A stretch of 64,000 nucleotides of DNA from positions 1,679,501 to 1,743,500 of the forward strand of contig NC_003063.2 in the NCBI RefSeq assembly GCF_000092025.1, in the 5' to 3' direction. The DNA is from Agrobacterium fabrum str. C58. Its GTDB lineage: Bacteria; Pseudomonadota; Alphaproteobacteria; Rhizobiales; Rhizobiaceae. Position 1 is the first letter of the stretch. Each line of letters opens with the position of its first letter. A program made the translations under genes and the position numbers. The notes beneath the pieces were generated by a model. The model was given only the letters and a program-made list of their open reading frames with translations. It did no database searches and was not told where the DNA came from. Positions 1 to 64,000 of the stretch are shown here, piece by piece.

Positions 1-75
1 GTAGCCGTAAATCTCCGGCTGGCGCTGGCCGAGCAAATTGAGGTTCGGACCATTGAGGATTGTGAAAAGGCTCAT
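1..75 (-). CDS. aroQ: 3-dehydroquinate dehydratase type II (5' end only)
   Basis: Only the first 25 codons are inside the window; the gene continues past the left edge. The visible N-terminus contains NGPNLNLLG followed by QRQPEIYG, the hallmark start of type II dehydroquinases, which dehydrate 3-dehydroquinate to 3-dehydroshikimate in the cytoplasm. Its ATG overlaps the TGA of the upstream dehydrogenase gene in an ATGA arrangement, so the two are translationally coupled. Placement after an importer and a quinate/shikimate dehydrogenase, beside the pca genes, suggests a catabolic role (quinate to dehydroshikimate to protocatechuate) rather than aromatic amino-acid biosynthesis. The family call is firm; the catabolic role is inference. 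Confidence 0.85.
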   Translation of the reverse strand, partial: MSLFTILNGPNLNLLGQRQPEIYGY

Positions 76-941
76 GCCACGCCCTCCGCCATGCAAAGTT
101 CTGTGAAATGCGCCGTCATGCGTTTCGCATCCGGCTCGCGGCCGCAAAAGAGGCGAAATGCGCCGACGGCCTGGAACACGGTCATGCCGCCGCCGGGCAG
201 GGTTCGGCATCCCTTGCTGGCCGCAGTCGCCAGAAGCTCGGTCACCAGCGGCATATAGACGATATCGGCGACCCAGTGCTTTTGTTCGATCAGCTCGGCC
301 GCAACCGGCATGCCGGGATGCGCGGGCATGCCCATCGGCGTGGCATGGATCAGGCCATCGGCAAAGGGCAGCGAGTCGGCCGGGTCCTTCACCGCGAAGG
401 CGCGGCCTTCACCAAAACGGGCATTGAGCTCGTCGGCGAGACGTTCGGCTCTTGGAAAATCCCGGTCGAAGATATCCAGCCTGATAATATCGAGCTTCAA
501 CGCGGCATGGGCCACCGCAACGCCGGCGCCACCTGCGCCGACCAGAAGTGCCCGGTCGCGTTTTGCATCCGGCAGGCCGCGCACGAAGCTTTCGTAAAAA
601 CCGTACCAGTCGGTATTGTGGCCGATGCGGCGTCCATCCCGGAAGACAACGGTGTTGACCGCGCCCAACATGCGGGCGTCGTCGGAGAGTTCGTGCAGAT
701 GCGGAATAACGGCCTGCTTGAAAGGATGGGTGATGTTCGTCCCGGCAAAACCGCGCGCCTCCAGCTCGTCGAGAAGAGCGGGAAGGCTACTCTGCGGCAG
801 TTTGCGGGCGGTGACATCCACAAGCTCGTAGGAATAGTCGAGGCCATGGGCCGCACCCTCACGCATATGCAGCGCGGGCGATTTGGAAAGCTGGATGTCG
901 GCGCCTATCAGGCCGACCTTGTAGGCGGTTTTTTCTGTCAT
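72..941 (-). CDS. aroE: Quinate/shikimate dehydrogenase, NAD-type (AroE family)
   Basis: A 289-residue AroE-family dehydrogenase interconverting quinate or shikimate with the 3-dehydro compounds. Visible: the substrate-binding SKS at 19-21, NITHPFK with catalytic Lys75, NTD with Asp111, the Rossmann loop GAGGAG at 135-140, ATPMGMPAHPG at 200-210 and GGGMTVFQAV at 250-259. After the second Rossmann strand there is FDRD with Asp159 where biosynthetic NADP-dependent AroE enzymes carry an NRT-type Arg/Thr pair. An acidic residue here is typical of NAD-dependent catabolic quinate/shikimate dehydrogenases such as corynebacterial QsuD, which also shares the ATPMGMPAHPG stretch as I remember it. It is the penultimate gene of an ABC importer operon and is coupled to aroQ. 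The catabolic role is inferred. Confidence 0.85.
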   Translation of the reverse strand: MTEKTAYKVGLIGADIQLSKSPALHMREGAAHGLDYSYELVDVTARKLPQSSLPALLDELEARGFAGTNITHPFKQAVIPHLHELSDDARMLGAVNTVVFRDGRRIGHNTDWYGFYESFVRGLPDAKRDRALLVGAGGAGVAVAHAALKLDIIRLDIFDRDFPRAERLADELNARFGEGRAFAVKDPADSLPFADGLIHATPMGMPAHPGMPVAAELIEQKHWVADIVYMPLVTELLATAASKGCRTLPGGGMTVFQAVGAFRLFCGREPDAKRMTAHFTELCMAEGVA

Positions 942-1012
942 GATCAGGTGTCGCTCATCGGACGGTGTGGGAGAGGCGGGACGATCCCGCCCGCCTTAAG
1001 AGCGCGCGAACC

Positions 1013-1774
1013 TCAGTGGTGGGCGAGAATTTCGCCGAGGAACGTGCGCGTGCGCTGGTGCTTGGGATCGCGGAAGAATTCTTCCGGCGGGCCTTCCTCG
1101 ATGATCTCGCCTTCCGACATGAAGACCACGCGGTCGGCCACCTGGCGGGCGAAACCCATTTCATGGGTCACGCAGATCATCGTCATGCCGTCGCGGGCAA
1201 GGCCGATCATGGTGTCGAGCACTTCCTTCACCATTTCCGGGTCGAGTGCCGAAGTCGGCTCGTCGAACAGCATGGCTTTCGGTTCCATGCATAGCGCCCG
1301 GGCGATGGCCGCACGCTGCTGCTGGCCGCCGGAAAGCTGTGCCGGGTATTTGTCGGCCTGGTTGAGGATGCGTACGCGGTCCAGATATTTGCGCGCCGTC
1401 GCCTCCGCATCGGCCTTGGAGAGACCCTTCACCCGCATCGGGGCAAGGGTACAGTTTTCCATGATGGTCTTGTGCGGGAAGAGATTGAAGCTCTGGAACA
1501 CCATGCCCACTTCGCGGCGAACCGCATCGATGGCGCGGCTGGAATCCGACAGCGTGGTGCCCTCGACGGTGATCTTGCCCTCCTGGATTTCCTCCAGATG
1601 GTTGATGCAGCGGATGAGGGTGGATTTGCCCGAACCGGACGGGCCGCAAAGAACGATCTTTTCGCCTTTGCGAACCGTCATGTTGACGCCTTTAAGCGCA
1701 TGGAAGGCTCCATACCACTTTCCAACCCCTTCAAGGGCGATCAGCGGAGCCTGTGCGGCGGAGGATTGCGACAT
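1013..1774 (-). CDS. Polar amino-acid type ABC transporter ATPase
   Basis: A 253-residue GlnQ/HisP-like ATPase that would energise the two permeases at 3561-4890. Walker A GPSGSGKS lies at 44-51, the ABC signature LSGGQQQR at 147-154, and the Walker B segment AMLFDEPT with its catalytic Glu just after. There is no C-terminal regulatory domain, as usual for this subfamily. The start at 1774 is chosen because AAGGA sits about 8 bases upstream; an ATG at 1789 would add five residues but has no clear ribosome-binding site. The substrate cannot be read from an ATPase; the operon context (dehydrogenase and dehydroquinase downstream) suggests a cyclic hydroxy acid such as quinate or shikimate instead of an amino acid. 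Confidence 0.92.
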
Positions 1775-1804
1775 GGAACTTTCCTTCATGCTTTGCAGCG
1801 GCGT

Positions 1805-2641
1805 TTAGTTGATGGTGTAGGGAATGTCGGGAAGCGAGGCCGGGAAGTCCGGAACCGGGCGCTTCATCCATTTGGCATAGACTTTTGCGAGGTCGCCATT
1901 GGCCTTGGCCTTGTCGAGCCAGGCGTTGAGCGCTTCGTTCCAGTCCTTTTCACCCGGGCGCGTGGCGGCGCTGTTGTAGAGGGTCACGAGGTCGAACTTC
2001 ACCTCGTAATCCTTGCCGCCGGCTGCCGCGAGGCGGTCACCATAAAACTGGTTGCCGCCGATCGCCTCGATCTGGCCCGACAGGATCGCCTGAATGGTGG
2101 CGGCGTCGTCATCGAAACGAAGGATATTCGCTTTCGTACCCGCGCCGGCGGTCAAGGCTGTGTCCATCGGGCTGGATTTCGGTGCGCCGACGGTCATTCC
2201 GGTCAGATCGTCGAAATTGGCGATCTTCTTGTCCTTGGTGGCGTAAACCGACATGACGTTATGCGCGTAAGGCTGTGCATATTGCACGTTCTTGGCACGT
2301 TCCGGTGTCATCCCCATCGACGCGAACAGGGCGTCGACCTTGCCGGTGCGCAGCGACGGAATGCGGTTGGCGACGGCAAGCGGCACGAACTCCACTTTCA
2401 GTCCAAGATAGTCCGCAAACCCCCTGGCCAGGTCGGCATCGTAGCCTTCCTGCACACCGGATGAATTGATGAAGCCCCAGGGCGCGTTGTCGCCTTGGAT
2501 GCCGATCACGATCTTGCCGCTGGATTTTGCCTCTTCCAGCGTCCGGGCGTCTGCCCCTGCGGGTGTCAGGATCGGCAGCAGCGCTGCCAATCCGACTGCG
2601 AGGGCCGTCCGCCAACGTGTCTTTGTCTCAAAGATTGCCAT
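1805..2641 (-). CDS. Periplasmic substrate-binding protein, amino-acid ABC type (paralog 2)
   Basis: A 278-residue type II periplasmic binding protein (SBP_bac_3 family) with a Sec signal peptide of about 32 residues ending near AGADA. The mature part shows GIQGDNAPWGF, a Tyr/Asp dipeptide region at the first domain, and ANRIPSLRTGKVDALF followed by MTPERA, the usual ligand-binding strand and Arg. It is a close paralog of the product of the next gene upstream (2678-3517), with long identical runs throughout, so the pair arose by tandem duplication. Sited between that paralog and the ATPase gene, it probably delivers a related ligand to the same permease. The ligand is unknown. Confidence 0.9.
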   Translation of the reverse strand: MAIFETKTRWRTALAVGLAALLPILTPAGADARTLEEAKSSGKIVIGIQGDNAPWGFINSSGVQEGYDADLARGFADYLGLKVEFVPLAVANRIPSLRTGKVDALFASMGMTPERAKNVQYAQPYAHNVMSVYATKDKKIANFDDLTGMTVGAPKSSPMDTALTAGAGTKANILRFDDDAATIQAILSGQIEAIGGNQFYGDRLAAAGGKDYEVKFDLVTLYNSAATRPGEKDWNEALNAWLDKAKANGDLAKVYAKWMKRPVPDFPASLPDIPYTIN

Positions 2642-2677
2642 TGGTTACTCCTCCCAATCTCAGCCTCGTCCAATCCT

Positions 2678-3517
2678 TCACTTCACGGTGAAAGGAATGT
2701 CCGGCAGGCTTTCCGGGAAGGCCGGAATATCTCGCTTCATCCACTTGTCGTAGATCTTTGCGAGCTGGCCATCCGACTTGATCTTGTCGAGGAAGGCGTT
2801 GATGGTCTCGTTCCAGTCCTTTTCGCCAGGACGTGTGCCGGCGCCGTTATACATCGTCGTCAGATCGAACTTCGACTCGTATTTACCTTCGGCCGCCTTG
2901 TTTAGCCGGTCGCCATAAAACATGTTGCCGCCAACCGCTTCGACCTGGCCGGAAATCAGCGCCTGAATATTGGCGGCGTCATCGTCGAAGCGCAGAATAT
3001 TGGCCTTGGAACCCGCGCCGGCGGTGATGGCCGTATCCATGGCGCTCGATTTCGGCACGCCGACGTTGAGGCTGGTCAGATCGTCAAAACCGGCGATCTT
3101 CTTGTCTTTCGGACCGTAGACGGAAAACACGTTGCCGACGTAGGGCTTGGAGTATTGGATGCTCTTGGCGCGTTCTGCGGTCATGGCCATGGTGGCGAAA
3201 AGCACGTCGACCTTGCCGGTCAAAAGTGCCGGGATGCGGTTGGCCACGGCGAGCGGCACGAATTCCACCTTCACGCCGAGATAGTCGGCAAAGGCCTTGC
3301 CGATATCGGCATCCAGACCATCCTGCACGCCGCTGGAATTGACGAAGCCCCATGGCGAATTATCGCCCTGAATGCCGATGACGACCTTGCCCTTGGCCTT
3401 GGCTTCTTCCACCGTGGCGGCGGAAGCATCGACCGGCGCGACAAAGGGCAGGGCGACGGTTGCTGCGGCGAGCGCGAGCAGGGCGCGGCGTGAGAATTTC
3501 ATGTTGGTAGTTTTCAT
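2678..3517 (-). CDS. Periplasmic substrate-binding protein, amino-acid ABC type (paralog 1)
   Basis: A 279-residue SBP_bac_3 family periplasmic binding protein. The start at 3517 (MKTTNMKFSRR) is preceded by a strong GGAGGAG; a longer reading from 3592 would run into the permease gene and is rejected. The N-terminus has SRRALLALAAA, a twin Arg that could permit Tat export, though a normal Sec signal is equally possible. The mature protein parallels its tandem paralog (1805-2641): GIQGDNSPWGF, ANRIPALLTGKVDVLF, MTAERA, PKSSAMDTA and RFDDDAA. It lies directly after the permease genes, the usual place for the major binding protein. Two binding proteins on one importer suggests a widened ligand range, for example quinate and shikimate. 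Confidence 0.9.
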   Translation of the reverse strand: MKTTNMKFSRRALLALAAATVALPFVAPVDASAATVEEAKAKGKVVIGIQGDNSPWGFVNSSGVQDGLDADIGKAFADYLGVKVEFVPLAVANRIPALLTGKVDVLFATMAMTAERAKSIQYSKPYVGNVFSVYGPKDKKIAGFDDLTSLNVGVPKSSAMDTAITAGAGSKANILRFDDDAANIQALISGQVEAVGGNMFYGDRLNKAAEGKYESKFDLTTMYNGAGTRPGEKDWNETINAFLDKIKSDGQLAKIYDKWMKRDIPAFPESLPDIPFTVK

Positions 3518-3560
3518 CTTTTGCTCCTCCTTACAAAGCTGATGAGATGATTTTTGACGA

Positions 3561-4211
3561 TTAGCGGGATGCGGCCTGCAGCCGCTTTTCAACGCCGGCG
3601 CCCCACAGGGAAAGCGGCCAGCAGATCAGGAAATAAATGATGCCGACGATGGCGAAGACGGTGAGCGGACGGAACGTCTGGTTGGAGACGATCTGGCCGG
3701 CGCGCGACAGCTCGACGAAGCCGACGATTGCCGCAAGCGAGGTGCCCTTGATGAGCTGCACGAGGAAACCGATGGTGGCCGGCAGCGAAATCTTGAAGGC
3801 CTGCGGCAGAACCACGTCCTTCATGCGTGACACGTAATGCAGGCCGAGCGCATTGGCAGCCTCGGTCTGGCCCTTCGGCACTGCCTGGATGCCGCCGCGC
3901 CAGATTTCGCCGAGGAAGGCGCTGGCATGCAGGGTAAAGGCAATGGCGACCGCGATCCAGGCATCGACGTTGAGGCCCGCAAGCGCCACGCCGTAATAAA
4001 CCACGAAAAGCTGCATCAGGAGCGGCGTGCCCTGGAAAACGGCGATGAAAGCCATGCTCGCACGCTGGATTGCCGGGCTGTCCGCGACGCGGGCCAGCGC
4101 CACGCAAAGGCCGAAGACACCGCCGCCTATGAAGCCGATCAAGGTCAGCGCAAGGGTCCATTTCAGGCCTTGCATCAGGAAGAAGAGTTCGTTGGGACCG
4201 ATTGATGCCAT
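3561..4211 (-). CDS. Polar amino-acid type ABC transporter permease (HisM/GlnP-like)
   Basis: A 216-residue inner-membrane permease. Hydrophobic segments at about 15-40, 55-80, 88-105, 145-165 and 185-208 match the five-helix plan of His/Gln-type permeases. The cytoplasmic EAA loop reads EAANALGLHY followed by VVLPQAFKI, where the ATPase docks. Ten bases separate it from the preceding permease gene, so the two are co-transcribed and probably form a heterodimeric channel. Length is normal for the family. The substrate is inferred only from the operon (quinate or shikimate). Confidence 0.92.
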   Translation of the reverse strand: MASIGPNELFFLMQGLKWTLALTLIGFIGGGVFGLCVALARVADSPAIQRASMAFIAVFQGTPLLMQLFVVYYGVALAGLNVDAWIAVAIAFTLHASAFLGEIWRGGIQAVPKGQTEAANALGLHYVSRMKDVVLPQAFKISLPATIGFLVQLIKGTSLAAIVGFVELSRAGQIVSNQTFRPLTVFAIVGIIYFLICWPLSLWGAGVEKRLQAASR

Positions 4212-4221
4212 TGTCTTTTCC

Positions 4222-4890
4222 TCACTTGACCGGATAGCTGAAGGATGCGCGCGAGATGAGCGCGAAAATGCCCATCATCAGCGAGGAAATGACCAGATAA
4301 AGCAGCGTGATCGAGAAATAGACCTCGAAGGAACGGAACGTATCCGCCTCGATCTTCTGCGCCACCGATGTCAGTTCGTAAGCCGCGATCGAGGTGCAGA
4401 CCGAGGTGGTCAGCGTCAGCATGATGAACTGGCTGGTGAGCGAGGGATAAACCGCCCGCAGCGCCGGCTTCAGGATAATATGGCGGAAAATCTGCGCGCG
4501 GTGCAGGCCGAGCGCCAGTCCCGCCTCCACCTGGCCCTTGGGAATGGAATCGACGCCGCCGCGAATGATTTCAATCGCATAGGCGCCGCCGTTGAGAGCA
4601 AGCGCGATGATGGCGGTCACGGTTGGGTTGAGCTTGATGCCGATCTGCGGCAGGGCGAAGAAGATGAAGAATATCTGCACCAGAAACGGCGTGTTGCGGA
4701 TGGCTTCCACAAAACCGATGACGAGGCCGCGCAGCAGCTTGAAGCGTGAACGGCGGGCAACGACGCCCAGAACGCCGAGGACTGTGGCGAGCGACATGCC
4801 GGCAATCGCCAGGCCGATTGTCGCAAGACAGGCCAAAAGCAGCTCGGGCAGGCGCTCTATGACCGCCGAAAAATCGAGACTGTAAGACAT
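4222..4890 (-). CDS. Polar amino-acid type ABC transporter permease, first gene of operon
   Basis: A 222-residue inner-membrane permease beginning MSYSLDFSAVIERLPELL. The start at 4890 is set by GGGAGGAAG immediately upstream; the open frame continues 48 codons further but that part is not protein-like. Its EAA loop reads EAGLALGLHRAQIFRHIILKP. It is the first gene of the minus-strand operon permease, permease, binding protein, binding protein, ATPase, dehydrogenase, dehydroquinase. A good sigma-70-like promoter lies about 150 bases upstream (5039-5068). It pairs with the 3561-4211 product as a heterodimer. Confidence 0.92.
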   Translation of the reverse strand: MSYSLDFSAVIERLPELLLACLATIGLAIAGMSLATVLGVLGVVARRSRFKLLRGLVIGFVEAIRNTPFLVQIFFIFFALPQIGIKLNPTVTAIIALALNGGAYAIEIIRGGVDSIPKGQVEAGLALGLHRAQIFRHIILKPALRAVYPSLTSQFIMLTLTTSVCTSIAAYELTSVAQKIEADTFRSFEVYFSITLLYLVISSLMMGIFALISRASFSYPVK

Positions 4891-5038
4891 TCTTCCTCCC
4901 AACCCGTTCGGGTCCGGACAGGCTTTTTGCCTTGTCCGCATTGCTCTGGAACCTTGCGGCGCCAAAGCCCTCCATTTTATGTGCTCCTGCCGCCGCAGGC
5001 ATTGAGCCTTCCTCGCCGGTATGGTGTTAATCATAATG

Positions 5039-5068
5039 TTTGTACCAGTTAGTTCATTTTTGTGTCAA
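5039..5068 (-). promoter_or_regulatory. Putative sigma-70 promoter of the ABC/quinate operon
   Basis: On the minus strand a perfect -35 hexamer TTGACA (5068-5063) is followed, after 18 bases, by TACAAA (5044-5039). The spacing and the position upstream of the first permease gene fit a vegetative promoter. The sequence AACTGGTACAAAC overlapping the -10 region could bind a repressor, but none is encoded beside it. Confidence 0.5.
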
Positions 5069-5195
5069 GCATTATGTCCGGTTAAAAAACAGCTTTCGCG
5101 TTGTTTTTTCGTTTCTTGAATTTTAGAATAAAGTGTTTTTTATCAATGGCTAAGGTGTGAAACCGCAAGCGCTTTCCACGCGCGGTCAACCCGCC

Positions 5196-5222
5196 TCCGG
5201 CACGCCGTCTGGCAGTGCCGGA
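5196..5222 (-). terminator. Hairpin downstream of pcaB
   Basis: TCCGGCAC and GTGCCGGA form an 8 bp stem extended by an inner GCC/GGC pair with one bulged base and a 4-base loop. It begins about 37 bases after the pcaB stop codon in the direction of transcription. No T-run follows, so it may be a factor-dependent or processing hairpin and not a classical intrinsic terminator. Confidence 0.45.
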
Positions 5223-5258
5223 AACCCCTTCATGCGATCAAAACGAACCCGCCTGCGG

Positions 5259-6320
5259 CTAGTTGCCGTTCGTACCGAGCCTGTCTATCTGCGCTGCCAG
5301 CCGTTCGGCGATCAGCAGCGAGGCACCCGTTGCCGTCACCATTTGCGGAAGCGACAGCCATTCCAGCATCCAGCCCGCGCCGGACCGTTCCTGTTCATGC
5401 ACGAGCGACTGGTGCAGCGCGGAGATCTGCACGGCATTAAAGCGGGCAAGCGCTGCCAGCGTTTCGGCATTGACCGGATTCTGCTTGTGCGGCATGGCGG
5501 AAGAACCGCCGCCGCCGGATAGACGGATTTCCGTACCGATCTCGGCCATCAGCGCGATATCCTGCCCGAACTTGCCCAGCGTCCCTGTCACGAGCGAGAG
5601 AATATTGCCGAATTCGGCGATGCCGTCGCGCTGGCTTTGCCATTGCTGTTTGTCGGCAAGGCCGAGCCGCATGGCGAGATCGGCCCGCACGGCTCCGGCA
5701 TTGTCGCCGAGCTTTTCCAACGTTCCGGCGGCACCGCCGAATTGCAGGGCAAAACCGCTCTGCGCGAAGGTTTCGAGCCTGAGCAGGTGGCGCTCAAGCG
5801 GCGCGATCCAGCTCGCCGCGCGATCGGCCACCGTGATACCGATGGCGGCCTGCATGCGGGTATAACCGGTGAGCGCGTTATGGCCATCGCGGGCGGCGAT
5901 GTCTCCGAGCGCATCGATGAGCCGGCCGAGCCGGGCGGCGATGATTTCCGTCGCCATTTTCAGCCGCAGCATCAGGCTGGTATCGATGACATCCTGGCTG
6001 GTTGCGCCGAAATGCACCTTTTCCGCCGCCTTGCCGGCGACGGCTGCCCGCATCTGCCGCACGAGTTCAGGCACCACCACGCCGTCTTTGGCGACGCCAT
6101 GGCGAAGGGCGGTCATATCGGCGGCAAACTCCGAAAGCCCCGAGACGATTGCCTTCGCGACGTCCTCGGAGATGATGCCTGTTCCCACCTGCGCCTGCGC
6201 CAGCGCCGTTTCGAAACGGATCATGGCGTCGATATCCGCCCTTGCCGAAAACAGCTCGACAATTTCGCTATCGCCGAAAAGGCCTGACAGGAACGGGTGC
6301 TCGAAGGGGGAAAGGCTCAT
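5259..6320 (-). CDS. pcaB: 3-carboxy-cis,cis-muconate cycloisomerase
   Basis: This 353-residue enzyme of the fumarase/aspartase superfamily converts 3-carboxy-cis,cis-muconate to 4-carboxymuconolactone. The superfamily signature GGSSAMPHKQNPV lies at about 271-283, and HFGATSQDVIDT at 103-114 carries the second active-site region. It is shorter than the pseudomonad enzymes, lacking their C-terminal helical extension; I believe this short form is usual in rhizobia. It is the last gene of pcaDCHGB, 12 bases after pcaG, with GGAAG directly before the ATG. The identification rests on both sequence and operon position. Confidence 0.95.
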   Translation of the reverse strand: MSLSPFEHPFLSGLFGDSEIVELFSARADIDAMIRFETALAQAQVGTGIISEDVAKAIVSGLSEFAADMTALRHGVAKDGVVVPELVRQMRAAVAGKAAEKVHFGATSQDVIDTSLMLRLKMATEIIAARLGRLIDALGDIAARDGHNALTGYTRMQAAIGITVADRAASWIAPLERHLLRLETFAQSGFALQFGGAAGTLEKLGDNAGAVRADLAMRLGLADKQQWQSQRDGIAEFGNILSLVTGTLGKFGQDIALMAEIGTEIRLSGGGGSSAMPHKQNPVNAETLAALARFNAVQISALHQSLVHEQERSGAGWMLEWLSLPQMVTATGASLLIAERLAAQIDRLGTNGN

Positions 6321-6332
6321 CTTCCGTCTCGC

Positions 6333-6953
6333 TCAGATATCGAAAAACACGGTTTCGCCTTCGCCCTGAAGGCGGATATCGAAACGATAGACGTTGCCTT
6401 CCTCCTTTTGGGCGACAAGCGTGGCGATGCGGCTTTTCTGCTCGACACGGGCAAGAACCGGGTCGGCCGCATTGGCTTCCTGTTCTTCCGGGAAATACAT
6501 GCGGGTCTGTAGGCCGATATTGATGCCGCGGGCAACAATCCAGAAGGTGATGTGCGGCGCCATCGGGCGGCCATCGCGGAATGGCACGGTACCCGGCTTG
6601 ATCGTCTCGAAAATGAATTCGCCCGTATCCATGTCGCCCGGCGAGCGGCCCCAGCCGATGAAGTTCGGATCGGCCTTGCCGCGGGTTTCGCTGGGGCTGT
6701 TGTAATAGCCGTCGGTATCGGCCTGCCAGATCTCGATCAGCGCGTCCTTCAGCGCCATGCCCGCACCGTCATAGACCGTGCCGCGCACGCTGATGCGTTC
6801 GCCACGGGCCTTGTCGTTATAAAGCGGACCGGAGCCGAGATCCTTTTCGAACACGCCTTCGATGCCGACGAAATTCGGTGTGCAGCCGATATGCACATAG
6901 GGGCCTGCCGTCTGCGAGGCGGTCTCTTTGAAATAGTTGAGCGGCTGAACCAT
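6333..6953 (-). CDS. pcaG: Protocatechuate 3,4-dioxygenase alpha subunit
   Basis: This 206-residue alpha subunit of the intradiol ring-cleavage dioxygenase opens protocatechuate to 3-carboxy-cis,cis-muconate together with PcaH. It has the intradiol core (GTVYDGAGMALKDALIEIWQ, then PHITFWIVARGINIGL, whose Arg is expected to contact substrate carboxylate) but lacks the two-Tyr two-His iron site, as expected for the non-catalytic alpha chain. It starts two bases after the pcaH stop codon, consistent with coupled 1:1 synthesis. Confidence 0.97.
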   Translation of the reverse strand: MVQPLNYFKETASQTAGPYVHIGCTPNFVGIEGVFEKDLGSGPLYNDKARGERISVRGTVYDGAGMALKDALIEIWQADTDGYYNSPSETRGKADPNFIGWGRSPGDMDTGEFIFETIKPGTVPFRDGRPMAPHITFWIVARGINIGLQTRMYFPEEQEANAADPVLARVEQKSRIATLVAQKEEGNVYRFDIRLQGEGETVFFDI

Positions 6954-6955
6954 GG

Positions 6956-7696
6956 TCAGTTGCCCTCCATGCGGTTTTCGAAAAGGGTCGAGCGGCGGCC
7001 GCGCAGAACGATATCGAACTTATAGGCCAGCATATCCATCGGCAGCGCCGCATTCATGTCCAGCGGCGCTATCAGTCTTTTGATCGCATCCTCGTCTGGA
7101 ATGGTCTTGACGATCGGACATTTCCAGATCAGCGGATCGCCTTCGAAATACATCTGGGTGATCAGCCGCTGGGCAAAGCCATGGCCGAAGACCGAGAAAT
7201 GGATATGGGCCGGGCGCCAGTCATTGACGCCGTTTGGCCAGGGGTAAGCGCCCGGCTGGATGGTCTTGAACCAGTAGTAGCCGTTCTCATCCGTAATCGT
7301 GCGGCCGACGCCGCCGAAATTCGGATCGATGGCGGCGAGATAACTTTCCTTCTTGTGACGATAACGGCCGCCGGCATTGGCCTGCCAGAACTCCACCAAT
7401 GCGCCATCCACGCCGCGGCCACGCTCGTCCAGCACCCGGCCATGGACCAGAATACGCGGGCCGACGGGCATTTCGCCGGGGCGGGCATAGTTGAGGATGA
7501 GGTCGTTATCCAGCGGGTTGAGCACGCCATGGCCGAAAACGGGGCCGGTAATCTCGCTCTTGGTGCCCTCAAGCGAAATCAGCGCGCGCTGCGGTGAGCG
7601 AAGGATCGACGTCTTGTAGCCGGGCGCATAGGCCAGCGGGTGAATATCGCGGTTGCGCGCGAAGAACGGCCCGGTTTCAGGCGGTTGGTTGCTCAT
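6956..7696 (-). CDS. pcaH: Protocatechuate 3,4-dioxygenase beta subunit
   Basis: This 246-residue catalytic beta subunit of protocatechuate 3,4-dioxygenase binds the non-haem Fe(III). All four expected ligands are visible: Tyr112 (GGRYRH), Tyr151 (PGAYPW), His164 and His166 (RPAHIHF). The N-terminal arm and GPVFGHG region are typical of beta chains. Its start overlaps the pcaC stop by four bases (ATGA), and pcaG follows after two bases. The position within pcaDCHGB confirms the assignment. Confidence 0.97.
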
Positions 7697-8127
7697 TTCG
7701 TCTCCTCCCCATTGCCAGAATTATCAGTGGAACTATCGGTCTTCATGCTGACCAGGGCAAGCTTGGCGATCTTGAAAGCGTGGTTGGCGGCGGGCACGCC
7801 GGCATAGATCGCCACATGCAGCAGCGCCTCGCGAATATCCGCTTCCGTGGCGCCGGTATTGACGGTGGCGCGCACATGCATGGCCAGTTCCTCATCCTGC
7901 CCCAGCGCCGCCAGCAGGGCGATGGTGACGATCGAGCGTTCGCGCTTCGTGAAGTGGTTGCCGGACCAGACCGTGCCCCATGCACCTTCGGTGATGAGCT
8001 GCTGGAAAGGCTGGTCGAAGTCGGACGTCATGGTCTGCGCGCGGTTGACATGGGCGTCGCCCAGCACCGCGCGGCGGGTTTTCATGCCCTGTTCGAAACG
8101 TTCGTTCTTGTCGATATGGTCCGCCAT
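7693..8127 (-). CDS. pcaC: 4-carboxymuconolactone decarboxylase
   Basis: This 144-residue single-domain enzyme decarboxylates 4-carboxymuconolactone to 3-oxoadipate enol-lactone. It has the CMD fold sequence [20 protein letters not shown], a His-containing [10 protein letters not shown] segment and the family motif GVPAANHAF near residues 114-122. The length is usual for stand-alone PcaC (in some bacteria it is fused to PcaD as PcaL; here the two are separate but adjacent, three bases apart). It overlaps pcaH by four bases. Confidence 0.96.
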
Positions 8128-8130
8128 CGG

Positions 8131-8928
8131 TCAATGCTCCGGCAAGGTCTTCAGAAAAATGGAGGCCGCCTGTGCATAGACCAGCGGCTGTTCAAGGCAG
8201 GGAATGTGGCCACAGCCGGCGATGGTGACGAAACGGCTCTTGGGGATGAGACCCGCCAGCGATTGCACCAGTTCCGGTGGTGTGGAACCGTCCTGATCAC
8301 CCGCAATACAGAGCGCCGGCACGGCGATACGCCCGGCCTGTTCGGTAAAATCCGCATCACGGATGGCGGCGCAGGTGCCGCTATAACCCGCTTCAGGCTG
8401 TTGCGAGAGCATGTTGCGCGCGCCGGCATAGGCGGCATTCTCACGCTGGCGGAAGGCGGGCGTGAACCAGCGCTCCATGACGGGATCGACTAGCGAGGCG
8501 AGGCCATCGGCGGCGATCTTGTCGATCCGGGCATTCCACATCTCAGTCGTGCCGATCCTGTGAGCGGTATTGCTGAGCAGCAAAGCGCGGACGAGATCGG
8601 GCCGTCGCGCATAAAGTCCCTGCGCAATGAGACCACCGACCGAGAGGCCCCAGATGACGGCGCTTTTGATCTCGAGATGATCGAGAAGCGCAATCAGATC
8701 ACCGGCGTGATCGTCAATCGAATAGGGAGCACGCCCGACATCGGAAAGGCCGTGGCCGCGCTTGTCGTGCAGGACATAGGCATAGTCATCGCCGAGCGCC
8801 TCGATAACCGCATCCCAGATGCGGAAATCGGTGCCGAGCGAATTGATGAAGGCAATCACAGGCTTGCCGCTGTCCAATCCCTTGGCGCGATAATGGATCA
8901 CAGTCTCGCCGCAGCGCAGAAAATGCAT
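8131..8928 (-). CDS. pcaD: 3-oxoadipate enol-lactonase
   Basis: This 265-residue alpha/beta-hydrolase hydrolyses 3-oxoadipate enol-lactone to 3-oxoadipate. The nucleophile elbow is WGLSVGG with Ser96, and the catalytic His lies in AGCGHIPCLEQP near residue 245. It is the first gene of pcaDCHGB. GAGGAG stands about 8 bases before the ATG. The promoter must lie in the 95 bases shared with divergent pcaQ, where a PcaQ-type binding site is visible (9001-9016). Confidence 0.96.
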   Translation of the reverse strand: MHFLRCGETVIHYRAKGLDSGKPVIAFINSLGTDFRIWDAVIEALGDDYAYVLHDKRGHGLSDVGRAPYSIDDHAGDLIALLDHLEIKSAVIWGLSVGGLIAQGLYARRPDLVRALLLSNTAHRIGTTEMWNARIDKIAADGLASLVDPVMERWFTPAFRQRENAAYAGARNMLSQQPEAGYSGTCAAIRDADFTEQAGRIAVPALCIAGDQDGSTPPELVQSLAGLIPKSRFVTIAGCGHIPCLEQPLVYAQAASIFLKTLPEH

Positions 8929-9000
8929 GGCATGCTCCTCCCTGCGAAGACTATTGCAAGCCTGTTCCGGTTAAGTAAAATGACATTATTGATGGAAATC

Positions 9001-9016
9001 ATAACCTGTGGATTAT
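9001..9016. promoter_or_regulatory. Putative PcaQ binding site
   Basis: ATAACC-TGTG-GATTAT lies in the pcaD/pcaQ intergenic region, eight bases before the pcaQ start codon. It is an imperfect inverted repeat matching ATAACC-N4-GGTTAA, the motif I recall for PcaQ in Sinorhizobium meliloti, at 10 of 12 fixed positions. A further half-site GGTTAA occurs at 8969-8974, nearer pcaD. This fits activation of pcaD and autoregulation of pcaQ. Confidence 0.55.
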
Positions 9017-9023
9017 ATGAGCG

Positions 9024-9959
9024 ATGGTCGATCAGCGTATCAAGTTCCGGCATCTGCAGACCTTTGTGGAAGTGGCGCGACAGAAAAGCGTCATCCGCGC
9101 TGCGGAAATCCTGCATGTCAGCCAGCCGGCGGTGACGAAGACCATTCGCGAGCTGGAAGACGTCCTCGGCGTGTCGCTGCTGGAGCGGGAGGGGCGCGGC
9201 ATTCGCATCAGCCGCTACGGCGAGGTCTTCCTGCGCCATGCCGGCGCGACGATGACGGCGCTGCGCCAGGCGGTCGATTCGGTATCGCAGGAAGCGGCGC
9301 GCGCCGGCCCACCGGTGCGGGTTGGGGCTCTGCCCACGGTTTCCGTCCGCATCATGCCGAAGGCGATGTCCGGATTTCTGGCGGAGAAGACCGGCAGCCC
9401 GGTGAAGATCGTGACAGGCGAAAACGCCGTGCTTCTGGAGCAGCTGCGTGTCGGTGATCTCGATCTCGTCGTCGGGCGTCTCGCCGCGCCACAGAAAATG
9501 GCGGGTTTTTCCTTCGAGCACCTCTATTCGGAAAAGGTGCGCTTCGTGGTGCGCGCCGGCCATCCGCTTTTATCGCCCGGCCTTTCAGTGTTCGACCACC
9601 TGCATGAATATCCGGTGCTGATGCCGACGCGGCAATCCGTCATTGGCCCTGTCGTTGAGCAGTTTTTGATCGCCAACGGCGTTCCGGCTCTGCCGATCCG
9701 CATCGAAACCGTCTCGGATGCCTTCGGCCGCGCCTTCCTGCGCACCAGCGATGCAATCTGGATCATCTCGGAGGGCGTGGTGGCAGCGGATGTGGCGGAT
9801 GGCATTCTGGCGATCCTGCCGGTCGAGACCGGCGATACCAGCGGCCCGGTGGGGCTGACGGTCAGGGCCGATACGCAGCCCTCGCTGCCGCTGTCGCTTT
9901 TGATGCAGGCTATTCGCGAGGCAGCCGGTGAGCTGTTTGATGGGAGGACTGAAGGGTGA
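9024..9959 (+). CDS. pcaQ: LysR-type activator of the pca operon
   Basis: A 311-residue LysR-type regulator divergent from pcaD. The winged-helix domain occupies about residues 6-65 (FRHLQTFVEVARQKSVIRAA with SQPAVTKTIRELEDVLG), followed by a periplasmic-binding-protein-like effector domain from about 95 onward. In Agrobacterium and Sinorhizobium, PcaQ activates pcaDCHGB in response to the intermediate beta-carboxy-cis,cis-muconate; the same is inferred here from position. The gene converges on pobA with a hairpin between them. The start codon has only a weak ribosome-binding site, as is common for regulators. Confidence 0.93.
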   Translation: MVDQRIKFRHLQTFVEVARQKSVIRAAEILHVSQPAVTKTIRELEDVLGVSLLEREGRGIRISRYGEVFLRHAGATMTALRQAVDSVSQEAARAGPPVRVGALPTVSVRIMPKAMSGFLAEKTGSPVKIVTGENAVLLEQLRVGDLDLVVGRLAAPQKMAGFSFEHLYSEKVRFVVRAGHPLLSPGLSVFDHLHEYPVLMPTRQSVIGPVVEQFLIANGVPALPIRIETVSDAFGRAFLRTSDAIWIISEGVVAADVADGILAILPVETGDTSGPVGLTVRADTQPSLPLSLLMQAIREAAGELFDGRTEG

Positions 9960-9974
9960 ATACACTCTCGACGT

Positions 9975-9999
9975 CATCCTCGGCCTTGTGCCGAGGATG
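9975..9999. terminator. Bidirectional hairpin between convergent pcaQ and pobA
   Basis: CATCCTCGGC and GCCGAGGATG form a perfect 10 bp stem with a 5-base loop in the 71-base gap between two convergent stop codons. It could terminate transcription from both sides. The sequence also resembles one arm of a palindromic repeat common in rhizobial intergenic regions. Confidence 0.6.
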
Positions 10000-10030
10000 G
10001 AAAACCGCTTCACACTTTTCCTCAAAACGC

Positions 10031-12245
<2,215 letters not shown>

Positions 12246-12991
12246 ACGGCAAGAAGCGCCGGCAAATATCGCTCCACCAGTTCCTCCATCGAGGCGACCG
12301 AGGCGGCAAGCCCGACATTAAGCGCGGCGACCGTCTGGCCGCGCACGGTTTTCAGCGGCACGGCGATGGAGCGAAGGCCGATTTCGACTTCCTGATCGAT
12401 CAGCGCATAACCGCGATGGCCGGTCACCTCGATTTCGGCGAGCAGGGCGTCCATATCGGTGATGGTTTTTTCCGTGCGGGCGACCAGCCGGGAGGCTTCG
12501 AGAATGTCGCGCCGCCGCTCAGCCGGTTGTGCGGCAAGAAGAACCCTGCCCATCGAGGTGCAATAGGCAGGCAGGCGTGACCCCGGCATCAGCGCAATCG
12601 ACATCACCCGCTGCTGGGCGGCACGCGCCACATAAACGATTTCGGCCTCATCCAGAATAGAAACGGAAGTGCTCTGGCCGATCTCCTCCGAGAGGCGGTC
12701 TAGCAGCGGCTGCACGATCTTCGGCAGCGGCATTGTGGCCAGACAGCCGGTGCCGAGCCGCAGCACTTTGGGCGTCACGGTGAAGAACTTGCCGTCATAG
12801 GCCGCATAACCAAGCTCCGAAAGCGTCAGCAGACAACGCCGCGTCGTTGCGCGGTCCAGCCCGGCAATCTCGGCGGCGTCAGAGATGGAAAGCCGCGGCC
12901 GCTCGGCGCTGAAGGCCTCGATGACCCGCAAACCCTTGGCGAGACCGCCCATCATGTCTCTTTCACTGACAGCCATGCTCAAGCTCCATTT

Positions 12992-13006
12992 GTGCGATAT
13001 ACGAAC
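12992..13006. promoter_or_regulatory. PcaR operator in the pcaR/pcaI intergenic region
   Basis: Read on the minus strand the 15 bases are GTTCGTATATCGCAC. The operator I recall for Pseudomonas putida PcaR is GTTCGATAATCGCAC, so 12 of 15 positions match and both arms are intact. A further half-site ACGCAC follows at 13019-13024. It lies 16 bases upstream of pcaR and about 110 bases upstream of pcaI, placing it to control both. Confidence 0.65.
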
Positions 13007-13114
13007 AAAAATCATATAACGCACAAAATCCTTGCCGTCGAGGCAATTTCGGCTTTACCTCATCGCCACGCAGCCTTGCAGGTCCATCCGCTCGGCTGGA
13101 TGGAGGTTTTGAGA

Positions 13115-13822
13115 ATGGACAAGACAATCAAGAGCGCCGAAGAGGCGCTTTCCAGCATCGGCGACGGTGCGACGATCATGATCGGCGGTTTTGGTGGCTC
13201 CGGCGCGCCGATCGAGCTGATCCACGCGCTGATCGACAAGGGACCGAAGAACCTGACTGTTATCAACAACAATGCCGGCAATGGCCGCATTGGCATCGCC
13301 GCGATGATCGACGCCGGCATGGTCAAAAAGATGATCTGCTCCTTCCCGCGCTCCTCCGATCCGCGCGCCTTTACAGACCGGTATCTGGCCGGCGAAATCG
13401 AGCTGGAACTGGTGCCGCAAGGCACGCTCGCCGAGCGCATCCGCGCCGGCGGTGCTGGCATTCCCGCCTTCTACACCCCGACGGGCTTCGGCACCGAATT
13501 GGCCAATGGCAAGGTCATCGCAGAATTCGACGGCCGCTCCTATGTGCAGGAACGCTGGCTGAAGGCGGATTTCGCCATCGTCAAGGCTGAGCTTGGCGAT
13601 ACCTATGGCAACCTCACCTACAACAAGGCGGGTCGCAATTTTAACCCGCTGATGTGCATGGCCGCAAAGACCACCATCGCGCAGGTCTCCAGGATCGTCG
13701 CTGCCGGCGAGATCGACCCGGAGCATGTCGTGACGCCAGGCATTTTCGTTAACGGCGTCGTGGAAATCCCCGATCCGCAACAGGAAGAAGTCCTCATTCG
13801 CGCCGGAGTAGCCTACGCATGA
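13115..13822 (+). CDS. pcaI: 3-oxoadipate CoA-transferase subunit A
   Basis: This 235-residue alpha subunit of the CoA-transferase moves CoA from succinyl-CoA to 3-oxoadipate. Typical features are the glycine-rich IMIGGFGGSGAPIELIHAL near 19-37, NNNAGNGRIG, and the C-terminal PGIFVNGVVEI. The start at 13115 (MDKTIKSAEEAL) is set by GGAGG at 13102-13106; the upstream extension from 12992 is not protein-like. It overlaps pcaJ by four bases (ATGA), consistent with 1:1 assembly. Confidence 0.97.
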   Translation: MDKTIKSAEEALSSIGDGATIMIGGFGGSGAPIELIHALIDKGPKNLTVINNNAGNGRIGIAAMIDAGMVKKMICSFPRSSDPRAFTDRYLAGEIELELVPQGTLAERIRAGGAGIPAFYTPTGFGTELANGKVIAEFDGRSYVQERWLKADFAIVKAELGDTYGNLTYNKAGRNFNPLMCMAAKTTIAQVSRIVAAGEIDPEHVVTPGIFVNGVVEIPDPQQEEVLIRAGVAYA

Positions 13823-14514
13823 CCCAAACCATCGACACCCGCGAAGACATCAAGCTTTCCAACGCCCAGATCGCCTGGCGCGCGGCGCAGGACATCGAGG
13901 ACGGCGCTTACGTCAATCTCGGCATCGGCTTTCCCGAAATGGTGGCGCGTTACCAGCCGCCCGGCCGTCAGGCGATCTTCCACACCGAAAACGGTATCCT
14001 GAATTTCGGCGAAGCCCCGCCGGAAGGTGAAGAGGACTGGAACCTCATTAATGCCGGCAAAAAGGCCGTGACATTGAAGCCCGGTGCGGCCTTCTTCCAC
14101 CATGCCGACAGCTTCGCCATGGTGCGCGGCGGGCATCTGGATGTGGCGATCCTCGGGGCCTATCAGGTGGCGCAGAACGGCGATCTCGCCAATTGGCGCG
14201 TCGGTTCCAAGGGCGTGCCGGCCGTCGGCGGGGCCATGGATCTGGTGCATGGCGCCAAACAGGTCTTCGTCATCACCGAACATGTTACCAAGAACGGCGA
14301 ACCGAAGCTGGTTGAGAAATGCGCGTTCCCGCTGACCGGCGTCGGCTGCATCACCCGCATCTATACCAGCCATGCGGTGATCGACGTGGTGGACGGCCGT
14401 TTCGTGCTGCGCGAAAAACTGCCGGCGATGACATTTGAGGAATTGCAGGCCATGACCGGCGCGCCGCTGCATGTCGAGGGCACGGTTGCCGATCTCGTCG
14501 CACCGGAACTTTGA
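13819..14514 (+). CDS. pcaJ: 3-oxoadipate CoA-transferase subunit B
   Basis: This 231-residue beta subunit carries the catalytic glutamate, Glu57 in HTENGILNFGE, which forms the CoA thioester intermediate. YVNLGIGFPEMVARY (31-45) and GGAMDLVHGAKQVFV are also characteristic. It is translationally coupled to pcaI and is followed ten bases later by pcaF. Product: 3-oxoadipyl-CoA, the thiolase substrate. Confidence 0.97.
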   Translation: MTQTIDTREDIKLSNAQIAWRAAQDIEDGAYVNLGIGFPEMVARYQPPGRQAIFHTENGILNFGEAPPEGEEDWNLINAGKKAVTLKPGAAFFHHADSFAMVRGGHLDVAILGAYQVAQNGDLANWRVGSKGVPAVGGAMDLVHGAKQVFVITEHVTKNGEPKLVEKCAFPLTGVGCITRIYTSHAVIDVVDGRFVLREKLPAMTFEELQAMTGAPLHVEGTVADLVAPEL

Positions 14515-14524
14515 GGAAACATCG

Positions 14525-15730
<1,206 letters not shown>

Positions 15731-15891
15731 CGGGAAAAGCGGCATTCGGTATCGGGATACGGGGCGAATGCCTTCGTGTGGCGGTGCGGATACTGATGTA
15801 AAACGTTATCAATGCCACTGCCACAGTTTCAATACGTGTGGTTGTGGCTATTCAGGCCACTTGGCGATGATTTCTCACTCTTGGCCCACCC

Positions 15892-15994
15892 CATTCCTAT
15901 GCTTGTCACAGGAATCCAGTCGATGCGCGGCGGAAAGACCCCTCTCAGCCCAAGGACTTGGGCTGGCTGGATCCCTGTGACAAGCACAGGGATG
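15892..15994. repeat. Nested palindromic intergenic repeat (RIME-like)
   Basis: Outer arms of 28 bases (15892-15919 and 15967-15994) are inverted copies with two mismatches; both contain CTTGTCACAGG or its complement. Inside, CAGCCCAAG-GA-CTTGGGCTG (15946-15965) is a perfect palindrome. The overall size near 103 bp with two palindromes, and the familiar arm sequence, resemble the rhizobial intergenic mosaic element RIME1 or a related dispersed repeat. No coding capacity. The structure is certain; the family name is from memory. Confidence 0.75.
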
Positions 15995-16108
15995 AGGCGG
16001 GAGGCGTGGTGGATTAGTCGTGGTGGATGGTAAAGCAGGTGCCACCCAAGAAGCGCCGCCTCAGCATTTTCGCCACGACGTTCCCCGCCATATGCCTTGG
16101 CTATGTTG

Positions 16109-16119
16109 GATTCCATCAT
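16109..16119. promoter_or_regulatory. Candidate operator copy 1 for the LacI-type regulator
   Basis: GATTCCATCAT occurs here, about 60 bases before the regulator's start codon, and again exactly at 17216-17226 upstream of the first binding-protein gene. Sharing between its own promoter and the target promoter is typical of LacI-family autoregulation. Confidence 0.4.
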
Positions 16120-16176
16120 CATCCGTGACATGTTTTGCGAGATATGACGGAAATCTTTCCACCTGCGGGAGCCAAC

Positions 16177-17205
16177 ATGAAGCGTCCGACCATCACAGAT
16201 GTCGCAAAAGCCGCCGGCGTCAGCGTCGCCACCGTCGACCGGGTTTTGAACGGCCGCCTGCCGGTGCGGGAGGAAACCGCGCGGCGGGTGTTCGAGGCGG
16301 CGGAGAAGATCGGTTTTCATGCCGCCAACATCATTCGCCAGCGCATGCTGGCCGATATGCCGTCCTATAGTCTCGGCATCATCCTGCGCAAGGAACGACA
16401 TGCCTTCTATCAGACCTTTGCCGACGAGCTGGAGCTTGCGGCGCGCAACATCCGGGATCGCCATCTCAACCTGCGCATCGAATTCGCCCAGTCCGGCGAA
16501 CCGGGCGAGCTGGCAGGGCTGCTGACCGGCATGAAGGGCCGCGTGCAGGCTGTGGCCGCAACCGGGCCCGACCATCACGATGTCACGGCCGCCGTCGAGG
16601 CCCTGAAGGCCAAGGGCATACCGACGTTTTCGCTGCTTTCCGATTTTGCCCAGGGTGTGCGGGAAGCTTATCTCGGTGCCAACAACATGAAGGTCGGGCG
16701 TACGGCGGCGTGGATGATCTCCCGGCTGGCGCGCGGCAAGGGCAAGGTGCTTCTGCTGCTGGGCGGTCACCGTTTCCACGGCCATTCGCTGCGCGAAACC
16801 GGCTTTCGCAGCTATATGCGCGAATATGCGCCGGAATTCGAGGTGATGGACGCGTTGATCACACTGGAAACACGCCGGCTGAGCTATGAATTGGTCATGG
16901 ACACCATCGCCAAGCACCGGGATCTCGTCGGCATCTATTGCATTGGCGGCGGCATGGAGGGCGTGATCGAGGCCCTGCAGCAGGAAAACCGGCAGGAAGA
17001 CATCGTCTGTCTGGTCAACGAACTCACCCCCGAATCCCGTCAGGCACTGCTGGAACGGCGTATCAGCGGCGTCTTCCAGACCCCGTTGCGCGAACTCTGC
17101 ACTGACCTTCTGACCACCATGGTGCACACCATCGAACACGGCATGGCGGAAACGCCGGGGCAGCGTTTCGTGCCCGCGCATTTATGGGTTCCTGAGAGCC
17201 TGTGA
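16177..17205 (+). CDS. LacI-family transcriptional regulator
   Basis: This 342-residue repressor-type regulator has an N-terminal LacI helix-turn-helix (TITDVAKAAGVSVATVDRVLNG) and a ribose-binding-like effector domain. VATVDRVLNG replaces the more usual VSTVSRVLN, putting Asp in the recognition region. The start at 16177 has GCGGGAG just upstream. It precedes, in the same direction, two periplasmic binding proteins and three sugar-modifying enzymes (to 22252), which it probably controls. The effector is likely a cyclitol or a keto-sugar, judged by the enzymes. Confidence 0.9.
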   Translation: MKRPTITDVAKAAGVSVATVDRVLNGRLPVREETARRVFEAAEKIGFHAANIIRQRMLADMPSYSLGIILRKERHAFYQTFADELELAARNIRDRHLNLRIEFAQSGEPGELAGLLTGMKGRVQAVAATGPDHHDVTAAVEALKAKGIPTFSLLSDFAQGVREAYLGANNMKVGRTAAWMISRLARGKGKVLLLLGGHRFHGHSLRETGFRSYMREYAPEFEVMDALITLETRRLSYELVMDTIAKHRDLVGIYCIGGGMEGVIEALQQENRQEDIVCLVNELTPESRQALLERRISGVFQTPLRELCTDLLTTMVHTIEHGMAETPGQRFVPAHLWVPESL

Positions 17206-17226
17206 TGGTTTGATAGATTCCATCAT
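17203..17226. promoter_or_regulatory. Candidate operator copy 2 for the LacI-type regulator
   Basis: TGATGG (17203-17208) and CCATCA (17220-17225) form an inverted repeat with an 11-base spacer, and GATTCCATCAT repeats exactly the sequence at 16109-16119. A similar CTATCATGCTTGATGG follows at about 17243-17258. It overlaps the regulator's stop codon and lies about 265 bases upstream of the first binding-protein gene. Confidence 0.45.
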
Positions 17227-17489
17227 AAACCCGGCGCCTGTTTCTATCATGCTTGATGGTTTTGCGTGCTGTTGACGCGTTGACGCCGCGCCCGGACTAG
17301 GAAATCTTGGCCGCCTGTGGAGCGGGCAGGAGGCCGACCTTCACGACACTAGATTATTTCAGGGTTGCTTGACGCCGCGGATTTTCCTTTGCGGCGAAGG
17401 GGTAGCTTTTTGCCGGAAAGCCATGACAGCGCGAAATGCGCGAGAGGGCGCAACCGGTTCTTTTCAAAAGGTTTTTGGAGGAGAACGAC

Positions 17490-18431
17490 ATGAAAAGACA
17501 TTTCGCAATTGCAGCTTTCGCCGCCATGCTGGCAACGGGTGCTTCGGCCCAGACCGTCGGGGTTTCGATGGCGCTGTTCGACGATAATTTCCTGACGGTA
17601 CTGCGCAACGGCATGATCGATTATTCCAAGGGTATGAACGGTGTTTCGCTGCAGGTTGAGGATGCGCAGAACGATGTCGGCAAGCAACTGAGCCAGGTGC
17701 AGAATTTCGTCGCAGCCGGCGTCGACGCCATCATCGTCAATCCGGTCGATACGGACGCGACCGTAGCACTTTCGCAGGCCGCTGCCGCTGCCGGCATTCC
17801 GCTTGTCTATGTCAACCGCCAGCCGGTCAATCTCGACAGCCTGCCGGACAAACAGGCCTTCGTCGCCTCCGATGAAAAGCAGTCGGGCACCCTGCAGACG
17901 CAGGAAGTCTGCCGGCTTTTGAAGCAAGCGGGCAAGACGGACGCCAAGGCCGTGGTGATGATGGGCGAGCTTTCCAACCAGGCGGCGCGCATGCGCACGC
18001 AGGATATCAAGGATGTGGTCGCGACGCCCGATTGCAGCTTCATCAAGCTAGTGGAGGAACAGTCCGCCAACTGGTCGCGCACGCAGGGCTCGGATCTGAT
18101 GACAAACTGGCTTTCAGCCGGCGTCGAGTTCGATGCCGTCATTTCCAACAATGACGAGATGGCCATCGGCGCCATCCAGTCGCTGAAGGCGGCAGGCCGG
18201 TCGATGGATAGTGTCATCATCGCCGGCATCGACGCCACGCAGGACGCGCTTGCCGCCATGGCGGCGGGTGATCTGGATGTGAGCGTTTTCCAGAATGCCG
18301 CAGGCCAGGGCAAGGGTGCGCTGGACGCGGCGCTGAAACTCGCCAAGGGCGAGACCATCGACAAGAAGGTCTTCGTGCCCTTCGAACTGGTGACGCCTGA
18401 CAACCTCAAGAACTATCAGGCCAAGAACTGA
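17490..18431 (+). CDS. Ribose-type periplasmic sugar-binding protein (paralog 1)
   Basis: This 313-residue binding protein of the RbsB-like family (Peripla_BP_4) has a Sec signal peptide of about 20 residues ending in GASA. The mature protein begins QTVGVSMALFDDNFLTVLRN and shows GVDAIIVNPVDTDA, NNDEMAIGAIQSLKAAG and GIDATQDALAAMAAGDLDV, the core ligand-binding strands of the fold. The ATG at 17490 has GGAGGAG upstream. It is paralogous to the next gene. No permease or ATPase of the Rbs/CUT2 type is nearby, so it must use a transporter encoded elsewhere or serve sensing. Confidence 0.9.
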   Translation: MKRHFAIAAFAAMLATGASAQTVGVSMALFDDNFLTVLRNGMIDYSKGMNGVSLQVEDAQNDVGKQLSQVQNFVAAGVDAIIVNPVDTDATVALSQAAAAAGIPLVYVNRQPVNLDSLPDKQAFVASDEKQSGTLQTQEVCRLLKQAGKTDAKAVVMMGELSNQAARMRTQDIKDVVATPDCSFIKLVEEQSANWSRTQGSDLMTNWLSAGVEFDAVISNNDEMAIGAIQSLKAAGRSMDSVIIAGIDATQDALAAMAAGDLDVSVFQNAAGQGKGALDAALKLAKGETIDKKVFVPFELVTPDNLKNYQAKN

Positions 18432-18491
18432 GCCATGGCCATGCCCAGGCTGCTTCTCCGCTCCCGGGGAGTGCCGCCGGGCGGGCCGACG

Positions 18492-18523
18492 CGCCGGAGC
18501 CGGCAGGATGGCCGGCTCCGGCG
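18492..18523. terminator. Strong hairpin between tandem binding-protein genes
   Basis: A perfect 13 bp GC-rich stem (CGCCGGAGCCGGC and its complement) with a 6-base loop lies 60 bases after the first binding-protein stop. There is no T-run. It probably stabilises the upstream mRNA or partly terminates it, giving different levels of the two paralogs. Confidence 0.55.
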
Positions 18524-18567
18524 ACACAACATGAAGCAACCAGCGGCGATTTCCGTGGGAGGAAACC

Positions 18568-19491
18568 TTGAAAAAACTATTGATGGCGACGGCACTCTGC
18601 ATTTTCGCGACACCGGCTCTTGCCGAAACCCGCATCGCAGTCTCGATGACGTCTTTCGACAATCCCTTTCTGACGATCCTGCTGAACGGCATCAGGGCCG
18701 AGGCCGGGCGCGATAAAAACATCGAGCTTCTGGTTGAGGATGCCCAGCTTGATCCGTCAAAGCAGCTCAATCAGGTGCAGAATTTCATCGCCAATGGTGT
18801 CGATGCGATCATCGTCAATGCCGTGGATGGCGATGCGACTGCCGCAATCACCAAAGCCGCCTCTGCTGCGAAAATTCCGTTGGTTTATGTGAACCATCCG
18901 CCGGCCGAACTGGAGACCGGCCTGCCTGATGGCACGGCCTTTGTCGGTTCCAACGAACTCGATTCCGGCACCATGGAAGCCGAAGCCGCCTGCAAGCTGA
19001 TGGGCGGCAAGGGCAAGGCCGTCATCCTGATGGGGCCATTGGAAAATCACGCGGCGCTGGTGCGTACCAAGGATGTCGAAACGGTATTTTCTAAACCGGA
19101 ATGCAAGATCGAAATCCTCGAAAAGCAGACGGCGAACTGGAGCCGCACGCAGGCGCAGGACCTCGTTTCATCCTGGCTGACGGCGGGTATTCAGTTCGAT
19201 GCCGTCATCGCCAATAATGATGAAATGGCGATAGGTGCAGCGCAGGCGCTCAAAGCAGCGGGCGTGTCCATGAAGGATGTCGTCATTGCCGGCATCGACG
19301 CCACACCGGACGGTCTTGCCGCCATGCAGGCCGGCGATCTCGATATCACCGTCTACCAGAATGCGACGAAGCAGGGTGAGGTCTCCGTCCAGACGGCGGT
19401 GAAGGCCGCTGCCGGGCAAAGCACGGAAAAGACGCTCTGGGTGCCTTTCGAACTCGTCACCCCGGAAAACATGTCCGCTTACGCGAAATAA
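18568..19491 (+). CDS. Ribose-type periplasmic sugar-binding protein (paralog 2)
   Basis: This 307-residue RbsB-like protein has a signal peptide of about 19 residues (MKKLLMATALCIFATPALA). The start is a TTG with GGGAGG about 7 bases upstream; the next in-frame ATG would delete half the signal peptide, so TTG is preferred. It parallels the preceding protein over its whole length (SFDNPFLTILLNGI, VDAIIVNAVDGDA, TANWSRTQAQDLVSSWLTAG, NNDEMAIGAAQALKAAG). Tandem duplication of binding proteins without transport components is unusual. The ligand is unknown, probably a cyclitol or related sugar. Confidence 0.9.
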   Translation: MKKLLMATALCIFATPALAETRIAVSMTSFDNPFLTILLNGIRAEAGRDKNIELLVEDAQLDPSKQLNQVQNFIANGVDAIIVNAVDGDATAAITKAASAAKIPLVYVNHPPAELETGLPDGTAFVGSNELDSGTMEAEAACKLMGGKGKAVILMGPLENHAALVRTKDVETVFSKPECKIEILEKQTANWSRTQAQDLVSSWLTAGIQFDAVIANNDEMAIGAAQALKAAGVSMKDVVIAGIDATPDGLAAMQAGDLDITVYQNATKQGEVSVQTAVKAAAGQSTEKTLWVPFELVTPENMSAYAK

Positions 19492-19494
19492 GCC

Positions 19495-19512
19495 CCGGGG
19501 CCTCGGCCCCGG
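19495..19512. terminator. Palindrome after the second binding-protein gene
   Basis: CCGGGGCC-TC-GGCCCCGG is a perfect GC-rich inverted repeat immediately after the stop codon and 28 bases before the next start. With no T-run it is more likely an mRNA 3' end stabiliser than a full terminator. Confidence 0.45.
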
Positions 19513-19540
19513 TCCGTTTATCACTCCACTGGAAATAGCC

Positions 19541-20437
19541 ATGAAACATACGCTCGATCCCCACATGTTCCGGCACCTCTCCTTGTCTGAGACCTGCCGC
19601 AAGGTCGCAGACCTCGGTTATGATTACGTCGAACTTTCGCCGCGCCCGGATTTCCTTTCCTGGTGGACACGGCCGAAGGTCTATCCCGAACGGGTCGCCG
19701 AATTCAAAAAGGCGTTGAAGGACCATGGTGTCGGCCTTGCCACGCTGCAGCCGATGTATCGCTGGGCAAGCCCCTATCCGGACGAATGGGACGTGGCGAT
19801 AGATAACTGGAAACGCGCCATCGAGATTGCCATTGAGATGGAATGCCCGATGTTCGTTTCGGAATTCGGCCGTGGCGGCTCGCCGGAGCGCAGCCTCAAC
19901 GACCGTTCCGGCCTGCATCGCCCGGAAACCTGCGAGGCGCAGTTCTTCCGCGCCATGGATATTCTGGTGCCGATCCTCGAGCGGGAAGGGCTGGTGCTGT
20001 CACTGGAGGCCCATCCCGAAGACTGGATCGAGGAGATCGCGCCGGCCATCGACATCATCAAGACCATCAATTCCAAGGCGGTAAAGGCCTCCTTCATCGC
20101 ACCGCACACGTTCTTTTACGGGCCGGACATGGTGGCGAACCTGCGCGCGACCGAGGGTCATCTGGTGCATGTGCGCCTTGCCGATACCTACGACCATAAC
20201 AAGTCGTCGCAGCTGCGTTACATCGTCAATCCCCCCGGCTCCAAGGTGAGGGTGCATCAGCACACCGATTTCGGCCAGGGCGAGATCGACTGGGAGACCT
20301 TCTTTGCGACGCTTGCCGGCATGAAATTCGATGGCGTGCTGTCGAACTGCGTCTTTGCCTGGGAAGACCGCGTCGATGAAAGCGCGCGTTTCATGCTCAG
20401 CGAAACCCGGCGATACGTCGCCAAATACTGGAAATGA
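19541..20437 (+). CDS. Sugar phosphate isomerase/epimerase-like TIM-barrel protein
   Basis: A 298-residue xylose-isomerase-like TIM barrel (AP_endonuc_2 superfamily), expected to bind a divalent metal and isomerise, epimerise or dehydrate a sugar or inosose. Metal-site candidates are Glu in [10 protein letters not shown], His in [10 protein letters not shown], and Glu in the C-terminal barrel strands; [14 protein letters not shown] is a family-like element. It begins a run of three closely spaced enzyme genes, followed 10 bases later by the Gfo/Idh/MocA oxidoreductase. The exact substrate cannot be read; the partner enzymes suggest keto-inositols or 3-keto-sugars. Confidence 0.85.
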
Positions 20438-20447
20438 GGTTTTTCAG

Positions 20448-21458
20448 ATGACTGTGAGAATTGGTGTCGTCGGCACCGGCGCAATCGGGCGTGATCACGC
20501 CCGCCGTATCAACAAGGTTCTGGGCGGCGCCAAGATCGTTGCGCTGAGTGACGTCAACCGCGCCTCGGCAGAGGCGGTCAAAAATGACATCGCCCCGGAT
20601 GCCGTCTTGTTCGCCACGGGTGAGGAGCTGATCGCATCGCCTGACGTGGAGGCCGTGCTCGTCACCTCATGGGGCGCGACCCATGAACAATATGTGCTGG
20701 CCGCCATCGCCGCCGGCAAGCCGTGCTTCTGCGAAAAGCCGCTGGCGACGACGGCCGAAGGCGCAAGACGCATCGTCGATGCCGAGGTGGCGCATGGCAA
20801 ACGGCTGGTTCAAGTGGGCTTCATGCGCCGCTACGACGCCGGTTACGTAGCGTTGAAACAGGCCGTGGACAACAGGATCGGCGCGCCGATCATGGTGCAT
20901 GCCGCCCACCGCAACCCGTCAGTGCCGGAGCAATATGTGACGCCGATGGCGATCCACGACACAATGATCCACGAGATCGACGTGTTGCGGTGGCTGCTTG
21001 ACGACGACTATGTTTCGGCTCGCGTCCTCTTCCCCCGCTCCGCCGCCCGCAGCCACGCGAAGCTGAAGGACCCGCAGATCGTCATTCTGGAAACCGCCAA
21101 GGGCACGATCATCGACGTCGAAATCTTCGTCAATTGCCATTATGGTTATGATATCCAGTGCCAGGTGGTGGGTGAGGACGGCATTGCCAGCCTGCCGGAG
21201 CCAATGTCGGTGCAGACGCGCCTTGGCGCCAGGCTGCAGAACGACATTCTGACCGACTGGAAAGACCGCTTCATCGCCAGCTATGATGTGGAATTGCAGG
21301 ATTTCATCCACGCGGCGGCAAAGGGGACGGCCTCGGGCCCCAATTCCTGGGACGGCTACGTGGCCGCCATCAGCTCCGACGCCTGCGTGGCCGCGCAGGA
21401 GACACAAGGGGCGGCCGTCGCCATCGATCTGCCGGCCCGTCCCGCACTTTACCAATGA
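20448..21458 (+). CDS. Inositol 2-dehydrogenase-like oxidoreductase (Gfo/Idh/MocA)
   Basis: This 336-residue NAD-dependent oxidoreductase has a Rossmann start [15 protein letters not shown], the conserved EKPLATT (Lys of the catalytic triad) near 95-101, and [16 protein letters not shown] containing the Asp/His catalytic pair. Length and motifs match IolG-type inositol dehydrogenases; other hexose or 3-keto-glucoside dehydrogenases of the superfamily remain possible. The start at 20448 has TGAGG 8 bases upstream, the same arrangement as the next gene. It lies between two TIM-barrel genes, implying oxidation of a cyclitol followed by isomerisation. Confidence 0.9.
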
Positions 21459-21466
21459 GGTCTTTC

Positions 21467-22252
21467 ATGCGTTTTGCCATCAACCACATTACCGCGCCAA
21501 AGCTCTCCCTCGAGCAGTTCTTCGCAACCGCCCGCGAACTCGGTCTCGCTGAAGTCGAAATCCGCAACGACCTGCCCGATATCGTCGGAACGGTTGACCC
21601 TGCTGCGGTGAAGGCCGCGGCCGAAAAGGCCGGCGTGACGATCATCTCGATCAACGCGCTTTATCCCTTTAACGTCTGGTCGGGCGACCTGCCTGCGCGG
21701 GCTGTCGCCATGGCTGATTATGCGGCGGCAAGCGGCGCGAATGCGCTCGTCATGTGCCCGCTCAATGACGGCACGGCCGTCTCTTTTGATAATCTAGTCA
21801 CGGCGCTGAAGGCCATGAAGCTGATCCTCGAGGAACGCGGCCTGACCGGCCTTGTCGAGCCGCTCGGCTTCCCGGTCTCCTCGCTGCGCACCAAGGCCGA
21901 GGCCGTGAGGGCAATCGATGCGGCCGGCGGCGGCGATGTCTATAAGCTGGTGCATGACACCTTCCACCATCACCTTGCGGGCGAGACCGAGTTATTCCCC
22001 GAACGCACCGGCCTCGTCCACATTTCCGGTGTTACCGACCCCGCCGTCTCCGTCGCCGACATGCTGGACGCCCACCGTGTTCTGGTGGATGGCGACGACC
22101 GGCTGGAGAATATCGCGCAGATCAAGACGCTGGAGGCTGCCGGTTACAAGGGTCCTTACAGCTTCGAGCCTTTTGCGACGGAGGTGCACGAGCTGAAAGA
22201 TCCTGCTGTCGTCGTCAAGGACAGCATAGACCATATCTCCCGGGCGCTCTGA
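21467..22252 (+). CDS. Inosose isomerase-like TIM-barrel protein (IolI-like)
   Basis: This 261-residue xylose-isomerase-like TIM barrel opens MRFAINHITAPKLS. The expected metal ligands are Glu in GLVEPLGFP, Asp/His in VHDTFHHHLAG and Glu in PYSFEPFATEV. Size and start resemble IolI, which interconverts keto-inositols. The start at 21467 is chosen since GAGG ends six bases upstream; an ATG at 21455 overlapping the previous stop would add four residues. It is the last gene before a strong terminator (22260-22290). Confidence 0.85.
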   Translation: MRFAINHITAPKLSLEQFFATARELGLAEVEIRNDLPDIVGTVDPAAVKAAAEKAGVTIISINALYPFNVWSGDLPARAVAMADYAAASGANALVMCPLNDGTAVSFDNLVTALKAMKLILEERGLTGLVEPLGFPVSSLRTKAEAVRAIDAAGGGDVYKLVHDTFHHHLAGETELFPERTGLVHISGVTDPAVSVADMLDAHRVLVDGDDRLENIAQIKTLEAAGYKGPYSFEPFATEVHELKDPAVVVKDSIDHISRAL

Positions 22253-22259
22253 CCGCTTT

Positions 22260-22290
22260 GCCGCCCGCGGTTCACTGCGGGCGGCGCTTT
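22260..22290 (+). terminator. Terminator of the cyclitol cluster
   Basis: GCCGCCCGC and GCGGGCGGC form a perfect 9 bp stem with an 8-base loop, followed by GCTTT. It starts 8 bases after the stop codon of the last enzyme gene and separates this cluster from the next LacI gene. Confidence 0.75.
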
Positions 22291-22458
22291 ATGGGCGGGG
22301 ATAAAAACCCAAAGAAATCAATTCCGCATTTACAGATGTTGCTGTAGTCTTCCGGTAACGAGAGTGCAGCGAACAGGCACGGGTATTCTTCAGATCGACT
22401 GCGCGGCGCAGGCTTTCTGCCCGCACTGTGCGAAGAAGAGTGGTTGAATTCTCCCTAT

Positions 22459-23505
22459 ATGAAAGCGGACAGGAAAACGACGCTTAAGGACGTGGCCCGG
22501 GAGGCGAATGTTTCGCTGAGCACGGCTTCGCACGCCATTAATGGCACCGCGCCCTTGACCACGCAGGTTCGCGAGAGGGTGCTGGAGGCGGCCCGCACGC
22601 TCGGTTATCTCGAAAACCGCCGGCAGAAGGCGACCATCGCCACTCTGCGTGTCGTGCTGCTGGCGATGACCAATGACGCCGCCCCGCAGAGCGACCTCAA
22701 CATGGTCAGCTGGACGATGCTGAACGGTTTTCGGCGCGAATGCGAGCGGCGCGGCATTCGCATCGTTCCCTATGTCAGCACAACGAGCCGGATTGATCCG
22801 GTTGCCGTGGCGGCGGCAGCGGATGGCGACAATGTCGATGGGATCGTGGTTCTCAATGATGACAGACCGCAACTGGTCGAGGCGCTGTCGGCGCTCGGGC
22901 GGCCGGTGGTGCTCATCAATGGCGAAGACCCGGCGATGATCGTCGATACGGTGACGGCGGAAAACCGTTTTGGTGCGCGGCTCGGCATCGAGCATCTGCT
23001 GTCGCTCGGGCATCGCAATATCCTGCATATCACCTGGAAGGGGCGCACGACGATCCGGCGTCGTTATGACGGTTATAGCGACGCCTATCTCGCGGCGGGC
23101 CTTGCCGTGCCTTCGGATATGGTTGTCGAGGTGGAAAGCTATGAGCCGCAATGGGGCGAGGCCGCCATTCGCCGGCTATTGGCCGAGGAACGCCCGCTTC
23201 GAAAAGCGACGGCGATCTTCTGTGCCGCCGACAATCTGGCGCTCGGCTGCCTGAAGGCGCTGACGGAGGCTGGAATCCGGGTGCCGGACGATGTGTCAGT
23301 GCTGGGTTTCGACGATATCATGCCGGCGGCCTTCAGCGCGCCGCCGCTCAGCACCATCCAGTTGCCAGCCGACCGGCTGGGCGGTGCGGCCCTTGCGCTG
23401 CTGGAGCAGCGGCTGGTGGCAGCCGATCCGACACGTCCGGCGCATCGGCTGGAACTTGGTTGTCGGCTGGTGTTGAGGGGCAGCATCGCGCCGCCCCCCA
23501 GGTGA
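22459..23505 (+). CDS. LacI-family transcriptional regulator of the pectin locus
   Basis: A regulator of about 348 residues: HTH TTLKDVAREANVSLSTASHAING, then a periplasmic-binding-like domain (DGIVVLNDDRPQLVEAL, GIEHLLSLGHRNILHI, PDDVSVLGFDDIMPAAF, PLSTIQLPADRLG). The ATG at 22459 lacks a clear ribosome-binding site; a TTG at 22444 sits 4 bases after GAAGAAGAG and may be the true start. It converges on a CUT1 transporter operon ten bases away and is the obvious candidate regulator for it, recognising a pectic sugar or oligogalacturonide. Confidence 0.88.
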   Translation: MKADRKTTLKDVAREANVSLSTASHAINGTAPLTTQVRERVLEAARTLGYLENRRQKATIATLRVVLLAMTNDAAPQSDLNMVSWTMLNGFRRECERRGIRIVPYVSTTSRIDPVAVAAAADGDNVDGIVVLNDDRPQLVEALSALGRPVVLINGEDPAMIVDTVTAENRFGARLGIEHLLSLGHRNILHITWKGRTTIRRRYDGYSDAYLAAGLAVPSDMVVEVESYEPQWGEAAIRRLLAEERPLRKATAIFCAADNLALGCLKALTEAGIRVPDDVSVLGFDDIMPAAFSAPPLSTIQLPADRLGGAALALLEQRLVAADPTRPAHRLELGCRLVLRGSIAPPPR

Positions 23506-23514
23506 TGTCCGGGA

Positions 23515-24564
23515 TTACTTCATCCCCGTGCCGGCAATGCCTGTCGTGATGTAACGCTGCAGGAACAGGAACACGACGGTGACGGGCGCCAGGCTGAGGA
23601 AGGTCATGGCGAGAATATAGTGCCATTGCACCGAGAACTCGCCCTGGAAGGCGTTGAGGCCCACCTGCAGCGTGAAGTTTTCGCGGCTGCTGAGAACGAT
23701 CAGCGGCCAGAGGAAGTCATTCCAGCGCCACAGCACAGAGAAGATCGCGAGGACCGCAAGTGCGGGTGCCGTCAGCGGCAGGATGATGCGCCAGAAGATG
23801 CGGAATTCGCTGGCGGCATCCACACGCGCCGCCTCGATCAGCTCATCCGGGATGGTCAGCATATATTGCCTGAGCAGGAACACGCCCGTCGGTGTTGCGA
23901 CGGTGGGGATGATGACGCCCCAAAGATTGTCGACGAGGCCGACGCCGACGATGACGAGATAGGCCGGCACCATAACGACGGTGAGCGGGATCATCAGGGT
24001 GGAGATGATCAGCACGAAGATCGCCTTTTCGCCGCGGAAACGGTATTTCGAGAGCGCAAAGGCCGCCATGGCGTTGACGATCAGCGTCAGGACCGTTGCG
24101 ACGAAGGTGACGAAGACAGAGTTCTTGAGGAAGGTCAGGAAGCTGAACTGGGTCAGGGGATCGGTGAAGTTCTCCGTTGCGATGGTCAGTTTCTGAACCG
24201 GCGTTATTTCGCGGGTATCGACGCTGACGGGCGGACCGGGATTGGCCGGATCGACCATCTGGGCTTTCAGGCCGACGCGGCGGACCATGGCCATTTCCCG
24301 CTCCACGTCATTGATGGTGGCTTTCCACAGGCTGAGCGGCTTGTCGTAACCCTGCACTTCCACCTGCACGGCGGCGCGCGGCAGAAGGCTCGGCGGAAAC
24401 CTGGTAATTTCGGCTTCCGGTTTCAGCGATGACATGGCGGCCCAGACGACCGGAATGAGGACGGCGAGCGTGCCGCCGATGAGCCAGACCCAGGAGAGGA
24501 TATCGGTGAGGCCGATCCGGCCGGGGCGGCGGGTGCGTGTGAGGAACGCGACGGCGTTGGACAT
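23515..24564 (-). CDS. CUT1 sugar ABC transporter permease (MalG-like, extended loop)
   Basis: This 349-residue inner-membrane permease has the first helix at about 24-48, then an unusually long hydrophilic stretch to about 145 before five further helices. The EAA loop reads EAARVDAASEFRIFWRIILPL. Typical MalG proteins are 280-300 residues, so some 60 residues are extra, predicted to be periplasmic. The start at 24564 is three bases after the stop of the partner permease. It acts with the 24567-25562 and 25564-26667 products to import an oligosaccharide, probably pectic. Confidence 0.92.
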   Translation of the reverse strand: MSNAVAFLTRTRRPGRIGLTDILSWVWLIGGTLAVLIPVVWAAMSSLKPEAEITRFPPSLLPRAAVQVEVQGYDKPLSLWKATINDVEREMAMVRRVGLKAQMVDPANPGPPVSVDTREITPVQKLTIATENFTDPLTQFSFLTFLKNSVFVTFVATVLTLIVNAMAAFALSKYRFRGEKAIFVLIISTLMIPLTVVMVPAYLVIVGVGLVDNLWGVIIPTVATPTGVFLLRQYMLTIPDELIEAARVDAASEFRIFWRIILPLTAPALAVLAIFSVLWRWNDFLWPLIVLSSRENFTLQVGLNAFQGEFSVQWHYILAMTFLSLAPVTVVFLFLQRYITTGIAGTGMK

Positions 24565-24566
24565 GC

Positions 24567-25562
24567 TCAGGACTCCATCTTTTTGCCGAGGCGCAACTGC
24601 ACGAGGGTGAGCGCAAGAAGCACAAGCCCCATGAGAACCGATGCGGCGGATGCAAGGCCGAATAGCCTCAGATCGCTGCCGAAGGCCATCTGGTAGATAT
24701 ATTGCACGACGAATGTATTGGCCGTGCCCGGTCCACCGCCATTGGTCAGAACCCATGCCTCGTCGAAGATCTGCACGGAGCGGATCATCAGGAGGATGAG
24801 CACGACGAGCAGGTTGGGACCGAGAAGCGGGAGGGTGATGCGCAACAGCGTGCGCCGGGGTGATGCGGCATCGATGGCCGCGGCTTCATAAAGGTCCTTG
24901 GGGATGGCCTGAAGGCCGGCGAGCAGGATGAGCGTATAAAAGCCCATATGGAACCAGACCGAAACGACGACCACGAAAAAGCGCGACCAGCCGACATCCA
25001 ACAGGAAGATTTCCGGCGGCACGCCCAGCATCTGGAAGAAGGCGTTGAGCAGGCCGTTGCGGTCCAGAAACCATTTCCAGATGAGGCCGATGACGACGGG
25101 CGACAGCAGCACGGGGTAAAAGAACATGGCGCGGAAGAAACCGCGCGCGGCGATCGCCCTGTTGAGGATGAGCGCGGTGATGAGTGCCACCAGCAGCGTG
25201 GCGACGACATTGAAGGCGACGAACCACAGCGTGTTCCAGATTGCCGTCCAGAAAAGCGATTCCCGGCAGCTTCCGGGGTCCATATAGCTCTGGCAATCCA
25301 GCAGCTTGCCGAAGTTCTCCAGGCCGACAAAGGGGCGGTCGGAGATCAGAAGTTCGGTGCCGCCGGTAAAGGCGTAACCGACGGCAATCGCAATCGGCAG
25401 GAAGGTGAAGATGCCGAACAGAACGAGGTTCGGCATCAGAAAGATATAGGGCATGCGCCTTTTGCCGATCAGCCGCTCGATGAAGTTGAGCGGCACTTCG
25501 GCAATCGCCATCACGGCATCGAGCGCACGGTCGGACAGTCTCGCAAGCGTCGGATTGGCCAT
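24567..25562 (-). CDS. CUT1 sugar ABC transporter permease (MalF/UgpA-like)
   Basis: A 331-residue inner-membrane permease with six predicted helices, the first at about 43-65 (YIFLMPNLVLFGIFTFLPIA). The EAA loop reads EAAAIDAASPRRTLLRITLPLLGP. A loop between helices 1 and 2 contains two Cys (CQSYMDPGSC). The ATG at 25562 comes just after the ATPase stop codon. Forms the heterodimeric channel with the next gene's product for oligosaccharide import. Confidence 0.92.
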   Translation of the reverse strand: MANPTLARLSDRALDAVMAIAEVPLNFIERLIGKRRMPYIFLMPNLVLFGIFTFLPIAIAVGYAFTGGTELLISDRPFVGLENFGKLLDCQSYMDPGSCRESLFWTAIWNTLWFVAFNVVATLLVALITALILNRAIAARGFFRAMFFYPVLLSPVVIGLIWKWFLDRNGLLNAFFQMLGVPPEIFLLDVGWSRFFVVVVSVWFHMGFYTLILLAGLQAIPKDLYEAAAIDAASPRRTLLRITLPLLGPNLLVVLILLMIRSVQIFDEAWVLTNGGGPGTANTFVVQYIYQMAFGSDLRLFGLASAASVLMGLVLLALTLVQLRLGKKMES

Positions 25563-25563
25563 G

Positions 25564-26666
<1,103 letters not shown>

Positions 26667-26667
<1 letters not shown>

Positions 26668-28019
26668 CACATGCTCCCTTCATCAGAGCCCGTCGTCGCG
26701 ACGATCTCTTTGATATTCCAGCCCTCGGGCAAGGGCATCGCTCTTTTGATGGCGACATTATCAGCCGAAAATCTGTGAACGCCGGAAAGATAGATCGCCG
26801 GCATGCCGCCGGGATAATCCTCCATGCCGACAATCCGGCCCTCAGCATCCTGTGTCCAGGCATTGGCGCGGCCGGCCGCCTCGGCGCTTGGCGCTATGTC
26901 GGCATTGGTGGGGCGCAGGTCATATTGCAGGCCGGTGCCGAGCTTACCGGGCTGCTGCGCAAGCGTGATGCGCTCCAGCCTGACATTATGAATGCCCGCC
27001 TTTGAGGTGGAGACGAGGTTGATCGCCCCTTCCATGGAGCCGCCCAGATCTTCCACCACGAGGTTTTCCACCCGGCCGGCCTGCCGTTCGGGACGGCGGT
27101 CGACGACGGTGACGGTGACCGCTTCGCCCGAGCCCCAGAATCCGCCCGGTGTCTCGTGGCACTCGGTCTCGATCCGCGAAAAGCGGATGTTGCGCATCGC
27201 GCCGCCATCGCGGGAGAAAAGACCGATGCCGCGATTGGACTGCACGACCTTGCAATCCTCGAACACCACATTGGTGAAATCACCGAAGGACTCCGTGCCG
27301 AGTTTCAGCGCGCAGCTCATGCTGGAGACGGTGCAGCCGCGCACGGTGATGTCGGCGCAGACCCCCACCGCCTTGCCATCCGGCCCGGCGCTGGTTTTGA
27401 GGCAGATGCCGTCATCGGCAGTTGAGATAAAGCAGTCCTCTATCAGCGCGCGCCGGCAGGCGTCCAGCACGATGCCGTCCGTATTGGGCAGGCGGCGGTC
27501 GTTTTCGATGCGGAGATTGCGGAAATGGAGGTCCTCGCAATTTACCATATGCAGCGTCCACATGGGTGAGGCGCTGACGTTCAGGTTTTCGAGGCGCACG
27601 TTGCGGCAGGCTTCCAGCACCATCACGCGCGGGCGTTTTTTCGCCGGGACATAGGTTCCCATGGCCGCGTCATCGCCGATGATGAAGTTTTCACCGCCGG
27701 CCTCGATACGGCCGGGACCGGTAACGGCAATATTGCTTGCGCCGTTCGCGATGATCATGCCGCGATCGGAGTCTTCGGCAATCACCGAAACCCGGGTCAG
27801 CGCGTAAGCGTCGTAATCGGAAACCGGCGCAAGCACGGCATCTTCGGCGAGGTGCAGTTCCACGCCGCTTTTGAGATGGAGACCGGCGCTGACATGACGC
27901 CCGGCCGAGAGAGACACGCGCCCGCCGCCTGCTGATGACACGGCATCGATAGCCTGCTGAATCGCCGCCGTGGCGTCAAGGCCACCTGCTGCAACTGTGA
28001 TGTCCTGACTGGTGTTCAT
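26667..28019 (-). CDS. Glycoside hydrolase family 28 (polygalacturonase/rhamnogalacturonase-like)
   Basis: This 450-residue right-handed beta-helix enzyme is expected to hydrolyse galacturonosyl bonds of pectin fragments. The GH28 landmarks are visible but divergent: NTD at 179-181, ADD with the two Asp at 202-203 (usually GDD or QDD), GTE at 241-243 in place of GHG, and NRGIG near 262 in place of RIK. No signal peptide is present, so it probably acts on imported oligomers in the cytoplasm. A GTG at 28028 overlapping the upstream stop is an alternative start. The neighbouring GH105 gene supports rhamnogalacturonan or oligogalacturonide breakdown. Confidence 0.85.
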
Positions 28020-28024
28020 GATAG

Positions 28025-29119
28025 TCACGATGCCTTTGGCCTTTTCAAAAAAACGTCGATCAGAAGCAGCATCGTCAGCGCCTGCCCATAGGGCGTGGGC
28101 AGATTGGGGATGCGGCGGTAGAAATCGAGGTCGTGTCCCATCGGCGTGCCGTCGGAGACCCCGTGAACGACGCCTTCGTCATCGATATTGCCGAGCACCG
28201 CCTTCAGCGCGCGCTCCGCATGGGGCCGGTTCTCCTCGCCGAGAATGCCGGCCTCGATGCCGCGCAGAATGCCATAGGCGATGCCGGCGGTTGCCGATGT
28301 TTCGACCGGCGAGGTCGGGTCATCGAGCAGCGTATGGAACATGCCGTCTTCGCGCTGATATTTTCTCAGCGACCGAACCTGGCTTGAAAGCACATTGGCG
28401 AGGAAACGTTTGTCCTTTCCGGCAAGTGTGGGCACCAGCTCGAAGAGCTCGGGAATGGCGACGGTGATCCAGGAATTGCCGCGCGCCCAGAAGGCGTCCG
28501 CGAAATTGTGGCGGCCGTTGAAGGTCCAGCCGTGATACCAGAGCCCGGTGACGGGGTCGGAGAGATACCGCGCATGGATCATGAACTGGTAGACGGCCTC
28601 GTCGATCCAGTCCTGCCGTTTGCAGACCACACCGGCGCGGGCGAGGAACAGACAGGCCATGAACAGCGTGTCGTCCCATAATTCGCCCTCATTCAGCCGC
28701 TCCTTGACGACATGCTGGAAGCCGCCATCTTCGGTTTTGGGCAATTCATGCACCAGCCAGTCGGCCCAGTCTTCCACCAGTGCGCGGAAATCCGGCCGGT
28801 CGACATGTTCCGTCAAGATGACGAGCGGCAGCATCGGCGCGGAACTGTTGATCTGGCGCGGCGGCAGGCCACGGTCGATCTGCCAGCCGTACCATGTCAC
28901 GAGGTCGTCCAATGCCTTCTGGTCATTGGCGGCGAGCGCCCGGCGCAGGAAGCCGTAAAGGCCCACGCCCACTTCCCAGTCCCATTCGTCGAACTGGATC
29001 TTGCCATCGGAACCGTCGCTGACCAGACCTTCCTGAATGCCCTTGAGGCGGCTGAAGGCGGCGGCGACATTGTCGATGGTCGTTCTGAGAGTGTCTTTTT
29101 CCATGCTTGGCTGGGTCAT
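28025..29119 (-). CDS. Glycoside hydrolase family 105 (unsaturated galacturonyl hydrolase)
   Basis: This 364-residue (alpha/alpha)6-barrel protein is of the YteR/RhiN family, which releases the unsaturated galacturonate left by pectate or rhamnogalacturonan lyases. Diagnostic stretches are LWDDTLFMACLFLARAG with the catalytic Asp pair region, YHGWTFNGRHNF, WARGNSWITVAIPE and TAGIAYGILRGIEAG. No signal peptide: cytoplasmic. The start at 29119 is 14 bases after the stop of the 840-residue gene; the open frame extends far upstream but there reads as shadow sequence. Co-operonic with GH28 and the CUT1 transporter. Confidence 0.92.
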   Translation of the reverse strand: MTQPSMEKDTLRTTIDNVAAAFSRLKGIQEGLVSDGSDGKIQFDEWDWEVGVGLYGFLRRALAANDQKALDDLVTWYGWQIDRGLPPRQINSSAPMLPLVILTEHVDRPDFRALVEDWADWLVHELPKTEDGGFQHVVKERLNEGELWDDTLFMACLFLARAGVVCKRQDWIDEAVYQFMIHARYLSDPVTGLWYHGWTFNGRHNFADAFWARGNSWITVAIPELFELVPTLAGKDKRFLANVLSSQVRSLRKYQREDGMFHTLLDDPTSPVETSATAGIAYGILRGIEAGILGEENRPHAERALKAVLGNIDDEGVVHGVSDGTPMGHDLDFYRRIPNLPTPYGQALTMLLLIDVFLKRPKAS

Positions 29120-29132
29120 CTGTGAATTCCGC

Positions 29133-31655
29133 TTAGGAGTAAAAGGAGCGTGACGTGCTGTCCGAGGTGGGATCGGCGCTGTCGAAGGTGATTTTCGGTT
29201 GCGGTTGGTCATGGTCAAAGGCCATGGCCTGTCCGCCGATGGTGAAGCTGCCGTCCCAGTTGAGAGTGAGTTCCGGCCCGCCGGGCGGCGTGACTTTGAG
29301 CAGCCGGCTTTCGGCATCGAAGGCCACCTGCGTGGCGAGGATTTTCTCGCGGAAACCGCCGAAGGCCTGCCCGTCGCCGCAGCCAATGACGCCGATCCAG
29401 CCGGCCCGGCGTCCGGGCGATCTGATCTCGCGGTTGGCAGTGGCGCCAGAGGTGACGGGTTCAAGTCCGTTCGTGGCGTAAAGCGCCGCGAAACCGCGGC
29501 CCGAACGGGTGATGAGCCAGTTGCCCTGCATCACCACCTCGTCCAGCCCGTCGCGGCCGAGATAGGCATGGGTCCAGTCATTGCGGTGATCCCCGGTATC
29601 GAAAATCAGCATTGCGATATCGCGGTGCTGCGCCACGCGTGGCAGGATGCCGCTGCCGGCCCAATAGGAAGGGCGCTGTGTACCCCATGGATCGTCTTCA
29701 CCGGGATGATTGACCCAGAGCCGAGCCATCGGGTGGCCGGCAAGCTTGATGTCCATGACATGCTGCTGGTGCCCCCCGCGACCGGTTTTGTGATCGACAA
29801 CGGTGGAAAGCTGGGCGGCTTCGTTCTTGAACAGCACGAGCTTGCCGGGCTCCAGCCCCTGCGCATACCGCGCCTCCACCATGCGGCCGCTTGTCAGCTG
29901 GGAAAGGGCGGCGAGATGCACCGGCGGCAGGTAATCACCGCAACAGAACATCGGTAGCGAGGCGACGCCGTTGTTGAGCCAGCCCTTGCCGAAGGCGACC
30001 TCGGCAAAGGGCGCCAGCTCCGTCAGCGGCCCGGCGCGCAACTCCTTGTCATAGGCTCGCCCTTGAGAACCCGAGGGAACGCCGCCGAGTGTATGCAGCG
30101 CGATCATTTCGAAAATGAGATCAAGCTGGTGGCGCGCGCGGGCGGCAAGTTCCGGCCCTGCCCAATGTTCGATGGCCAGCAGGCCGATGAAATCCACGGG
30201 GTAATAGGCGGCCGAATTCCACTCCGCGAGGCCATGCGCCTCGACGCTGTCGAACCAGCGCCCCAGCCGGTCCGCCGCCAGCGCCGCCTGTTCGCGTCCA
30301 GTACGGCCAGAGGCGGTGAAGGTGGCGTCCGGCAGATAGTCGCCGGCGAGCAACTGGCTGGTATGGAAGCAGAGGACGTGGTTTTCGCTCCAGAACCACA
30401 TGACGTCATTGCCCGGCTCGTCCACCCAGTAGCGATAGCCGAGGATCGAGGCATCGATGCGCGCCCGCATATCCGCCGGCAGCCGGTCACCATAGGCGCG
30501 CACCAGCCAGAGCAGCGGGATCATGATGAAGTCGGAGCAGTCTTCGCGCCGGTCGATGGAGTGCAGCGTCGCGTCAACGATGCCACCGATCGTCTTGATG
30601 TCATCGCTGCCGGTCGCGACCATGGCGAGCGCGCGTCCGATGCGCCAGGCGCCGAAACGGGCGCTGAAGGAGAGGGCCGCCTTTTTTCGCGCGCTTATGT
30701 CGCCAGCGGACGCTTCCGGCGCGATATCGCGCATGAAGGCGGCGTCGATGACGCGGGTGACAGTGCCGGCTCCCGATCCGAGGGTGATCCTGACGCCGTG
30801 ATACCCGTCGGCAATGCCAATCGTCTCGGGGATCGTCAACGAGGATTGGCCGGCCTTCAGCACGGTCTCGACATCCGCAAGTGCGGCGCGCTCATGGCCA
30901 TGGCTTTTGACTGCGATATGCACCGGCAAGTCGCTCGTGGGTGCTGCGCCGAAGACAAGCTCGAGGGCGCTGCCGGAAAATACGTCGCGGGCGGGGTGCA
31001 CGTCACGCACCAGTGCGGCCAGACGTTTCGTCTCCTCGCGATTGAGAGGGACCGGCAGCACCACGGTCAGCGGCACGGCATCGATGACCTCAAGCTCGAA
31101 GAACCAGATGATGTCGCGCTCCGCAAGATCTTCGCAGAGCAGCAGCACCTCATTGTCGCCGGCCGCCAGATCAAGTGTGATATCGCGGCTGCTTTCGACA
31201 TTACGGATGAAGGGTTCGAAGCGCAGCTGTTCGACGCCGTTCACCCAGATGCGCACGCCGCCGCAGGTGCGAAGCCGCAAATGCGCCTGCCTTGCCGCAT
31301 CGCTGCGGAAGGTGCCTTTCAGCCAGCGCTGCACATGGGTGGGAACATGCCAGAAGCCGGTGAATTCAACGCGGCGGTTGGAACCCGGCAGGTTGAGATG
31401 CGATACCGGCCAGTCCGTATCAGGCTTGATGTCACGGCCGATCATGGTCTGCTGGAAAGCCTTGCGGCAGGGCAGGTCACCCACATCAACGAAACCGTTG
31501 ATGAAGCGGTAATTGACCCGGTCTTCTGCCGGTGCCGGCGTGCCCGGAAACGATGTCTCCACCAGATCCGAGACGATCCATGCCGTTACCGTCTCACCGT
31601 TGCCGACGCTATAGGTCGGCTGCGAGGCGCTCGCCGCTAATGCTGCATCCGTCAT
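29133..31655 (-). CDS. Large uncharacterised protein of the pectin locus, possible (alpha/alpha)-barrel hydrolase or lyase
   Basis: An 840-residue protein that I cannot assign to a family. The first 190 residues look like a beta-sandwich (WHVPTHVQRWLKGTF, LRLRTCGGVRIWVNGVEQL, ITLDLAAGDNEVLLLCEDL), reminiscent of the jelly-roll module of sugar hydrolases. The middle part (about 320-600) is helical with repeated aromatic and charged motifs such as MWFWSENHVLCFHTSQLLAG, suggesting an (alpha/alpha)-barrel catalytic domain; the end returns to beta strands. No signal peptide. It is the first gene of the operon with GH105, GH28 and the CUT1 importer, so an enzyme for imported pectic oligomers is likely. 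Confidence 0.8.
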   Translation of the reverse strand: MTDAALAASASQPTYSVGNGETVTAWIVSDLVETSFPGTPAPAEDRVNYRFINGFVDVGDLPCRKAFQQTMIGRDIKPDTDWPVSHLNLPGSNRRVEFTGFWHVPTHVQRWLKGTFRSDAARQAHLRLRTCGGVRIWVNGVEQLRFEPFIRNVESSRDITLDLAAGDNEVLLLCEDLAERDIIWFFELEVIDAVPLTVVLPVPLNREETKRLAALVRDVHPARDVFSGSALELVFGAAPTSDLPVHIAVKSHGHERAALADVETVLKAGQSSLTIPETIGIADGYHGVRITLGSGAGTVTRVIDAAFMRDIAPEASAGDISARKKAALSFSARFGAWRIGRALAMVATGSDDIKTIGGIVDATLHSIDRREDCSDFIMIPLLWLVRAYGDRLPADMRARIDASILGYRYWVDEPGNDVMWFWSENHVLCFHTSQLLAGDYLPDATFTASGRTGREQAALAADRLGRWFDSVEAHGLAEWNSAAYYPVDFIGLLAIEHWAGPELAARARHQLDLIFEMIALHTLGGVPSGSQGRAYDKELRAGPLTELAPFAEVAFGKGWLNNGVASLPMFCCGDYLPPVHLAALSQLTSGRMVEARYAQGLEPGKLVLFKNEAAQLSTVVDHKTGRGGHQQHVMDIKLAGHPMARLWVNHPGEDDPWGTQRPSYWAGSGILPRVAQHRDIAMLIFDTGDHRNDWTHAYLGRDGLDEVVMQGNWLITRSGRGFAALYATNGLEPVTSGATANREIRSPGRRAGWIGVIGCGDGQAFGGFREKILATQVAFDAESRLLKVTPPGGPELTLNWDGSFTIGGQAMAFDHDQPQPKITFDSADPTSDSTSRSFYS

Positions 31656-31681
31656 ATGGATCGCCTCCCGTCGATCGATAA

Positions 31682-31695
31682 TGAAATTATTTTCA
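31682..31695. promoter_or_regulatory. Candidate operator copy 1, pectin locus divergent promoter
   Basis: TGAAATTATTTTCA, with arms TGAAA and TTTCA, lies 27 bases upstream of the 840-residue gene. It matches the copy at 31822-31835 at 12 of 14 positions. Both are near start codons on opposite sides of the divergent region. Confidence 0.5.
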
Positions 31696-31821
31696 CGAAC
31701 AGAATTTCGCTTATCTGCGTCGATCCGTGCAATTTACGCAAAACAAACAGCTTGACGTTTATTCTGTCAAGCCGCAAAACATTATAAATCGAATTCGGCA
31801 GAGGAGCTTTCATTCGATTTG

Positions 31822-31835
31822 TGAAAATGTTTTCA
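31822..31835. promoter_or_regulatory. Candidate operator copy 2, pectin locus divergent promoter
   Basis: TGAAAATGTTTTCA, arms TGAAAA and TTTTCA, ends 14 bases before the binding-protein start codon and just before its ribosome-binding site. Together with copy 1 it suggests one repressor, most simply the LacI protein at 22459-23505, controlling both directions. Confidence 0.5.
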
Positions 31836-31849
31836 TTGGGAGGATGAGC

Positions 31850-33130
31850 ATGATGAAATTGTTTTCGGGGGTCAGCGCCCTTGTATTAGCCTCCGTCGCC
31901 GGTCTGGCGGCTGCCCAGGCTGAGACCCGCACGATCACGTTTCTTTTTACGGATGACGACCAGGGTTACGTGCAGCGCATGGCCGCGCTCAGCAAGGAGT
32001 TCGAGGCAGCCAATCCTGATGTGAAGATCAATTTTGTATCGTCGGGTTATGATGCGGTTTCCAAGCAGCTGCCGGTGCAGCTGGCGGTGGGCGAGGGCCC
32101 TGACATCGCCAAGATCACCGACTGGCAGCTGGCGCCCTATTATCTCGACATGCGGCCTTATATGAAGGATGCGGAAGCCTTCGCGAAGCTGCACGGTGCA
32201 AGCCTCGACCAGCTGCGCCTGCCCAATGTCAACGATCCGAAGTCGATCAATGGCTATATGGCGTCGCAGACGCTGAACCTGCCCTTCGTCAACAAGACGC
32301 TGTTCGAGCAGGCCGGTGAACCCTTGCCTGGCCCGACCGCGAAATTTGGCGAGATCGTTGAGGCATCCGCCCGTGTCGCCAAGGCGACGGGCGTGCAGAT
32401 TCCCTTCACCATGGACCGTTCCGGCCACCGTTTCTCCGGCGGCGCCTTTTCGTATGGTTCGACCTATGTGAAGGACGGCAAGTTCAGCTTCCCTGATGAT
32501 GCGGCGAAGAAATATATCGCCGATCTCTTTTCATGGACGCAGAATGGCAGCTTCCCCAAGGAAATGTGGGGTGCCGCCGGCGGTTCGCAGTACAAGAACA
32601 TGGGAGACGAGTTCGTCAACGGCAATGTCGTGACGTATCTGGCCGGCAACTGGATGGTCAATCCGTTCCAGAACAAGATCGGCGATACCTTCGAGTGGAC
32701 CGCGATCAATGCGCCCTGCGGCGATGCCGGCTGCTACGCCATGCCTGGCGGCACCGCGATCGTCGGTTTCAAGCGCAGCAAATATCCCGAGGATGTGGCC
32801 CATTTCATCGAATTCCTCGGCTCCGAGAAGGTACAGCGGGAGATCGCCGAAAACTACGTCGTTCTGACGGGCGCCGAGATCGCCGATCCGCAATACAAGC
32901 TGAAGAGCGAAAACGCCAAGGCGGCGATGCAGGTCTTCCTCGACAACAAGAAGAACGTGCCGCAGGCCGCCCGCGAATTCGAGCGCGCCAAGGGCGGCAG
33001 CGCCATGTATCAGCAGATCGTCCAGCGCATGAGCCAGCTGATCGTCGGCGAGCTGACGCTCGACCAGACCTACAAGGTTCTGGAAGACGATGTCGCCAAG
33101 ATCAACGAGGCGGTTGCGGTCAAGAAATAA
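31850..33130 (+). CDS. CUT1 periplasmic oligosaccharide-binding protein
   Basis: A 426-residue family 1 extracellular solute-binding protein (SBP_bac_1) with a Sec signal peptide ending at about residue 24 (AAAQA). The mature part has the family pattern MAALSKEFEAANPDVKINFV, ADLFSWTQNG, MGDEFVNGNVVTYLAGNWM and a C-terminal GGTAIVGFKRSKYPE. The ATG at 31850 is placed by GGGAGG seven bases upstream; M at 31844 and 31853 are less well spaced. It is divergent from the operon encoding the matching permeases and ATPase (23515-26667), which otherwise lacks a binding protein, so this is its partner. Confidence 0.92.
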   Translation: MMKLFSGVSALVLASVAGLAAAQAETRTITFLFTDDDQGYVQRMAALSKEFEAANPDVKINFVSSGYDAVSKQLPVQLAVGEGPDIAKITDWQLAPYYLDMRPYMKDAEAFAKLHGASLDQLRLPNVNDPKSINGYMASQTLNLPFVNKTLFEQAGEPLPGPTAKFGEIVEASARVAKATGVQIPFTMDRSGHRFSGGAFSYGSTYVKDGKFSFPDDAAKKYIADLFSWTQNGSFPKEMWGAAGGSQYKNMGDEFVNGNVVTYLAGNWMVNPFQNKIGDTFEWTAINAPCGDAGCYAMPGGTAIVGFKRSKYPEDVAHFIEFLGSEKVQREIAENYVVLTGAEIADPQYKLKSENAKAAMQVFLDNKKNVPQAAREFERAKGGSAMYQQIVQRMSQLIVGELTLDQTYKVLEDDVAKINEAVAVKK

Positions 33131-33175
33131 TCGGCACTCATCGGCCTTGCCGGAAGAATTCGGCCATCGAAGACC

Positions 33176-33200
33176 ATGCCCGGAGGCTCTCTCCGGGCAT
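33176..33200 (+). terminator. Hairpin downstream of the binding-protein gene
   Basis: ATGCCCGGAG and CTCCGGGCAT form a perfect 10 bp stem with a 5-base loop, 45 bases after the stop codon. No T-run follows. Confidence 0.6.
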
Positions 33201-33295
33201 ATCCATCCCCTCCTTGCGAGCGGATATCGCCGCATATGCTGCCTCGATCAGCCCCATCGAAAAACTGAAATAAGCGCCGTTTAAACCTGATGACG

Positions 33296-33325
33296 AGGCG
33301 CGCGGAAAACCGCGTCGCCTGTTTT
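33296..33325 (+). terminator. Second hairpin with T-rich tail
   Basis: AGGCG-CGCGG pairs with CCGCG-T-CGCCT, a 10 bp stem with a single bulge and an AAAA loop, followed by GTTTTC. It precedes the PAP2 gene and could complete termination of the binding-protein transcript. Confidence 0.5.
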
Positions 33326-33362
33326 CGTCACGCGTCATTCGCTTAAAATCATAGGATTCGTC

Positions 33363-35345
33363 ATGGCCAAACTGAATATGTCGTCTTTTCCGTCCGCACG
33401 CTCGACCCTGCTTGCCTCCGCCGCATTGCTGGTTTTCGTTCAAGGCGCTGCGGCATTCGATAGCAACGGACCGGCGGGCCAGGGTTATGCCATCGCGGTG
33501 CCGGAGCCTGTCGCGTCCTATCCGCTGCCGCTTGCCGATAATTATCGCAATCAGACGGGCAAAAATGCCAAAGGCGAGGACGTTCGCGCCTATGACGACC
33601 GGGACAATCCGATTATCGAAATCCTCTCCGGTTTCAACCGCATCTGGACACTCGGCGATGAAAAATGGGTCGATGGCGGCGCGAACAGCGATGGTCCGCC
33701 GGATTTCAGCCATGTGAGGATCGTCGATCCCGCCGTCTGGCAGGAAAACATGCGTTATGTGTTGTCCGTAACCGGCGACAACCGCACACGCGCCGCTGCC
33801 TTCGAAGCCTATATGAATGACCGCCGTTCGCAGGGTTACAGCGTCATCGACGGCATGGGCCCGCTTGCCGACTGGTATCGCGAAGGGGCGGGTGCGACGA
33901 CGACGATCAATCATACGCTTGCCGATTTCGACCCGAACGACGTCATCATCCGCAAGGAAGACGACAAGGGCACCGAGGCCGGTGCGGCGGATAGCGAGCT
34001 GAAGGATTTCGTCGCCTTCATGAAGGTAATCCGCGGCCCTGAGGGTACGACATCGCCGGCGAAATATTTCTATTCCACACCGCGACCCTGGCGCATGAAT
34101 GACAAGGGTGAGGTGATCGAGACCGGCAAGGAAATGATTGGCGACCGCTCATTCGAAAGCTACGACAGCGACCCTGGTGTCATTGTGCCGGCGCTGAAAT
34201 ATGCCCGCGAAAATCGCGGCCGCGCCAAGGATGGCGGTTTTCCGAGCGGGCACACCAATGCCGCCTATCTCGCCGCCATCGCTTATGCCTATGCCGTGCC
34301 GGAGCGTTTTTCCGAATTGCTGACGGCGGCTTCCGAACTCGGTGAAAGCCGCATCGTCGCCGGTATGCATTCACCGCTCGATGTGATCGGCGGCCGCATC
34401 ACCGCCACCGCCATGGCCGCCGCCATGTTGCAGGACCCGAAAAATGCCGAGGTGAAGAAGGCTGCGCATGACGCCGTAGAGGCCTATTTCGCCAAACGCC
34501 TGCCGCAGGGCCAGTCCCTCATCGATTTTGCCCATGGTGCAAAGCCTGACGTCGACCGTTTTGCCGATGCGGCGAAGAACGGTGCGGAGTATCGCCGGCG
34601 CATGACCTTCTCCTTCAGCCGCGACAAGGCCGCGGGTGACGCGGCGATGGTGGTGCCGAAGGGGGCCGAGGTTCTGCTGGAAACACGACTTCCCTATCTC
34701 AATGCCGCAGAGCGCCGCGCGGTGCTGTTCTCCACCGGCATCGAGGCTGGTTATCCGCTGCTCGATGACAGCAATGGCTGGGGCCGGATCAATCTGGTCG
34801 CTGCTGCCGGTGGTTATGGCGCCTTTGACGGCGATGTCGAAGTGACGATGGACGCCGCCTCTGGCGGGTTCAATGCGGCAGACCGCTGGACGAATGATAT
34901 TGCTGGGGCAGGGCGTCTCGTCAAATCGGGCAGCGGGGCGCTGACGCTCAGCGGCAACAATACTTATGGCGGCGGCACGATTGTCAGGGACGGAACGTTG
35001 GTTGCGTCTTCCGCCGATGCGCTTGGAACCGGTGGCGTGCTGGTCGCGGGCGGCACGCTCTCGCTTGCGGCGGGCAGGGATGTCGCCATCGGTGGTGATT
35101 ATACGCAGTCTGGCGGCACGCTGGTGCTTGATCCGCAAAAAGTTGCTCTGCGGATCAAACGCAATGCGGTGCTGGACGGCGCGACGCTGAAGCTCACCTT
35201 CGATGGCGGCGCTCCGGCTGCCGGTACGCGGTTCGATGTGATCGCCGCCAACGGCCTGACCGGCACATTCGCCACGATTGATGCGGGCAATGTGAAGGTG
35301 CGACCGGTCTATACCGGCTCTGCACTGTCGGTGGTTGTTGAATAA
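33363..35345 (+). CDS. PAP2-family acid phosphatase with autotransporter-associated repeat
   Basis: This 660-residue secreted protein has a signal peptide to about residue 32 (GAAAF). The class A acid-phosphatase signature is complete: KYFYSTPRP (234-242), PSGH (294-297) and SRIVAGMHSPLD (about 329-340), fitting K-x6-RP, PSGH and SR-x5-H-x3-D. From about 515 a glycine-rich autotransporter-associated beta strand appears (LVKSGSGALTLSGNNTYGGG, then DGTLVASSADALGTGGV). It ends at VYTGSALSVVVE without an outer-membrane barrel domain, so surface anchoring through an own translocator is not evident. It would hydrolyse phosphomonoesters in the periplasm or outside. Confidence 0.88.
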   Translation: MAKLNMSSFPSARSTLLASAALLVFVQGAAAFDSNGPAGQGYAIAVPEPVASYPLPLADNYRNQTGKNAKGEDVRAYDDRDNPIIEILSGFNRIWTLGDEKWVDGGANSDGPPDFSHVRIVDPAVWQENMRYVLSVTGDNRTRAAAFEAYMNDRRSQGYSVIDGMGPLADWYREGAGATTTINHTLADFDPNDVIIRKEDDKGTEAGAADSELKDFVAFMKVIRGPEGTTSPAKYFYSTPRPWRMNDKGEVIETGKEMIGDRSFESYDSDPGVIVPALKYARENRGRAKDGGFPSGHTNAAYLAAIAYAYAVPERFSELLTAASELGESRIVAGMHSPLDVIGGRITATAMAAAMLQDPKNAEVKKAAHDAVEAYFAKRLPQGQSLIDFAHGAKPDVDRFADAAKNGAEYRRRMTFSFSRDKAAGDAAMVVPKGAEVLLETRLPYLNAAERRAVLFSTGIEAGYPLLDDSNGWGRINLVAAAGGYGAFDGDVEVTMDAASGGFNAADRWTNDIAGAGRLVKSGSGALTLSGNNTYGGGTIVRDGTLVASSADALGTGGVLVAGGTLSLAAGRDVAIGGDYTQSGGTLVLDPQKVALRIKRNAVLDGATLKLTFDGGAPAAGTRFDVIAANGLTGTFATIDAGNVKVRPVYTGSALSVVVE

Positions 35346-35438
35346 GCCGATACAAAATATTGCAGGGTGCGGCCCAAGAGGCCGCGCCCTCTGGCCGCCA
35401 TTCGGCTTGCCGCGATGCAATGGACCGATCCGGCCGCC

Positions 35439-36587
35439 CTACAGGAAATAACGGACCCTGAGCGGCAATAGTGCCGCGCCGATTGCCGAGGGATCACCAA
35501 CCGTTTCGCTGAGAACCAGTTTCGCCTCCTTCGGGCCGACTCCATAACGATGTTCGCGCTGGGAAGGCATGTGCGTGCGTTCGATCATCATCTGGCCAAG
35601 TGCGCGCGGCAATTGTCCGCCAAAGACGATGGCCTGCGGGTCGATGACTGCGATCAGGCTCGCCACCAGCCTGTCCACCTGCGGCATGGTCTCGTTCAGC
35701 CATTCTTCGACGCCCGGCCATGCGGGGTCGAACTGCTGATAGAGCGGTTCGATCGAATGAATATCGACGCCGTTTTTCTGCAGGGTGGCGATCAGATATT
35801 GCAGGGCCGGCCGTTTGGACGATTCATCCGGGCTGTATATGCCGCTGAATTCGCCGGCATTGCCATGGAAGCCGTGGAACGGTTGCCCGCCGAGGATCAA
35901 GCCTCCGCCAAAACCGTAATTGAAAGAGAGATAGGCGAAGGTCTGGCACCAGGAGCCAACACCACGAAGGCTTTCACCGATCGCGCCCGTGGTGGCGTTG
36001 TTCTCCAGCCAGACCGGCAGGCGGAAGCGTTTCTCAAGGATTGGTTTCAGATCCATCAGCGACCAGTCGCGCAAGGGCTCCGGCGCATTGAAGGCGCGGT
36101 CTTCCGACACAAAGAAACCGGACATGGAAAAACCAAGACCAAGCAGTCGCTCGCGCGGGATCCCGTGTTCTGCCAACAGCCGATCAAGCGCCTGCGACAA
36201 GGCCGCAAGCGTCTCCTCCCGGTCTTCCGGAAGCATCTTAAGTTTCTCTTCGACAATCACGTTGCAGCGGAAATCGGCGATGCAGATCACCACGGAGTCG
36301 GTGTTGATGGAAATGCCGAGCGAATAGGCCGCTTCCGGCACCAGCTCGATGGTGGGGCTTGGCTGGCCGCGTGTGCCCTTGAGCGGCGCGCCGGTTTGCA
36401 GAAGCCCGCGCTCCTGCAGGGCTTCGATCAGCCGGTGCACGGATTGCTGCGTGAGGTTGGTGTGGCCGGTGATCGAGGACCGGGCAATGGGGCCATGGCG
36501 GCGCACGATATCCAGAATGAGACGCTCGTTTTCGCTGGCAAGCGGCTGTCGGTCGAAGGTCTGGTGGGGCGTCTGATCTGTCGTCAT
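35439..36587 (-). CDS. ROK-family transcriptional repressor
   Basis: A 382-residue ROK protein with an N-terminal winged helix (ENERLILDIVRRHGPIARSSI, NLTQQSVHRLIEALQERG) and a sugar-kinase-like effector domain. The fold shows GLGFSMSGFF, YGFGGGLILGG and GNAGEFSGIYSPD, but the zinc-binding CxCGxxGC of NagC- and kinase-type ROK proteins is absent. It is divergent from the ABC/GDPD/IMPase operon at 36733-42531; a perfect 15-base palindrome lies between (36672-36686). The start at 36587 has AAGG nearby. The effector is probably the imported compound or its sugar part. Confidence 0.9.
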   Translation of the reverse strand: MTTDQTPHQTFDRQPLASENERLILDIVRRHGPIARSSITGHTNLTQQSVHRLIEALQERGLLQTGAPLKGTRGQPSPTIELVPEAAYSLGISINTDSVVICIADFRCNVIVEEKLKMLPEDREETLAALSQALDRLLAEHGIPRERLLGLGFSMSGFFVSEDRAFNAPEPLRDWSLMDLKPILEKRFRLPVWLENNATTGAIGESLRGVGSWCQTFAYLSFNYGFGGGLILGGQPFHGFHGNAGEFSGIYSPDESSKRPALQYLIATLQKNGVDIHSIEPLYQQFDPAWPGVEEWLNETMPQVDRLVASLIAVIDPQAIVFGGQLPRALGQMMIERTHMPSQREHRYGVGPKEAKLVLSETVGDPSAIGAALLPLRVRYFL

Positions 36588-36671
36588 GGCCTTGGATAAC
36601 GGCTGCGGGGGGCGGCGGCAACAAGGGCTACCGCTTTGCGACAGCATTTTTCACTGGACTGTCACAAATAT

Positions 36672-36686
36672 TACACTTAAAGTGTA
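36672..36686. promoter_or_regulatory. Perfect palindrome between ROK gene and ABC operon
   Basis: TACACTT-A-AAGTGTA is a perfect 15-base inverted repeat in the 145-base divergent region, 85 bases upstream of the ROK gene and 46 bases upstream of the binding-protein gene. Its position over the likely promoters makes it the best candidate for the ROK repressor's operator. Confidence 0.6.
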
Positions 36687-36732
36687 TTAATAAGGGGCCG
36701 GTCAACAACGGCTCCCCAGGAGGAACCATTCA

Positions 36733-37962
36733 ATGCGCCTGAAATTTTTTGCGATCGCCGCGCTTGCGCTGGCGACGACGGCAGCGCCCTGCCTTTCGGC
36801 TGACAGCAATATGAAAAATCTCGACTTCGACCTCTCCAAGGTCACGCGCGACAATTTCTACGACATCGTCGTTCCCGCCGCCAAAGCCGAAGGTAAGGTG
36901 ACGATGTATAATTTCGCCGGCAGTTTCGCCGATACGTGGAAGGAGCTGATCACCCGTTTTGAAGCCAAATACGGCATCAAGGTCGCCTATAGCGACGTGA
37001 AGGGCGATCAGGCCAACCAGCAGCTGATCGCGGTACAGGCGGCAGGGCAGGATTCGCCCGTCGACGCCTATTTCGCCGGTGGCGGCAGCTATCCGCTGCT
37101 GTCTTCCAAGGGCGTTGTCGGCAATATCGCGCTGACGAAAATCCTGCCGAACATGGCCAATTACAATCCGGAACTGGCCGAAACCGTGTTCGGCAAGCCG
37201 CATGGCGGCAGCTTCCCGCTGGTGCATCTCAACCAGACGGCGATCGGTTATCACTCTGCTTTCGTGAAGGCCGAAGATGTGCCGAAGAGCTTCGAGGACC
37301 TTCTTGTCTGGGCCGAAAAGAACCCCAAGCGGCTTGGCGTCACCCTGCCGGCCAAGGGTGGTTCGGGCGGCGGCTTCATCTATTCGGTGGCGCTTAATTA
37401 TCTTACCGGCGACTGCCGCAAGCAGCTGACCGACTATAACCAGACGCTGCAGCAGGCCGAAGACTGGGCCATGGAGTCCGAGTGCCTCACGCCCGTCTGG
37501 GATTATTATCGTCGTCTTCTGGCCGTGGCCGAACTCACCAACGGCAATGCCGATACGCTCAACCTCATCAACAACCAGCAGCTTTATATGGGCACCGTCT
37601 GGGAAGATCAGGTCATGAGCTTCCTCGGCACCAAACAATTGCCTGATAGTTTCCGCGTCACGCTTCTTGAAAAGGGCCAGGTCGGCTCCGGTGACGCGAT
37701 GTTCGTGCCGGCCAATGCGAAGAATGTCGCCTCGGCGCTGCTTCTGATCGATATGGCGATGAGCAAGGAATTCCAGCTCTGGAAGCTGGAAAACAAGGCC
37801 TCGCGTTCTCCGCGCACCGATGTCACCAACGATCTGATGCCGAAGGCTGTGCAGGAGCATGTTCTGCCGCAAAGCGTCTATCCACGCCTGTCGCTGCCGG
37901 CTTTCTGGGACATGTCGACAGCGCTTGCCGAAGCGCTCGATGAAAAAGTCCTCAACCAGTAA
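36733..37962 (+). CDS. ABC transporter periplasmic binding protein, ferric/phosphonate-type
   Basis: A 409-residue binding protein with a signal peptide of about 22 residues (ending CLSA). Mature features such as EGKVTMYNFAGSFADTWKEL, FEAKYGIKVAYSDVKGDQ and a C-terminal MFVPANAKN are those of the SBP_bac_1/SBP_bac_6 cluster near PotD, AfuA and PhnS. GGAGGA precedes the ATG. It begins the operon binding protein, ATPase, permease, permease, GDPD, IMPase. No iron-binding Tyr pair is evident, so an organic phosphate ligand fits better than ferric iron; that is inference. Confidence 0.88.
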   Translation: MRLKFFAIAALALATTAAPCLSADSNMKNLDFDLSKVTRDNFYDIVVPAAKAEGKVTMYNFAGSFADTWKELITRFEAKYGIKVAYSDVKGDQANQQLIAVQAAGQDSPVDAYFAGGGSYPLLSSKGVVGNIALTKILPNMANYNPELAETVFGKPHGGSFPLVHLNQTAIGYHSAFVKAEDVPKSFEDLLVWAEKNPKRLGVTLPAKGGSGGGFIYSVALNYLTGDCRKQLTDYNQTLQQAEDWAMESECLTPVWDYYRRLLAVAELTNGNADTLNLINNQQLYMGTVWEDQVMSFLGTKQLPDSFRVTLLEKGQVGSGDAMFVPANAKNVASALLLIDMAMSKEFQLWKLENKASRSPRTDVTNDLMPKAVQEHVLPQSVYPRLSLPAFWDMSTALAEALDEKVLNQ

Positions 37963-37976
37963 CGCCGTCGGGATCA

Positions 37977-38012
37977 CCGGACCGTGCGGCCGCAAGTGCC
38001 AGCACGGTCCGG
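37977..38012 (+). terminator. Hairpin between binding protein and ATPase genes
   Basis: CCGGACCGTGC and GCACGGTCCGG form a perfect 11 bp stem around a 14-base loop, starting 15 bases after the binding-protein stop. Such intercistronic hairpins commonly keep binding-protein mRNA in excess over the membrane components. Confidence 0.6.
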
Positions 38013-38048
38013 ATACCCTTGGTCAAAAAAATATGAGGGAGGCTCGTC

Positions 38049-39085
<1,037 letters not shown>

Positions 39086-39089
<4 letters not shown>

Positions 39090-39943
39090 TGGCCGGGCTT
39101 CTCCGCGACAGGCGCGCCCAGCTTCTCCTCCTGCTTTTGCCGGGTGTTGGCTATCTTCTGGTCTTCTTCGGCGGGCCGCTGCTGTCGGCGCTGATCGGCA
39201 GCTTCAGGCAGGAAGATGGCAGCTTCACGCTGATGTTCTATCAGCGGATTTTCACCCGCGCGTCGATGATCCGGGGTCTCACAACCTCGATCTATTACGG
39301 CGTCATGCCTGTCATCGTCTCGCTTGCGGCTTCGGTGCCGCTGGCGCTTTTGATCCGCAGGAGCTTTCTCGGGCGCAAGTTGTTCAGCGGCCTTTACAAA
39401 CTGCCGATGGCGGTGCCGGGCATCATCGTCGGTCTGATGGTGATCGTCGTTTTCGAAAGAGGCGGTTTTCTCGACCGGCTGGTCGCGCCGCTCGGGCTGG
39501 AACTGCCCAAGCTCGTGCGCGACGGCTGGGGCATCGGCGTCATTCTCGCCAGCGTCTGGAAACAGATACCCTTTATGACGCTGATCATCACCAGCGCCTT
39601 TGCCGCTATACCCGAGGATATCCGTTACGCTTTGCGCACGCTTGGCGCTTCGCGACTGAAGACCTTCTTTTTCGTGGAGGTGCCGCTCGCCATGCCGGGT
39701 ATCACCGCCGCCATTCTTCTGACCTTCATCGGCTCCATGGGTTCTTACGCCATTCCTGACATCGTCGGCCCGCCGACTGCCCGGCCGCTTTCGGTGCTGA
39801 TGATCCAGGAGTTTAATCAGGGGCGTTTTAATCAGGTCTATGCCATGGGCATGATTTTGAGCCTCTTCGCCGTCACCGTGCTTATTCTTTATTATTCCCT
39901 GACATCCCGCATCGGCCCCGGCCAAAACCGAGGAGACGCATGA
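39086..39943 (+). CDS. ABC transporter permease (PotB/FbpB-half-like)
   Basis: A 285-residue inner-membrane permease with six hydrophobic segments starting at about 13-33 (LLLLLLPGVGYLLVFFGGPL). The EAA loop is represented by DIRYALRTLGASRLKTFFFVEVPLA. The start is one of two consecutive ATG codons overlapping the ATPase stop. Forms a heterodimer with the next gene's product, which it overlaps by four bases. Confidence 0.92.
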
Positions 39944-40806
39944 TGAGTGTTATCACCATTGAACCTGCCATCACTCCCCGCCGCCGCGCCTTCACGCCGG
40001 AGGACCGGATTTTCGTTTCGATCGGTCTCTATGGCACGCTGACGCTTGCCATTGCCCTGCCGCTGGCGTTGATGTTTCTCTGGAGCATCGCCGATGGCTG
40101 GTCGCCGCCGCTAGTCGTGCCGAAGGATTACACCACGGCGCGCTGGGCAGGCATTTTGGGCGATGCAAGCCTCATCCGCGCCGCCATCAACAGCATTGTC
40201 ATCGCCATCGTCGTCACCTTCCTGACGGCCGCCATCGCGCTACCCACCGCCTGGGCGATGGCGCGGTTTCCCTTCCGGCTGAAACGGCTGGTGGAGATTT
40301 TCATTCTGGCGCCGATCATCATTCCGGGGCTGGTTGTTGCCGTCGGCATCGGGCAGGTGTTTCTTCTTTTTGGCCTTGCCTATTCGGTGACGGGGGTCAT
40401 CCTCGTGCAGATCGTTGGCACGCTACCGCTGATGATCCGGTTGATGACGGCAGCGCTGGAGACCATTCCGGACGACCTCATCCACGCCGCGCGTTCGCTC
40501 GGTGCCGGAACTGTCGGCATCGTCCTCCACATCATATTGCCGCTGGCGGTGCCCGGCCTTCTCGCCGGCGGTTTGATGTCTTTCATCGGCAGCTTTGAGG
40601 AATTCGACAAGTCCTTCATCGTCGGTGCGCCTGTTGTCGAGACCCTGCCGATCAAGCTTTACATGTATCTCGACCCCTATTCGATGCAGCTGCCGCTCGC
40701 CTCGATCGTCTCCTTCATCCTGCTTCTTCCCGCACTCATCGTCTTCATCATCGCCGGCCGCATCCTGCGCGATGACCTGATGGCGGCGGGCATGGGGAAA
40801 ATCTGA
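39940..40806 (+). CDS. ABC transporter permease (PotC/FbpB-half-like)
   Basis: A 288-residue inner-membrane permease with helices at about 29-50, 86-110, 121-145, 150-170, 205-225 and 255-275. The EAA loop reads LIHAARSLGAGTVGIVLHIILPLAVPG. It overlaps the previous permease gene by four bases and is followed 46 bases later by the glycerophosphodiesterase gene. Completes the importer of this operon. Confidence 0.92.
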   Translation: MMSVITIEPAITPRRRAFTPEDRIFVSIGLYGTLTLAIALPLALMFLWSIADGWSPPLVVPKDYTTARWAGILGDASLIRAAINSIVIAIVVTFLTAAIALPTAWAMARFPFRLKRLVEIFILAPIIIPGLVVAVGIGQVFLLFGLAYSVTGVILVQIVGTLPLMIRLMTAALETIPDDLIHAARSLGAGTVGIVLHIILPLAVPGLLAGGLMSFIGSFEEFDKSFIVGAPVVETLPIKLYMYLDPYSMQLPLASIVSFILLLPALIVFIIAGRILRDDLMAAGMGKI

Positions 40807-40852
40807 TCCGGGCAGCCAAACCCGGTAATTGCAACGTCCGAAAGTGAAAACC

Positions 40853-41749
40853 ATGCACCAGACACTTGCTACCTCCCGAAAGACCTCCAATGCCTGCAAT
40901 GTTCTCGCGCTCTGCACGCGCGACAATCCGGCCATCCTGACCATCGCCCATCGCGGTTTCTGGACGGCCACCGCCGAAAACTCGCTCGCCTCCGTCCGCG
41001 CCGCGGTCGCGGCCGGTGTCGAGATGATCGAGATCGATACGCAGGCGACGGCCGACGGCCGACTGGTCGTCATTCACGACGAAACGCTGGACCGCACCAC
41101 GACGGGCAAGGGAACCGTGAGCGCGCTGCCCTTCGAGGTTGTTCGAGCAGCGAAGCTGAAGGCCGGTGCGGGCGGTGACGGTGCTGACGTGACCGATGAA
41201 TGCGTGCCGACGCTGGAAGAAGTGCTGGAAGAGGCGCGTGGCAGGATCACGGTCAATATCGATACCAAATTCACCCGCGATCTGCCGCAGGTCATGGAGA
41301 CCGTGCTGCGGCTCGGCGTCGAAGATCAGGTACTGGTCAAGACCGATGTTGATCCTGAGGCCGAACGTTTCGAGGTGCTGGGTTCCCACTGGTTCGGCAG
41401 GATCCCGCATATGCCGATGTTTCCGGTGAGGAAGGGCAAGTTTGCCGAGGATCTGCGTCGGATCGAAGCCTTGAAGGCGCCGATGATCGAGGTGAAATTC
41501 ACCGATATCGCTGATCTGGCCGAGGGGCGTGCCGAGATGGAGCGCCAGAATATCCGCCTCTGGATCAACTCGCTCGATGTTTCCCATTGCCTTGACTTTA
41601 ATGATACCCGCGCGCTTTCAAACCCGGAGGCCGTGTGGGGCGCTCTTGCCGAGGCTGGCACGGGTGCGATCCAGACGGATGAAGTCGAAGCCTTCACCGC
41701 TTGGCTGAAGGCGGGTGCCGGCGAGACGGGCAGGGCATGGACACGATGA
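40853..41749 (+). CDS. Glycerophosphodiester phosphodiesterase family protein
   Basis: This 298-residue TIM-barrel phosphodiesterase (GDPD/UgpQ family) splits glycerophosphodiesters or similar diesters into a phosphomonoester and an alcohol. Conserved residues are visible: HRG at 33-35, EIDTQ with Glu60 and Asp62, and HDETLDRTT from 75. No signal peptide: cytoplasmic, acting on imported substrate. It overlaps the IMPase-like gene by four bases. The pairing of GDPD-type diesterase with an IMPase-type phosphatase behind an importer mirrors AccF and AccG of agrocinopine catabolism. Confidence 0.93.
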   Translation: MHQTLATSRKTSNACNVLALCTRDNPAILTIAHRGFWTATAENSLASVRAAVAAGVEMIEIDTQATADGRLVVIHDETLDRTTTGKGTVSALPFEVVRAAKLKAGAGGDGADVTDECVPTLEEVLEEARGRITVNIDTKFTRDLPQVMETVLRLGVEDQVLVKTDVDPEAERFEVLGSHWFGRIPHMPMFPVRKGKFAEDLRRIEALKAPMIEVKFTDIADLAEGRAEMERQNIRLWINSLDVSHCLDFNDTRALSNPEAVWGALAEAGTGAIQTDEVEAFTAWLKAGAGETGRAWTR

Positions 41750-42531
41750 GCGAGCGCCTCGAAAGCGCCGTTGCCATCATCGAAGAAGCGATGGGCCTTG
41801 CCCTTCGCTTTTTCGAGGCGCGCGACGCCATTGCCACCCGGACGAAGGGCTTTCAGGATTTCGTCTCGGAAGCCGATACCACAGTGGAAAAGCTGGTCCG
41901 CGACCGGCTGGCGGCGGCGTTTCCCGGCGAAACCGTGCTGGGTGAAGAAATGGGCGGTGTGGCCGATGACGCCTACTGGATCATCGATCCGATCGACGGC
42001 ACAGCCAATTTTCTGCGCGGCTCGCCGCTCTGGGGCATCTCACTCGGCTTCGTGCGCAATGGCCGGCCGGAACTCGGCGTCGTCGCCATGCCGATCTTTA
42101 AGGATATCTACGCGGCGGCAGATGGAACCGGGCTGATGCTGAACGGCAAACCGCTTGCCCGCCATGTACCCTTCGAGGATGTGCAGGTCATGTCGCTCGG
42201 CGACAGTGCCGCCGCCGATGCGGAAGAAGTGGCGGCTCTCAGCGTCGGGCTCAGACACGCCGGCTGGGTGGTGGAATCCATCCGCTCGACATCGATCGGC
42301 CTTGCCTTTGCCGCGCGCGGCATTTTTGACGGCCATCTGCAGAAACTGACGACCATGTGGGACATCGCCGGTGGCGTCGTTCTCGCGCGGGAAGCGGGTC
42401 TTGATGTCCGCATCGGAACCCGCTCCGGCAGCGGCATTCCCTGGGTTGCTGCGGGAACGTCTGCGCTGATGACGGTGACGGAAGGGCTCTGGCCGGAAGT
42501 CGTTGAAAAGGCGCCGGCGGAACCTGCGTGA
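41746..42531 (+). CDS. Inositol monophosphatase family protein
   Basis: This 261-residue Mg-dependent phosphatase has the signature motifs GEEMG at 66-70, DPIDGTANF at 81-89 and WDIAGGVVLAREAG near 205-218, together providing the metal-binding Glu/Asp residues. The family dephosphorylates inositol phosphates, sugar phosphates or PAP. The ATG at 41746 overlaps the GDPD stop; M at 41737 is an alternative. Expected to act on the phosphomonoester released by the diesterase, freeing phosphate and a polyol or sugar. Confidence 0.92.
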   Translation: MSERLESAVAIIEEAMGLALRFFEARDAIATRTKGFQDFVSEADTTVEKLVRDRLAAAFPGETVLGEEMGGVADDAYWIIDPIDGTANFLRGSPLWGISLGFVRNGRPELGVVAMPIFKDIYAAADGTGLMLNGKPLARHVPFEDVQVMSLGDSAAADAEEVAALSVGLRHAGWVVESIRSTSIGLAFAARGIFDGHLQKLTTMWDIAGGVVLAREAGLDVRIGTRSGSGIPWVAAGTSALMTVTEGLWPEVVEKAPAEPA

Positions 42532-42593
42532 ACTTTTTGAAAGCAGGTGCTGGGTGCTCCGAGCCACTCAGCATCTTGCTGGTTCTCTGAACC

Positions 42594-43343
42594 TCAGTTT
42601 TTCTGGGCCAGAGCAACGGCGTCCGCGCCTGCTGGAAAGTGGAGCTGCCCCGACGTGTCATGCACCGCGCTCCAGACCGCTTCTGCAACATCGGTTTCAC
42701 GGGTCGTCAAAGCCGGTGTGGCAAAAGCCTCGAGAACTGGCCTTGCGAAGGCCGCGTAATCATCGTGAAGCAGCTGCTCCAGCGGCAGGATGGCGTTGTT
42801 CGTGAAACCGGTTGTCGGGGCATAACCTGGCTCTACCAGCTTCACGCCGATGTTGAAATGAGCCAGTTCATGCGCGAGGGAACCGGTAAAACCCTCGATT
42901 GCCTGCTTGCTGGCGGTATAAGCGGCCGCAAGCGGGAAGGAAGCAAGCGTAACAGTGGACGTGACGTTGATGATCGTGCCGGACTGGCGCTTTCTCATCT
43001 GCGGAATGACAGCCTGCGTCATGGCCATCACACCAAAGCTGTTGGTGTCGAAGATCGTGCGGATTGCCGACATCGGCGTTGCCTCGAAAGCGCCGACCAT
43101 ACCGATGCCGGCATTGTTCACCAACACGTCGATCGGGCCGGCGGCCTCGATCGCTGCTGCAATGCTCGCCTCTTCCGTCACATCCAGCGGCAGCACGCGC
43201 AGCCGGCCGTTATCACCGGCGAAGCGAGCAGCACTCGGGCGCCGCATGGTCGCAATAACGTTCCAGCCACGTGCGAGGAACAGTTCGGCAATTGCTTTGC
43301 CATAACCCGACGACGTGCCGGTAATGAGGATGGTGTTGGTCAT
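42594..43343 (-). CDS. Short-chain dehydrogenase/reductase
   Basis: A 249-residue classical SDR. TGTSSGYG at 8-15 is the cofactor loop, NNAGIG follows the fourth strand, and YTASK supplies the catalytic Tyr/Lys with a Ser/Thr-rich strand before it (NVTSTVTLAS). A basic ATMRRPSAAR after the second strand suggests NADP(H). The substrate is unknown. It is divergent from an AraC-family regulator at 43437, which probably controls it. Confidence 0.9.
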   Translation of the reverse strand: MTNTILITGTSSGYGKAIAELFLARGWNVIATMRRPSAARFAGDNGRLRVLPLDVTEEASIAAAIEAAGPIDVLVNNAGIGMVGAFEATPMSAIRTIFDTNSFGVMAMTQAVIPQMRKRQSGTIINVTSTVTLASFPLAAAYTASKQAIEGFTGSLAHELAHFNIGVKLVEPGYAPTTGFTNNAILPLEQLLHDDYAAFARPVLEAFATPALTTRETDVAEAVWSAVHDTSGQLHFPAGADAVALAQKN

Positions 43344-43436
43344 CTTAAATCTCCGTTGTTGATGCGCAGGAGATAGACGGTCGGGATTGGATGATATATG
43401 CTCAAACGGCTATTATTTGTTATTGATCGTCCAATC

Positions 43437-44363
43437 ATGGATCCTCTCAGCGATATCGTCGACCTTTTGCGACCCAGCGCCGCCGTCTCCAAGCCGATTT
43501 CCGGCAAGGGCAGATGGGGAGTGCGCTATCGCGCCCATGATGCGCCGGGTTTTGCGCTTGTTCTGGCCGGTGCAGCTTGGGTGATGATCGAAGGGCGGGA
43601 TCCTCTCCGGTTGGGACGTGGCGATTTCCTGCTTTTGCCCACAACGCCCGCTTTTTCGCTTTGCAGTGAGACCGGTGTCGATTGTGTTCCGGTTGAACCG
43701 CAAGATCGGGCCGTCCGCCATGGCGAACAGGAGGGGATGCCCGATTTTCTCGCGCTGGGCGGAAGCTTCGCGTTTGAACGTATCAACGCTTCGCTTCTCC
43801 TGTCGCTTATGCCCGGTCTCATCTACGTGCCGGCAGCGGAGAAGAGGGCATCCCGGCTGGCGCGGCTGATCGAGCTGCTGTCTGAGGAATGCGCAGGCGA
43901 AGATCCGGGCAAGGAACTGATCATCCGGCGCATGCTGGAGGTTCTTCTGGTTGAAGCGCTGCGCCGGCCAGACGCTGGCAATGTGGCAATTCCTGCAGGA
44001 CTGGTGAAGGGAATGCGTTTGCCGGGGCTTGCGCGCGCCTTATCGGCCATGCATGCGGATGTCCGTGCAAGCTGGACGGTTGCGGAATTGGCGGGCATCG
44101 CCGGTATGTCGCGCTCGGCATTTTCGGCGCGCTTCCTTGAAATGGTGGGCTGCGCGCCCATCGAATATCTGGCCCGGTGGCGGATGGCGCTTGCCAGAGA
44201 TTCCCTCATTCGTGGCGTAAAATCGCTCGATCATATCGCCGATGAAATCGGTTATGAATCCGCCAGCGCATTCAGCACCGCTTTCCGTAGGAGAATGGGG
44301 ATTGCGCCGGGAAGCTTTGCCCGGGCGAATGACAGACGCGGGCAGCAGGTAAGTTTTCTCTAG
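43437..44363 (+). CDS. AraC-family regulator with cupin_6 domain
   Basis: A 308-residue regulator beginning MDPLSDIVDLLRP, the typical start of cupin_6/AraC proteins, which sets the start at 43437 (an ATG at 43398 adds 13 atypical residues). The N-terminal cupin runs to about 180 (GRWGVRYRAHDAPGFALVLAG, LLLPTTPAF); the C-terminal double HTH includes WTVAELAGIAGMSRSAFSARF and HIADEIGYESASAFSTAFRRRMG. Relatives usually control adjacent, divergent oxidoreductase genes, here the SDR at 42594. Confidence 0.9.
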   Translation: MDPLSDIVDLLRPSAAVSKPISGKGRWGVRYRAHDAPGFALVLAGAAWVMIEGRDPLRLGRGDFLLLPTTPAFSLCSETGVDCVPVEPQDRAVRHGEQEGMPDFLALGGSFAFERINASLLLSLMPGLIYVPAAEKRASRLARLIELLSEECAGEDPGKELIIRRMLEVLLVEALRRPDAGNVAIPAGLVKGMRLPGLARALSAMHADVRASWTVAELAGIAGMSRSAFSARFLEMVGCAPIEYLARWRMALARDSLIRGVKSLDHIADEIGYESASAFSTAFRRRMGIAPGSFARANDRRGQQVSFL

Positions 44364-44496
44364 CAGTTGCCTGTCATGGCGATGAGGTCACCAGGATTAT
44401 CGTAAGGGAGGGCGGAACAGGCGCGTTCGCTCCACAGGTGCAGACAGCCGGCAACTTAATCCGTTACTGGGTAGGAAGGCTGCCGTCTAACAGCGA

Positions 44497-45630
44497 CTAA
44501 GCCCATCCCTTAAGCGCGCGGCCGGAATAATAGCTCGGCGTTGTGGCGCGGTAGATCGGTATGCTGGCGGCGCCGAGATGGGGTAGGTCGCTCATCATCG
44601 ATTTGCGTATTTCCGGGGGCTCGACGAAAAAATCCTCGCCCAGCATTTCCAACGAACCGATGCGCTGCACGATATGTTCAAGAATCCAGTCGGGTAGCGA
44701 TCCGCCAAAAATGATGGCACCGGGGTCGATCGTTCGGGCAACGGTCAGCGCGAGCAAGCGAAGCTGATCCGTTGCCCTTTCAAGCCAGGCAACCACGGCC
44801 GGATGATCCGAATAGCTTTCATCGATATCCTTCAAACGCCTGATATCCATGCCGTGAACGGCCAGCGTGTCGCAAAGGTCCTGTCCCGAAGGACGCGGAT
44901 GGGATTTTGGAAACAGACCGCCAAACTCACCGGCATTGCCGTTCGTCCCGCGATAGAGATGGCGCTGCACCACCACCGCACCGCCTATGCCGTACGTCAG
45001 CCAGATCATCGCAAAATTGCGGATGCTTCGGCCTGCGCCGTAATACAGCTCCGAGAGAATAACGGTATTGCCGTCGTTTTCGTGAAAGACTGGAAAGTCG
45101 AAATAGGGCTGGAAGTCCTTGTCGACATCGATGTCATGCCAGCTCTCGAATTGCCTGATGCGGAAGACATGGCCACGGTCTCGTTTGAAGTGGCCCGGAA
45201 AGCTGATGCCGCAGCCAAGCACATCTTTTTTTTTGACCTTTGCTTTTTCAAGCACCTGGCGTGCGGCGGCCTTCGCCGTCTCCATGATGTGCTCGAAGCT
45301 GTAGTCTTCCAAGTCAGATCTGACTTCGTGCCGTATCGTGCCATTGAGATCTGCGATGCAGACCCGCAAGTCATCTGGATTGAAGTAGACTCCGAGTGTG
45401 AAAAGGCCGTTCGGATTGATCTCGATGGCGGTAGACGGTTTACCGCGCTTGCCGTCGTTGCGTGCTTCCTCAGCCTCGACGACGAGGCCGGATTCAAGAA
45501 GGCTGGATGTCAGACGCGTGAGCGTCGGTGCCGACACGTCCATCTCGCGCGCCAGCTCTATACGGGACATGCCTCCCTTGCCGCGCAAAATCTCGAGCAG
45601 ACGCCGTTCATTGTAGCCGAGGTCGATCAA
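44497..45630 (-). CDS. ROK-family transcriptional repressor
   Basis: A ROK protein of about 377 residues: winged helix NERRLLEILRGKGGMSRIELAREMD with VSAPTLTRLTSSLLESGLV, then the sugar-kinase-like fold (VLGCGISFPGHF, WLTYGIGGAVVVQRHLYRGT, NGNAGEFGGLFP). The CxCGxxGC zinc motif is missing. The start is uncertain: TTG at 45630 has GGGAG seven bases upstream and begins just before the helix-turn-helix; a TTG at 45735 would add 35 atypical residues. It is divergent from the ABC/PP2C operon at 45914-50823 and probably represses it. Confidence 0.87.
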   Translation of the reverse strand: MIDLGYNERRLLEILRGKGGMSRIELAREMDVSAPTLTRLTSSLLESGLVVEAEEARNDGKRGKPSTAIEINPNGLFTLGVYFNPDDLRVCIADLNGTIRHEVRSDLEDYSFEHIMETAKAAARQVLEKAKVKKKDVLGCGISFPGHFKRDRGHVFRIRQFESWHDIDVDKDFQPYFDFPVFHENDGNTVILSELYYGAGRSIRNFAMIWLTYGIGGAVVVQRHLYRGTNGNAGEFGGLFPKSHPRPSGQDLCDTLAVHGMDIRRLKDIDESYSDHPAVVAWLERATDQLRLLALTVARTIDPGAIIFGGSLPDWILEHIVQRIGSLEMLGEDFFVEPPEIRKSMMSDLPHLGAASIPIYRATTPSYYSGRALKGWA

Positions 45631-45773
45631 GCCATTCTCCCGAGAGACGTAACGTTGGATTGAATAACGCAAACGACGCGATTGTACAGCAAATTTCCCG
45701 GTCTGGGTTGAGGGGCGATATTGTAAATTTATCAAAATACCTTTGTTTATCAGAGCAATAGTTCATTTTAATT

Positions 45774-45784
45774 TTCGTAACGAA
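45774..45784. promoter_or_regulatory. Operator-like palindrome 1 upstream of the 45914 operon
   Basis: TTCGT-A-ACGAA is a perfect inverted repeat in the ROK/binding-protein divergent region, close to a TTGACT -35-like hexamer at 45792-45797. Confidence 0.4.
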
Positions 45785-45803
45785 TTCGCGCTTGACTTAT
45801 TAA

Positions 45804-45813
45804 TTTACGTAAA
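45804..45813. promoter_or_regulatory. Operator-like palindrome 2 upstream of the 45914 operon
   Basis: TTTACGTAAA is a perfect 10-base palindrome 19 bases after palindrome 1, lying where the spacer of a TTGACT promoter would be. Binding there would block transcription of the transporter operon. Confidence 0.4.
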
Positions 45814-45913
45814 GAAAATAAATAGCAGACAACGAGCTGTGACGACAAAAAACAGTGAAAAATTAAGTCGCGGGACATCGTGTGTCAGGGAACAAAAAAA
45901 CGGAGCACCCTTT

Positions 45914-46906
45914 ATGCGTCAATCATGCACTATTTTCGCGCGCCTTGTTGCCGGCGCAACCTTCCTTGCCAGTGCGGCTTTCGCCCACGCGGAAGGCACG
46001 GTCGTGGTCTATTCTGCAGCGCCGCAGCAACTCATGGACGAGTTGTTGCCGCTGTTTGAAAAGAAGACCGGCACCAAAGTCGAGCTTGTCAAAGCCGGGT
46101 CCGGCGAGCTGATGAACCGCATCAAGGCGGAAACCGGCAAAGCGGCGGGCGACGTGATCTGGAGCGTTGATGGCACCGTCATCGACTTTTCCGCCGACCT
46201 CTTCGAACCTTACAAGCCTGTCGAGGCAGCATCGATCAACCCCGCCTTTTCGCCGAGCACCAACTGGGTTCCCTTTACCGCAGTCGTTACGGCCTTCATC
46301 GTCAACAAGGAAGCGCTGAAAGGCGCGCCGGTTCCGACATCCTGGGCCGATCTTGCCAAGCCTGAATATAAGGGCCTGATTTCCTCGGCCCGTGCCGATC
46401 AGTCCGGCTCCGCCTATATCCAAATGGCGACGGTTTTGCAGGACTTCGACAGTGAGGAAAAGGGCTGGGAGATCTATACCGGCATTCTCGGCAACTCCGT
46501 TCTGTCCACATCGTCAGGCGCGGTTCCACGTTTCGTCAATGATGGCGAGCAGGCGGTCGGCATTACGCTCGAAGACGCTGCGCTGCGCTACAAGCTGGGC
46601 AGCGCCCCGGTAGAGATCGTTTATCCGAAAGAAGGCACGGCAATCGCGCCTGACGGCATGGCGCTCGTCAAGGGCGGGCCCAATTCTGAAAACGGCAAGG
46701 CCTTCATCGATTTCATCGTCTCCAAGGAAGCGCAGGAAGTCGTAGTGAAAGCCGGTCGTCGTTCCGTCAGAACCGACGTTCCGGCCAACGTGGCCCTTGT
46801 GCCGCTCTCCGATGTTCCGGATGCGAAATATGACTTCAAGTGGGCTGCGGACAACCGCTCCCGCCTGATGGAAAAGTGGAACGACATCCTGCTCGACGTC
46901 CAGTAA
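45914..46906 (+). CDS. ABC transporter periplasmic binding protein, ferric/phosphonate-type
   Basis: A 330-residue SBP_bac_6-like binding protein with a signal peptide of about 26 residues (ending AFAHA). The mature part opens EGTVVVYSAAPQQLMDELL and includes FEKKTGTKVELVKAGSGELMNRI, NWVPFTAVVTAFIVNKEAL, SSARADQSGSAY and PKEGTAIAPDGMALVKG, the pattern of FbpA, AfuA and PhnS proteins. Paired Tyr residues typical of iron binding in FbpA are not apparent. The ATG at 45914 has GGAG 8 bases upstream. First gene of binding protein, ATPase, fused permease, PP2C-like phosphatase. Confidence 0.9.
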   Translation: MRQSCTIFARLVAGATFLASAAFAHAEGTVVVYSAAPQQLMDELLPLFEKKTGTKVELVKAGSGELMNRIKAETGKAAGDVIWSVDGTVIDFSADLFEPYKPVEAASINPAFSPSTNWVPFTAVVTAFIVNKEALKGAPVPTSWADLAKPEYKGLISSARADQSGSAYIQMATVLQDFDSEEKGWEIYTGILGNSVLSTSSGAVPRFVNDGEQAVGITLEDAALRYKLGSAPVEIVYPKEGTAIAPDGMALVKGGPNSENGKAFIDFIVSKEAQEVVVKAGRRSVRTDVPANVALVPLSDVPDAKYDFKWAADNRSRLMEKWNDILLDVQ

Positions 46907-46913
46907 GACGTTG

Positions 46914-46937
46914 AGGGCGGCGGCGAAGGCCGCCGTC
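46914..46937 (+). terminator. Hairpin between binding protein and ATPase genes
   Basis: A GC-rich stem of 7 perfect pairs (CGGCGGC / GCCGCCG), extended to 10 with one wobble, closes a GAAG tetraloop. It starts 8 bases after the binding-protein stop, the same arrangement as in the neighbouring operon at 37977. Confidence 0.6.
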
Positions 46938-47005
46938 CCCACGGTCGCATTCATAATCGCATTTTTGTCTCGTCCACCGTGGTCGCGTGCCGCGCAGGAT
47001 ATGTC

Positions 47006-48103
47006 ATGGAGCAGCACATGGCCGCCGTAGAAATTACCAGCATCAAGAAAAGTTACCGGGATGTCGTTGCTCTCTCCGACATCAATATCTCCATTCCATC
47101 AGGATCGTTTTTCACGCTTCTTGGACCCAGCGGTTGTGGCAAGACCACGCTTCTGCGCACGATTGCCGGTTTTCACCAGCAGGACAGCGGCAGCATCAGC
47201 ATCGAAAGACAGGCGATAGAGCACGTGCCTGCCCACAAGCGCGATGTCGGCATGGTGTTTCAAGATTATGCAGTCTTTCCGCATATTTCCGTATTCGACA
47301 ACATTGCTTTCGGTCTGAAACAGCGCAAGTCATCTTCAGCCGAGATCCGCGAACGGGTCGGCAAGATTCTTGATGTCGTGCAGCTTGCTCCCTATGCCAA
47401 GCGTATGCCGCACGAACTCTCCGGCGGCCAGCAGCAGCGTGTTGGTCTAGCGCGCGCACTCGTCATCAACCCCAAAGTCCTGTTGATGGACGAACCGCTG
47501 TCCAACCTTGACGCCAAACTTCGCGTGGATTTGCGGCGGGAACTGCGTGAAATCCAGCAGGCCATGAACATCACCACCGTCTATGTCACGCATGATCAGG
47601 AAGAGGCGCTTGCCATGTCCGATCTGGTTTGCGTCATGTATGGCGGCGTCATTCAGCAGGCTGCACCGCCGTGGGAAGTCTATAACAATCCCGCCAACCG
47701 CTTTGTTGCGTCCTTCGTGGGAGCCAATAATTTCCTGACGCTCGACCGCACGGGTGGGCAAACATCCATATCCAGCCTCAAGGTGACGCTGCCGCAGGCG
47801 GATGCGATTTCCAAGGACCGGACGATCGTCGCTGCGATCCGCCCGGAGGCGATTTCTATTGGTCCTTCCATAGGCAATTGTGATGAGCGCATCGAACTGC
47901 CCGTGACCATACGGCAGGTCAGCTTCACTGGTCGTGAGATGAACGTCGCCGCCGTGCTCTCGTCGGGTGAGGAAATCGAGGCGATCACCAAGCCATCGCC
48001 GGAGATCATCGCGCTTCAGCCAAACCAGAAAACGACGTTCTCCTGGTTTGCGGGCGATACGCAATTGTTCGGTGACGGTGTAACCGGGGAGCGCCTGTCA
48101 TGA
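47006..48103 (+). CDS. ABC transporter ATPase (FbpC/PotA-like)
   Basis: A 365-residue ATPase: Walker A GPSGCGKT at 40-47, Q-loop FQDYAVFPH, signature LSGGQQQR at 138-145, Walker [13 protein letters not shown], and a TOBE-like C-terminus with AAIRPEAISIG. Two starts are possible: 47006, or 47018 (MAAVEITSIKK), which has GGAG at ideal spacing. It overlaps the permease gene by four bases (ATGA). Confidence 0.93.
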   Translation: MEQHMAAVEITSIKKSYRDVVALSDINISIPSGSFFTLLGPSGCGKTTLLRTIAGFHQQDSGSISIERQAIEHVPAHKRDVGMVFQDYAVFPHISVFDNIAFGLKQRKSSSAEIRERVGKILDVVQLAPYAKRMPHELSGGQQQRVGLARALVINPKVLLMDEPLSNLDAKLRVDLRRELREIQQAMNITTVYVTHDQEEALAMSDLVCVMYGGVIQQAAPPWEVYNNPANRFVASFVGANNFLTLDRTGGQTSISSLKVTLPQADAISKDRTIVAAIRPEAISIGPSIGNCDERIELPVTIRQVSFTGREMNVAAVLSSGEEIEAITKPSPEIIALQPNQKTTFSWFAGDTQLFGDGVTGERLS

Positions 48104-49785
48104 CGGATATGGCTGCGACTGCAACGACGGGCGGTTTCCGCCTGCGACTGCCGGGTTTCTGGACGAGCGTGACGGTGTTCGCCGTCATCCTGCTGGCGAT
48201 CTTTCTGATCCTGCCGATTTTCAGCGTGTTCTTTATCAGTTTCTTCGACGCCAAAACCGGTGCATTCGGTTTCAGCAACTATGCAGAAGTGTTCACACGG
48301 CGTTTTTATACGGTCGCACTCTGGAATACGCTTGTCATCGGTGTGCTGGGCATGCTGGGCGCCTGCCTTCTCGGCATTCCGCTTGCCTTTTGTACCTCCC
48401 GCTATCGCATCAAGGGGCGAACGTTCATCGCTACATTTGCGGTGCTGGTGCTCTGTGCGCCACCGTTCATCGGTGCCTATGCCTGGATCATGCTGTTCGG
48501 TGCCAATGGTGCTGTCACCAATCTGCTGTCCTTCGCCGGCATTTCCTTGCCGACGATCTACGGGATTCCGGGCATCGTGATGGTCTTCAGCCTGAAGTTT
48601 TTCCCCTACATCTATCTGATGACGGAAAATGCGCTGAACACCATCAACAAGTCCTATGAGGATGCGGCGGAAAATCTCGGCTGCACAGCGTTCCAGCGTT
48701 TCCGCAAGATCACGCTGCCGCTGGTCTTTCCGGCCGTCAGTACCGGCGCGATCATCTGCTTCGTGTTGTCCATCGCCGACTTCGGAACGCCGGCAATCCT
48801 CGGCAAGGGCATCCGAACGCTTTCGACCATCGCCTATGCGCAATACACCTCCGAAATGGCCGGTACGCCGACCATGGCCGTGACGATCTCGATGGTGATG
48901 ATTGCTATTTCCATGGCGGCACTTCTGTTGCAGCGGCACATTCTTGCCAAGCGCCGTTACGCCAGTTCGCTGACCAACCGGCCGGTCAAGCAGTCCATGC
49001 GCCCGCTGAAATCGTTCATCGTCCACGGCTTCTGCTATCTGGTGGTGTTCATCGCCATGCTGCCGTCGCTCACGGTGATCTACACCTCGTTTCTTGCGAC
49101 CAGTGGCCCGGTTTTCACCGGGGGCTTCGGGTTGGACAGTTATTCCCGCATCCTTCGGGATTCACCGCAAGCGATTGCCAACAGTTTCATGTTTGCGCTT
49201 GCCGCCGTCGTGCTTATTGCCATCGTCTCCGGCCTGCTGTCCTTCATCGTCGTTCGACGCGACAATGCGGTCTCCGGTTCGCTGGATCTGCTATTGATGG
49301 TGCCCTATCTCATTCCCGGCGTCGTCATGGCGATCGGTTATGTCACGACGTTCCGTTATCCGCCCTTTGATATCACCGGGACGGCGCTCATCATCGTCCT
49401 TCTGGTGTTTATTCGCCGGCTGCCCTATGGCGTTCGCTCGACGACATCGATCCTCAGGCAGATCAAGCCGTCTATTGAGGAGGCCGCGGTCAATCTCGGA
49501 GCTTCGCCGGCAAAGACCTTTCTGTCGGTGACGGTGCCGCTGATGCTGCCCGGCCTCATCATCGGTTCGCTGATGAGCTTCATCACCGCCATCAATGAAC
49601 TGTCCTCGACGCTGATCCTTTACACGGCACGAACGATCACCATGCCGGTCCTGATTTATATCCAGGTGATTGACGGAGAATTCGGCACGGCGGCGGCGCT
49701 GTCCACCCTGCTTCTGGTCAGTACCGGGGTCTGTGTCTTCGTGGTCTTCCGCCTTTCGGAAGATAAGGAAGCCTCGTTCGTCTGA
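48100..49785 (+). CDS. Fused ABC transporter permease with two BPD_transp_1 domains (FbpB/PhnV-like)
   Basis: A 561-residue inner-membrane permease containing two homologous halves, so it can form the whole channel. EAA loops occur at about 186-210 (EDAAENLGCTAFQRFRKITLP) and about 460-485 (EEAAVNLGASPAKTFLSVTVP). Twelve hydrophobic segments are expected, with the boundary near residue 300. Fused permeases are typical of the ferric/AEP-type importers, in contrast to the two separate permeases of the sister module at 39086-40806. Confidence 0.93.
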   Translation: MTDMAATATTGGFRLRLPGFWTSVTVFAVILLAIFLILPIFSVFFISFFDAKTGAFGFSNYAEVFTRRFYTVALWNTLVIGVLGMLGACLLGIPLAFCTSRYRIKGRTFIATFAVLVLCAPPFIGAYAWIMLFGANGAVTNLLSFAGISLPTIYGIPGIVMVFSLKFFPYIYLMTENALNTINKSYEDAAENLGCTAFQRFRKITLPLVFPAVSTGAIICFVLSIADFGTPAILGKGIRTLSTIAYAQYTSEMAGTPTMAVTISMVMIAISMAALLLQRHILAKRRYASSLTNRPVKQSMRPLKSFIVHGFCYLVVFIAMLPSLTVIYTSFLATSGPVFTGGFGLDSYSRILRDSPQAIANSFMFALAAVVLIAIVSGLLSFIVVRRDNAVSGSLDLLLMVPYLIPGVVMAIGYVTTFRYPPFDITGTALIIVLLVFIRRLPYGVRSTTSILRQIKPSIEEAAVNLGASPAKTFLSVTVPLMLPGLIIGSLMSFITAINELSSTLILYTARTITMPVLIYIQVIDGEFGTAAALSTLLLVSTGVCVFVVFRLSEDKEASFV

Positions 49786-49812
49786 CCACTTGAAACCCTC
49801 ATGAAAGACTAA

Positions 49813-49843
49813 AGCAGCGGCGACCGGCGTGTCGCCGCCTGCT
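49813..49843 (+). terminator. Hairpin between permease and PP2C-like gene
   Basis: AGCAGCGGCGAC pairs with GTCGCCGCCTGCT, 12 bp with a single bulged G and a 6-base loop, 28 bases after the permease stop. The PP2C-like gene starts 24 bases later in the same direction, so this may reduce but not abolish read-through. Confidence 0.5.
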
Positions 49844-49866
49844 CCCCTCTGCAAGGAAACAATACG

Positions 49867-50823
49867 ATGAATATCGCGAGTTTTTCGCAATCGAAATACA
49901 AGAATGCCGCAACGCCGGGGGACGATGTGGCAATTCTTCTTCCGGGACGGGTTTTCGCCGTTTTCGACGGTGCGACCGACCCGACCGGGGCAAACTACGA
50001 CGGGCTTAGTTCCGGCCGGATCGCAGCCCTTGCTGCCGCAAATGCAGTGGCGGAGATGAGCATCAAAGGTACTTTGCAAAATTGCGAGTCAACCACGCTG
50101 TTCCAGACCATCAGCGATATCCTGAAAAAGGAAGCTGAGCGCATCAATGCCAGCCATCCACCATCGACCACGCTCGCCATCGTTGCCGATATGGGTGACA
50201 GCTTGCGGCTGCTTCTGGCTGGCGATTCAGGTATTCGGATCAATGGAGACAGGCTCCTCCAACATTCCAAGCTCATCGACCGGGTCAGCACGTCGGCGCG
50301 CATCCACGTCTTCAAACAGCTTTTCGCGTCATTTGGAGACGGTGATGCAGCGGAGGCGAAAACCCGCGCCACAATATTTTCCGGACTTCGAGCCGCGGTC
50401 AAAGCCGGGATCATGAAAGGGGTGGACGCTGAAAAAGTGATCATAACAGCTGCTGCCGCAAGCGGGCTTCAAAACGAGATCGAAGCCGTCGAAGAGTTTC
50501 TGATGGGCGGCATTCGCGTTCAGCCACATTATGCGAACAGACAAGGCCATGTATTGGGATACGCCTCGATCAATGGCGGGATGGTGATGGAGGAAGGGAC
50601 GGTTGACCTGTCGCTCGCCAAGGACACGGTCAACAGCCTGGAAATCTTCACTGACGGCTATCTCTCACTGCCCACCGGGATCGACGTCGTTGACTGGGAA
50701 GCCGAGTTCGCCCGCGTCGAAACGGCAGATTTTCACAAGCTCAACGAGTACCCTTCGGTGAAGGGGTCAACATCAAGCGAATTCAGCGATGACAGGACCG
50801 TGGTGTGCATGAAGGCGCGGTGA
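49867..50823 (+). CDS. PP2C-family protein phosphatase-like protein
   Basis: This 318-residue protein shows the metal-dependent PP2C scaffold in order: GDDV near 18-21, FAVFDGATDPTG near 31-42 with the metal Asp, STTLAIVADMGDSLRLLLAGDSG near 98-120, LEIFTDGYLSLP near 260-271 (the SDG element) and FSDDRTVVCMK at the end. These match motifs of Ser/Thr phosphatases using two Mn or Mg ions. No signal peptide or membrane segment. AAGGAA precedes the ATG. It closes the ABC operon; it might instead dephosphorylate a small imported phosphoester. The substrate is unknown. Confidence 0.82.
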   Translation: MNIASFSQSKYKNAATPGDDVAILLPGRVFAVFDGATDPTGANYDGLSSGRIAALAAANAVAEMSIKGTLQNCESTTLFQTISDILKKEAERINASHPPSTTLAIVADMGDSLRLLLAGDSGIRINGDRLLQHSKLIDRVSTSARIHVFKQLFASFGDGDAAEAKTRATIFSGLRAAVKAGIMKGVDAEKVIITAAAASGLQNEIEAVEEFLMGGIRVQPHYANRQGHVLGYASINGGMVMEEGTVDLSLAKDTVNSLEIFTDGYLSLPTGIDVVDWEAEFARVETADFHKLNEYPSVKGSTSSEFSDDRTVVCMKAR

Positions 50824-50893
50824 GGAGATATCCGTGCAGACAGGTATTTAGCGCTGCTGGTCTTCCGAAGCGACTGCCGCTAAAATATCTTAG

Positions 50894-50917
50894 CTGACTG
50901 CCTGTGCGGGTAGTCAG
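50894..50917 (+). terminator. Terminator-like hairpin after the PP2C-like gene
   Basis: CTGACTGCC pairs with GGTAGTCAG (9 bp with one wobble, 6-base loop) and is followed by TTATT. It lies 70 bases after the stop in an otherwise featureless 190-base gap. Confidence 0.5.
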
Positions 50918-51013
50918 TTATTGCCGCCTTTCTAAATGTCCGGCCCCGCCCTTTGAACGCGAAAAAAAGACGCTGCGGATCTGAGATCGTGGGAGAGAAA
51001 ATCCCTAGTTGAG

Positions 51014-51577
51014 CTAACGACTTGCCTCCGCGCCTTTATAGTTGCGTTCACTCCAGAGCAGGACTTCGCGCAACGGATCGCACGTCGCTTCGATGATGGC
51101 GCCGACGAAGAGGATATGGTCGGCGGCATCGATGGAGCCGACGAGTTCGCAATCCATGGAGAGCAGTGCCGCGGCAAGCCTTGGGCTTCCCGAGGGCCAC
51201 ACATCCCAGCTGCCGACGGCAAACCGGTCCGGGAGGTTTCCTTTTCCGGCGAACACATCGGCGATCTCCTCCTGCCCTCTGGAAAGCGCCGCGACGGAAA
51301 AGCGCCGGCTTGCGGCGATGAGATCGACCATGCGGCTGCTGGCGTCGATGGAGATCATCAGAAGCGGCGGCTCGGCGCTGAGCGGCATGAAGGATGTGAT
51401 CGTACGTCCGATCCGTTCTCCGGCATGGGAGGCCGTGGCCACGGCCACGGTGAAGGCGAGGCCCGCCATGGCGTCCTTGAATTCACGCGGCGAGATCGTC
51501 GGAGAGGTGGAGGTTTTCAGCGGAATATGCGCGTGATTGACCACACCGCCATCGATCAGCCTGAGATTATGAGACAT
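51014..51577 (-). CDS. Flavin reductase-like domain protein
   Basis: A 187-residue flavin-reductase-like (HpaC/NtaB family) FMN-binding protein that would supply reduced flavin to a monooxygenase or other acceptor. Visible: FKDAMAGLAFTVAVATA, GRTITSFMPLSAEPPLLMISID and a C-terminal DHILFVGAIIEA, all usual for the split-barrel fold. It follows the 7Fe ferredoxin gene by 11 bases on the minus strand and is probably co-transcribed with it and with sodB-like superoxide dismutase. The partner oxygenase is not in the window. Confidence 0.85.
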   Translation of the reverse strand: MSHNLRLIDGGVVNHAHIPLKTSTSPTISPREFKDAMAGLAFTVAVATASHAGERIGRTITSFMPLSAEPPLLMISIDASSRMVDLIAASRRFSVAALSRGQEEIADVFAGKGNLPDRFAVGSWDVWPSGSPRLAAALLSMDCELVGSIDAADHILFVGAIIEATCDPLREVLLWSERNYKGAEASR

Positions 51578-51588
51578 GCAGTGCCGGG

Positions 51589-51924
51589 CTAACCGCCCGC
51601 TCCCGGGTTCTTCGATAAAATGGAAAACTTGGCCGCAGCACCGTTCATGGTATCGGCATTGTCAGGCGGTGTTCTTTTCTGGTGCACGCGCGGCCAGATG
51701 CCGGAATAGTGGCGGTTGAGGTCGAGCCAGACATGCAGCCCGGCCTCGGTATCCGGCCTGATCGCCGCCGCCGGACATTCGCGCTCGCAGATGCCGCAAT
51801 CGATACATTGATCAGGATGAATGACGAGCATGTTCTCGCCTTCATAAAAGCACTCGACCGGGCAGACTTCCACGCAGTCCATGTATTTGCAGGCGATGCA
51901 GTTTTCAGTGACGACATAGGGCAT
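51589..51924 (-). CDS. fdxA: 7Fe ferredoxin (FdxA-like)
   Basis: This 111-residue ferredoxin carries one 3Fe-4S and one 4Fe-4S cluster. The cysteine pattern [18 protein letters not shown] followed by [12 protein letters not shown] is diagnostic, and the C-terminal tail with [11 protein letters not shown] is typical of FdxA. The ATG at 51924 ([13 protein letters not shown]) is the family start; a TTG at 51936 would add four residues. It lies between genes for superoxide dismutase and a flavin reductase, suggesting a short redox operon. Confidence 0.93.
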
Positions 51925-51944
51925 GGGGATGCTCAAATGGAGTT

Positions 51945-51971
51945 GCAGCCGGACGGCGGCTGTCCGGCTGC
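51945..51971 (-). terminator. Hairpin between superoxide dismutase and ferredoxin genes
   Basis: GCAGCCGGAC and GTCCGGCTGC form a perfect 10 bp stem with a 7-base loop in the 104-base gap. It may separate the superoxide dismutase transcript from the ferredoxin and flavin reductase genes. Confidence 0.5.
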
Positions 51972-52028
51972 GCCTGGCCCGGCCAGCCGTCGTGGGCAGC
52001 GGGACCGGCCGGGTCGGTGGGGCTCAAA

Positions 52029-52628
52029 TCAGAGGCGGGCGGCGACTGCCTGCCAGTTCACCAGATTGTCGAGGAAGTTCTCGACATAGGCCGGACGCTT
52101 GGTGCGGAAATCGATGTAATAGCTGTGTTCCCACACATCGCAGCCGAGAAGCGCCTTCTGGCCGAAGCACAGCGGGTTGACGCCGTTTTCCGTGCGGGTG
52201 ATCTTCAGCTTGCCATCGGTATCCACCACCAGCCACGCCCAGCCCGAACCGAACTGCGAGGCGCCGGCGAGGGCGAAATTCTGCTTGAACAGCGCCACCG
52301 TGCCGAAAGACTGCGTCAACGCATCTTCCAGCGGGCTAGGGATCGCGTGGTTTTGCGGCCCCATGATCTCCCAGAAGAGATTGTGGTTCCAGTGCTGGGA
52401 GGCATTGTTGAATATGCCGGACTGCGCCACAGCGCCCTTCTCATACGTGCCGCGGACGATGTCCTCGAGGCTGCTTTTTTCCCATTCCGTACCTGTGATC
52501 GCCTTGTTGAGATTATCGACATAGGCCTTGTGGTGGAGATCGTGATGGAACTTCAGCGTCTCCTCGGACATGCCCGAAGGGGCGAGCGCATCATGGGTGT
52601 AGGGGAGGTCGGGAAGCTGGAAAGCCAT
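52029..52628 (-). CDS. sodB: Superoxide dismutase, Fe-type
   Basis: This 199-residue Fe/Mn superoxide dismutase converts superoxide to peroxide and oxygen. The metal ligands are His28, His79, Asp164 and His168 (HHDLHHKAY, SQHWNH, DVWEHSYY). Gln78 directly before the second His (NNASQHWNH) is the Fe-type outer-sphere glutamine as in Escherichia coli SodB. AAGGA precedes the ATG at 52628; the longer frame is rejected. No signal peptide: cytoplasmic. Confidence 0.95.
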   Translation of the reverse strand: MAFQLPDLPYTHDALAPSGMSEETLKFHHDLHHKAYVDNLNKAITGTEWEKSSLEDIVRGTYEKGAVAQSGIFNNASQHWNHNLFWEIMGPQNHAIPSPLEDALTQSFGTVALFKQNFALAGASQFGSGWAWLVVDTDGKLKITRTENGVNPLCFGQKALLGCDVWEHSYYIDFRTKRPAYVENFLDNLVNWQAVAARL

Positions 52629-52792
52629 GGGGTATTCCTTTGTCAACTGTTCGCTCAAGAGCATGGAAAGAGCCTTGCGAAAACAAGGTGACAACACTTC
52701 TAGGACCTCAATCACGGTTGAGGTCAAGCGGTTTTTGGGGGGTAAATCCACGAGCTGGCGGGCTTATGAAACATGCGCCACGATGGCGCGGA

Positions 52793-53362
52793 TTATCGCT
52801 CGTCGACGTTCACCACGGCGACCCATTCTTCGAGTGCCCTGCGGATTGCCGAGCCCGCATCTTCCCCGCGGACGAATGCCCACCATGTATGTGCGCCTTG
52901 CCACACGGCGGCCATCTGCCACCCGAGCCGCTCCGCTCTATCCTTGTCGCTGGCAAGGCGGCGGCCAAGCGCGTGGGCGAGGGTGTGTCCCCAGAGGGCT
53001 CCTCTCGCCCGCAGCTTCGGATTGCGAATATCTTCCCTGAGCAGCAACAGCCCGTCACTGGCGTTCTGCTCTGCGGATTGAGGCGGCATGAGGCGCAAGA
53101 GAAGGGATATGGCGCCCTGGGACGTCAACGGCTCCTCCTCGTCGGCTGTTTCCGTTTCCGCCCGCAGCCTGTCCCAGGCGCGCAGAAGCACGGTTTCGAC
53201 AAGATCTTCGCGCTTGCCGTAACGCTGCACCAGGGTTGCCGCAGATAAGCCGCAGGCCTTTGCGGCTGCGGCAAAAGTCAGCCCGTCGGGGCCTGTCTGC
53301 AACATGAGCGGCAGCAGGGCATCCAGCACCTGATCATCTGAAATCGACTTGTGTCTTGGCAT
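52793..53362 (-). CDS. TetR-family transcriptional regulator
   Basis: A 189-residue TetR-type repressor. The HTH occupies about 20-60 (LTFAAAAKACGLSAATLVQRYGKREDLV), followed by a helical ligand domain. It is divergent from the DHFR-like gene at 53409, only 46 bases away, and an AT-rich inverted repeat lies between (53371-53392). It probably represses itself and that neighbour. The ligand is unknown. Confidence 0.9.
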   Translation of the reverse strand: MPRHKSISDDQVLDALLPLMLQTGPDGLTFAAAAKACGLSAATLVQRYGKREDLVETVLLRAWDRLRAETETADEEEPLTSQGAISLLLRLMPPQSAEQNASDGLLLLREDIRNPKLRARGALWGHTLAHALGRRLASDKDRAERLGWQMAAVWQGAHTWWAFVRGEDAGSAIRRALEEWVAVVNVDER

Positions 53363-53370
53363 GGCTTATA

Positions 53371-53392
53371 TATAAACGTATATTCATTTATA
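53371..53392. promoter_or_regulatory. Candidate TetR operator
   Basis: TATAAA-N10-TTTATA is an inverted repeat centred in the 46-base divergent gap between the TetR and DHFR-like genes. The gap is so short that binding would cover both promoters. Confidence 0.45.
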
Positions 53393-53408
53393 AATCAAGG
53401 AGGATGAT

Positions 53409-53936
53409 ATGGCGGTCATTCGCGGATATATCGCGGCGAGCCTGGACGGGCAGATCGTTTCTGGAGACGGCTCTCTCGACTGGCTCTTCAAATATGATGA
53501 CATGGACCTCGGCGAACACGATTACCGGCTTTTCCTGAAGGGAATTCGAACCGTGGTCATGGGGCGGGCGACCTATGATTTCATCGCCAGTGAACAGTCG
53601 CCCTGGGTTTATGGAGATCAGCGTGTCATCGTCGTCACGTCTCGGCCGATCGAGGAGCCAAAGGGACCTCTGGAGGTGTACAACGATGTGGGCTCGTTGA
53701 TCAGGGAATTGCGCGCTCTCGATGACGGCGATGTCTGGATGCTGGGCGGTGGAAAGCTGCAAATGGCCTTTCTGGAGCGCGGTGCACTGGATGAAATCGA
53801 GATTTACGTCATCCCGGAAATCCTCGGCTCAGGCGAGCCTCTTTTTCCTCTCACCGGGCATCGAGCCAGTCCCACTCTCGTCAGCGCAACGGCAATCGAA
53901 AAGGGCTGCGTTCGATTGCACTACCGCTTCTCGTGA
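53409..53936 (+). CDS. Dihydrofolate reductase/RibD C-terminal family protein
   Basis: A 175-residue protein of the DHFR-like RibD_C family, with MAVIRGYIAASLDGQI, DYRLFLKGIRTVVMGRATYDF, RVIVVTSRP, DVWMLGGGKLQMAFL and IYVIPEILGSGEPLFP in canonical order, an NADPH-binding fold. True folate activity is not implied; most members of this family are uncharacterised reductases. AAGGAGG directly precedes the ATG. Likely controlled by the divergent TetR gene. Confidence 0.92.
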   Translation: MAVIRGYIAASLDGQIVSGDGSLDWLFKYDDMDLGEHDYRLFLKGIRTVVMGRATYDFIASEQSPWVYGDQRVIVVTSRPIEEPKGPLEVYNDVGSLIRELRALDDGDVWMLGGGKLQMAFLERGALDEIEIYVIPEILGSGEPLFPLTGHRASPTLVSATAIEKGCVRLHYRFS

Positions 53937-54021
53937 TGCTCTTCAGGTTCATGATGTTCGAGGGAAGGCAAGGAATGGTGGACCTCGCCAACTGCTCCCT
54001 GCCTTTGCGTGATTTGCGCCC

Positions 54022-55089
54022 TCAAAGCCCGAGAAACTTGAAAGGCTTGGTGTCCTTCAGGCTCTCATTCGCCATGCCTGAATAGATGTGGATCTGATTG
54101 GCCCCCAGGTCGAGTTTCTTCACCGCACCGGTCTCTTTCGAAAGGTCGAGTTTTGTCATGTCGATCCAGAAGACATTCGGCGTCAGTGCGGATTCAAAGA
54201 AATAGAGCTTGCGTTTGTGGTCTATGACCGTGCGCCAGCGGGTAGAGGAAATATTCGGCTGGTCCGGCGTGGTGATGCCGTAGGGAACAGAAACATTGCG
54301 GATGACGCTGAAGACGCTGGCGATGGCTTCGACCGGATTTTCGCTTTTGGGAATGGCGTTTGCGTAAAAGGATGCACGCACGAAACGATCCGATGCGCGG
54401 TTCGTCCCCGGCAACATCACGGTGCCGCCAATCTGGGTCCAATAGGCGTTCAGCGCCAGCTGCTCGTCGAAGGTCGGCGAATTGGTCATCACCTGGTACT
54501 GACGCCCATGATGGATGACCTGCTTGCCATCGATATATTCGACGATCGCGCTGTCGCCACTCGCATCGGAAAGCGAGAGATGCAAGGTTGCCAGGCGTTC
54601 TTCGCCCGGCACGCTGTCGGTCACGATGATGAACGGGTTTTTCTCAAGGACGCGGACGGCCTCTTCCACCGTCGCGAAGTTGTCGAGCACATATTGCGCC
54701 CACGCGGCGATGGATAGACCCGGCGACTTTCCGTCATAATCGGGATAGCTCGACTCGACGAGCCAGAGGACATTGGCCGCAAGACCCGCCTCGTTCATGC
54801 CATCAGTCGTGGAAACATCATAACCCGATGCGATGACGCTGCCATATTTCGATGTCCATTTGACGGAGTTGGGCCCGGCTTCGCCGGACCGTTCCATGCC
54901 CCGGGGAAAGACCCAGAGATTGGTTCCCACATCCGTCTTCCAGTCCATGGATCTCGCCGTCATGACCTGGTTATTCTCACCTATATAAACGAAACGCGTG
55001 CAGGCCTCGGCAACCGATGTGGTGAGCGTCGCGATGGAAAAGATCGCAGCAGTGCAGGCGGAAAAAAACGGCAGGGTCTTCGGGCGCAT
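54022..55089 (-). CDS. Choloylglycine hydrolase family protein (penicillin V acylase type)
   Basis: A 355-residue Ntn-hydrolase. A signal peptide of about 29 residues (ending SVAEA) is followed by CTRFVYIGENN, so the catalytic Cys would become the N-terminal nucleophile after processing. ARSMDW with Arg and Asp, and later NSPTFDEQLALNAYW, match the penicillin V acylase / bile salt hydrolase family. A periplasmic Agrobacterium enzyme of this type (AtPVA) is reported, as I recall, to cleave penicillin V and also N-acyl-homoserine lactones. The native substrate here is unknown. It is divergent from an outer-membrane protein gene. Confidence 0.92.
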   Translation of the reverse strand: MRPKTLPFFSACTAAIFSIATLTTSVAEACTRFVYIGENNQVMTARSMDWKTDVGTNLWVFPRGMERSGEAGPNSVKWTSKYGSVIASGYDVSTTDGMNEAGLAANVLWLVESSYPDYDGKSPGLSIAAWAQYVLDNFATVEEAVRVLEKNPFIIVTDSVPGEERLATLHLSLSDASGDSAIVEYIDGKQVIHHGRQYQVMTNSPTFDEQLALNAYWTQIGGTVMLPGTNRASDRFVRASFYANAIPKSENPVEAIASVFSVIRNVSVPYGITTPDQPNISSTRWRTVIDHKRKLYFFESALTPNVFWIDMTKLDLSKETGAVKKLDLGANQIHIYSGMANESLKDTKPFKFLGL

Positions 55090-55197
55090 GGAAAGCCTCC
55101 GGTGCTTGCGGCGTAAGATACAGCGTATGATAGAAAATCGGACTTGTTGAGGGGAGTCAAATAGGTTTAGCTTCAGCGATCCACCGGAGAGAAGCTA

Positions 55198-56028
55198 TTG
55201 CTAAAATTCTCAGCTTTTGCGGCCGTTATGGCTTTTTCCGCAACCCCGGCCGCAGGCGCAGATCAAGTTGCTGCCACGCCCGCAGGAGTTGATGGCCCCG
55301 ACTGGGCATTCCAAGCCACGGGATATTTGTGGGCGACGGGTTTGAACGGCAACATATCGCCGTTCCAGCGTGCACCGACCCTTCATGTGGAAAAATCCTT
55401 TTCCGACGTCATGGATGATCTCAATTTCGGTGGGTTTCTCAATATCTGGGGGCGTTACGACCGCTTCGTCCTTTCCGGCGATATGATGTATGTCGATACC
55501 ACCGACAGCAAGGCAGCCGGTCCGCTGCCCGCGCTGCAAATTCCGGGTTTGCCAACCTTGCCGGCCGGCGCCATTATCGATGCGAATGTCGATACGCAGG
55601 AATTCATGGCGACGCTGCAGGCGGGGTACCGTATCATCGATGCAGACGGGTTTTCTCTCGACGCGCTTGCTGGCGCGCGCTTCTGGCACATTTCCAACGA
55701 CGTCGCAGTCACTGCCAGCCATTCGTTGATCGGCAGCGTTTCCGCCACCCATAGGGAGAGTTTCGGCTGGGTAGATCCCGTCATCGGCGCGCGGGCCTTT
55801 TTCAGCCTGACGGACAAGCTGTCCGTTCAGGGGCAGGTCGATATTGGTGGTTTCGGAGCGGGATCTGATCTCACCTGGTCGGCGCTCGCGACGGTGAACT
55901 ACATCTTCACGGACACATTGTCGGTCTCCGCGGGCTACAAGGTGCTCGACGTCGATTATTCACACGATGGTTATGTTTTTGACTCCCGGCTCAGTGGACC
56001 GGTCCTTGGCTTGACGTACCGGTTCTGA
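55198..56028 (+). CDS. Outer-membrane beta-barrel protein, uncharacterised
   Basis: A 276-residue exported protein with a signal peptide of about 20 residues (ending AAGA). The mature part alternates aromatic and polar residues in strands (WAFQATGYLWATGLNGNI, NIWGRYDRFVLSGDMMYV, GFSLDALAGARFWHI, DTLSVSAGYKVLDVDYS) and ends LGLTYRF, the C-terminal Phe of outer-membrane barrels recognised by BamA. The start is TTG with GGAGAGAAG just upstream. Substrate or role unknown. It lies between the acylase gene and the broken symporter. Confidence 0.78.
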   Translation: MLKFSAFAAVMAFSATPAAGADQVAATPAGVDGPDWAFQATGYLWATGLNGNISPFQRAPTLHVEKSFSDVMDDLNFGGFLNIWGRYDRFVLSGDMMYVDTTDSKAAGPLPALQIPGLPTLPAGAIIDANVDTQEFMATLQAGYRIIDADGFSLDALAGARFWHISNDVAVTASHSLIGSVSATHRESFGWVDPVIGARAFFSLTDKLSVQGQVDIGGFGAGSDLTWSALATVNYIFTDTLSVSAGYKVLDVDYSHDGYVFDSRLSGPVLGLTYRF

Positions 56029-56106
56029 CCCTTTGTCGCCGGAGTGACCTTGACACGGCACACTTGAAGTCTAGACGGGGTTTCGTGTTCATTGTGGGAG
56101 TAGAAT

Positions 56107-57057
56107 ATGAAAACGCTGGCGAGTCTCTCGGCATTCGTAGGCAAGACCTTTGCCATTTGGGTCATCCTGTTTGCCGTGCTCGGGTTTTTCTTTCCAGAGA
56201 CCTTCAGGCAGATTGCGCCCTGGATTGTTACGCTTCTATCGATCATCATGTTCGGCATGGGGCTGACACTTTCGGTGGATGATTTCCGAGAAGTCGTTAA
56301 ACGACCTTTCGACGTAACGATCGGCGTGCTTGGACAATTTCTGATCATGCCGCTCCTGGCGGTCCTCCTCACCCGCATTATTCCGATGCCACCGGAGGTC
56401 GCCGCCGGCGTCATTCTTGTCGGCTGCTGCCCGGGAGGAACGTCGTCTAATGTCATGACATACCTCTCCAAGGGCGATGTGGCTTTGTCCGTTGCCTGCA
56501 CTTCCGTTACGACGCTGGCTGCGCCGCTCGTGACGCCTTTCCTCGTCTGGCTCTTCGCAAGCCAGTTCCTGCCCGTTGATGGCTGGGCCATGTTCCTGAG
56601 CATCGTCAAGGTTGTTTTGCTTCCGCTTGCACTTGGTGCTGCCCTGCAGAAGCTCGTGCCCGGTATCGTCAAAGCGGCTGTCCCCGCTCTGCCCCTGGTT
56701 AGTGTTATCGGCATCGTTCTGATTGTCTAAGCCGTTGTGGGTGGGTCAAAGGCGGCAATTGCACAATCGGGCCTGATGATTTTTGCCGTGGTGGTGCTGC
56801 ATAACGGCCTTGGTTACCTGCTGGGTTATCTCGCGGCAAAAGCAACGGGCTTGTCTCTGGCCAAACGTAAGGCCATCGCCATTGAGGTGGGCATGCAGAA
56901 TTCAGGGCTCGGAGCGGCACTTGCCACCGCCTATTTCTCGCCGCTTGCTGCCGTTCCCAGCGCCATTTTCAGCGTCTGGCACAATGTTTCCGGTGCCATT
57001 CTGGCGAACTGGTTTTCGGGCCGGGTAGAAAAAGGCCCCGGAAACAAAGTCGCCTGA
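56107..57057 (+). pseudogene. Bile acid:sodium symporter family gene interrupted by in-frame TAA
   Basis: Together the two parts encode about 316 residues of a BASS-family secondary transporter with roughly ten hydrophobic segments. An ATG reading from 56107 runs through GCCPGGTSSNVMTYLSKGDVA (the conserved motif) to a TAA at 56728-56730, codon 208. The same frame then continues without shift ([39 protein letters not shown], the second conserved motif) to 57057. Intact family members are continuous here, so a point mutation, or a sequence error, has broken the gene. The truncated product lacks the last four helices and is probably inactive. Confidence 0.85.
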
Positions 57058-57072
57058 AGCTCATAGCTGTCA

Positions 57073-57095
57073 GGCCGCCTGCAATTCAGGCGGCC
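57073..57095. terminator. Bidirectional terminator-like hairpin
   Basis: GGCCGCCTG and CAGGCGGCC form a perfect 9 bp stem with a 5-base loop in the 48-base gap between the symporter gene and the convergent aldo/keto reductase gene. Confidence 0.65.
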
Positions 57096-57105
57096 CGACC
57101 CTGCC

Positions 57106-58152
57106 TTAGAACGGCATAGTTACGGCCGGTGGATTAAGTCGGGCAAAGCCCGCTTGTCGCTGATATGGGAAATGCGGATAGGGCGCCGTCGTCTCGCTTG
57201 CTTCGTCCAGCCTTGCCACCTGCTCGGGTGTCAGTTCCCATCCCACGGCACCGAGGTTCTGGCGAAGCTGTTGCTCGTTGCGCGCGCCGATAATGACTGT
57301 GGAAACCGTAGGGCGTCTGAGTAGCCAGTTGAGCGCAACCTGCGGCACGGTCCTGCCCGTTTCTTCCGCCACGGCGTCCAGTGTATCGATCACGCGGTAG
57401 AGATGCTCCTCATCCACCGGCGGGCCGAAGCTTGCGGTCTCATGCAGGCGGCTGCCCTCGGGCAACGGCGCGCCGCGGCGGATCTTTCCGGTCAGGCGAC
57501 CCCAGCCAAGCGGGCTCCAGACCATGGCGCCCAGACCCTGATCGGCGCCGAGCGGCATCAGATCCCATTCGTAATCGCGGCCAACAAGCGAATAATAGAC
57601 CTGGTTGATCACATAACGCGGCCAGCCATATCGATCCGCGACACCAAGCGATTTCATGACCTGCCAGCCGGAAAAATTCGACACGCCGGTATAGCGCACC
57701 TTGCCGGACCGGACGAGCATATCAAGTGTCGACAGCACCTCCTCCACCGGCGTGAAGGCATCGAAGGCATGGAGCTGGAGAATGTCGATATAATCGGTCT
57801 GCAGCCGCCGCAGCGCATCTTCCACCGCACGCACCAGCCGGAAGCGGGAGGAGCCGGCCTCGTTTGGCCCATCACCCATCGGCAGGCTGGTCTTGGTCGA
57901 GATCAGAACGCTGTCACGCCGCCCCCTGACGGCTTCGCCGAGCACCTCTTCCGACGCTCCGTTGGAATAGACATCAGCCGTATCGAACAGGTTGACGCCG
58001 GCTTCGAGGCAGATATCTACAAGGCGACGGGCCTCGGTGGCATCAGAGGTGCCCCAGTTGCTGAAAAGCGGGCCTGAGCCCCCGAAGGTGCCCGTGCCGA
58101 AGCTGAGGACCGGCACTTTCAGGCCGGATTTGCCGAGATAGCGATATTCCAT
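57106..58152 (-). CDS. Aldo/keto reductase
   Basis: A 348-residue NADPH-dependent (alpha/beta)8-barrel reductase. The catalytic tetrad is visible as Asp and Tyr in FDTADVYSNG, Lys in LISTKTSLP and His in LQLHAFD. C-terminal cofactor segments such as STVIIGARNEQQLRQNL match the YajO/YghZ-like group. The ATG at 58152 (MEYRYLGKSGLKVP) is preferred over the longer frame from 58293. It is divergent from a LysR gene at 58312, a common regulator-target arrangement. Confidence 0.93.
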   Translation of the reverse strand: MEYRYLGKSGLKVPVLSFGTGTFGGSGPLFSNWGTSDATEARRLVDICLEAGVNLFDTADVYSNGASEEVLGEAVRGRRDSVLISTKTSLPMGDGPNEAGSSRFRLVRAVEDALRRLQTDYIDILQLHAFDAFTPVEEVLSTLDMLVRSGKVRYTGVSNFSGWQVMKSLGVADRYGWPRYVINQVYYSLVGRDYEWDLMPLGADQGLGAMVWSPLGWGRLTGKIRRGAPLPEGSRLHETASFGPPVDEEHLYRVIDTLDAVAEETGRTVPQVALNWLLRRPTVSTVIIGARNEQQLRQNLGAVGWELTPEQVARLDEASETTAPYPHFPYQRQAGFARLNPPAVTMPF

Positions 58153-58311
58153 GGGGCATTGCCTTCTTGCTTCGGGATGGTAGCGCGCTGAGCGCGTGGC
58201 CGCGTTATGCCTGTCCATCCCGTGGTGGGTTGCGATGGCCCTGAAGATAGACGCTCGCGCTTGCATGAAATAGAATGCCGAAAATACTATCACTTGTGAG
58301 ATGAAGTCATC

Positions 58312-59217
58312 ATGGCGCGACTGGAAATCAACCGGGCAGGGGAGATGGAAATCTTCGTACGGGTTGTCGAACTCGGCGGCTTTTCACGCGCGGCGGCGGC
58401 GGCGAATATGACGCCTTCGGCGGTGAGCAAGCTCATCGCCCGGCTGGAAAGCCGGCTGGGGGCGCGTCTGCTCAACCGGTCCACCCGGCAGCTTCAGATA
58501 ACGCCGGAGGGCTGCGCTTTCTACGAAAGGGCCACCCGTATTCTCGCCGATCTCGAAGAGGCCGAACGCGCCGCCGGCGAACGTGAGCGGCCCATCGGCC
58601 GTGTGCGGATCAACACCAGCGCCTCTTACGCAACGCATATCCTTGCACCCATCCTGCCACGGTTTCTGGCGCTTCATCCTGAGATTACGCTTGATATCGT
58701 TCAGACGGATCTGGTGGTTGACCTTCTCGCAGAGCGCATGGATGTGGCGGTTCGCGCCGGGCCTTTGAAAAGTTCAAGTCTGGTCGCCCGAAAACTCGGG
58801 GAAACACGCATGGTCATCGCCGCCGCCCCGGATTATCTGAAGCGTTGCGGCGTGCCGCAAACCATCAGCGATCTTGAAGGACATAATTGCCTTGCACTGG
58901 GTTACGCCCGGTCGATCGATGGCTGGCCTTTGCAGGACGGCGGCAAGACCGTCGTCATTCCCGCGACGGGACGTGTGCAGGTCAGCGATGGCGAGGGCCT
59001 TCGTCGTCTGGCGCTTGCCGGTGTCGGGTTAGTGCGCCTGGCGGCTTTCACCATTCGGGAGGATATCGCCGCCGGCCGGCTGGTTTCCGTTCTCGATCAT
59101 CTCGATACGGGCGAAACGGAGACCTTTCATGCCGTCTATGTCGGCCAGCGGGGACCGCTGCCCTCACGCATCCGGGCATTACTCGATTTTCTCGGTGAAT
59201 ATGGGCGGGTGAAATGA
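58312..59217 (+). CDS. LysR-family transcriptional regulator
   Basis: A 301-residue LysR protein of the AaeR/DsdC-like group: HTH within about 8-65 (EIFVRVVELGGFSRAAAAAN, TPSAVSKLIARLESRLGARL), then the effector domain (VRINTSASYATHILAPILPRF). A strong terminator follows. It shares a 159-base divergent region with the aldo/keto reductase gene, which contains TATCACTTGTGAGATGA just before its start codon as a possible site. It probably regulates that reductase. Confidence 0.92.
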   Translation: MARLEINRAGEMEIFVRVVELGGFSRAAAAANMTPSAVSKLIARLESRLGARLLNRSTRQLQITPEGCAFYERATRILADLEEAERAAGERERPIGRVRINTSASYATHILAPILPRFLALHPEITLDIVQTDLVVDLLAERMDVAVRAGPLKSSSLVARKLGETRMVIAAAPDYLKRCGVPQTISDLEGHNCLALGYARSIDGWPLQDGGKTVVIPATGRVQVSDGEGLRRLALAGVGLVRLAAFTIREDIAAGRLVSVLDHLDTGETETFHAVYVGQRGPLPSRIRALLDFLGEYGRVK

Positions 59218-59222
59218 CGCGC

Positions 59223-59262
59223 CGCAAAACAGGCGCCGGTTAAAGACGGTGCCTGTTTTGCG
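59223..59262 (+). terminator. Strong terminator after the LysR gene
   Basis: A 16 bp stem (CGCAAAACAGGCGCCG with CGGTGCCTGTTTTGCG, one G-T wobble) and an 8-base loop, starting six bases after the stop. The descending arm contains TTTT, as in bidirectional intrinsic terminators; the ascending arm carries AAAA for the other strand, serving the convergent operon that ends at 59316. Confidence 0.8.
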
Positions 59263-59315
59263 TGTCATGACCAGTCGTTCGGCAAACTGGATCGTTTACC
59301 CGATAGGCGGGAGGC

Positions 59316-60128
59316 TTATTCTTTCGGACCCGACAGGGTGAAAGCACCGACCGATCCCAGCCTGATGTGGGTATCGACGGACAGTGTGCCCGGAAGCGCC
59401 CCGCAGAGGCTGCCTGTCGTCACCACATTGCCTGTCTTCAGGATGCCACCCGTGTTGAGTGCCCCATTGGCAAAGGCCAATAGCGGCGCAAGCGGGTCGA
59501 CATTCGGGTGTTTCACCGTGGCGCTAAAAAGTTCCACTGATTCCTCTGTGACAACGAGCTGCGGCAGGGTATCGCCATTACCGGCAAAAACCTCCACAAT
59601 GCCCTTATCCACCTGCGGACCGATGGCAAAGCCGTGGTTGGCAAGGCGATCCGCGAGGAAAAGCGGAAATGGCACCTGATTTTTTTCCGCCAGCCGGTAG
59701 CGGAGAAGTTCGACGCCCAGATGGACCTCATCGATGTAGCGCATCAGATCGGCTCTGGTCAGTGGCCCTTCTGCCGCGGCGGGAATATCGGCGGAGAGCG
59801 TAAAGCAGATCTCGACTTCGATGCCTTCGGTGCCATGAAGCGGAAAGGAAGCGACATTGGCTTCATTGACCTCGCAGCAATCGAACATGGGCGCCCCAAC
59901 GGCCTCGCCATCCGGGCGGATCGCCAGCTTCCAGCCGGCAACCGGTTTTCCCCAATATCCGGCAAAGTCCCGCTGGGCCGCCATCCCCTCCGCCAGCGTG
60001 CCGGGAATGAGGCCCTCCGCCTCCAGCTTCGCCAGAGGAATTCTCGCACCTTCCCGACTTGCCTTTGCAAAACGCTCCGCCAGTTTTTCGATCGCCGTCA
60101 TTCCGCTCATGTCTCCTGATGATCTCAT
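59316..60128 (-). CDS. 2-keto-4-pentenoate hydratase-like protein (MhpD family)
   Basis: A 270-residue protein of the fumarylacetoacetase/hydratase superfamily close to MhpD and HpaH, which add water to 2-hydroxypenta-2,4-dienoates in meta-cleavage pathways. Family elements: GWKLAIRPDG (residues 66-75), EVEICFTLSADIP with metal-binding Glu, and GGILKTGNVVTTGSLCGA. Its ATG overlaps the previous gene's TGA; later ATGs at 60110 and 60101 are alternatives, AGGAG lying near them. Last gene of the operon running from 64000. Confidence 0.88.
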   Translation of the reverse strand: MRSSGDMSGMTAIEKLAERFAKASREGARIPLAKLEAEGLIPGTLAEGMAAQRDFAGYWGKPVAGWKLAIRPDGEAVGAPMFDCCEVNEANVASFPLHGTEGIEVEICFTLSADIPAAAEGPLTRADLMRYIDEVHLGVELLRYRLAEKNQVPFPLFLADRLANHGFAIGPQVDKGIVEVFAGNGDTLPQLVVTEESVELFSATVKHPNVDPLAPLLAFANGALNTGGILKTGNVVTTGSLCGALPGTLSVDTHIRLGSVGAFTLSGPKE

Positions 60129-60973
60129 GCGCCAAATGCTGTCACGATTTGCCGCTGTCTGCCAAGGCCATCAATGCCGAGTTCGACCACGTCGCCGGCT
60201 TTTAGGAAGACGGGAGGGTTCATGCCAAGGCCGACACCGGGCGGCGTCCCTGTGGTGATCACGTCACCTGGCATAAGACGCATGAAACGACTGATGTAAG
60301 ACACAAGCGTCGCTATCGGAAAAATCATCCTGGATGTCGAGCCGGTCTGCATGCGCTTCCCGTTAACGTCGAGCCAAAGGTCAAGATTTTGCACATCGCT
60401 GATTTCATCCGGGGTCACCAACCATGGGCCGAGGGGCCCAAATGTCGGGCCGCTTTTGCCCTTCGTCCACTGCCCACCACGTTCTATCTGGAAGGCGCGT
60501 TCGGAGACATCGTGGCAGACGCAGAAACCTGCGACGACGGAGAGGGCGTCTTCTTCTCGCACATGGTAGGCAGGTTCACCGATAACGAACGCAATTTCCA
60601 CTTCCCAGTCGGTCTTTTCCGAATCCTTCAACAGGCAAATCGGATCATTCGGTCCGGAAATGCACGAGGTATGTTTGTTAAAAAGCACCGGCTCGTCAGG
60701 AACAGGCGTATTGGTTTCCAGCGCATGGTCGATGTAATTGAGGCCGACCGCCACAAAATTGCCCACGGCACCGACGCAGGGGCCAATGCGCACATCTGAT
60801 GGTACGCTCGGCAGTGACGAAAGATCGATTTTCGCCAGCTTGTCGAGGGAACTGCGTGAGAGGCTGTATCCGGCGATGTCGCTGATGACCGAAGAGAGAT
60901 CGCGGATGTTGCCTTCGGCGTCGAGCGCCGCCGGTTTTTCCTGCCCAAGGGGGCCGTAACGAAGAAGTTTCAT
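60125..60973 (-). CDS. Fumarylacetoacetate hydrolase family protein
   Basis: A 282-residue FAH-family enzyme, likely a 2-hydroxyhepta-diene-dioate isomerase or acylpyruvate hydrolase. It has the N-terminal small domain MKLLRYGPLGQEKPAALD, the metal-site Glu residues in DWEVEIAFVIGEPAYHV, and the C-terminal GDVITTGTPPGVGLGM and LKAGDVVELGIDGLG. Coupled by a four-base overlap to the hydratase gene, so the two probably act on successive intermediates of one ring-cleavage or sugar-acid pathway. Exact substrate unknown. Confidence 0.92.
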   Translation of the reverse strand: MKLLRYGPLGQEKPAALDAEGNIRDLSSVISDIAGYSLSRSSLDKLAKIDLSSLPSVPSDVRIGPCVGAVGNFVAVGLNYIDHALETNTPVPDEPVLFNKHTSCISGPNDPICLLKDSEKTDWEVEIAFVIGEPAYHVREEDALSVVAGFCVCHDVSERAFQIERGGQWTKGKSGPTFGPLGPWLVTPDEISDVQNLDLWLDVNGKRMQTGSTSRMIFPIATLVSYISRFMRLMPGDVITTGTPPGVGLGMNPPVFLKAGDVVELGIDGLGRQRQIVTAFGA

Positions 60974-60981
60974 TCTGTTTC

Positions 60982-61668
60982 CTATGCGGCTGATTGCTGA
61001 AGCGCATTCTCTGCGAGCGCAAATTCAAGGCGGTAAAGGCCTAGTTCCAGCGGTCCTGTGAGATCGACCCTGGACAGCTGTTGCTGCAGGCCCTCTGCAG
61101 CATCGGAGACGGTCGCGGCAGAGCCGCCCTCAATCATGACAATCCAGTTGGGTACGCCGACCTGTCGACCCTTCCGCTCGGCCGTTTCGAGATTGCTCGC
61201 AGCATTGTCTGCGATGCACAGATGCGCGCCGGTGATTCCGTTGAGCTTGCCGGCTCCTGCAAGTGCGTCGATCAGCATGGGCTGGATTGTCGCTTGCTCG
61301 GTCTCTACCGCGTCAAAACGGAAGGTGGCGATGAAGCCGCCGTCACCGCATCCATAGGAATAGTTGGTGCTGCAGACCCCACGGGTCGTGTTGCGGAAGT
61401 CGGCAGTTGAACGCTTCGTCCAGGGCGTGGGATTGTTCAGTCGCTCAAGATAAGGCTGGCCGACGAGCACTTGGGCATCCGCCGCCTCATAGAGCGTGAA
61501 GTATTCAGGCGTTCCCTGCACGGCGATGTAACGGCGCCCGCGCAGGAAACCCGGGACGGACACCCGCTCGGGGATATGTTCGCGATTGTGCCACTCGATG
61601 AAATTATCGCGACCTTCCGGCAGGATGTCGTTCCAGATGGCGACGACGGCTTTTCCCAGGAGAGACAT
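60982..61668 (-). CDS. Uncharacterised EthD/DUF4286-like protein
   Basis: A 228-residue protein of unknown function. Residues 5-50 (VAIWNDILPEG, FIEWHNREHIPERVSVPGF) resemble the EthD/DUF4286 type of dimeric alpha/beta barrel; the pattern may recur weakly in the second half (ELGLYRLEFAL), suggesting two ferredoxin-like halves. Such proteins often accompany aromatic or steroid catabolic genes as small hydrolases, decarboxylases or chaperones. It is located between the FAH-family and SDR genes with gaps below 10 bases. Function not assigned. Confidence 0.8.
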   Translation of the reverse strand: MSLLGKAVVAIWNDILPEGRDNFIEWHNREHIPERVSVPGFLRGRRYIAVQGTPEYFTLYEAADAQVLVGQPYLERLNNPTPWTKRSTADFRNTTRGVCSTNYSYGCGDGGFIATFRFDAVETEQATIQPMLIDALAGAGKLNGITGAHLCIADNAASNLETAERKGRQVGVPNWIVMIEGGSAATVSDAAEGLQQQLSRVDLTGPLELGLYRLEFALAENALQQSAA

Positions 61669-61676
61669 TGGTTACC

Positions 61677-62438
61677 TCAATATGTTGCACGACCGCCGGA
61701 GAGGTCGAAAACCGCGCCGGTCGAAAAGCTGCATTCGGAAGAAGATAGCCAGGCCACCATGTTGGCGACCTCGGCAGGTTCGAGAAAACGACGCATGGGG
61801 ATGCGGGACAGAATATCGTCCAGCCGTTCCTTCGGAGCATCGATGCTCATCGCCGTCATGGAAGCGGCTGGAGTGATGGCGTTGACGAGAATGTCCGCCG
61901 TCGCCAGTTCCTTGCCGAGACTTTTGGTCATGGCCACGAGTCCTGCCTTGGAGGCGCTATAGGCGGCTGCCTGATGCATGCCTTCCTTGGCCTGAATGGA
62001 AGCGACATTAACGATGCGGCCGAAACGGCTCGTTCTAGCCGTTTCGATCATTAATGGCACCAGCGCGCGGCAGACCAGAAAAGAGCCGAACAGATTGATG
62101 TCAATGATCCTGCGAAACTCCTCGATGGGAATTTCCCACAAAGGAGCGACATTGCCGACAATACCTGCATTGTTGACGAGAATATCCAGCCTGCCGAACC
62201 GCTGCTTCAGATCGATGGCAGCCGTTTCGATGCTTTTTGCATCGCTGATATCAACACCGGCATGTGGGAGATCGCCAAGGGCACCATCTTTCACGGCAGC
62301 TGGCAGGTCCCAGTGAATTACCGTTGCCCCGCAGTCGCGTAGTCGTTGACTGATGGCGACACCGAAGCCGCCGGTAGCGCCAGTGACGACCGCCACCCGG
62401 CCGTCGAGATCATAATGTGTGGACATGTTTGAAACCAT
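61677..62438 (-). CDS. Short-chain dehydrogenase/reductase
   Basis: A 253-residue classical SDR, FabG-like. TGATGGFG near 19-26 is the cofactor loop; Asp in VIHWDLP after the second strand favours NAD(H). NNAGIVGN, NVASIQAKEG and YSASK give the catalytic Ser/Tyr/Lys set. Two starts are possible: 62438 (GCGGAA upstream) or 62426 (MSTHYDLDGRVAVVTG). It is part of the catabolic operon and probably oxidises a ring or side-chain alcohol. Confidence 0.91.
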   Translation of the reverse strand: MVSNMSTHYDLDGRVAVVTGATGGFGVAISQRLRDCGATVIHWDLPAAVKDGALGDLPHAGVDISDAKSIETAAIDLKQRFGRLDILVNNAGIVGNVAPLWEIPIEEFRRIIDINLFGSFLVCRALVPLMIETARTSRFGRIVNVASIQAKEGMHQAAAYSASKAGLVAMTKSLGKELATADILVNAITPAASMTAMSIDAPKERLDDILSRIPMRRFLEPAEVANMVAWLSSSECSFSTGAVFDLSGGRATY

Positions 62439-62449
62439 TGTTCCGCAGT

Positions 62450-62474
62450 GAGCCCGGCAGAGCTGGCCGGGCTC
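62450..62474 (-). terminator. Hairpin between binding protein and SDR genes
   Basis: GAGCCCGGC and GCCGGGCTC form a perfect 9 bp stem with a 7-base loop, directly after the binding-protein gene in the direction of transcription and 12 bases before the SDR start. It probably raises the binding protein to downstream mRNA ratio. Confidence 0.55.
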
Positions 62475-62486
62475 CTGGCGTTGCCA

Positions 62487-63476
62487 CTATTTCGCGATCA
62501 GGCTGTTGGTAAAGAAGGCGCCCGCCGGCATATCGGTCTTTATGTCCTGATATTCCTTCATCAGATCAAGCGTTTGCTGCCAGTCTGCCGCGGCCATTTC
62601 GCCAAGCGGTGCGGATGGGGCAGAAGGTGATGGAAGAAGCTTAAGTGAAATGTCAAGCTGCTCCTTGAGAAGCTTTGGATCCCCTGTCGGCTTTTCCTTC
62701 ACCGCTGCCGCAACGGCGGCGTCCGGATCCGCTTTGGCCGCCTCGATCGATTTCAGCGATGCGGCGACGAAGCGCTTGACCAGATCCTGATTGCTGTCGA
62801 TCAGCTTCGTGTTGGTAATGATTGTCAGGCCTTGCGTGTTGACACCGAGCTCTGCAAAGGAAAACACGTTCTGCTTCAGACCCTTGGAGTTTAGAACCAC
62901 GACCTGGTTTTCAAGTCCGCCGAGGATGCCTGCGGCGCGGTCCTGCATGATTGCGATGATCTTGCCAGGGCCATCGACGTTCAGAATATTGACCTTGGAC
63001 GCATCGACGCCGTTCTTCTTCCAGAGGGCGGGCAGGAGGGCAAGTGAAGCTTCGCCAGCACTGGCCGCAACAGTCTTGCCTTCTACGTCCTTGATGGACT
63101 TCACACCCGAATCTGCGCGAAACGTCATTGCATAAGGAGAGGTGTTAAGCAGGCCAAGCACGGATTTGACAGGTGCGCCTTTAGATGCACCAGCAATCAC
63201 GCTCCCGCCATCGGCAATGCCGAACATATCACCCCCGGTTGCGACCGACTGGACCGTGCGTGCAGAGCCCTGGCCTTCGCCGATTTGCAGATCGATGCCG
63301 GCGTCCTTGTAGAAGCCTTTTTCAGCGCCGTAATAAAAGATAGTATGGACACCACTCAAAAGGAAATTGAGACGGAGCGTCACCTTGTCTTCAGCCGCGG
63401 CTGACTGAATGCCCGCTAGACTAATGGCGAGCGCGACCACGCTACCCGTCAGTGTTTTTCTCATGGTATTGAACAT
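62487..63476 (-). CDS. ABC transporter substrate-binding protein, SsuA/NMT1-like
   Basis: A 330-residue binding protein with a signal peptide of about 28 residues (ending SAAA). The mature part starts EDKVTLRLNFLLSGVHTIFYYGAEKGFYKDAGIDL-like in two strands, then GSARTVQSVATGGDMFGIADGGSV and a C-terminal helical lobe, as in NMT1/THI5-like, SsuA and TauA proteins for aliphatic sulfonates, pyrimidine precursors, phthalate and other compounds. GGGAGGG five bases upstream sets the ATG at 63476. It partners the SsuC-like permease. Ligand probably the compound degraded by the downstream enzymes. Confidence 0.9.
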   Translation of the reverse strand: MFNTMRKTLTGSVVALAISLAGIQSAAAEDKVTLRLNFLLSGVHTIFYYGAEKGFYKDAGIDLQIGEGQGSARTVQSVATGGDMFGIADGGSVIAGASKGAPVKSVLGLLNTSPYAMTFRADSGVKSIKDVEGKTVAASAGEASLALLPALWKKNGVDASKVNILNVDGPGKIIAIMQDRAAGILGGLENQVVVLNSKGLKQNVFSFAELGVNTQGLTIITNTKLIDSNQDLVKRFVAASLKSIEAAKADPDAAVAAAVKEKPTGDPKLLKEQLDISLKLLPSPSAPSAPLGEMAAADWQQTLDLMKEYQDIKTDMPAGAFFTNSLIAK

Positions 63477-63508
63477 TTTACCCTCCCGTTTTTGATTAAA
63501 GTCCGAAT

Positions 63509-64000
63509 TCAGGTCGTGCTTTTCCCAACAGTGAAGTCCTCCCGGCGCTGGGACACGTGCCATGGGATCGCGAAACGCTCGATCAGTTCCACGATGCCGT
63601 AGAGAAGCAGCCCAAGCAGGCTGAGAACGATGATCACGGCAAACGTCATGCTGGTGTTCATGTTGCCGTTGTAGTTGAGCAGCAGGTAGCCAAGCCCATT
63701 GTCCGAGGCGACGAACTCCGCCACGACTGCCGCTGTTGCAGACAGTGCTGCGGCCACCTTGAAACCCGCAAAGAGCGAGGGTAGGGCACCGGGCAGTTCC
63801 ACCTTCCAGAAAATCTTCAGGCGTCCCGCCCGATAGCTTTTGGCGAGATCGTAGACGTCCGGCTCGATGGATTTGAAGGCCACGATGGAGTTGACGACGA
63901 TCGGGAAAAACGAAAGCAGGAAGACGAGCAGAATTTTGGACGGCAGTCCGAAGCCGACCCAGATGATGAAGAGCGGTGCGATAGCGATCTTCGGGATGAT
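63509..64000 (-). CDS. ABC transporter permease, SsuC/TauC-like (C-terminal part, cut by window edge)
   Basis: The last 163 codons of a BPD_transp_1 permease; the N-terminus lies beyond 64000. Reading from the edge the frame opens IIPKIAIAPLFIIWVGFG, a segment typical of SsuC/TauC/ThiX permeases, then the EAA-like loop VYDLAKSYRAGRLKIFWKVELPGALP, and three more helices. An apparent start at 63883 is only an internal GTG. The ATPase gene of this importer is presumably further right. Confidence 0.92.
   Translation of the reverse strand: MIPKIAIAPLFIIWVGFGLPSKILLVFLLSFFPIVVNSIVAFKSIEPDVYDLAKSYRAGRLKIFWKVELPGALPSLFAGFKVAAALSATAAVVAEFVASDNGLGYLLLNYNGNMNTSMTFAVIIVLSLLGLLLYGIVELIERFAIPWHVSQRREDFTVGKSTT

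Follow-up and report, generated by a model that had tools for sequence, protein, structure and literature searches.

Which compound does a polar-amino-acid-type (PAAT) ABC importer carry when its genes run on into those of an AroE-type dehydrogenase and a dehydroquinase? Importers of the PAAT family are usually annotated as amino-acid transporters, and quinate and shikimate are common plant acids. Here we analyse such a locus in a 64,000-nucleotide stretch of Agrobacterium fabrum C58 DNA (the window) together with related loci. Judged from its genes and their relatives, this is very probably a quinate/shikimate uptake-and-catabolism locus with a PAAT-type ABC importer.

The importer operon and the route to protocatechuate

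The importer genes run leftward on the minus strand from position 4890 and comprise two permeases, two family-3 binding proteins, an ATPase, the AroE-type dehydrogenase and the start of aroQ (Table 1); every gene of the preliminary description was found, in the order and on the strand claimed. The close spacing reported there was also seen, with gaps of 10, 43, 36, 30 and 71 bases between successive genes from permease A to the AroE-like gene and an overlap of 4 bases between aroE and aroQ. A conserved GGAGGA precedes the permease A start in the comparison of upstream regions. The components are those of a PAAT-type importer: both binding proteins match SBP_bac_3 (about 117 bits each, cut-off 26.4), both permeases match the His/Glu/Gln/Arg/opine-type model TIGR01726 (97.7 and 99.5 bits, cut-off 42.2), and the ATPase is encoded within the operon (ABC_tran cut-off 25). 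The pca genes said to adjoin the operon do so on the same strand, where pcaB, pcaG, pcaH, pcaC and a gene for a PcaD-like hydrolase occupy 5259-8928.

Table 1. Features of the locus. Coordinates prefixed C2 lie left of the window.
Feature	Coordinates	Strand	Basis
permease A, PAAT type	4222..4890	-	BPD_transp_1, HEQRo_perm_3TM
permease B, PAAT type	3561..4211	-	BPD_transp_1, HEQRo_perm_3TM
SBP1, family 3, predicted quinate/shikimate binder	2678..3517	-	SBP_bac_3, 117 bits
SBP2, diverged tandem copy of SBP1, same pocket letters	1805..2641	-	SBP_bac_3, 117.2 bits
ABC ATPase	1013..1774	-	ABC_tran, 133 bits
AroE-type quinate/shikimate dehydrogenase, NAD-type pocket (Asp159)	72..941	-	Shikimate_dh_N; PRK12549, 439.6 bits, cut-off 235
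aroQ 5' end, type II dehydroquinase	1..75	-	DHquinase_II, 199.1 bits (whole gene)
tetR	C2:1678453-1679157	+	
quiC, divergent from tetR	C2:1676442-1678379	-	
TTGACA, likely -35 of importer operon	5063..5068	-	sequence; TTGAC conserved
putative TetR operator AACTAACTGGTACA, behind the -35	5041..5054	-	exact match to AACYAAYTRGTACA
second putative operator, between tetR and quiC	C2:1678402-1678415	-	exact match to AACYAAYTRGTACA
pcaB	5259..6320	-	TIGR02426 and PRK05975, above cut-off
pcaG, protocatechuate 3,4-dioxygenase alpha	6333..6953	-	TIGR02423, 243.6 bits
pcaH, protocatechuate 3,4-dioxygenase beta	6956..7696	-	TIGR02422, 355.1 bits
pcaC	7693..8127	-	CMD domain; named by pca operon position (PMC12285266, in part)
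pcaD	8131..8928	-	Abhydrolase_1; named by pca operon position (PMC12285266, in part)

The best solved relative of the window dehydrogenase is the C. glutamicum quinate/shikimate dehydrogenase 3jyo (242.8 bits), with which it aligns over 273 residues, keeping the Asp for NAD as well as Ser19, Lys75 and Asp111. It differs in having Ser21 for Thr19, and Ser or Thr at position 21 showed no correlation with importer type. The NAD-type pocket previously read from Asp159 is borne out: counted along the alignment, this residue pairs with Asp158 of 3jyo, Asp occupies the position in all 42 aligned sequences (one from the window, 40 from family loci and one from S. meliloti), and the biosynthetic AroE of the same genome carries the NADP-type motif NRT in its place. 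Against the NAD quinate/shikimate dehydrogenase equivalog NF010631 it scores 256.4 bits, below the cut-off of 515, and we do not file it under that equivalog, though it likely works like an NAD quinate/shikimate dehydrogenase. A PHROGs search with AroE gave no match. Further aroE and aroQ copies are found elsewhere in the genome. A third AroE-like gene (C2:1418714) is not next to the importer, and its product carries Gly and Asn where the two Ser residues would stand and NRN where the Asp would; it was rejected as a member of this system.

The remainder of aroQ lies outside the window (C2:1679132-1679500; whole gene L001:14632-15075), and its product matches TIGR01088 (191.3 bits) in addition to DHquinase_II, both above cut-off. 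A dehydroshikimate dehydratase had been suspected left of the window, and reading the genes leftward revealed one of QuiC type, whose start was read from the sequence; for the family searches the start was set 13 codons downstream. The protein unites a TIM-barrel with an HPPD-like domain (PF01261 and PF14696) and aligns over 2-622 of 632 with 5hmq, which shares this two-part architecture and bears the entry name 4-hydroxyphenylpyruvate dioxygenase; P. putida QuiC is a 3-dehydroshikimate dehydratase of this type. Because it reaches 642.6 bits with the QuiC equivalog NF042435, under the cut-off of 1200, we call it QuiC-type and not a QuiC equivalog. With such a dehydratase at the locus, the route to protocatechuate is complete.

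From this arrangement we infer which ligand is carried at the window locus, which way the reactions run, that NAD is the cofactor, and what the repressor does and responds to. SBP1 or SBP2 would capture quinate and/or shikimate in the periplasm and hand it to permeases A and B and the ATPase. The NAD-dependent AroE-type enzyme would then oxidise quinate to 3-dehydroquinate, or shikimate to 3-dehydroshikimate; AroQ would dehydrate 3-dehydroquinate to 3-dehydroshikimate, QuiC would convert the latter to protocatechuate, and the adjoining pca operon would open the ring. A TetR-family repressor would act on two operators, one before the importer operon and one between tetR and quiC, and quinate, shikimate or one of the dehydro intermediates would probably release it.

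A shared operator and exchanged importers

The preliminary description had placed one TTGACA promoter before the operon. The hexamer stands (5068-5063); across 36 upstream regions its first five letters are kept in at least 90% and its last A in fewer than 70%. A promoter scan of 4800-5300 returned no full sigma-70 site; the best -10 readable by eye is TACAAA at 18-base spacing. In the same 36 upstream regions the putative operator is the only long conserved block of the intergenic region before the importer. The palindrome AACYAAYTRGTACA has exactly two exact matches in the 5.67-Mb genome (5,674,258 bases, 4 contigs), one ahead of the importer and one in the tetR-quiC gap, and these match by construction, as the pattern was written from them. 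Scored across loci L002-L065, the operator before the importer keeps 13 or 14 of its 14 positions in every one of the 35 close loci, against 10-12 for the best of 20 shuffles (10-13 before quiC). Among seven distant loci whose TetR is 51-56% identical, six retain at least 12 of 14. At distant ABC loci without a TetR match (L037-L065) the operator is absent, with scores of up to 11 where shuffles give 10-12, so the regulon argument holds for part of the group only.

Linkage to the catabolic genes extends further. Among 80 loci with an SBP1-related binding protein, 79 have aroE, aroQ or quiC within 10 kb, and the remaining one sits on a contig of 5.8 kb that stops shortly after the SBP. By comparison, the window's genome encodes 22 further family-3 binders, of which one has an AroE-family gene and none has an aroQ within 10 kb. 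The linkage survives altered gene order and the presence or absence of TetR. In most of the distant ABC loci the AroE matches are only 25-33% identical, but the count of 79 is independent of them, since aroQ, the most constant partner there, is present in 44 of 45 distant loci. Five distant loci, four of them named Brucella or Ochrobactrum, have aroQ, but the stretches fetched for them contain no match to AroE or QuiC. At close loci aroQ was found in 24 of 35; one of the 11 that show none is the truncated L029.

A search with AroE gave 51 matches down to E 2.2e-66, including the window's own; 40 were fetched and 10 left out. Eleven of these 40 loci have the present ABC importer, 27 a TRAP importer, two neither and none both. 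One of the two with neither (L141) is on a short contig, and the other (L152) has a different PAAT-type importer about 5 kb away (ATPase 47%, without an SBP1 match). The AroE tree implies at least four importer changes, with ABC in two places and L140 on a long branch. Two kinds of TRAP, TRAP_A and TRAP_B, were separated by match coverage, and seven of the eight TRAP_A loci are without aroQ. In one genome (G071) the ABC lies 30 kb from a TRAP_A cluster, and the ABC may therefore not match the quinate TRAP in function exactly. The window locus has no DctP binding protein; none of the nine DctP matches in its genome comes within 300 kb.

The ligand pocket and competing readings

SBP2 is 67% identical to SBP1, and a second copy occurs in only six of 35 close loci. 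Residues Q50, N53, W56, V91, N93, R116 and N198 of SBP1 do not vary among the 88 related proteins of the 80 loci. In amino-acid-specific family-3 binders, aromatics and an Asp presumably face the amino acid while an Arg takes the carboxylate. Aligned with AncQR and AncCDT-1, SBP1 retains the Arg (R116) and has N53 and V91 for aromatics and N198 for Asp, a pocket that departs from the amino-acid type. The solved structures nearest SBP1 are for the most part labelled as binders of amino acids or opines, with a few labelled ectoine, sulfobetaine or cyclohexadienyl dehydratase, and titles of related structures name R77, S69 and F52 of LAO; none was found close enough to infer the SBP1 ligand, though absence from the fold list proves nothing. 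Across 151 family genomes there were 25 SBP matches: all 19 with the pocket QNWVNRNY are linked to quinate/shikimate-type genes, an intermediate one adjoins aroQ, and the five weakest have LFFGNRSV and are unlinked within the stretches fetched. The pocket columns of the genome's other family-3 binders rest on distant alignment.

The proposal that a polar-amino-acid-type importer takes up quinate or shikimate thus finds computational support in linkage, a shared operator, exchange with TRAP and a changed pocket. It also seems likely that a PAAT ABC subfamily switched from amino acids to quinate/shikimate, a cyclic polyhydroxy acid, and replaced, or was replaced by, two kinds of TRAP at least twice within one TetR-controlled Rhizobiales quinate regulon, its marks being Q50-N53-W56-V91-N93-R116-N198-Y201 and AACYAAYTRGTACA. 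As the pocket signature tracks the catabolic genes, the group could be re-annotated in plant-associated bacteria, and because quinate and shikimate are common in plants, the uptake step bears on rhizosphere life.

An ordinary amino-acid importer that merely neighbours catabolic genes would account for the family and fold, which are those of amino-acid binders. This is very improbable given that the linkage holds despite changed gene order and with or without TetR, that the importer and quiC have an operator in common, that the aromatic and Asp positions are N, V and N in every relative, and that the nearest unlinked relatives have other pocket letters; on linkage and pocket we reject a chance-placed amino-acid importer. 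It is somewhat less improbable, though still hard to credit, that the substrate is a hydroxycinnamoyl quinate (for example chlorogenate), 3-dehydroshikimate, 3-dehydroquinate or protocatechuate. All of these would feed the same enzymes, and in the window's genome the pca genes adjoin the operon, yet no esterase was recognised by family from permease A to quiC. A protocatechuate importer was rejected, as aroE, aroQ and quiC would be superfluous and the pca genes are less constant neighbours, with pcaH nearby in 22 of the 35 close loci and 15 of the 45 distant ones against 79 of 80 for aroE, aroQ or quiC.

Finally, the ABC may mainly import shikimate, with quinate entering elsewhere or poorly, a narrower version of the preferred explanation whose odds overlap with it; we consider this possible but rather doubtful. 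The S. meliloti TRAP SBP prefers quinate to shikimate by more than 15,000-fold (PMC3454389, in part), the co-occurrence of ABC and that TRAP type in one genome could be understood as a division of labour, and the 11 close loci that show no aroQ would not need it for shikimate. However, the lack of aroQ from nearly all TRAP_A loci means that its absence proves little, and aroQ, needed only from dehydroquinate, is present at most close and almost all distant ABC loci and overlaps aroE at the window locus. The window genome, moreover, has no close relative of these loci's TRAP SBPs, the best being 45%. We retain uptake of quinate and/or shikimate by the ABC as the preferred reading.

Comparison with known systems

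Compared with other PAAT importers (LAO, GlnH, opine, ectoine), the window SBPs have replaced the pocket positions that face the amino acid. A precedent for ligand change in family-3 binders is the cyclohexadienyl dehydratase line, in which such a binder turned to cyclic carboxylates. The best match of SBP1 among solved chains is AncCDT-1, a reconstructed ancestor of that line (103.6 bits), from which the window protein differs in sitting with importer genes; this closeness may be closeness to the family centre and no more. The nearest named NCBIfam model of the locus TetR, which has a TetR_C_29 C-domain, is RutR, and we take the locus operator to resemble the RutR palindrome. Its score of 50.3 bits against the RutR cut-off of 368 and its gene neighbourhood set it apart from RutR-like repressors.

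No paper on an ABC importer for quinate/shikimate at such a locus appeared among the titles and opening abstract lines listed from the open-licence PMC literature, a body outside which most subscription journals fall. The text available from PMC12285266 mentions quinate, shikimate and ABC transporter zero times, and the ligand library for R. palustris binding proteins included quinic and shikimic acid, whose binding is not told in the part of PMC3223731 concerned.

The closest parallel is a S. meliloti 1021 locus that fits SMb20034-37. It resembles the window locus in its type of TetR (49%), its operator (13 of 14) and an AroE of the same type (58%) beside the importer; it differs in that no quiC or aroQ match was found within the 40 kb fetched and that the importer is a TRAP, unrelated to the window's ABC. 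The SBP of this TRAP binds D-quinate at 5.9 nM, and its gene is induced 8.7-fold by D-quinate (both from a portion of PMC3454389). By analogy, the window importer would work like the SMb20036-type quinate TRAP while not being a member of that type, and the regulon would offer an example of a swap of importer class in which regulator, operator and dehydrogenase persist.

Gene content and predicted cofactor type of the dehydrogenase

The preliminary description had read a single run of two permeases, two binding proteins, an ATPase, an AroE-type dehydrogenase and aroQ, and had suggested that the missing dehydroshikimate dehydratase may lie to the left of the window. The run is present (Table): permease A, permease B, two family-3 binding proteins (SBP1 and SBP2), the ATPase, the dehydrogenase and the start of aroQ follow one another at spacings of 10-71 bases, with a 4-base overlap of aroE and aroQ. 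To the left, the genome sequence continues with the rest of aroQ and a tetR gene that converges on it; beyond tetR, and transcribed away from it, lies a gene for a QuiC-type (3-dehydroshikimate) dehydratase, on the side suggested earlier. Counting this gene, the locus by itself encodes every predicted step from quinate or shikimate to protocatechuate. Further aroE and aroQ copies, presumably biosynthetic, lie on contig 1, and no type I dehydroquinase match was found in this genome, so the aroE and aroQ of the importer locus are extra copies.

The best solved relative of the AroE-type enzyme is the C. glutamicum quinate/shikimate dehydrogenase, in which Asp158, which we take to be the NAD determinant, aligns with Asp159 of the window enzyme. 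All 42 aligned sequences (the window enzyme among them) keep this residue, and the biosynthetic AroE of the same genome has NRT at its place. The residue behind the earlier NAD-type assignment held up. The enzyme passed the NCBIfam model PRK12549 and did not reach the cut-off of the equivalog for NAD quinate/shikimate dehydrogenase, so that we only infer the use of NAD. A third AroE-like gene of this genome has Gly and Asn at two positions where others carry Ser/Thr.

Features of the importer locus and of related loci (L numbers, fetched loci, L001 being the window genome's with its left flank; G000, the window's genome; C2 and C3, contigs)
Feature	Location	Strand	Remark
Importer to aroQ start	window, 4890 to left edge	-	
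pcaB-G-H-C-D	window 5259-8928	-	separate block upstream of importer run
Tandem second binding protein	window 1805-3517 (both proteins); L002, L007, L010, L014, L015, L020		
566-aa open frame	window 108-1808	+	antisense to aroE and ATPase; taken as high-GC by-product
Gsi/Dpp-type peptide ABC importer (ATPase, binding protein) and 577-aa protein	L001:3980-10985		left of quiC
Operator pattern at one mismatch	G000:C3:22837-22850		
Third AroE-like gene	L111:13147-15568 = C2:1418147-1420568		neighbour frame reads like GMC oxidoreductase
NAD-binding-oxidoreductase-like gene	L059:14500-15585; L167:13973-15028		near importer in distant clusters; judged from its start
GntR-like (not TetR-like) regulators in two distant clusters, as read	L059:6290-6982; L064:8341-9009, 9055-9729		near importer

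Linkage and pocket of the binding proteins

Scanning genome contigs with SBP1 yielded a set of 80 loci (best 80 of 100), 35 at 80-97% identity (close) and 45 at 53-61% (distant). Among these best 80, an aroE, aroQ or quiC match lay within 10 kb in 79, and the sole unlinked locus is a 5.8-kb contig ending just behind the binding protein. For background, the window's genome encodes 22 further family-3 binders: one is found less than 10 kb from an AroE-family gene (the third AroE, at 9.8 kb) and none within 10 kb of aroQ. Gene order is altered in the distant group, with TetR matched in only 7 of 45 loci and pcaH found in 15; its constant partners are aroQ (44/45) and quiC (37/45). A second sample, in which a profile built from 14 binding proteins was searched in 151 genomes of the family, gave 25 matches spread over 21 genomes. 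All 19 with the pocket letters QNWVNRNY were linked to aroE/aroQ/quiC-type genes, the intermediate L168 (MQWVARNY) has aroQ adjacent, and the five weakest (LFFGNRSV) had no such catabolic gene within the fetched stretch.

At L058, L061, L063, L064 and L077 (Brucella or Ochrobactrum by name in four cases) the stretch holds importer permeases, aroQ and pca, and neither AroE nor QuiC was matched in it; quinate may be oxidised there by another enzyme. The close relatives L005, L006, L016, L018, L019, L021, L023, L024 and L036 have importer, AroE, TetR and QuiC, and no aroQ or pca match nearby.

Compared with AncQR and AncCDT-1, SBP1 keeps the carboxylate Arg (R116), while N53 and V91 replace aromatic residues and N198 replaces Asp. 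In LAO, of which R77, S69 and F52 are named in the titles of solved-structure entries, D161 holds the amino group of the ligand. All 88 related proteins compared, and SBP2 as well, share Q50, N53, W56, V91, N93, R116 and N198; in the other 22 family-3 binders encoded by the window's genome the Asp column holds Asp in seven and Asn in two, and the aromatic columns are mixed. Such a pocket would suit a ligand with a carboxylate and without an amine. The AlphaFold2 model (mean pLDDT 86.2) has the expected fold and points to no particular ligand. Quinate and shikimate, proposed earlier as substrates, are both candidates for the better ligand.

Only 6 of 35 close loci carry a second SBP1-type protein behind the first, so the system does not depend on having a pair. 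SBP2 has pocket letters identical to those of SBP1, and a common ligand class is therefore likely. That the tandem is patchy yet its members are 67% identical could reflect an old duplication often lost or, alternatively, exchange between strains.

A putative shared operator and exchange with TRAP transporters

When the stretch upstream of permease A was compared with the gap between tetR and quiC, a putative operator emerged, AACYAAYTRGTACA, a near-palindrome matched exactly at these two places and nowhere else in the genome, with one additional place at one mismatch; read backwards, the pattern has six genome matches at one mismatch or fewer. All 35 close loci match it at 13 or 14 of its 14 positions before the importer, and the 33 that have quiC all reach at least 12 before that gene (best of 20 shuffles, 10-13). 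It is the single long conserved block in the importer gap, directly behind TTGAC, the rest having diverged (mean column agreement 54%); the quiC gap agrees at 71% and holds further conserved blocks. Six of the seven distant ABC loci with TetR (51-56% identity) have at least 12 of 14 positions, a score that no more than 1 in 200 shuffles attained, and the seventh, L067, scores 11, reached by 11 of 200. Counting against the operator, the scored distant loci without TetR (within L037-L065) did not exceed the shuffles either upstream of permease A or upstream of quiC; these loci must be under some other control.

An AroE protein search of 151 genomes, with flanks fetched for 40 of the 51 best matches, found this ABC importer at 11 loci, a TRAP binding protein at 27, neither at two and both at none. 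TRAP binding proteins form two groups, TRAP_A (8/40) and TRAP_B (19/40; L132, L139, L142-L151, L153, L154, L156-L160). All TRAP loci but one (26 of 27) have a TetR match; of these 26, 24 have the operator at 11 or more of 14 positions, and in 22 the score was equalled by at most 3 of 100 shuffles. On the AroE tree (42 rows, two without importer label left uncounted) the label changes at least four times, ABC occurring in the window's clade (100/99) and at L155, sister of the TRAP_B-bearing L151 (100/99). Genome G071 carries ABC-type and TRAP_A-type AroE clusters (L130 and L135) about 30 kb apart, a hint that the two may divide the labour. The TRAP_B proteins share 25-31% identity with the quinate-binding TRAP protein of S. 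meliloti, and shikimate is our guess for their ligand.

Comparison with Sinorhizobium meliloti

On pSymB of S. meliloti 1021 the order is TetR, operator, TRAP binding protein, AroE, and an annotated sister record lists TetR, the TRAP small and large permeases, the TRAP binding protein and a shikimate dehydrogenase. TetR and AroE are 49% and 58% identical to those of the window's genome, the operator stands at 13 of 14 positions, and the binding protein is 85-89% identical to the TRAP_A members L131 and L135. As the 1021 record bears no gene tags, this locus is equated with SMb20034-37 by its replicon, its gene order and the types of gene present. PMC3454389 gives for the binding protein SMb20036 a Kd of 5.9 nM for D-quinate, shikimate binding at about 1e-4 M and 8.7-fold induction of its gene by quinate, with SMb20037 annotated as AroE. 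The window's genome has nine TRAP binding-protein matches, none near the importer locus and none more than 46% identical to those of the AroE loci. The window's ABC importer thus stands where S. meliloti has a transporter whose affinity for quinate has been measured, and regulator and operator are of one kind in both.

No paper naming the importer of such a locus was found in the open-library literature. The catabolic system encoded here is of a known kind, and its importer is unusual. The outcome is a solid, testable re-annotation of a transporter group that is widespread, not the description of a new type of system.
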